Source: Rodentolepis nana
Taxonomy: Eukaryota > Platyhelminthes > Cestoda > Cyclophyllidea > Hymenolepididae
Reading direction: 5' to 3'
Assembly (NCBI GenBank): GCA_900617975.1
Contig: UZAE01013105.1
Location: 1 to 26,501, forward strand
DNA: 26,501 nucleotides
The position numbers were made by a program, and so were the translations under genes. The notes under the pieces are model-generated. The model was given only the letters and a program-made list of their open reading frames with translations. It was not told where the DNA came from and did not search any database. This document shows, in pieces, positions 1-26,501 of this stretch (position 1 is its first letter; each line of letters starts with the position of its first letter).

Positions 1-65
1 GGGGGGATAGCAGTAGTTGCTCTACATGGGGAATTACACCATATGCATTATTTTCATCAGTTGAG
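1..65 (+). CDS. possible exon end at window edge
   Basis: Two plus-strand frames are open from the window edge to position 65, where a strong donor (GAG|GTAAGC) follows. If this is an exon it probably belongs to the SIN3 gene downstream, which must extend off the left edge because its PAH repeats are not in the window. Neither frame gives a peptide I recognise as SIN3, so the call rests only on the donor and the open frame. Confidence 0.22.
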
Positions 66-701
66 GTAAGCGTGGTTGTGGTATAATTTAAATAGCGCTT
101 AGCCATACGCATTTTCATTAATTTTGTCACAGGCCAATTGTTGTATTTGATTTGTGCTGGCTGTAAATAGATGGGCATTTCAATGTACCAGATGGTGAAC
201 TCTAGATTCCAAGGTCTTACCACTTAACGAAAATGAAGCAGCTGAATTTCCATCACTGATGAACTATTTAAGTTTTTGGTAGTTTTGCTACAACTAATCT
301 GTGTCTATTTGAGGGATTTTTTCCCATTTGTTTGCTTGAATACTTCTCCGGGAATGAAAACAGTGTGAAGTAATTAAGTTTTGATGTGGGTAATAAGAAG
401 TATTAACTTTTGCGAATAAGTAGTTTGAATATTTTTATAATGAAACTGCTGCTCATTGTTTAAGTATTTGTAGGTGTCCTTTAATTGCTGTTTTCTTCTG
501 TAAATATTTTTGTAGCCTCCATTAATCTGAAATATTTCGAAGGGTGGAATGAATTATTTTTTACCTTAATAATGCTCCTTTTTTAGGGCTTCCCTTAATT
601 ATCTGCAGTTTAGACGGCTTTGTAGTTAAAGCTAAAAACTTACGCTTATATCGACCTGCTTATGTCGATCAACTTCTTTTCCTCTATTTTCACTATTTCA
701 G

Positions 702-803
702 CGGCCTCGAATCTGGTTTATTTTGAGACAACATTCTCCACCTATCAGACATATAGAGTACTTTATGCCTTAGTTGAAAGTCTGAATCTGCCGCCCACTA
801 TTT
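702..803 (+). CDS. SIN3: candidate upstream SIN3 exon (HDAC-interaction region)
   Basis: A good acceptor (CTATTTCAG) ends at 701. Reading in the frame that starts GCC at 704 gives a peptide containing ETTFSTYQTYRVL. This resembles the stretch of the SIN3 HDAC-interaction domain that in animals reads roughly ET-x-x-x-T-I-R-V-L, which lies just upstream of the YGDKA motif found at 1065. The frame meets a TAG at 801-803, and no strong donor precedes it, so the 3' end of the exon is unresolved. The link from here to the exon at 1061 (about 25 residues in homologues) could not be found. Confidence 0.32.
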
Positions 804-1060
804 AGGCACAACACTGTCTGTTCGCTCTCGTCCTTTGCACATTGTATGCAATTGATTGTTGTGTGCTAACTTAGTATTAGAAGAGTCCGAGACCACCTCG
901 CTCTCTCTACTCACTAAAACAGTGTTTGTGACGACATCTACTTCGAAATAAGACTTCCTCTTCAGGATTATTAACTCCCACAGTCTTTTTATTGACTTTG
1001 AACGAGCTGCGATCATTGGAGAGGGGGGAGATTTAATGCCGAGTCCATTTATTCCTCCAG

Positions 1061-4000
1061 GGTCTATGGGGACAAAGCTGTGGACGTTATCCATGGATTG
1101 AAGAACTGTCCACATACCGTTGTTCCAATAGTGATTCAACGTATGAATCAAAAGGAGGCTGAATGGAGTGAATCTTTGAGAAAGTTCCAGCAGCATTGGG
1201 GAGAGCAAGACTCAAAGAACTATCTCCGTTCACTCGATCACCAGGGAAATCACTTTAGAAATCGTGACAACCACCTCCTTCGTCCTAAGGCTGCCATCTG
1301 TGCTATTGAGAATATTGCACGAGGTGAAAGGGTAATTTTCTCAATTTAATTTTCATTCAACCAATTATTATTGATTTGTTTATAAATGCATGAAGATAGT
1401 TGTATTGGTGGTTTCATTGTTTTGAATGCTGTATTGCCCATGAAGAGTGAGTGCTTATTAATTAAGACCATGACCATTAGGGAAGCGTTTTTTTCACTGA
1501 GTCTTTCTGAGAACCCTTTGTTAGTTAAATTTATCTATTGCCCACTTGGTATGCTTGTATTGGTGTCGAGCCCACGACTTCTTGCTTCAAGGACGAGCAC
1601 ATTCAAAACTTAGCCATTGTTGTCAATATTTAATCTAACATTGGGTGGTGTTGTTTTGGCTAAGGTTAATTGGCCCAAGCTTTCAGTGTAATTTTTCCCA
1701 ATACTCTGTTGTCTATGTGATTGAGGCGCTTATGTCTATGACATTTAAACGTTAGAAAAGATTTAATTCGGTTTTTTTAAAATAGGTTTTAATTTTTTTA
1801 ATTTCTCGTTATTGCGGGTTAATACCCCCCCCCCCCCAGTGTGATGTACATTTTTCATTAACTTTGGTAAGTTTTACTAAAATCTTTTCACAAAATGCCA
1901 TTCTTGGGGATGAAAAACATTATCAGATTTGATACTTAATATGAGTGAATCGTTTTATAACTGAAATGCTAATGCAAAATATTGACTACTTTATCCAGAT
2001 TTTTATGTTTACTTTTGCTGGTTATTTAAAGTTAGGTTTTGTGAGTCTACAGCTTTATATAAACGATAAACATGAACACAAATAAAAGCGAACATTGCTG
2101 TATACGTTTGTGTTTTTTATTTTGTTTCATTAGTTAGTAATCGATCAGAAGCTGAGTTGCCCCTTTTGACATTTTTTATAACAAATGGCAGGCGTTTTGA
2201 TAGTTTTCATTAGCCCTTTAGTTGACTTCAAGCTTCACAGAGGGGAGGAGGAACATCAAAGTGAGAAGAATTCGGGAGGGGGAATAGAAGAGTGATTCAC
2301 AGATGTAAAAGAAATAGACAGACACAAAGGCTCAGAAAGGGTAAGATGAGTACTGTGGTAGGGGTCGAATATGACATACAGTGGGGTCATGGTAGTTTGA
2401 AGTCAGAAGTCAACTGCCGGTAAATGGACTTTGCCACATGAGTATACGTTGCCCAGGGGGCACCACGTAGAGGTAAGTCTATGGCACACCCCTGTTTGTT
2501 TACCATAATAACTGGCAATACAACAGTAATTTCATCAAATTGCTGCCTCGAGGTGGGATAGTGCACATGAGCGTGAGTAACATTAAATTTACTTTTCGGT
2601 TTCTCTCCTTTTTAGGCTGCTTGTACTGATTTAATTGGCGGTGATAACGTTGCAGCAATGCTGGAAAAGGGCCTAAGTATGGGCTCTGCTCCTCTAAAAC
2701 CCGTCAGCCCCTCAACACTTGGCGCGGTCCTTAATTATGTCGTTGAAGGTAATGGGGAGAATGGGTCAATGCATATGACTCTTGAATATCCACCTCCGGA
2801 GACATGTGCATCTCTACTTCAGGATGTCGCATCACTCATCATACATCACCTCAAAAGGCAAAATACTAGCAAAGAAGATAAGAGGTCAATGAAGTACTTC
2901 GTGAGTGCTTTTGTGTAAAATACGCGTATGCATTTATACGAATACTATACGTCCTCTTTTAAGCGTCGTATGAGTTTAATTCGCTATTCTAAAAAGTTTC
3001 AGAGAGGTTAGAGTGATAAACTGCGTGCTTGATAGAACTCTACGTTTTTATAAGAGAATCGCCGAAACCTAGTTAAAATACCTAATTATGTACGTGGAGA
3101 CATCTGGCCATTCTAATAAGAAGTAGTTCGATTGGATTGGTTTAGAAATTGAGAATTGCAAAGAAAATCAATTTGCCTTCTACCTGTTTTGGTGTGTATA
3201 AAAGTAGTGTTGTCGACGGTGTTCAGTTTGATAAAAATTGATTAAGTTGCTTATTTTTAACAAAGAAGCTTTATTGAAACTAATTCATCTTAAAAGCCGA
3301 ATCGAATCCCCCCCCCCCCGGGGTACTTTGCTAGCTTTGACTACGAATTAGTCTCCACAGCAAAGTATTATAATTATTAACCGCAAGAAAGCATCTAATT
3401 TTAACGATTGGTGTAGTGATCCAAAGGCCAAAGTGATATGGAAGTTGAGAGCACAGTCATTTCATCGTGAGTTTTTATTGCACTTTTGCATTCATCCGGT
3501 TGTCTCTTCTTGTGTCTTGACGAGTGAAATTCATTTCATATTGTCCTCGTGTTCCATGGTTCAAATGTCTGTAATTGTTTATCTTTTTTTGATATTTTCT
3601 TCAGTAAAATAAAAGTTCCATGCTATTAGCGTCCTTATAGAATCGTTTGGTATGTATAGAGTATCATGGTCTTTGTTAATGTTGCTTGACAGCCTTGGTA
3701 ATGTTACAATGGTACAAATGGAACTACTCGGGATATACGCAAATGCCTACATAACCCAACCACAGCACGTTTTGATTGCATTCCCTCTTAGTTTATTTCA
3801 ACAAGCAACTGTCATATGGGAGGCTTGGGGAGAGAATTAGTCTACGTCCAGAGAGTCTGTAGGCGCTACATTTGACTGAGTGTGAAAGCTATTTAAAATG
3901 CAGTCTCATATCTTCCGTTATGGAGCCTTGAAATATTTAGGACAAGTGAACTGTACATAGTAGTGCTTTAATTTTTAAGGTTTAATTGTGAAGTAGTTAA

Positions 4001-7000
4001 TTTTATATGCCCCAGGGCTTCTTTGTGGAAGAAAACTAAAGTCCCCCCCCCAGAGTGGTCTAAGCTTGATGTCTGTTGATTCTTCTTGCACTTTTCCCTT
4101 TGAAATAGATGCGCACAGTTCTTCAGGATCTCTTCATGCAAGAGCGTTTCCCAATGTCTGACGACGAAGCAGAGGAAGATGAGGATGGACATGGCGGTTA
4201 TTTAGAGGAAGACGCTAGTAGAAGAGAAGTGGTTCAGGCAGGCGGTGAAGAAATTGATAATAAAGATGGAAGTGTTACTGCTAGCATTTCTCGGCGAGTC
4301 AGAGAATGTCCAAATCAGATGGAAAGTATGGAGGTCGATGTATCTCCAGCTGCCTCAGAAAAGGGTGAATCGAGGGCACAATCTCGAAAGCATTCTAGGG
4401 TGAGTTGCGTACACTTGAATTATAGTAATTATAATAATACTCAGATTCCATATGAAACGCTTTAACTGGAGTTAATCAGCCTTCAGTAGCAATATGGTAG
4501 AGATTGAGGGCACCAGCGTCTGTGCCATTGGAAGGTTCAAAAACGTGGATGGCTCCATGAGGAAACTAAACATGGGGATGCAGCTGGTTCTGAGCGTAAA
4601 CTCGTCTTCACACGTTCGTCTGATAGGATGCGCGCCTCTTATCACTGTTCATTATACTTGTTCTTATTTTTCCCCATTTTGCCTTTCATACATAAATCGC
4701 ATTGTCTATTTTGATTATGCTACGGACAAGTTTTATCAAATTTATAAGAGAAATCAGGAAAGATATGATCTGGCAGAACAGAAGAGGGACGTGCGGTCGA
4801 AGGGTAACGTGTATGGTACCCCGAAAGCACTTGAAATATATTAGATAACATTATGTGACAGAATCATTTGTATTTTGTAACGAGTTCTTTTTAGCCTTAA
4901 CGTCATTTGATATTAATAAGTCACTTATTTACTTAATTAATGTTGAGTTTATGCCAAGGTTAAGAATTTGAAAAGGCGATGCCTAATTTTTCAATAATTT
5001 TGATATTTCCTTTCGCCCACTTTGAAAGGTCTCTTCTTTCCTCGCAGGTGGCTACTTTTGTGCTTTCTTTTTGTCTGGATTCTTTTTAGAGAAAAATTGT
5101 GAAGGGCATGACATCTCAATACAAGCCATCACAAGGAGGACCCGATGATCAACAAACTCCAAGTGGTTCTCAAGAGGAGTGCTATTGTTTTATAATGGGA
5201 AATAATCATTTGTACTCCTTCCTCAGAATGCACCACCTCCTCTTTACACGCCTCTTCTTATTGAGGACGAGAGCAGAAGTCATGCAAAAGGAGTATAGAG
5301 AAGAGAACAGAAGCAACGAACAAGTTTCCAACATCCTGTCATTGCGGAAGAAAGGTTCGTAATATTTAGTCTATTCGTTTGCATGACGTTTTATTCCACC
5401 CGGATAAGCGTTATAAATGGCCAGATGCAATTTGGTATTCTTCATCATGTCTTGTGGTTCCTTGCTGGTCACATTGTAGCTGTCGTCATGTATTGGCTTT
5501 TTTTCTGATCGATAATTTGGACCTTTCGTAGTTAACTCACCACCAAGTGAAGCGCCAAATCAAATTCCTAGTATTACCTCTTATTACCCCTTCTAATAGA
5601 TGACAAGGAGCCTGGAGAGTACTATGCACTGGCGTTGAACCTAGTCAAAGAGGTGCTAGATGGTTGTGAAGACGCTCATACCTATGAAGATAGACTGCGG
5701 GATATGTTTGGTATCTACGCCTATCCCTGGTTTACCATGGACCGCATTGTAATGACTCTCGTGAAGCAACTCCAAGCAATAACTCTCGGAGATGAGGTCA
5801 GCTGTCGACTGACCGAAGAATTCAAGAATTACTTCAAACCAAGCGGCAGCCGCTCTCGCAATGATTCGGAGAGAATTATGGAGGGGGTTAGTGAAGCGAG
5901 ATTCATTCCTATGTGAGTTAATTTAATCTGTAATAAGTCGTAATTGTCATCTCACCTAATTAGTGTTTACTTTTTATTCACAAAAAGGAATGCGAATCTT
6001 CTCAGACTACCCACAGTTAATTAAAGCATCTCTTGCTGCTTTCACAATGCAGTAAGTAAAGGCCTTGCTACGTTAGGACGATTATTAACTCACGCCAAAC
6101 AGCGCTTTAAAATGGTATTAATTTGGTTTATCTGAACCAAAGTGGAATCAAAAATCAATTCAGGCGGGATTATAACTCTCTTGACCCTCTTTTTTCCCAA
6201 ACTTGAAGTGGTTGAGGAGTTAATGATTAGTTTGTGCTATTTGGTTTGCGGAAACCTGAAAATTTTGGACATACTTAAGTGTGGCGTTCATCTTCTAACT
6301 CGTTGCCTAGTAGATTGCTGCGATTTCTCAATAACCAGTGGACTAAAGCACCTCTCTACACACCCACTAAAAGGAATTTAGATAAAGGAGATAGGGAAAA
6401 TTATCTCAACTATTTGACATTGCTGTTGTTTTTTTCCTTTCACAGGTCCAATGATATTTGTGGACCGGTGCGAACCCGTTATATGCGTATAAGAAATGAA
6501 GTCAAATTCCAGTACTCTGCCTTCCGACTTTGTGTTCAACAAGCTCTTTCCTCCAATGACGAAGCTGAAGACGACTCAAACGGCGAGGGTAATAATTTCC
6601 AAGGGTCTCTGAGAAGTTTGCCCTCTGCGGACTCCATTCCAAATTGTTACACTTTTGTTATGGTTCGTCAGGCTTCTAAGCTTCTTATACGTCTCAATGA
6701 TCCCAATTACATGCTCAACGCACTCAACAGAAGCCTTTCACAGGATGTTGAACCTTTTGATTATGAGGAGCGTAAGCCGTCCTGCAGTAGTTCTGTTTTA
6801 CCTCTCTCCCCTCGAACACGAGTTAAAGCTGCAAATGCTTTCAAACGTGCTATAGAGGAAGAAACTGGAGAGATACACAGCTGGTATGATTATCTTGCGC
6901 GTTATCTCCTTATTCCAGGCTGTTGGACTGCTGGTCCTGTTTCAGCGAACCTGGTTGCAGAAGTGAAGCCTGTTTTCCTTTATCGTAACGTCCGGAAGTA

Positions 7001-8947
7001 TGTAAAGCGGTTGACTAACCAAGCAGTAGCAAGGAGAATGAGTGAAGCTATTGCAACTATTGATCCACAACCGGAAGAGATTCTATTGAGAAGTGCAGAA
7101 GCAGGAGAAGGATCCTCAGAACAGGAAGATCTTGAGAAGGATATCTGTGTGGTTATGAGGAGGGTCCTGAGAAATAATCTTACAAGGTCTGAGATTTTCA
7201 GAGATTGCTACTCCAGTGACTGTATGCAATCGAGCAGCAAATCCCTGAGAAGTGCTGGTTCAACCCCCAAGGCTAATACTTGCAAGATTAGCTGGTCTGT
7301 TGGTTCCTATGGAATATTCATCCGCAGTAAAAAGGTGGGTTATTATAAGTGCTTTTTCTCCGAAAAAATTTATTGTGAATTTTTAGCAGGAAACCGTATG
7401 CAAGCATTAGATAATGCAGTTCCATGAGATCACTTGGTTATTGTCAATGGCGAAGCAATGCTTTACTATAAAATATACGGAAGATATGAATCAATTTGGA
7501 ATAAGAACGACACTTCTGTTAAGACCGTGATGTGCTCAACAGAAGTGGAAGTCGGTGAATGAGGGACTATTCGAGTTCCAGATTCGTCTATTTTTAATTT
7601 TGCTTATTCGAAGTTCAAACTACATGATTTTTAGTGATTTTCAAGCCCCGCCTCTGACACATACCACTTAGTGATGGTGATCGACCAACATTAGCACCTT
7701 CTCATTTTCGAAGAGTCCATGCTGATTCTCCTTTAGCCTTTCTTTTCGTGGGTTTTATGCTTTCAGTATGTTTTGGTAGTCTGAAACAATCTCTTTTTTT
7801 GAAGGAAAGGAGTCTACACACATTTTTCTGTTGATACCCAAAGTAACTTTCCCTTAGATTTCTAGCTACCTTTCAATGTTTGCATGCAATGCCTTGTTTC
7901 TCAAACGTAGTCTCTTGACCCCCTATGTTCATCGATTTGCTTCCATGTTCCGACTCACGCACATTTAATTATGCCCTACTTTTTAGTCACAATTTCAGAT
8001 TCCTCTTTAAGAGACTACCGTTTCCTCTTCAATCTCCTGTACCTATATTCTTCGCTATTCATAATTCTCTTCCTGGGGTCCCTTAAGCGACATCACGTGT
8101 GGTGCTTTGGATCTATAAGGTTTCTCTGAGGAGTCATTTTCTGCCAATAATCGTACGTTTTAACGTGCTTCTGTTTTAAGTAAATGACATCTGATCAGTA
8201 GAATTTGTATTAATCCTAAGCCTCAAAGTGAATTTGCATAATGTATAGATCTTAGAAGTCCAACTCCCAAGTATTCCAGTTGCACCTTTGTGAGGTCAAG
8301 TAATTTGTTATGTTCAAGGGAATCTAAGCTAAGAACAGTGGACATCGGGGCCGTCAACTGCGATCAATGCAAGTATTTGCACATTTTTGGCTCCAAATAA
8401 TTATCCACGTCATTTAAATTCAACCTTAGCCTGTAATCACATGTTTATGTGAGCAATTTACGAGCCAATTCCCAACACTCAACTTCCTACCCCCACCTTA
8501 TTCAGCACACTTTTCCTGTATTATTTAATTCCAGTTAATCTACCTCTTTTCAAACTGTAGAATCGTCCCATAGTATCACCAGACAGAATGCCCAAAGCTG
8601 CCGAGAGGTTCCGTGCCTATCAAGCCAAGTGGCTGGAAGAAAACGGAAACCCAGACCAGATTGAAGCAATTATGGCTCTTTTCAAACACCATTCTGGCTG
8701 CTATGACGGCGAAGAAATCCAAAAATCCCCAGCTTTAGTAGCAGACCAGAGCGATGAATTAAAGCCCGAAGTTGTTGTAGACCAAGTGTTTGAAACCAAC
8801 CAAACAACAATCGAGCCTTCTATTCCAGAAGATCCTCAAATTCCAACTACTTCTACTACTGCAGTGGAAGTAGAGAAAGAAACCCCTTCTACCACCACCA
8901 AGGAACCCAAAGTAGAGCAAATGGAAGTGTCATCGGCTACTGAATAA
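1061..8947 (+). CDS. SIN3: SIN3 transcriptional corepressor, C-terminal part (5' incomplete)
   Basis: SIN3 is the nuclear scaffold that holds class I histone deacetylases and docks them on DNA-bound repressors. I join seven exons: 1061-1331, 2616-2900, 4109-4399, 5090-5354, 5600-5912, 6446-7334 and 8561-8947. All junctions are GT-AG and the phases fit, giving about 900 codons including the stop at 8945. The HDAC-interaction domain shows YGDKAVDVIHGL, then VVPIVIQRMNQKEAEW and KNYLRSLDHQG. Exon 2 carries LIIHHLKRQ. Exon 3 holds an acidic linker. Exons 4 and 5 carry the SIN3 C-terminal domain (NNHLYSFLRMHHLLFTRL, then YEDRLRDMFGIYAYPWFTMD). Exon 6 has EVKPVFLYRN; the last exon has RFRAYQAKWLEEN, then a Thr/Glu/Pro-rich tail ending near EQMEVSSATE. 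The PAH domains are off-window. Introns 1332-2615, 2901-4108 and 7335-8560 exceed 1 kb; apart from a retroposon copy in the first and poly-C runs in the first two, I see nothing in them. Confidence 0.9.
1825..1837. repeat. poly-C tract (13 C)
   Basis: Uninterrupted run of C in a SIN3 intron. Other long C or G runs are at 3308-3319 (12 C, followed by GGGG), 4043-4051 (9 C) and 11805-11821 (17 G). Run lengths of this kind are often miscounted in assemblies. Confidence 0.9.
2194..2492 (-). mobile_element. short retroposon, copy A (in SIN3 intron 1332-2615)
   Basis: This stretch is clearly similar over about 300 bp to the reverse complement of 10673-11029. Shared blocks include CCTTTAGTTGACTTCA, CATACAGTGGGGT, TGAGTAC and the terminal block around CACCACGT-GAGGTAAGTCTAT. 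Both copies stop at the same edge (CACACCCC on this strand), which marks a true 5' end of the element (GGGGTGTG in element sense). Unlike copy B, the A/T tail is degraded and I see no target-site duplication, so this copy is older. It has one unit of the 44-bp block that is doubled in copy B. Element class is unknown; no long ORF and no clear Pol III boxes. Confidence 0.75.
3308..3319. repeat. poly-C tract (12 C followed by 4 G)
   Basis: Uninterrupted C run then GGGG in the SIN3 intron 2901-4108. Confidence 0.9.
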
Positions 8948-9145
8948 TATGACTGTCTTATACTTTCTTGTATAAATTTTTCACGTAATAAGTGTCTATG
9001 GCCAATATAGCTACCACATATAAAGCTTAATATACAAGTGCATAATTTAATCTATGAACAAGTTTATAAGTAAATGATTGTGGGAAGTGTTAGTACTAAA
9101 ATAGGTGTTTATTATTATTTATTACAAAAAACGCGGTCGACTTTA
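8948..9145. other. convergent 3' region between SIN3 and PRMT5
   Basis: The two genes face each other with 197 bp between stop codons. PRMT5 has three AATAAA hexamers here on the minus strand. I find no exact AATAAA for SIN3 on the plus strand in this gap, only weaker A/T-rich variants, so the SIN3 transcript may run into the PRMT5 end and the two 3' UTRs may overlap. Confidence 0.6.
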
Positions 9146-9147
9146 TT
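9142..9147 (-). terminator. PRMT5 polyadenylation signal overlapping the stop codon
   Basis: On the minus strand the PRMT5 stop TAA (9148-9146) runs straight into AATAAA, whose first two bases are the last two of the stop codon. Two more AATAAA hexamers follow at 9118-9123 and 9108-9113. Cleavage usually occurs 10-30 nt after the hexamer, so the 3' UTR would be only tens of bases long. Confidence 0.6.
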
Positions 9148-12100
9148 AAAGGCCGATCTTGTAGGCTGATCCTGCAGAATTGTGTATCTTTGATGTTTGA
9201 GGTTCTGTAACGGCCCATTCATACCAAACGTGGCGTGGGGAAACACACCGCCATAAATGAAGCTTGATTTCCTGACCGGCTTTCACGGGAATGGCAGTAT
9301 TCAGTGGGAAAACCATAGGGAACCATGAGAACATGTTTGGACTATGTCTATCTGGAAGAATGCCTTGATGTGAGACGTTATTTTTATAAGCAAAATTGTG
9401 ACTTACTTAGCGTAACATTCTCATAAAGGACAGCTTCAAAGTAGCCAGCAATTCCATGGATGACACCATCATCGTTGGAGATGAAAGTACGAGTGCAATA
9501 GCGTTCGTTTGAGCCTGTCGCAAGATCTATTAAAAAAACAGAAGAATGAAAGGGGTGGGGTAAGGGCGAACAAACCCTTTCTGGGATGAGTGAAGGTGAA
9601 TGCTTCTTGTGGTGCAGCGAGTATTTTACAGTTTGTCAGTCGCACAACGTATGGTGTTTCTGAGGACTCCTGTATACGGTCGCTGAATTTGGACTGCAGA
9701 GGAAAGAGGTGGGGTGCGCGTTAGTAGGGAAAAAAAGTAGGTGAGTGGTGTTAGATGCCAACTTACATAGCTTTCTGCTCGCAGGGCATTGATGTGGATG
9801 TGCTGGGATTGAAGAGGCGCAATATATGATGTGTAGGAAGCAGGAATACTAATACCACCATCTGAAATAGAAAGGATTATTTATAAATAATCGTCGTCCC
9901 TGATACACTTCGGCTATAATAGTGAAAGAAGACATGTGAATAATAGTATTTACGGATTAATCAGCAACGACTTCCACAGATCCTGTTTAGGAAATAGAAC
10001 ATATTTGACTCTTGCCTTAGCCAATTTCGAGTAAAATGTTGATGGAGAGATAATACGGAGTAACTCCCGAAACGACCCCTACAACGCATTGGAAGCTAGT
10101 TGCAGGATCGTTGCGAAACCAAAGATCGTGATTTCTAATAACAATGCCCATTCGAGAAACCGAAGAAGAATACACTCGCACAAAATGAACATTAAATAAA
10201 ATTCTAGTGTTCGTGGTCTTACTTTCTTTGTTAACAAAATAAAAATCGAATAAAAATAAAGCCAAGGTTCTACTTCCGAATCAGCAACCAGATTTCATTC
10301 TATCTGTGTTTTACCCAAATGCATCCAGGAAGGAAGGATAAGAATTTTACCTGCTTATATAGGCGAAAAAACACCACACGCTTTCTTTGCCCCTCTTTGA
10401 CCTCTTTCTTTCTGGATTTATATCCCAGTAAGAGGCCAGGTGACAGTGTTAATTTGTACCAACGAGCGTATTACAATTTTGACCTGACGATATCGCAAGA
10501 TCGGTTATGGACTGATAGGGAATCGAACCCATAATCTCTGACATGGGAGGCGGCGTGCGCAATGACCAACACGCTACTCAGGTATCAAAGCAAAGATAAT
10601 CTACTTGGCGCCCGAGATAACTATTTCGCTTCAAAAAGGTCAAAGTATAGGTAGTTGTAGTATTGTACAGATGGGGTGTGTGATAGACTTACCTCCACGT
10701 GGTGCACCCTGGGAAACGCATACTCATACGGCAAAAAAGTCTATTAACCGGCAGCTGACATGACTTCAAACTACAATCACCCCACTGTATGTCAAATTCG
10801 ACTTCTCTTTCAATCTACCATGACCCCACTGTATGCCATATTTGACCACTTTCACAGTACTCACATCACCTTTCATCTACCTTTGTGTCTGTCTCTTTTA
10901 CATAGTTAAAACACTCTTTTGTCCCACCCCCCCTTCTCGACTTTTTGTCGCTTTGATGTTTCTCATCCTCTCTGTGAAACCTGAAGTCAACTAAAGGTCT
11001 AATTATAACTATCAAAAATAAATAAATAAAGTATTGTACAGATTGCTCACCTTTGAGCATATGTTGAGCACCATCAAGACATTCCGGACTGAGTTCATTG
11101 TCACCAAAGGACCCTAACAATTCGCTCACAAAAATGTCTGCTTTTTCTGCTGGCGGCTTGTCCAAACATCGCATGTCACCGGGTACAAGGTGGACATCTT
11201 CATTTGCCCATTCAGTTTGAAGTCGTTGCTAAAGTACGAGGAATAATGAAAAATATTGAAACAGTCAACTGTTGTACGTGTGCTGTACGTTGACGTTAAC
11301 AGAACTATAATAAAAATAAAATATTCCACGGCCGTTTAGGGAACCTTAAAATTAAGTAGGCAGCAGATTTCCTGGAGATATACTCATGAGGAAATTGCAT
11401 TCCACTACACTTCTTGTTGATTAGATTCAACAAATACTATTGGCCAGCCACATCACTGGACGTGTAACCCCTCAGATGAGTACATTGAAACAACGTGTAT
11501 AAATACACACGCTTTAAACCTTGAGGCAATAGACCGACGTGGCTTCCCAGTTACCTACACGAGGCAAATTATTCCTTTAACGCAGATCTACCCCATAAAA
11601 GCATATTTCAGGTTTGTACTGTAGGGTAATAAAAGCACAGTGATTTGAATAAATGTAGGCAAAACAAACCTTGAGAGTAAGGAGGGCATTGCGATTCTTT
11701 TCAAAAACGTAGATCCGAATAGGACAGCCTGATCGACGACTGGCCTGAAGACTGGCGTCAACAAATGGACCTTGACCAGCACCCAGAATGTAGATAATCT
11801 ATGTGGGGGGGGGGGGGGGGGCATGAGGAGAGACACGCAATTAGAGTAACTATTAACAATCCATCTTAAATTTAACAACTGAAGAACTGTATAATGCGGT
11901 GTTATTGTTATGCACCGGCTTTTCGTAGGCAAATAGAGACAAGCATTACCAATTTAGAGGAAGATCATGCAAGATTTATGACGGCCGGTTTAATAATAAT
12001 AATAATAGGAATAAATAATAAGCAATTAACTAGGAGTGGCTTGATTGCTTCCCCAGACCCGAGCATGGAGATTCAATATTGATAAATCAGTGCTCAAGGG

Positions 12101-15100
12101 AAACAGTATACCGAAAAAATATTGCATTCTCTTTCAAATCACCTACTTTTTGTTTAACTTACACCAACTATGCAGACTTGCTTTCGTTTCCAATGGCCGA
12201 ATATGCCAATAATTCACTTTTAAATAAGATTCTAAGCTACATATATTCAGATATCCGTCTCGTCTTTTTGATAATCGCCTAAAAGCATTTGCATTAAAAA
12301 TACGACACACTAAGAGAAAAAAACACTTGGACGAATAATAATAATAATAATAAACATTAAGCCCATTCCAAAACACCAATACTTTCAGGTAGACCGATAA
12401 AAAAGCAACTAACTTGTTTATTGACCGCAGGATTTACACCATCGCCTCCTGGATTGGAGCGAGACAGCAAAGCCAGATTAAGCGCCTGGAAGAAGAGCAG
12501 AAATTAGAAAACACGAAATGAAGACTAGGAAGTGAGCAAAAACACCTCATTGGTACGCACTTCTTCATAGGCTTTGTACTTATAAGGATCCATTTGGAAG
12601 ACATCATAAGTGGCTGAGGAGAGATTATCCTGCAGTGGTTGCAGAGGCTCCTGAAAGGGCAAGAGAAATGCAACGATTTAATAGATAATTTAATGCACCA
12701 AACGATAGCAGAGAACAAAAGATTAGACAGAGGAAAGAGCCATACTTTCCCTACTTGAGTTAAAAATATGCCAAAAAGAGTGGTATAAGTAGATGCGTAT
12801 ACCTCCAGACACGTTGACTTTGATTAGTTGCTCATTGAACTCAAGTTTGTCAAGCAACCTCAGTGATCAGCACCCAGTACTGACGCCTATACACGCCGTA
12901 ATTCCCCCTCTCATTCAATTCCAATTACCCATGTCCCTGGCGATCTCTGGATCTTTAAATATGGAAAAAGGCTGTTATACCCTGTTAATCCTAAGATGGC
13001 AATTAGATTTTGAAGGGATCTGAAAAAAACATAATTCGGTCTAATTTGAAAGGTAGCTTTGCCGTCGGGAAGTTACTTCAAATTAAAGGAAACAAAGTTG
13101 AACTGAAGTGTGATCAATGGCTGCCGACAAGTGGGCACGTAGAGGTTGGCAAAGTGTCCGGCTTTACTCCTGAATTTTTGACAGCAAAATGCATATTGCC
13201 CTCATGTTACTGGCTAGAATATCAAATTGCCTTTAAAGCCCTCGGACTCTCAACCATTCCTGTAAATTTATCCCACTTCTCAACTCTTCCCAAACTCCAT
13301 TCTATATAACGAAATAATTAAATGTATCTTCGATAAATAAGCGGTCTTTCCAATCCCAGACATGATAACAATAGAAAATTTCACAGTTTTAATCAAAGTA
13401 CGGAAAGTCCAGTAAAATAGTAACGCGGAGGGAACCAAGAAAAGGAAACAGAGAGAGAGAGAGAGCAAATAGTTTTTGTTTCGTAGGGTTGCAGAACACC
13501 CTACGATTCCACAAGTCGAATTTCACGATTCGTCCACTGGATTGCAGCAAAAGCTTGTCTACGAGGTTCAATGCTCATAAAAGGGGTTTATTTAAAGATG
13601 AAGGAGCAGTCACATGGCTTAATAAGTAAATTACACATAAACAGTGTGAAATTTAATCTACTGCTTAACTAAAAAATAGTGAACGGTGAAATACGAACCA
13701 TTTATGGAACTGTAATTCTAACCTGAAGCCGATTTTCATAGCCTAGTGATTGCTTCTCGTATGAAGATCTAGCCTCACAAGTGCATTTCCAAATCCAATT
13801 GATGTATTGCCTATAGACGACAAGACCTCGTTCATGCCAGCTTTCTCCGGTTAAAATTACCTGAGCGTTTAGCTAAAATGGGAGAAAATAAGAGGTAAAA
13901 AGGCCCAAGTAAATAAAAATCTTACAACTTGTAAACATCAAGCGACACAACTTCTTGAAGCACAGCTGAACAAAGTACGTTACTGCACTCCATAGCCTTA
14001 TCACAAAGTAACGCTGTCATACATAAACCAAACTATTACTTCAATTGTGACTGGCTTTCTTTAATTTAACTTTAAAAGAAGGCTGGAATCTGTTATCGGT
14101 TTAAATAAATTTATAGCAGACTGGACATCTAAAATAAATGTTAATCACACTTACAAAGATTGTGATTAATACGCATAACACTATAAAGAAAAAATTGCCT
14201 TGAGAAATCTCCTCAAAATGGCTTGATGTGGACGGGAAAGAATCGGGAATCCCTTGGAGTTAGAGATGAAGAGGTTAGTGGAAAGGGCCAGAGCAGCCAC
14301 GGGTTCACTGATCCATCTGGATATTACACTCTCTTCGGGTAAGTCGGGGGTCACTTCAAGGACAAGGAACAGGGACTCACTCACGGTTGGACCCGCCAAA
14401 GTTACTAACTCATTCCACCAGTGCCATGGTGATGAGGCCTGAGAAGAAGGATCTATTAACGAGAGATTAAGACAAGGTTAGAAAGCATACCCCGCTGAAA
14501 AAGAACAGGTTTTTCAATTTTGCTAAGAGAAATGATAATTCATCACTGTGACAAAGGAAACTGGTAAGAGCAGCTTCAAAACTCCTAAAAATTTTAATCT
14601 CGATCATAGAGTTTACAGAAGCTCAACTTATTTAACCATCACTCGTAGTCATTACGAAATAGTTAACTCATGACAGTCAAAAATAAAACGGTTAAAAACG
14701 GGTAATCAGACTTCCTCCTACGATAGAATGAAACCAGTCAAAATTTTTCCAGTTAAAAAATATAGTCGGAAAATGCACATACCAGTATCTTCACAATCAC
14801 CGCGAGTCGGCAAACACATTGGAACCGTGATCCAAAACTAAAGAGATACATCATTATTAAAAACTGTAATTCGCAAACGAACCCGAGATGGGGTCACTTG
14901 GGATTTAATAAATGCTGTCAAAAGTTGCGCCAGTTTGACATTATTGGCATGCCGAAGAGGAATATGAATGGCGGAAAGAGAAAGATGGGCGGCCCAAGCG
15001 AGCTCCTTTTTCAGGGCGTATTGGGAAATAAATGAATGGCCTTCATCTGGGCAATCGCAATCTATCCAACCTGATGTGTATCCTACAGTGCATTCGGACA

Positions 15101-15346
15101 TGGACAAGCCATTCTCGAAATGAACATCTACTGATCCAACAAATGGGAGCAAATCATCAATTTCTTGGCACGATTTTGGTTTATTTTTGCAAGCAGGGAA
15201 GAGGTCAACTCCAACAAAGGAGAAACTATGATTATGACTAAAATATAAAAAAATAGGATTTACCCAGCCTTTGAGCTAATCTGAAATTGATTGTGAAGGC
15301 TTTCACAGTTTTGCAAACGAAGTCCAACGAGATTTTTTGCCTCCAT
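9146..15346 (-). CDS. PRMT5: PRMT5, type II protein arginine methyltransferase (complete)
   Basis: PRMT5 symmetrically dimethylates arginines on histones and Sm proteins, normally with MEP50. Thirteen exons, in transcript order: 15346-15264, 15237-14883, 14837-14783, 14452-14199, 13872-13723, 12650-12546, 12485-12414, 11798-11670, 11228-11051, 9861-9767, 9693-9576, 9526-9407 and 9363-9146. They sum to 1932 nt: 643 residues plus stop (human: 637). Residues 1 to about 290 are the TIM-barrel part. The catalytic core shows [11 protein letters not shown] with Phe317 (the residue that favours symmetric dimethylation), SAM motif LGAGQGP (363-369), FEKN (Glu391), GDM (419-420) and the double-E loop [11 protein letters not shown] (Glu437, Glu446). 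The C-terminal barrel has [19 protein letters not shown] (Trp585) and VWYEWAV, ending IGL. All expected catalytic residues are present. The start is the first Met after an in-frame TAA 12 nt upstream. One intron (14198-13873) appears to be GC-AG. The introns at 9862-11050 and 12651-13722 exceed 1 kb; the first holds two retroposons. Confidence 0.95.
10505..10585 (-). repeat. tRNA-derived SINE head (A and B boxes)
   Basis: On the minus strand this carries a perfect Pol III B box, GGTTCGATTCC (10529-10519), and an A-box-like TAGCGTGTTGG (10576-10566), 47 nt apart start to start, as in tRNA genes. The region looks like a tRNA body, but the anticodon arm does not pair and the T stem is broken, so it is not a working tRNA gene. 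A tRNA-derived SINE or decayed tRNA copy is the best reading. The 3' boundary is unclear; unique-looking sequence continues to about 10260. It lies inside the PRMT5 intron 9862-11050, in the sense of PRMT5. Confidence 0.6.
10659..10672. repeat. target-site duplication, left copy
   Basis: The 14-mer AGTATTGTACAGAT is repeated exactly at 11030-11043, directly flanking the retroposon. The bases just outside differ, so the duplication is exactly 14 bp, as expected from LINE-type target-primed insertion. Confidence 0.85.
10673..11029 (+). mobile_element. short retroposon, copy B (in PRMT5 intron 9862-11050)
   Basis: This is a 357-bp element with a defined 5' end (GGGGTGTG, shared with copy A) and an A-rich 3' tail (AAATAAATAAATAA), between perfect 14-bp direct repeats. 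These are marks of a LINE-mobilised non-autonomous element. I see no A/B boxes in it, no ORF and no terminal repeats, so its origin is unknown; it may be a SINE of unfamiliar type or the 3' end of a LINE. Antisense to the element, and therefore sense for PRMT5, it shows GGAG|GTAAGT at 10695-10687, a strong 5' splice-site sequence. It entered 7 nt inside the intron, just after the donor GTGAGC (11050-11045). Confidence 0.85.
10766..10853 (+). repeat. 44-bp tandem duplication inside retroposon copy B
   Basis: Two diverged units, 10766-10809 and 10810-10853, share a CCCCACTGTATG core in the same place. Copy A has only one such unit, so the duplication arose in this copy or its source lineage. 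Confidence 0.7.
11030..11043. repeat. target-site duplication, right copy
   Basis: Exact repeat of AGTATTGTACAGAT at 10659-10672. It begins seven bases into the PRMT5 intron, immediately beyond the donor hexamer at 11050-11045. Confidence 0.85.
11805..11821. repeat. poly-G tract (17 G) next to a PRMT5 acceptor
   Basis: In the PRMT5 sense strand this is a 17-C run ending a few bases before the acceptor ACATAG of the exon 11798-11670. It therefore takes the place of the polypyrimidine tract of that intron. Confidence 0.9.
11990..12007. repeat. (TAA)n microsatellite
   Basis: Six near-perfect TAA units in the PRMT5 intron 11799-12413. A second AAT array lies at 12334-12353 in the same intron. 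Confidence 0.85.
12334..12353. repeat. (AAT)n microsatellite
   Basis: About seven AAT units in the PRMT5 intron 11799-12413. Confidence 0.85.
13451..13465. repeat. (GA)n microsatellite
   Basis: Seven and a half GA units in the 1072-bp PRMT5 intron 12651-13722. The rest of that intron shows nothing I recognise. Confidence 0.85.
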
Positions 15347-15914
15347 TGTCCTAAATTAATAAAGGAGAATGGTTGGAACATTTATTAACATAAACTAGGC
15401 CAATCTTGAATGATGCTGTTAAGTACATGCTGACAGAATGAATATAAGACATAAAAAATAGTAAAATGATTTTTGACGTCTTTAAGATAATCCAAATTTA
15501 TAACTCAACAAAGCAAAATATCTGACCACGCTCCCAGCCACCAAACTCGTAAATTCTCTAGTTTCACCTTGAATTATCATGGGTCAAATTAATAGGTGAG
15601 TTTCGTATTAAAATTTATAGTATAAAGTTTTCGTAGAATAGAATAAAATATGCAAGCACTGTCTAAATAATTGCTTAAATTGATAATTTCAGTTAATATA
15701 AGCGTTTAATTCAGTGTCACTCCATCTATCTATATTGATTATATCACACTTAAAATCTAGGTAGTACGCATTTTAATTAAAAAATGTATTGAAATGAATA
15801 TAATAGTGCATTTCATGCCTATGAAAATCCAAATAATTTATACTCTTTGCATAATCTTAAATTCGCTTTAATCTGGTCATAATAGAATATTTTGTAAAAA
15901 GCGCTTGTTACAAA
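15347..15914. promoter_or_regulatory. head-to-head intergenic region, PRMT5 / GINS2
   Basis: These 568 AT-rich bases separate the divergent start codons, so both promoters must lie here unless there are upstream non-coding exons. On the PRMT5 side an acceptor-like ATTAATTTAG ends 4 nt before the ATG; it could take a 5' UTR exon or a trans-spliced leader, which flatworms use, but the sequence alone cannot decide. I see no convincing TATA box at a fixed distance on either side. Confidence 0.55.
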
Positions 15915-16674
15915 ATGGATCCTACTGAGTTAGAGTTTATCGCTGAGGATGAGCTCGTAACTATTATACCTCGAGTTCGAATGGAAACTGTTGATCTTCT
16001 CGATTTGCAGGTCGGAGTTTCTTGTATTTTTTCTATATTATTCATTATCCTTGTCACTTGATATTTAATTGGTATTTGGTGCTGTTCGCTTATTTTATCA
16101 TAATTGTCTTACAATTACTTTATTTAAAGTTATTCTTATATGAAACAAGGTTGGTCCATTTCAACCCAATGTACCTGTTGATGTTCCATACTGGATCGCA
16201 TTCTTTCTTCGCCAGCAGCAAAAATGCCGCATAATGCCTCCTTCGTGGTTTTCATTAACAAGATTAACTGAATTCAAGGAAGCGGAAGACAACGATACTG
16301 GTTGCACTACCCCTCCCCATCCCCATTATGCGGAATTGGCAATTCTCCTTCTCCAGCATGCCTCAGACGATATTTCAGAGTAATTTAAGCATTTTCTACT
16401 AGTATCTTTGCCCTTTAGCCGTGAAGAAATTCGTACTCTTGTTAAAGACATCTGGGACGCTCGAGTGGGGAAATTTGTGGCATCTGTAAACAGTTTTATT
16501 CTCAGTGGTGCTGTTACTGCTCGTGTTTCACAACTCACACCCTTGGAGTTATCTACCGCTAGGAATCTACTTACTAACTCTCTTGACCAGCTAGCTGTTA
16601 TTCGCGCAACCAGACAACAATATGAAAGTAGAACTAATCTTTCTCAAAGCAGTTTCTCAATGACAGGTGCATAA
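15915..16674 (+). CDS. GINS2: GINS complex subunit 2 (PSF2)
   Basis: PSF2 is one of four subunits of GINS, which joins CDC45 and MCM2-7 to form the replicative helicase. Three exons, 15915-16010, 16150-16379 and 16419-16674, sum to 582 nt: 193 residues plus stop (human: 185). Phases fit at both introns. The N terminus MDPTELEFIAEDELVTIIP is almost the family signature. Exon 2 gives VGPFQPNVPVDVPYWIAF, QQQKCRIMPPSW, then HYAELAILLLQHASDDI. Exon 3 gives EEIRTLVKDIWDAR and ends with a polar tail. The second intron is only 39 nt (16380-16418, GTAATT to CTTTAG); without it the frame hits a TAA at once. The gene faces PRMT5 head-to-head and the 124-residue gene tail-to-tail. Confidence 0.94.
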
Positions 16675-16743
16675 GCTATTTCCTGATTGTTTCTCAAATG
16701 AATATATTACTTAATGTACTGAACACTTTCTTGGTTTAATGTA

Positions 16744-17118
16744 TCATAGTCTGTCGTTTTGGTGAAAATCAGATAGTTTCCTTTTTAAGGTCTTAGATTG
16801 AACGAATTCCTTTTGTTGGGTCAGTTTACATTGTTCGATATTAACGTTACGACCCACTTCGTTATCATTAATTACGTACTGATCCGCCCAACTTGGCATC
16901 ACTTGTTCATTGAAGTGGCCTTTGGCTCCTGTGTAGCCATGCCACGGCATTATACTTGTGTTTAGGGGATAAGTTCTGTCTACGGGAATGGGTGGTACAT
17001 TGTAATGCAAGTTTCCTGGGCTAATATAATCTTCCGGGAAGGCTATGCAAGGTTGAAGTCCATTTGGGTTACGATGGGGTACGTCTGCAAGTTCGTCTAC
17101 GGGTCTTCTACAGGCCAT
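16744..17118 (-). CDS. uncharacterised 124-residue protein
   Basis: One uninterrupted frame starts MACRRPVDELADVPHR and ends FHQNDRL, with an in-frame TAG 51 nt upstream of the ATG. I do not recognise the family. The middle is rich in Pro, Tyr, Trp and Gly (PEDYISPGNLHYNVPPIP, then MPWHGYTGAKGHF), a composition seen in some small axonemal inner-microtubule proteins, but that is only a guess from composition. The C terminus is basic. There is no signal peptide or membrane segment. It is less AT-rich than the flanking DNA, which supports coding. Its stop is 69 bp from the GINS2 stop, so the two 3' UTRs probably overlap. It could also be the last exon of a longer gene. Confidence 0.5.
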   Translation of the reverse strand: MACRRPVDELADVPHRNPNGLQPCIAFPEDYISPGNLHYNVPPIPVDRTYPLNTSIMPWHGYTGAKGHFNEQVMPSWADQYVINDNEVGRNVNIEQCKLTQQKEFVQSKTLKRKLSDFHQNDRL

Positions 17119-17297
17119 TGTTTGCTTGTCAGGTTGCTTAATAGAATTAATGTGACTTATTGATTTCTAGTCACGTTGATCATCCGATGAAAAGAGCCGC
17201 TCCCAATTTTCCATTTAGCATTGATGGCATCTTTTTAAATTTATTGGAAAACTTCAACTTTGTGGCACAAATCAATTAGCTCTATTATTTTAAAAGA

Positions 17298-17532
17298 CGA
17301 TAGACGACAAGACCGTGGTAATAGCTGCTTAATACCCAGATGCCAATTCTCAAAAACAGAACTGCTGGTCTAATAATCGGTAAGCTGGAATAATTACGGG
17401 CTGCAATCTTGTCAATTTTTTAGACATGGGCTTGGGGTCACGGGTGTGTCTGCAAGGAATTCTGATTCACATTCGATTTCTTAATAAACAGCTGGAGCTT
17501 TAAACAGTTAAATGTTATTTTGTCGTCTATCG
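17298..17532. repeat. 13-bp inverted repeat with 209-bp spacer
   Basis: Arm CGATAGACGACAA (17298-17310) is matched by its exact reverse complement at 17520-17532. No protein-coding or terminal-repeat context is visible, so this may be chance or a decayed element. Confidence 0.45.
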
Positions 17533-19382
17533 AGAATATCCAATCAACGACGTTAAACTAGATCCTTGTTTTCTTGAGAAAGCATCTTTACCTTGAGGGA
17601 AATAAGTATCTTATAATTTGATACATGAGAGCGTTCACCCGAGAATTCGTATATGACGCCTTTCGTTGACTGTATGAAAAGAATGCCGCATATTTTACAT
17701 TCCACAATGAGCTAATAGACGAAATTTATTTATTAGTTAAGTGCAAATAATGCATTAACATGATGACGCTTCTGAAATATTTCCATCACTATTAACGATG
17801 GAAGAATAGTTGGTAACTACAAAGTAGCTATGAGGACGCAGAAATCATTTATTACGATCCAAAAGTACGTGAAATTTGATTTATAAAGCGATCTCATATC
17901 TTTATATTTCGTCTTTAGAGTGACTTCACTTTATACTTTATTTTGCGACTCATATTTCTAATACAAGATTTAAACAGAAGGCAACTATTCATTTATTTAG
18001 ACCTATTTTCCAGGATTCTTAAATACTAGTATTCCTTCTCTTAAATGAATACCAATTCTGTAACAAAAGTGAGAGGTCTTAATGTGAGCAGATTTCGCAG
18101 CAAATGAAATGACTTTATGGTAATTATTTGTTAAAACTTTGATGTCCAATAAGGCTCAGGAATTGAGAGCTTCTCTCATACCATTGCCTAAATTTTCAGA
18201 AAATGTGCTAACTTGTATGATTTGCTGAAATATTACGAGCCGTAAACGTCTTCACGAATAATCTAAATTAATTTTATAGTTGCTTAGTTTATNATAGTTT
18301 TGCGAAACTTTGTTAAGTTACGCGTTTTAATTAAACGGCATATTTAGCATTTCTAATTTCCTTTGTTTAAGTTTTTAAATAAAATAGCAAGATTAATTGA
18401 TTCTTAAAATAATGATTTGGTTAGCAAACGCCCCCTCAAATAATTGAAGCTCGAAAATTTATTTATAAACTTTGGAATAAATGACATAGTTAAACGAAAT
18501 GGATTGCTTCATCGTTTGTCTGATTTAATAATCTATTTTATGTTTACATATATGGTCTGTTAAGAATAGGATCTTACGCAGAAGCTGCCCAGGTATAATT
18601 TTATTACAAAATGCTAATTTAATGCTCGTATGTTACAATAAAAGTCAGGAAAAAGATAAAGGAATATCTAGACCAGTACTATTTTAATTTCATACTTCCT
18701 CGATATTACGTTTTATTCAAATTTTCACAATTCATTACGCAGGACTGTGTGCTACCGAAAAATATGGTTTTAGGAATTGATTTTTAACGCAGCATAAATC
18801 ACATTGAGAGAAGGAAATATTGACCTATCAACAGTGTAATTGCCAAAATTTTCAGATCTGTACTCTAGCATCGTGAATGTTTGAAATTCATAAATAAAAA
18901 GTATGAAAATATTTTTACAAGTTGATTTACGGTGGTCGAAGTCATCCCCCATTTCCATGAAATTGATAAAGTTAGTATTGCCTTTCTTCCACTGCCAAAT
19001 AAAACAAGTGAATAAGAAAGTCAAACTTAGCCAAAAATAACCAATATATATTTTCTCGTTTTTACTCAATTACTATCATGTCAGGGCTCCGTCTGAAAGG
19101 ATCTTCTTTAAAACTTCTCTCAAGTTTCAAATACGAAAAGCCATTAACAAGAGAAAAAGAGAAATAATCGAATTTCATCACACTTCAGTAAATCATATGT
19201 TGGTACATTGATATTATTGGTAAATATGTGTAATCGATCAAAGAATGTGCTTAAGTGAAACTAGTGTGAGGTAACTTATTCAAAGCGGCATCCCGCAAAC
19301 GGAAGCTTTGATCTGAGTAAGGGATGAATAACTTCTCTATTCTTAACCCAATCAACATACTATTTTTCAAGCAGTATATTAA

Positions 19383-19860
19383 TGGACCCCAAGGATGGCA
19401 TTCTGGATGTGTCGTCTAAATCGACCCTCTCATTTTAAAAGTCGTTGTTGGTTATTGAGCCAGGTTTTTCTACTAATTGGGCAATACCGTTGCTTTCTTT
19501 TGAAAAACATTCGGAAACCATTGGTAGATTTGCGCCTTACAGTTTTTGTTCAAACTCCTTTTCATCAATGATTTGTCGTATTAGAGACAGAAACTGGCGT
19601 CATTGCTGTCATAACTATAGGGATTTTGTGAAATCATGGCCATGCTCTAACACAATGTGTTTTGCTAATTTTCCTTGCCAAGGGATAACTCAAAAGAAGT
19701 CTGATGTTGGGAGTTGTTGCTATTTTCAATGCATCTTAGGGACAATGTGTTCTTCAGAGCAACTTTGCCGCGTGATTTCTTTATGAAATCTACGAAGCAT
19801 CCCCCCCACATATCCATGGCTCTGAGAACGTGTAAGCATTAGATCAACCTTCTTGCAATG
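19383..19860 (+). pseudogene. possible decayed coding sequence
   Basis: This stretch is less A/T-dominated than its surroundings. One frame runs open for 113 codons (19445-19786, no recognisable family). A second frame reads hydrophobic, protein-like segments such as ETGVIAVITIGIL and SLMLGVVAIFNAS between in-frame stops. That pattern fits an old, broken membrane-protein gene or retrocopy, but I cannot name the parent, and chance is a real alternative. Confidence 0.2.
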
Positions 19861-20316
19861 TTAGGCAAAGATTTAGGTCCTCTTTATTATTTGAGTTGCC
19901 TAGTGTCAATATTACTGCAGAGAGCATTGATTTTACCAAAAGGTATATTTATCTAACGACTACGCTTAATCAGCTTTGGCATGTCCTTAAGATGCTCCTC
20001 TCTTAATAATATGATTATCTAATGCAGAATTTGCAGACCGACACTTTTAATGTGCGCAAATTTATACCTGAGTAGAATAGATATCTATAAATACTTCCCA
20101 TGGATCAACAAATCACCAAGCTGCTTATATATATCCGGCAGGAATATTCCTCTTTATTGGTTCCACTGATTCATAAAAGTAAATCATTTAAGCGCAAAAC
20201 TAGAAATGCTTTTTTAACATATAACCAATAAAAAGCAATCGTCGTCTGTAGCCTTGAAAATAAATGTTTTAATATTTAAACCTTACAGAATTAGCGTAAT
20301 CAGCATTTCAAGTGCG

Positions 20317-23300
20317 ATGTTAAAAGTAAATGCAGTTAATAATTTACTTAATTGTTTTATGCAATATTAATCCGAAACAAACTGTAAAGCTGATATTGTC
20401 TTTAGAAGGAAGAGAAGAAAATAAGAAGGGTAAATATTTTGACAAATCAATACTTTGACGCAATTTATTTATTTGGTTTTACTACAGTATTTACTTTTAG
20501 GACGATAAACGGTATGTCGGTCATATGGCTTGAGATTCAAATTTATTTGCGTGGATAATCAATAATGCTATGGTTTGCTTTTTCAGTCATCTACGTAGAA
20601 TCCGAAAGAAAAGTAACTCGTCTATGAATTTTGTACTTTAATTACAATTTCTTTTAATTTTTTAGATGATAATATTGATAATGGATTAGAAAATTTGTAG
20701 TAAGCAAAGATACTTTGTGATATCTAAAGTAGCAATTATTGGGAAAAGGAGACTATCACTTTAAAAGAAAGTTATCCATGTTATCAAATTATTATTTTTA
20801 GTGGTCCAAAAGGAGACGTAAGTACTTTCGTGTCTTTGTCTCAATTTTGAAATTTGAAGTAAAATAAATATTCATTAGGTCTGCTAGAACTCTAAAGGAA
20901 AAGTAATACTAAAAATTTGAAAACAAACATTGGTAACAATTTTCTTTTAACATTTTAGAGTGATTCAGTTTTGCAACCTGTTTACATGCCAACACCTGTA
21001 CCTGAAGAAACTGTAAGATTTGAAATCGCTTGCTTCGTTTTGAACTTTAATAATGCCTTCTTTTACACTTCTAGGAGCAAGGATTAGGTAAACTGTTTCA
21101 GAATAATAAGGTATGCGTATTAAAACAACTTTAGAAAATGGTGGCGATAGATAACAAATTTTGACTTCAATCAAGTAGTGGGGGCAATTTTTTGGGTTTT
21201 AAATGAGGGTTTCCGATGGAAGAAGTTGATTAAATGTAATCACTTTCAAGATGCGAAATCTATACGGCTTTTAAAAGGATCTAAAGGTTTGCTGGCTGAG
21301 TTTTTTAAAAAATAAAATCCATGGTCTATGTGCACATATTTTTTGTAAAAAAAACTATATTTGCTTTGGCACATCACTACAACCTATGGGTTTGGAAGGA
21401 TTTAATCCGTGGAATAATATTAATATAAGGAATTAAAAAGATTCTATTAAGAGTTCGCATCTATTTGGTCGATTCGTTTAGTTTTCAAGATTCAAGCTCA
21501 ATACAGCGATCCTAATTTCCTAGACAAAGATGGTCCGTGATTTTTTGGCCTTATAAACAATTTGACTTAACTGAGCCCCTGACCAATCGGTTGCTGATCC
21601 TCATTTCGTCTAATAAAGAAAACGGAATTTGATGTCAGATAAAATAAATTAGAATTATTTAATAATAAAATATTTTATGTTTATTTTAGCCTGGGGGTCA
21701 ATCTCAAGATAAGAAGTAAGCAAATTTGTTGAAAAATGGGCTAGTTTGTATAAAGTGTATTGTAAAATGTGGTTTTCGATTCAAATTTAGGCCTGAAAAT
21801 GTAAGTTAAACAAACTACCTGTACAAACTCCAAGATAAAGTTATTCACTGAATAATTAACTTATATTTTTCTTTGTATTATAGGAATATGATAATTCCAA
21901 GACTTCACAGTAAGCAGATTAATTTGACTAACTTGAATTTTGCCCATTTTTTAAATATCCATCTTTTAATTTTGACTTCAGACCTCAAGAAGTAAGACTA
22001 AATATTGAAGAAAGCGTTTATTAAATCATAATTTATAATTTAACGAGTATTCGCATCGATTTTGCAGCCTTTTGGTCAACTGGATTCTGAGGGGTGAGGA
22101 AATAAATAGATCGCACATGAATGTGTCCTTGGTAATTTTTTTAAGTAACAAATTCTTTCATTTTAAATTACAGATCTCCAAGGGTAAGATGCAGGAAGGA
22201 CATGGGATATATTTATAATACTTAGCTAAAAAGAGTGCACAGACGATTTCTAGGAAGGAAAGTCGATTTTTTCCTTGCTATGCAAAAGTACGATAATCTC
22301 TCGATTGCATGGATAAAATAAGCTCAAATAGAAATGCTCACGTAGCGTCTCCGCATTGGCAGTTGTTTGAACACTGTGAAATGACGCATATGCACAAAAT
22401 GGTCCCCCAAGGACACAAATGTAGGCATTGGTTGCTTCGGAATCGTCTTCAACACTTTAGCCTAGATCTGGGTAATTTGAATAGTATGCTACTGAGTGAC
22501 TGCTACACGCATATCCATTTCACCTCTTAGAAGTCGTTTGCACTTATTTGTACCTGATGCGTTATGACATTTGGAAACAAATTCCTAATTGCGGAAACAC
22601 TGGAATATGCAATATTCAATGTTCATGGAGCGGTTCAGTGAAAGAATATCAAAGTTTGCGAATAAATAACTTTATTTTGCGTTTTTTGCTCTGCAATGTA
22701 AAAAGAGTTATTGCATGTAATCGATTAATAAGAAGACCAGTGATTTACTTTACTAATTTGCAATTGTAATCAACTGAAAGCACTTTCTTTCACTTTAGCA
22801 ATCGGGTCTTGAAAGGTGAGCATTCTTATGCAACTAACTGTACTTATCATTACCACCACCACCACCATCATCCTCATCATCAACCAAAATTACGCAATTC
22901 ATTGGAAGAGAGAGGATTGTTTTGGATTTAGTTTCTACGTTGGGAAATTTATATTTATCTCAAGGTCGAATCAAGCCAATTCGACCTTGATTTCTGCCCG
23001 ACAATATTCAACAGGGAAAGCTAGCCTATGAGATAGGTTTTCATAAAAATTTTATTTTATTAATATCGGTGGAAATAAAGTTATCCAAAAANCAATGTTC
23101 AAATTCATTATCACATTGTTTTTTTAACCTCTGCAGCACTAAGACTCTTTTGCAGTCCGTTTAAATAAGAGAACGTGGTGATTTCAATGTTGAATTTGCG
23201 TTTTTTAAGTTCTTTTTATAAAGTAAAAGAATGAAATGACTAAAAATCGCAAATTAAACAGTGTAAGTCATAATATTAATTACTTTATTTTACGGTTTTT

Positions 23301-25949
23301 CTATTATTAAATTTTAGTCGACCGGTTTATAAGTACGCTATTGCAGCAAGTAATTTTTCATCTGCTGATCGGAATTATTTGACTCTCCAGGTGAGACGAA
23401 AATCTCATTGTTTAAATTTAATTCTCCTATTGAAAAAACTTAAAGTTCGTTTCAATCGTAACTCGCTTTTTCTAAATTCAACAAATTTTCGGATTCATTT
23501 ATTTATGTATTATATATGTTGACATTAAAGTAAATTAATTTTGTTGAAATGTCTTCGATAAAATATAAAATGTGTGTCTTTCTTTTGCTTCGTCTAGGTC
23601 AATACAACTCTGGAAATTATTCAGATGGTGAATGACACAACTTGTTATGCCAGAAACTTGACGACGGAGGAGCTTGGATTAGTCCCAGTGGGGAACATTA
23701 CCTTGGTAGAGGGCCTTCCAAGAGGTTCATCAACCAATTCTGATACAACTCCTCAGTCCGTCCGGGACTCCACCATTTCTAACTCTTCAAGGACTGACGA
23801 GTCGGTTGATTTGGAACCGAAAGATGAGTTGTTAGGGCAATCTCCAGAGTTCAAAAATGCTTTAAATGAAAAACTCAAACAAGTAAGTCTCACTCCAAAA
23901 AACCTCGTCTTTTGTTTGAGGTCTTTAAGCAATCGTAAATGCACATTCACCTTAGTTTTCCAACAATTTCTTAAAAATTAAAACGTATGTAGGAAGAGTT
24001 ACTGAGAAGCTAGAAGAAGTTGGATGATACATACATACTCACTTTATGTCGTGTTGGTAAATATTCGATAATCATGCATTTGGAATTGCCTAACAAAATT
24101 CGCTTCATTTTAAGGTAGATATTCATCCTCATCCAAGACCCCATGGAACATTCTGGAATTTCCGATTTCGACCCCTACCTCTTAATGCGCTCAATTCGTG
24201 TCTTTCACACAAAACCAGACTTGATCTAAAAAAATATTTTAGAGAAAAAGAGTAGTGGTGAAAGCACTGTTTCTTTTAATCTAATCACACAGAGAATAGC
24301 CGCTACATCTATTAATTTAATTGACTTCAATTCGTTTTGACCTTGAATTGCTGACAAAGGTATTAGCACCTAAGAAAACTTAAGTGAAATAAGCTAAACT
24401 ATTAAAATGAAATCAGATCCCCTTAAATATTTCCTGTTTTAATAAATTTTTAGAAACCAATAAATCCAGTTAATAAAGATAGGTAGGAATGCATTGTACA
24501 TACATATCATTATATTATTTTTTTATGAATATAATTCGTAGTATTATTACTAAAACGTGGAATCTACCTAATTTTTCGCGTTTTTAGGCCCCCAGATATT
24601 CCTCTCAGACCTGAGGTCAGGGTATGTTACAAATTGCTCATAATTTAATTCAAAAATTAAGAAAAAATAAATATTTTTTTATTTCAGGCCAACTTAATCC
24701 CGTACGTTTTGCTTTTAAATAAAGTTGAACGATGAATAATTGCTTGAAGAAAGGTAATGAAGATTTTTATAGGCCGAAAGCTGAGAAAACCAATCCAATG
24801 ACAATGGATATGACTGTAATTAAAAAATAATTACAATTTATAAATCAATTAATTGAAATTAATGAAAATTGAGGACCTTTATTTTAACACACATTGGTTA
24901 AGTACCATTTTTAAATAAATTGTCATCATTTAGAACGTTTGGCTCAAGATCCATTCACTTCCGGAGATGGAAACTTCGGTGAACCCGTCATACAAGGTCA
25001 TTACACCTGATAAGATCAAAAATGTAATCCTATGCTCTTGGCATAGTTTTCTCATCATATTTGCATTTAATCACAGAATGGCGATGTTGTTCAGTGGCTT
25101 GACTACAATCCAGCCTACTTATCGAACACTGCAGCATCACTTGAACCTGGTAAATTGGTTGAATGTCTCCAGTGGAATGGAGAATCAATAGTCCTGCCTA
25201 GTAGCTGCGTTCGACTCCTCACATCCGTCGAGGAAATAGCCGAGGCGATGACAAAACGACCGAGGGCGCAGGTTTTGAACAATTTCACTGCCTCAACAAA
25301 AGATGAGCTATCAGTTAAGGTAATGAATCCTTCCAGTTAAAAGCCCTAATGACATTAATTTAAAGTAAAGCAATTAAAACCTATATAATTTGACGACCTA
25401 AGGTGACAAGATTAGAGCTTTATAAGCGGAATAAGACCGCAGCAATTCTTGAGCCAATAGGGCAGAAATGTAAGCGTCCAAATTGCAACACAATTACGCG
25501 GTCATAAGCTGATATTAAGGCACTAGGAGTACCATTATTTAAAAGCCATTCCATCATTTGTTGGTGCCTTTACTTCCCCCCAAAACAGCACAATTCATTG
25601 ATACCTCAGGGTGCACTAATGTTGGCATCAAATGGAAGAAGTTGTAGTGAAGTCACTGTTTGTTTTTTTTGTTTGTTCCACTTCTGCTTCTGTTTCACAC
25701 TTCATGCAGTGTGTAGACGCCTTTCTCCTACCCATTTTACTGTAAACCACTCCAAATGGCTAGTTATTTAAGTAGCATGAGCACTTTTAAATTATTTCAT
25801 AAACACATTTTTCATTGAATTTTTAGGCTGGTGAAATCATATACCTCATGAAGCAATTGGATTCCGATAGCTACATGGCAATAAATAAGTCGAATAAACG
25901 CGGCCGGGTTCCAAGTGATGTTTTGAATATTTTACTAGCTCCAGGCTAA
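20317..25949 (+). CDS. SH3-domain protein encoded by a 24-exon tiny-exon gene
   Basis: Exons: 20317-20325, 20406-20429, 20501-20511, 20587-20612, 20666-20699, 20802-20817, 20959-21012, 21075-21110, 21690-21715, 21791-21800, 21884-21909, 21982-21991, 22068-22093, 22174-22183, 22799-22815, 23318-23390, 23598-23882, 24454-24482, 24588-24621, 24688-24701, 24773-24815, 24934-25023, 25077-25319 and 25827-25949. They sum to 1269 nt (422 residues plus stop); every junction is GT-AG and in phase, with no internal stop. The N terminus is strongly basic (HLRRIRKKN), followed by a polar Gln/Pro/Glu linker. The first SH3 is about 118-174 (ASNFSSADRNYLTLQ, then LGLVPVGNITLVE); PPDIPLRPEVR is a possible SH3 ligand. 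About 322-349 is a shortened SH3-like stretch (LPSSCVRLL). The last SH3 is 363-419 (VLNNFTASTKDELSVK, then GRVPSDVLNILL). There is no signal peptide; a cytosolic adaptor is likely. Family unknown. From 20666 onward I am fairly sure; the Met at 20317 and the first three introns are less certain. Confidence 0.72.
21690..22183 (+). repeat. tandem array of three 26 + 10 bp exon pairs
   Basis: Exons of 26, 10, 26, 10, 26 and 10 bp alternate (21690-21715, 21791-21800, 21884-21909, 21982-21991, 22068-22093, 22174-22183), with introns of 72-83 nt. Each pair adds exactly 12 codons; the 26-mer ends in phase 2 and the 10-mer restores phase 0. The 10-bp exons complete KPEN, QPQE and GSPR; the first and third 26-bp exons both begin CCT and share GGTCAA. 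Pair starts are spaced 194 and 184 bp. The exon just upstream (21075-21110) is 36 bp, the same length as one pair but unsplit. This points to duplication of a two-exon unit. Confidence 0.75.
22854..22882. repeat. (ACC)/(ATC) trinucleotide repeat
   Basis: An imperfect ACC then ATC run in the 502-bp intron 22816-23317 of the SH3 gene. Confidence 0.8.
22960..22990. repeat. perfect 12-bp hairpin in an SH3-gene intron
   Basis: Arms TCAAGGTCGAAT and ATTCGACCTTGA pair perfectly around a 7-base loop (CAAGCCA). It lies in intron 22816-23317, between the tiny-exon block and the first SH3 exon. Confidence 0.8.
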
Positions 25950-26501
25950 TTTCGTAATCAGTACCACCGTTGTCACAACTAAATTTGATCCAACCCCTCT
26001 CCTCTCCCCTCCCCCACCCCCGCCACCCTCACTCGCCAAACTAGAACTGAGTCTACTTATAGAGTAATAATTTTCTATTTGGATGGATCAATAACCGTAA
26101 AAATCACGAATGTGAGATCATCCTTCAAATCGTAATTTTTCCTGAATTTATACAAAATTCACCTCCTCTACGTACTTACTTTCTTAATTTTGCGTTAAAT
26201 TCTTTTAATAAAACCGAATGCAAATAACACATATAAATTTTCATAAGATGGAGAGACTTCAGAAATTCTTATGGTTGTAGTGGAGTTCAATTATTTCCCT
26301 TATTTCCCACTGTAATTTAAAGATATTTCATATTTCCTAATTGTTGAAGGCAGCTAAAATTCCAAGAGATTATAAAAGGGGGTATGATTATACGATCCAG
26401 AGAGGAATTCCGAGGTATTCTAGAGTAGTGGTTCATTCGAATTTTGGATTCCGGATGTACATTATTTGCTAAGTGCTCAATTTACTTTCCAAACTTCAAA
26501 A
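25950..26501. other. 3' UTR of the SH3 gene and unassigned DNA
   Basis: After the stop there is a C/T-rich stretch (about 25994-26030) and then AATAAA at 26207-26212, which would give a 3' UTR of roughly 275-290 nt. Beyond it I see no gene or repeat. Confidence 0.55.
26207..26212 (+). terminator. likely polyadenylation signal of the SH3 gene
   Basis: First exact AATAAA after the SH3-gene stop codon, 257 nt downstream of it. Confidence 0.55.

Follow-up and report, generated by a model that had tools for sequence, protein, structure and literature searches.

A ladder of sixteen tiny coding segments in the predicted gene of a likely SH3 adaptor from the tapeworm Rodentolepis nana

Introduction

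Micro-exon genes (MEGs) of parasitic flatworms have been described by their symmetric exons and mostly secreted products. According to the criteria set out by Olson et al. 2020 (PMC7653826), a MEG has at least seven exons, half of its exons are shorter than 70 nt and divisible by three, and at least four such exons occur in a run; 52 MEGs were reported there for Hymenolepis microstoma. Li et al. 2018 (PMC5825161) describe MEGs as genes in which symmetric exons of 6-36 bp make up about 80% of the coding sequence, with products that are nearly always secreted or membrane-anchored. A locus of the dwarf tapeworm Rodentolepis (Hymenolepis) nana raises two questions in this regard: whether a run of coding segments of 9-54 nt upstream of an SH3 domain represents real exons of a single gene and, if so, whether such a gene belongs to the MEG class. 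Here, we report a computational analysis of this locus.

Results

Gene model

In the window (the whole stretch of DNA analysed, 26,501 nucleotides, contig UZAE01013105.1 of assembly GCA_900617975.1), a gene was modelled on the plus strand at 20317-25949, with 25 exons giving 427 codons and a stop. All introns of this model had GT-AG borders and the phases were consistent throughout. The first 16 coding segments, which are 9-54 nt long and occupy positions 20317-22815, form what we call the ladder and join exon 17 in frame; for exon 1, the first segment (9 nt) comprises only what is coding, not the full exon. The preliminary description of this locus had given 15 exons and a product of 422 residues. 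The ladder stood but the count did not, as we found 16 segments and 427 residues; since skipping exon 7 in our model gives 422 residues, this 15-nt exon (20888-20902) was probably omitted earlier. The same description had assigned to the ladder the N-terminal half of the protein, which is overstated, as its 350 coding bases correspond to about 117 of the 427 residues (27%). Its introns had been described as mostly 53-83 nt, and this was true of 12 of 15; the remaining three were 102, 579 and 615 nt, and 13 of 15 were thus within 53-102 nt. Exons of micro-exon size (51 nt or less) numbered 19 of 25 in the model and 15 of the 16 ladder segments, the first being coding part only.

Relatives and public gene models

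A protein search, which the preliminary description had recommended, was carried out with the joined product and found two proteins at E<=1 among 4597 candidates and the same two among 7995: P0001, the R. nana NCBI model (313 aa), and P0002, Hymenolepis weldensis ACTXT7_001289 (447 aa). A short-query search added two proteins at E<=0.1 among 403, namely P0003 from Anoplocephala perfoliata (169 aa) and P0004 from H. diminuta (101 aa). P0002, P0003 and P0004 are homologous to our model. P0002, itself a predicted protein, spans all of it (45% identity over the whole query; 51% in the alignment, with long conserved stretches) and is the only one of the three with a tail like that of the model. No relatives from Echinococcus, Taenia or H. 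microstoma were found among candidates of 0.55-1.75 times the query length, a limit that makes their absence weak evidence. The four public models of the family vary from 101 to 447 aa, and the R. nana one lacks exons 9-17: P0001 starts inside exon 8 and then joins exon 18. It also uses an exon at 24115-24197, with weaker splice scores, instead of exon 19. Exon 17 is omitted from P0001 although its PVYKYAI is kept in H. weldensis.

The R. nana assembly searched (107.1 Mb, 4701 contigs) also contains a diverged paralogue on contig C263, which is 39% identical over the exon-24 part; by eye, P0003 is nearer to this paralogue than to the model. The last three exons of the paralogue are 63, 243 and 123 nt, the same lengths as exon 23 (short form), exon 24 and exon 25, which suggests that the gene structure has persisted since the two copies arose by duplication.

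The exons of the model are listed below, with the support for each; the blind chain is the output of the splice-chain detector described in the next section. Exons 1-16 constitute the ladder.

20317..20325 (+), exon 1, coding part only, 9 nt, MLK; ATG start, donor gtaaatgc; the P0002 start is likewise M-x-x-K-E
20406..20429 (+), exon 2, 24 nt, phase 0-0; exact in blind chain, homology to P0002
20501..20511 (+), exon 3, 11 nt, phase 0-2; exact in blind chain, homology to P0002
20587..20612 (+), exon 4, 26 nt, phase 2-1; exact in blind chain, homology to P0002
20666..20699 (+), exon 5, 34 nt, phase 1-2; exact in blind chain, homology (RKKxDNIxN)
20802..20817 (+), exon 6, 16 nt, phase 2-0; frame and splice sites, longer in blind chain (20802-20831)
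20888..20902 (+), exon 7, 15 nt, phase 0-0; frame-neutral if skipped, 20879-20902 in blind chain
20959..21012 (+), exon 8, 54 nt, phase 0-0; start off by 2 nt in blind chain; P0001 begins inside it, and its peptide agrees with the same donor
21075..21110 (+), exon 9, 36 nt, phase 0-0; exact in blind chain
21690..21715 (+), exon 10, 26 nt, phase 0-2, first half of 36-nt unit 1; exact in blind chain
21791..21800 (+), exon 11, 10 nt, phase 2-0, second half of unit 1; exact in blind chain
21884..21909 (+), exon 12, 26 nt, phase 0-2, first half of unit 2; exact in blind chain
21982..21991 (+), exon 13, 10 nt, phase 2-0, second half of unit 2; exact in blind chain
22068..22093 (+), exon 14, 26 nt, phase 0-2, first half of unit 3; exact in blind chain
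22174..22183 (+), exon 15, 10 nt, phase 2-0, second half of unit 3; exact in blind chain
22799..22815 (+), exon 16, 17 nt, phase 0-2; the sole ladder exon with two long flanking introns (615 and 502 nt)
23318..23390 (+), exon 17, 73 nt, phase 2-0, opens the first SH3-like segment; PVYKYAI identical in H. weldensis, SH3_1 under cut-off
23598..23882 (+), exon 18, 285 nt, remainder of the first SH3-like segment and Ser-rich linker; tblastn match to P0002
24454..24482 (+), exon 19, 29 nt, phase 0-2; outscores the P0001 alternative even if excluded from training
24588..24621 (+), exon 20, 34 nt, phase 2-0, PPDIPLRPE; kept in P0002
24688..24701 (+), exon 21, 14 nt, phase 0-2; peptide also present in P0001
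24773..24815 (+), exon 22, 43 nt, phase 2-0; peptide also present in P0001
24934..25023 (+), exon 23, long form of 90 nt as in P0001, or short form of 63 nt (to 24996); extension of nine residues absent from P0002, P0003 and the paralogue
25077..25319 (+), exon 24, 243 nt, middle segment and start of the C-terminal SH3; paralogue exon equally long, P0002 match at E 5.0e-24
25827..25949 (+), exon 25, 123 nt including the stop, remainder of the C-terminal SH3; Pfam SH3_2 at 1.6e-10, last exon of the paralogue 123 nt

The two donors of exon 23 scored nearly equally (5.4 bits for the short form and 6.1 bits for the long one, which was in the training set). Since the nine extra residues are missing from P0002, P0003 and the paralogue, and the paralogue exon is 63 nt, the short form, which gives a 418-residue product, is likely the conserved one.

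Ladder exons compared with chance

The detector finds the best in-frame chain of exons of 9-60 nt separated by introns of 45-130 nt, using donor and acceptor PWMs trained only on exons 17-25 of the same gene (8 donors and 9 acceptors). Blind chains scored 46.4 in 20300-21130 and 34.0 in 21600-22200, and neither score was matched in 200 dinucleotide shuffles, whose maxima were 23.1 for the first block and 24.1 for the second. In the second block, all six exons (10-15) were recovered exactly. The chain of the first block had eight exons, of which five were exact (2-5 and 9), while the start of exon 8 was 2 nt off and exons 6 and 7 appeared as longer overlapping forms; the weakest internal acceptor among ladder exons was that of exon 7 (PWM -0.9). 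Because the longest shuffle chains equalled the ladder blocks in exon number (8 and 6), exon count alone is weak and the chain score is the informative part. Of two further top chains in the window, 24454-25469, built from the detector's training exons, was discounted as ladder evidence, and 21482-22815 included filler exons judged not credible.

For comparison, 195,708 bases from 20 places in the R. nana genome were scanned on both strands (40 strand scans). Chains of at least 34.0 were found in 3 of 40 scans, and a chain of at least 40.1, the score of a window chain holding exons 10-16 plus filler exons, in 1 of 40. The top sampled chain overlaps a derlin-like gene (DER1 match at 6.8e-9, over a 70-residue stretch of the frame-2 translation), and the detector therefore finds real genes; it is also the only one of the three chains of at least 34.0 to which a gene was assigned, the others being L029- and L016+. 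When each exon was penalized by 8, the scores were 31.2 for the first block and 22.5 for the second, compared with 27.9 for the best sampled chain (derlin-like) and 16.8 for the next one; with a penalty of 9, the scores were 24.5 and 16.0, and 17.9 for the derlin-like chain.

These scans bear on the idea that tiny exons are common in R. nana genes and that the ladder is the tail of an ordinary distribution. The derlin-like gene, whose two best predicted exons are 27 and 27 nt, is consistent with it, and so are the small upstream exons of the paralogue (tentatively chained as 30, 20, 54 and 102 nt). But chains scoring at least 40.1 were confined to a single strand scan, and at a penalty of 8 or 9 the first block stood above the entire sample and the second above all but the derlin-like chain. 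One identified gene is a thin basis in both directions; we regard this idea as possible, if somewhat unlikely, and it is compatible with the explanation that we favor below.

Composition, frame and conservation of the ladder

Ladder exons 2-16 had a GC content of 0.375 and a T content of 0.232, the respective values for the cores of the 12 short introns being 0.255 and 0.388, and none of 5000 random placements within ladder introns matched the exon value for either GC or T. Judged by the codon-position composition of exons 17-25, the proposed frame scored 11.3 bits versus -3.4 and -27.0 for the other frames, and 208 of 20,000 random per-exon frame choices scored as well. Taken with the shuffles, the composition and frame tests support what had been claimed for this region, a ladder of tiny exons in one open frame, by its splice-site and coding signals.

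With regard to conservation, no shuffle out of 2000 was as good as the match between residues 1-35 and the start of P0002 (z 6.1), and for the whole tail 2 of 2000 were as good in local and 0 of 2000 in global alignment to P0002. Exons 1-5 are independently supported by evolution, as judged from the sequence of P0002, itself a predicted protein. Similarity to P0002 was not significant for residues 36-117 (468 of 2000 shuffles as good) or for residues 64-117 (349 of 2000), and exons 6-16 therefore depend on the splice-chain, genome-sample, composition and frame tests. When the ladder DNA was searched across the R. nana genome, it matched nothing but itself.

Part of the ladder, exons 6-16, might be a false chain, with exon 5 or exon 8 spliced straight to exon 17 or exon 18 in the true transcript. 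Besides the lack of significant homology to H. weldensis, this would agree with the join of exon 8 to exon 18 in P0001 and with the 3 of 40 sampled strand scans that attained the score of exons 10-15. On the other hand, exons 10-15 were recovered exactly, and at a score reached by 0 of 200 shuffles, by a detector that had not been trained on them; exons 2-16 as a whole differ in composition from introns (0 of 5000); and the P0001 join drops exon 17 with its conserved PVYKYAI. Such a false chain is thus unlikely in our judgment, and the ladder was confirmed as sixteen coding segments joined in frame in the predicted gene model.

Protein product

The C-terminal SH3 domain (residues 370-422) was recognized by Pfam SH3_2 at 41 bits (cut-off 21.8) and SH3_1 at 35.2 bits (cut-off 22.9). 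Residues ~118-178 gave 13.4 bits with SH3_1, under the cut-off of 22.9, and the same part of P0002 gave 12.8. The FYB/ADAP hSH3 family of Pfam remained under its cut-off of 25.7, the model scoring 14.6 bits and P0002 18.2. A Pfam scan of the middle segment on its own found no family, and this segment is referred to as SH3-like, unconfirmed. In the predicted fold of P0003 (169 aa, mean pLDDT 67.3), there was one clear SH3, and at least a fifth of the match rows covered residues 110-168 only. Tandem-SH3 structure matches that included the part before the clear SH3 were dropped, as they superposed at 12-20 A rmsd, and the predicted structure of the whole P0002 was discarded (mean pLDDT 32.7).

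The start of the protein is highly charged. Among 15-residue windows starting at residues 1-26, the best mean hydropathy was -1.13, and the highest in the whole protein was 1.45; the assessment of secretion covered hydropathy only. The C-terminal SH3 and the charged, non-hydrophobic start agree with the earlier impression of a cytosolic-looking SH3 protein. The product is likely an intracellular SH3 adaptor with a flexible, presumably disordered N-terminal tail.

The 26/10 repeat

Exons 10-15 have lengths of 26/10/26/10/26/10 nt, and each pair runs from phase 0 through 2 back to 0 and encodes 12 residues. Triple repeats of a unit comprising 2-3 different exons were obtained in 159 of 400,000 random draws from the length pool and in 217 of 400,000 permutations; a looser null that also counted single-length repeats gave 2568 of 400,000 (uniform lengths) and 33,971 of 400,000 (pool). 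Identities between the 26/10 units were 14, 17 and 13 of 36, and 17/36, found in one of six pairs tested, was reached in 0.2% of shuffles. When exons were aligned together with introns, 3, 43 and 136 of 300 shuffles were as good as the pairs of units, and the three pairs with 0 of 300, out of 45 tested, were all outside the triple. No convincing DNA-level repeat or intron similarity was found among the units using non-overlapping pieces. Duplication of a two-exon unit is a plausible, unproven origin of exons 10-15: the tail may have grown by duplication of a 26+10-nt unit, the copies having since diverged, a case based on exon lengths and phases that were spotted post hoc. Exon 9, at 36 nt, has the summed length of one 26+10 pair.

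Splicing of the ladder

Exons of such small size are regarded as refractory to exon definition. Introns of 53-102 nt flank eleven of the 15 ladder exons 2-16 on both sides (exons 2-8 and 11-14); exons 9, 10 and 15 have one such intron each, and exon 16 has none. The predominance of short introns in the ladder (13 of 15) fits intron-definition splicing, in which splice sites would be paired mostly across the 53-102 nt introns and not across the tiny exons. Because 11 of the 15 exons have lengths that are not multiples of three, the ladder would mostly be included whole or lose in-frame units. Exon 16 is predicted to be the weak rung, dependent on a factor that bridges introns, such as PRP40, and its skipping would shift the frame and cut the protein before the SH3 part; when this skip was modelled, the protein ended after 115 residues. 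Six FF-domain matches were found in the R. nana genome, on two contigs; proteins other than PRP40 carry FF domains as well.

We consider it probable that the product of the 25-exon model with its 16-segment ladder is an intracellular SH3 adaptor that has a flexible tail, with intron definition as the predicted mode of splicing for the tiny exons. Points against it are that the tail part from exons 6-16 has no significant similarity to H. weldensis, that exons 6, 7 and 8 were inexact in the blind chain and shuffles equalled it in exon number, that 34.0 was reached in 3 of 40 sampled strand scans, that the 26/10 units resemble one another little, and that P0001 leaves out exons 9-17. A bolder proposal, which we offer as tentative and rather doubtful, is that it represents a second flatworm micro-exon architecture, in which asymmetric exons form frame-restoring pairs between near-minimal introns, 26+10-nt duplications add 12 residues each to a disordered adaptor tail, and the rung between long introns serves as an on/off point for the SH3 part.

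Relation to micro-exon genes

Could the gene instead be a flatworm MEG, in which a secreted protein is varied by skipping one symmetric tiny exon at a time? Tapeworms do possess MEGs, as the 52 of H. microstoma indicate, and with 25 exons the gene exceeds the seven of Olson et al. 2020 (PMC7653826). The size and the runs of tiny exons agree as well (20 of 25 exons are shorter than 70 nt irrespective of divisibility), and skipping of exons 2, 7, 8 and 9 would preserve the frame. But these are the only single in-frame skips among ladder exons 2-16; skipping any of the other eleven breaks the frame, and MEG-like single-exon variation is therefore possible for four only. Exons that are both shorter than 70 nt and divisible by three make up 5 of 25 (6 of 25 with the short exon 23) rather than half, their longest run is three (exons 7-9) rather than at least four, and symmetric exons of 6-36 nt account for 84 of 1281 coding bases, as opposed to the ~80% of Li et al. 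2018 (PMC5825161). Besides, the hydrophobic start is absent and an SH3 domain is recognizable. Placement of the gene with the MEG class thus fails by the exon criteria of the former study and the symmetric-exon definition of the latter, and we regard it as very unlikely.

Discussion

That the gene is a decaying pseudogene, as its fast-diverging tail might suggest, is highly improbable given a frame open through 25 exons, 51% identity to H. weldensis with long conserved stretches, and relatives in H. diminuta and Anoplocephala.

The reading that we prefer, a tiny-exon ladder in a likely intracellular SH3 protein with mostly asymmetric exons, would set the possession of numerous tiny exons apart from variation achieved at the host interface by skipping single exons. 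A divisible-by-three filter for counting MEGs would miss such a gene. If it is transcribed as modelled, the locus would also be a natural setting in which to test how exons down to 10 nt are spliced in animals. A survey of the open-access literature by title and start of the abstract, a scope outside which most subscription journals lie, found no SH3 micro-exon gene in a flatworm.

Compared with the MEGs of Schistosoma, Echinococcus and H. microstoma, the R. nana gene is alike in coming from a flatworm and in having a long run of tiny exons, a structure that is difficult for gene finders and a fast-diverging product. In contrast to them, most of its tiny exons have lengths that are not multiples of three, its product lacks a hydrophobic start, and it has an SH3 domain and conserved large 3' exons. 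In vertebrates, some intracellular proteins are known to be encoded in part by runs of tiny exons. The mini-exons of vertebrate troponin T are such a run, which specifies the N-terminal tail of this intracellular protein, and are alternatively included. The R. nana ladder resembles them in position and in the type of protein, but its single skips are mostly frame-breaking and the proteins are unrelated. With regard to splicing, the closest likeness is to C. elegans, in which PRP-40-independent micro-exons are described as having very short flanking introns and the dependence rises with intron length (PMC8378409); in the unc-13 micro-exon of the same study, a short upstream intron led to PRP-40 independence. 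As in the tcer-1 micro-exon of that study, where PRP-40 is not needed, the tiny exons of R. nana lie beside introns of ~50-100 nt; unlike the single exons described there, the R. nana ladder has 16 segments, one rung of which (exon 16) lies between long introns.

Gene structure of the SH3 gene and its paralogue

Directly upstream of the ATG at 20317, where the coding part of exon 1 of the SH3 gene starts, lies a putative splice acceptor (score 3.6) that would place the exon start at 20289 (window 20289-20316). Exon 1 may be short and either internal or trans-spliced. Exon 19 (24454-24482) is replaced in P0001, the NCBI model of the same gene, by an 83-nt exon at window 24115-24197 whose splice sites score poorly (1.2 for the acceptor, -2.1 for the donor); this exon is likely a misprediction.

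A diverged paralogue of the SH3 gene was found on another R. nana contig (G000:C263:18699-19264, minus strand; loci L008 and L009). Its final exons are 63, 243 and 123 nt long, and candidate small exons are present upstream of these three.

Other features in the window

The family scan of window ORFs found a family for three of eight ORFs. The PRMT5 stretches listed here matched PRMT5 (5.9e-20) and PRMT5_TIM (1.4e-13).

10866-11228 and 14838-15275, minus strand: stretches of a PRMT5 gene
16384-16674, plus strand: match to GINS-complex helical bundle (22.4 bits, cut-off 22.3)
7202-8556, plus strand: two further chains (in-frame runs of short predicted exons), scores 18.7 and 28.7

Short-exon chains elsewhere in the genome

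Such chains were also observed in the sample of 195,708 bases from 20 places of the R. nana genome.

L016, 8539-9505, plus strand: chain, score 35.2
L029, 6299-8258, minus strand: chain, score 36.0
L018, 4847-6209, minus strand: chain overlapping a gene that matches DER1 (derlin)

The two top-scoring predicted exons of the derlin-match gene are both 27 nt, and this is a conserved gene of R. nana with predicted tiny exons.
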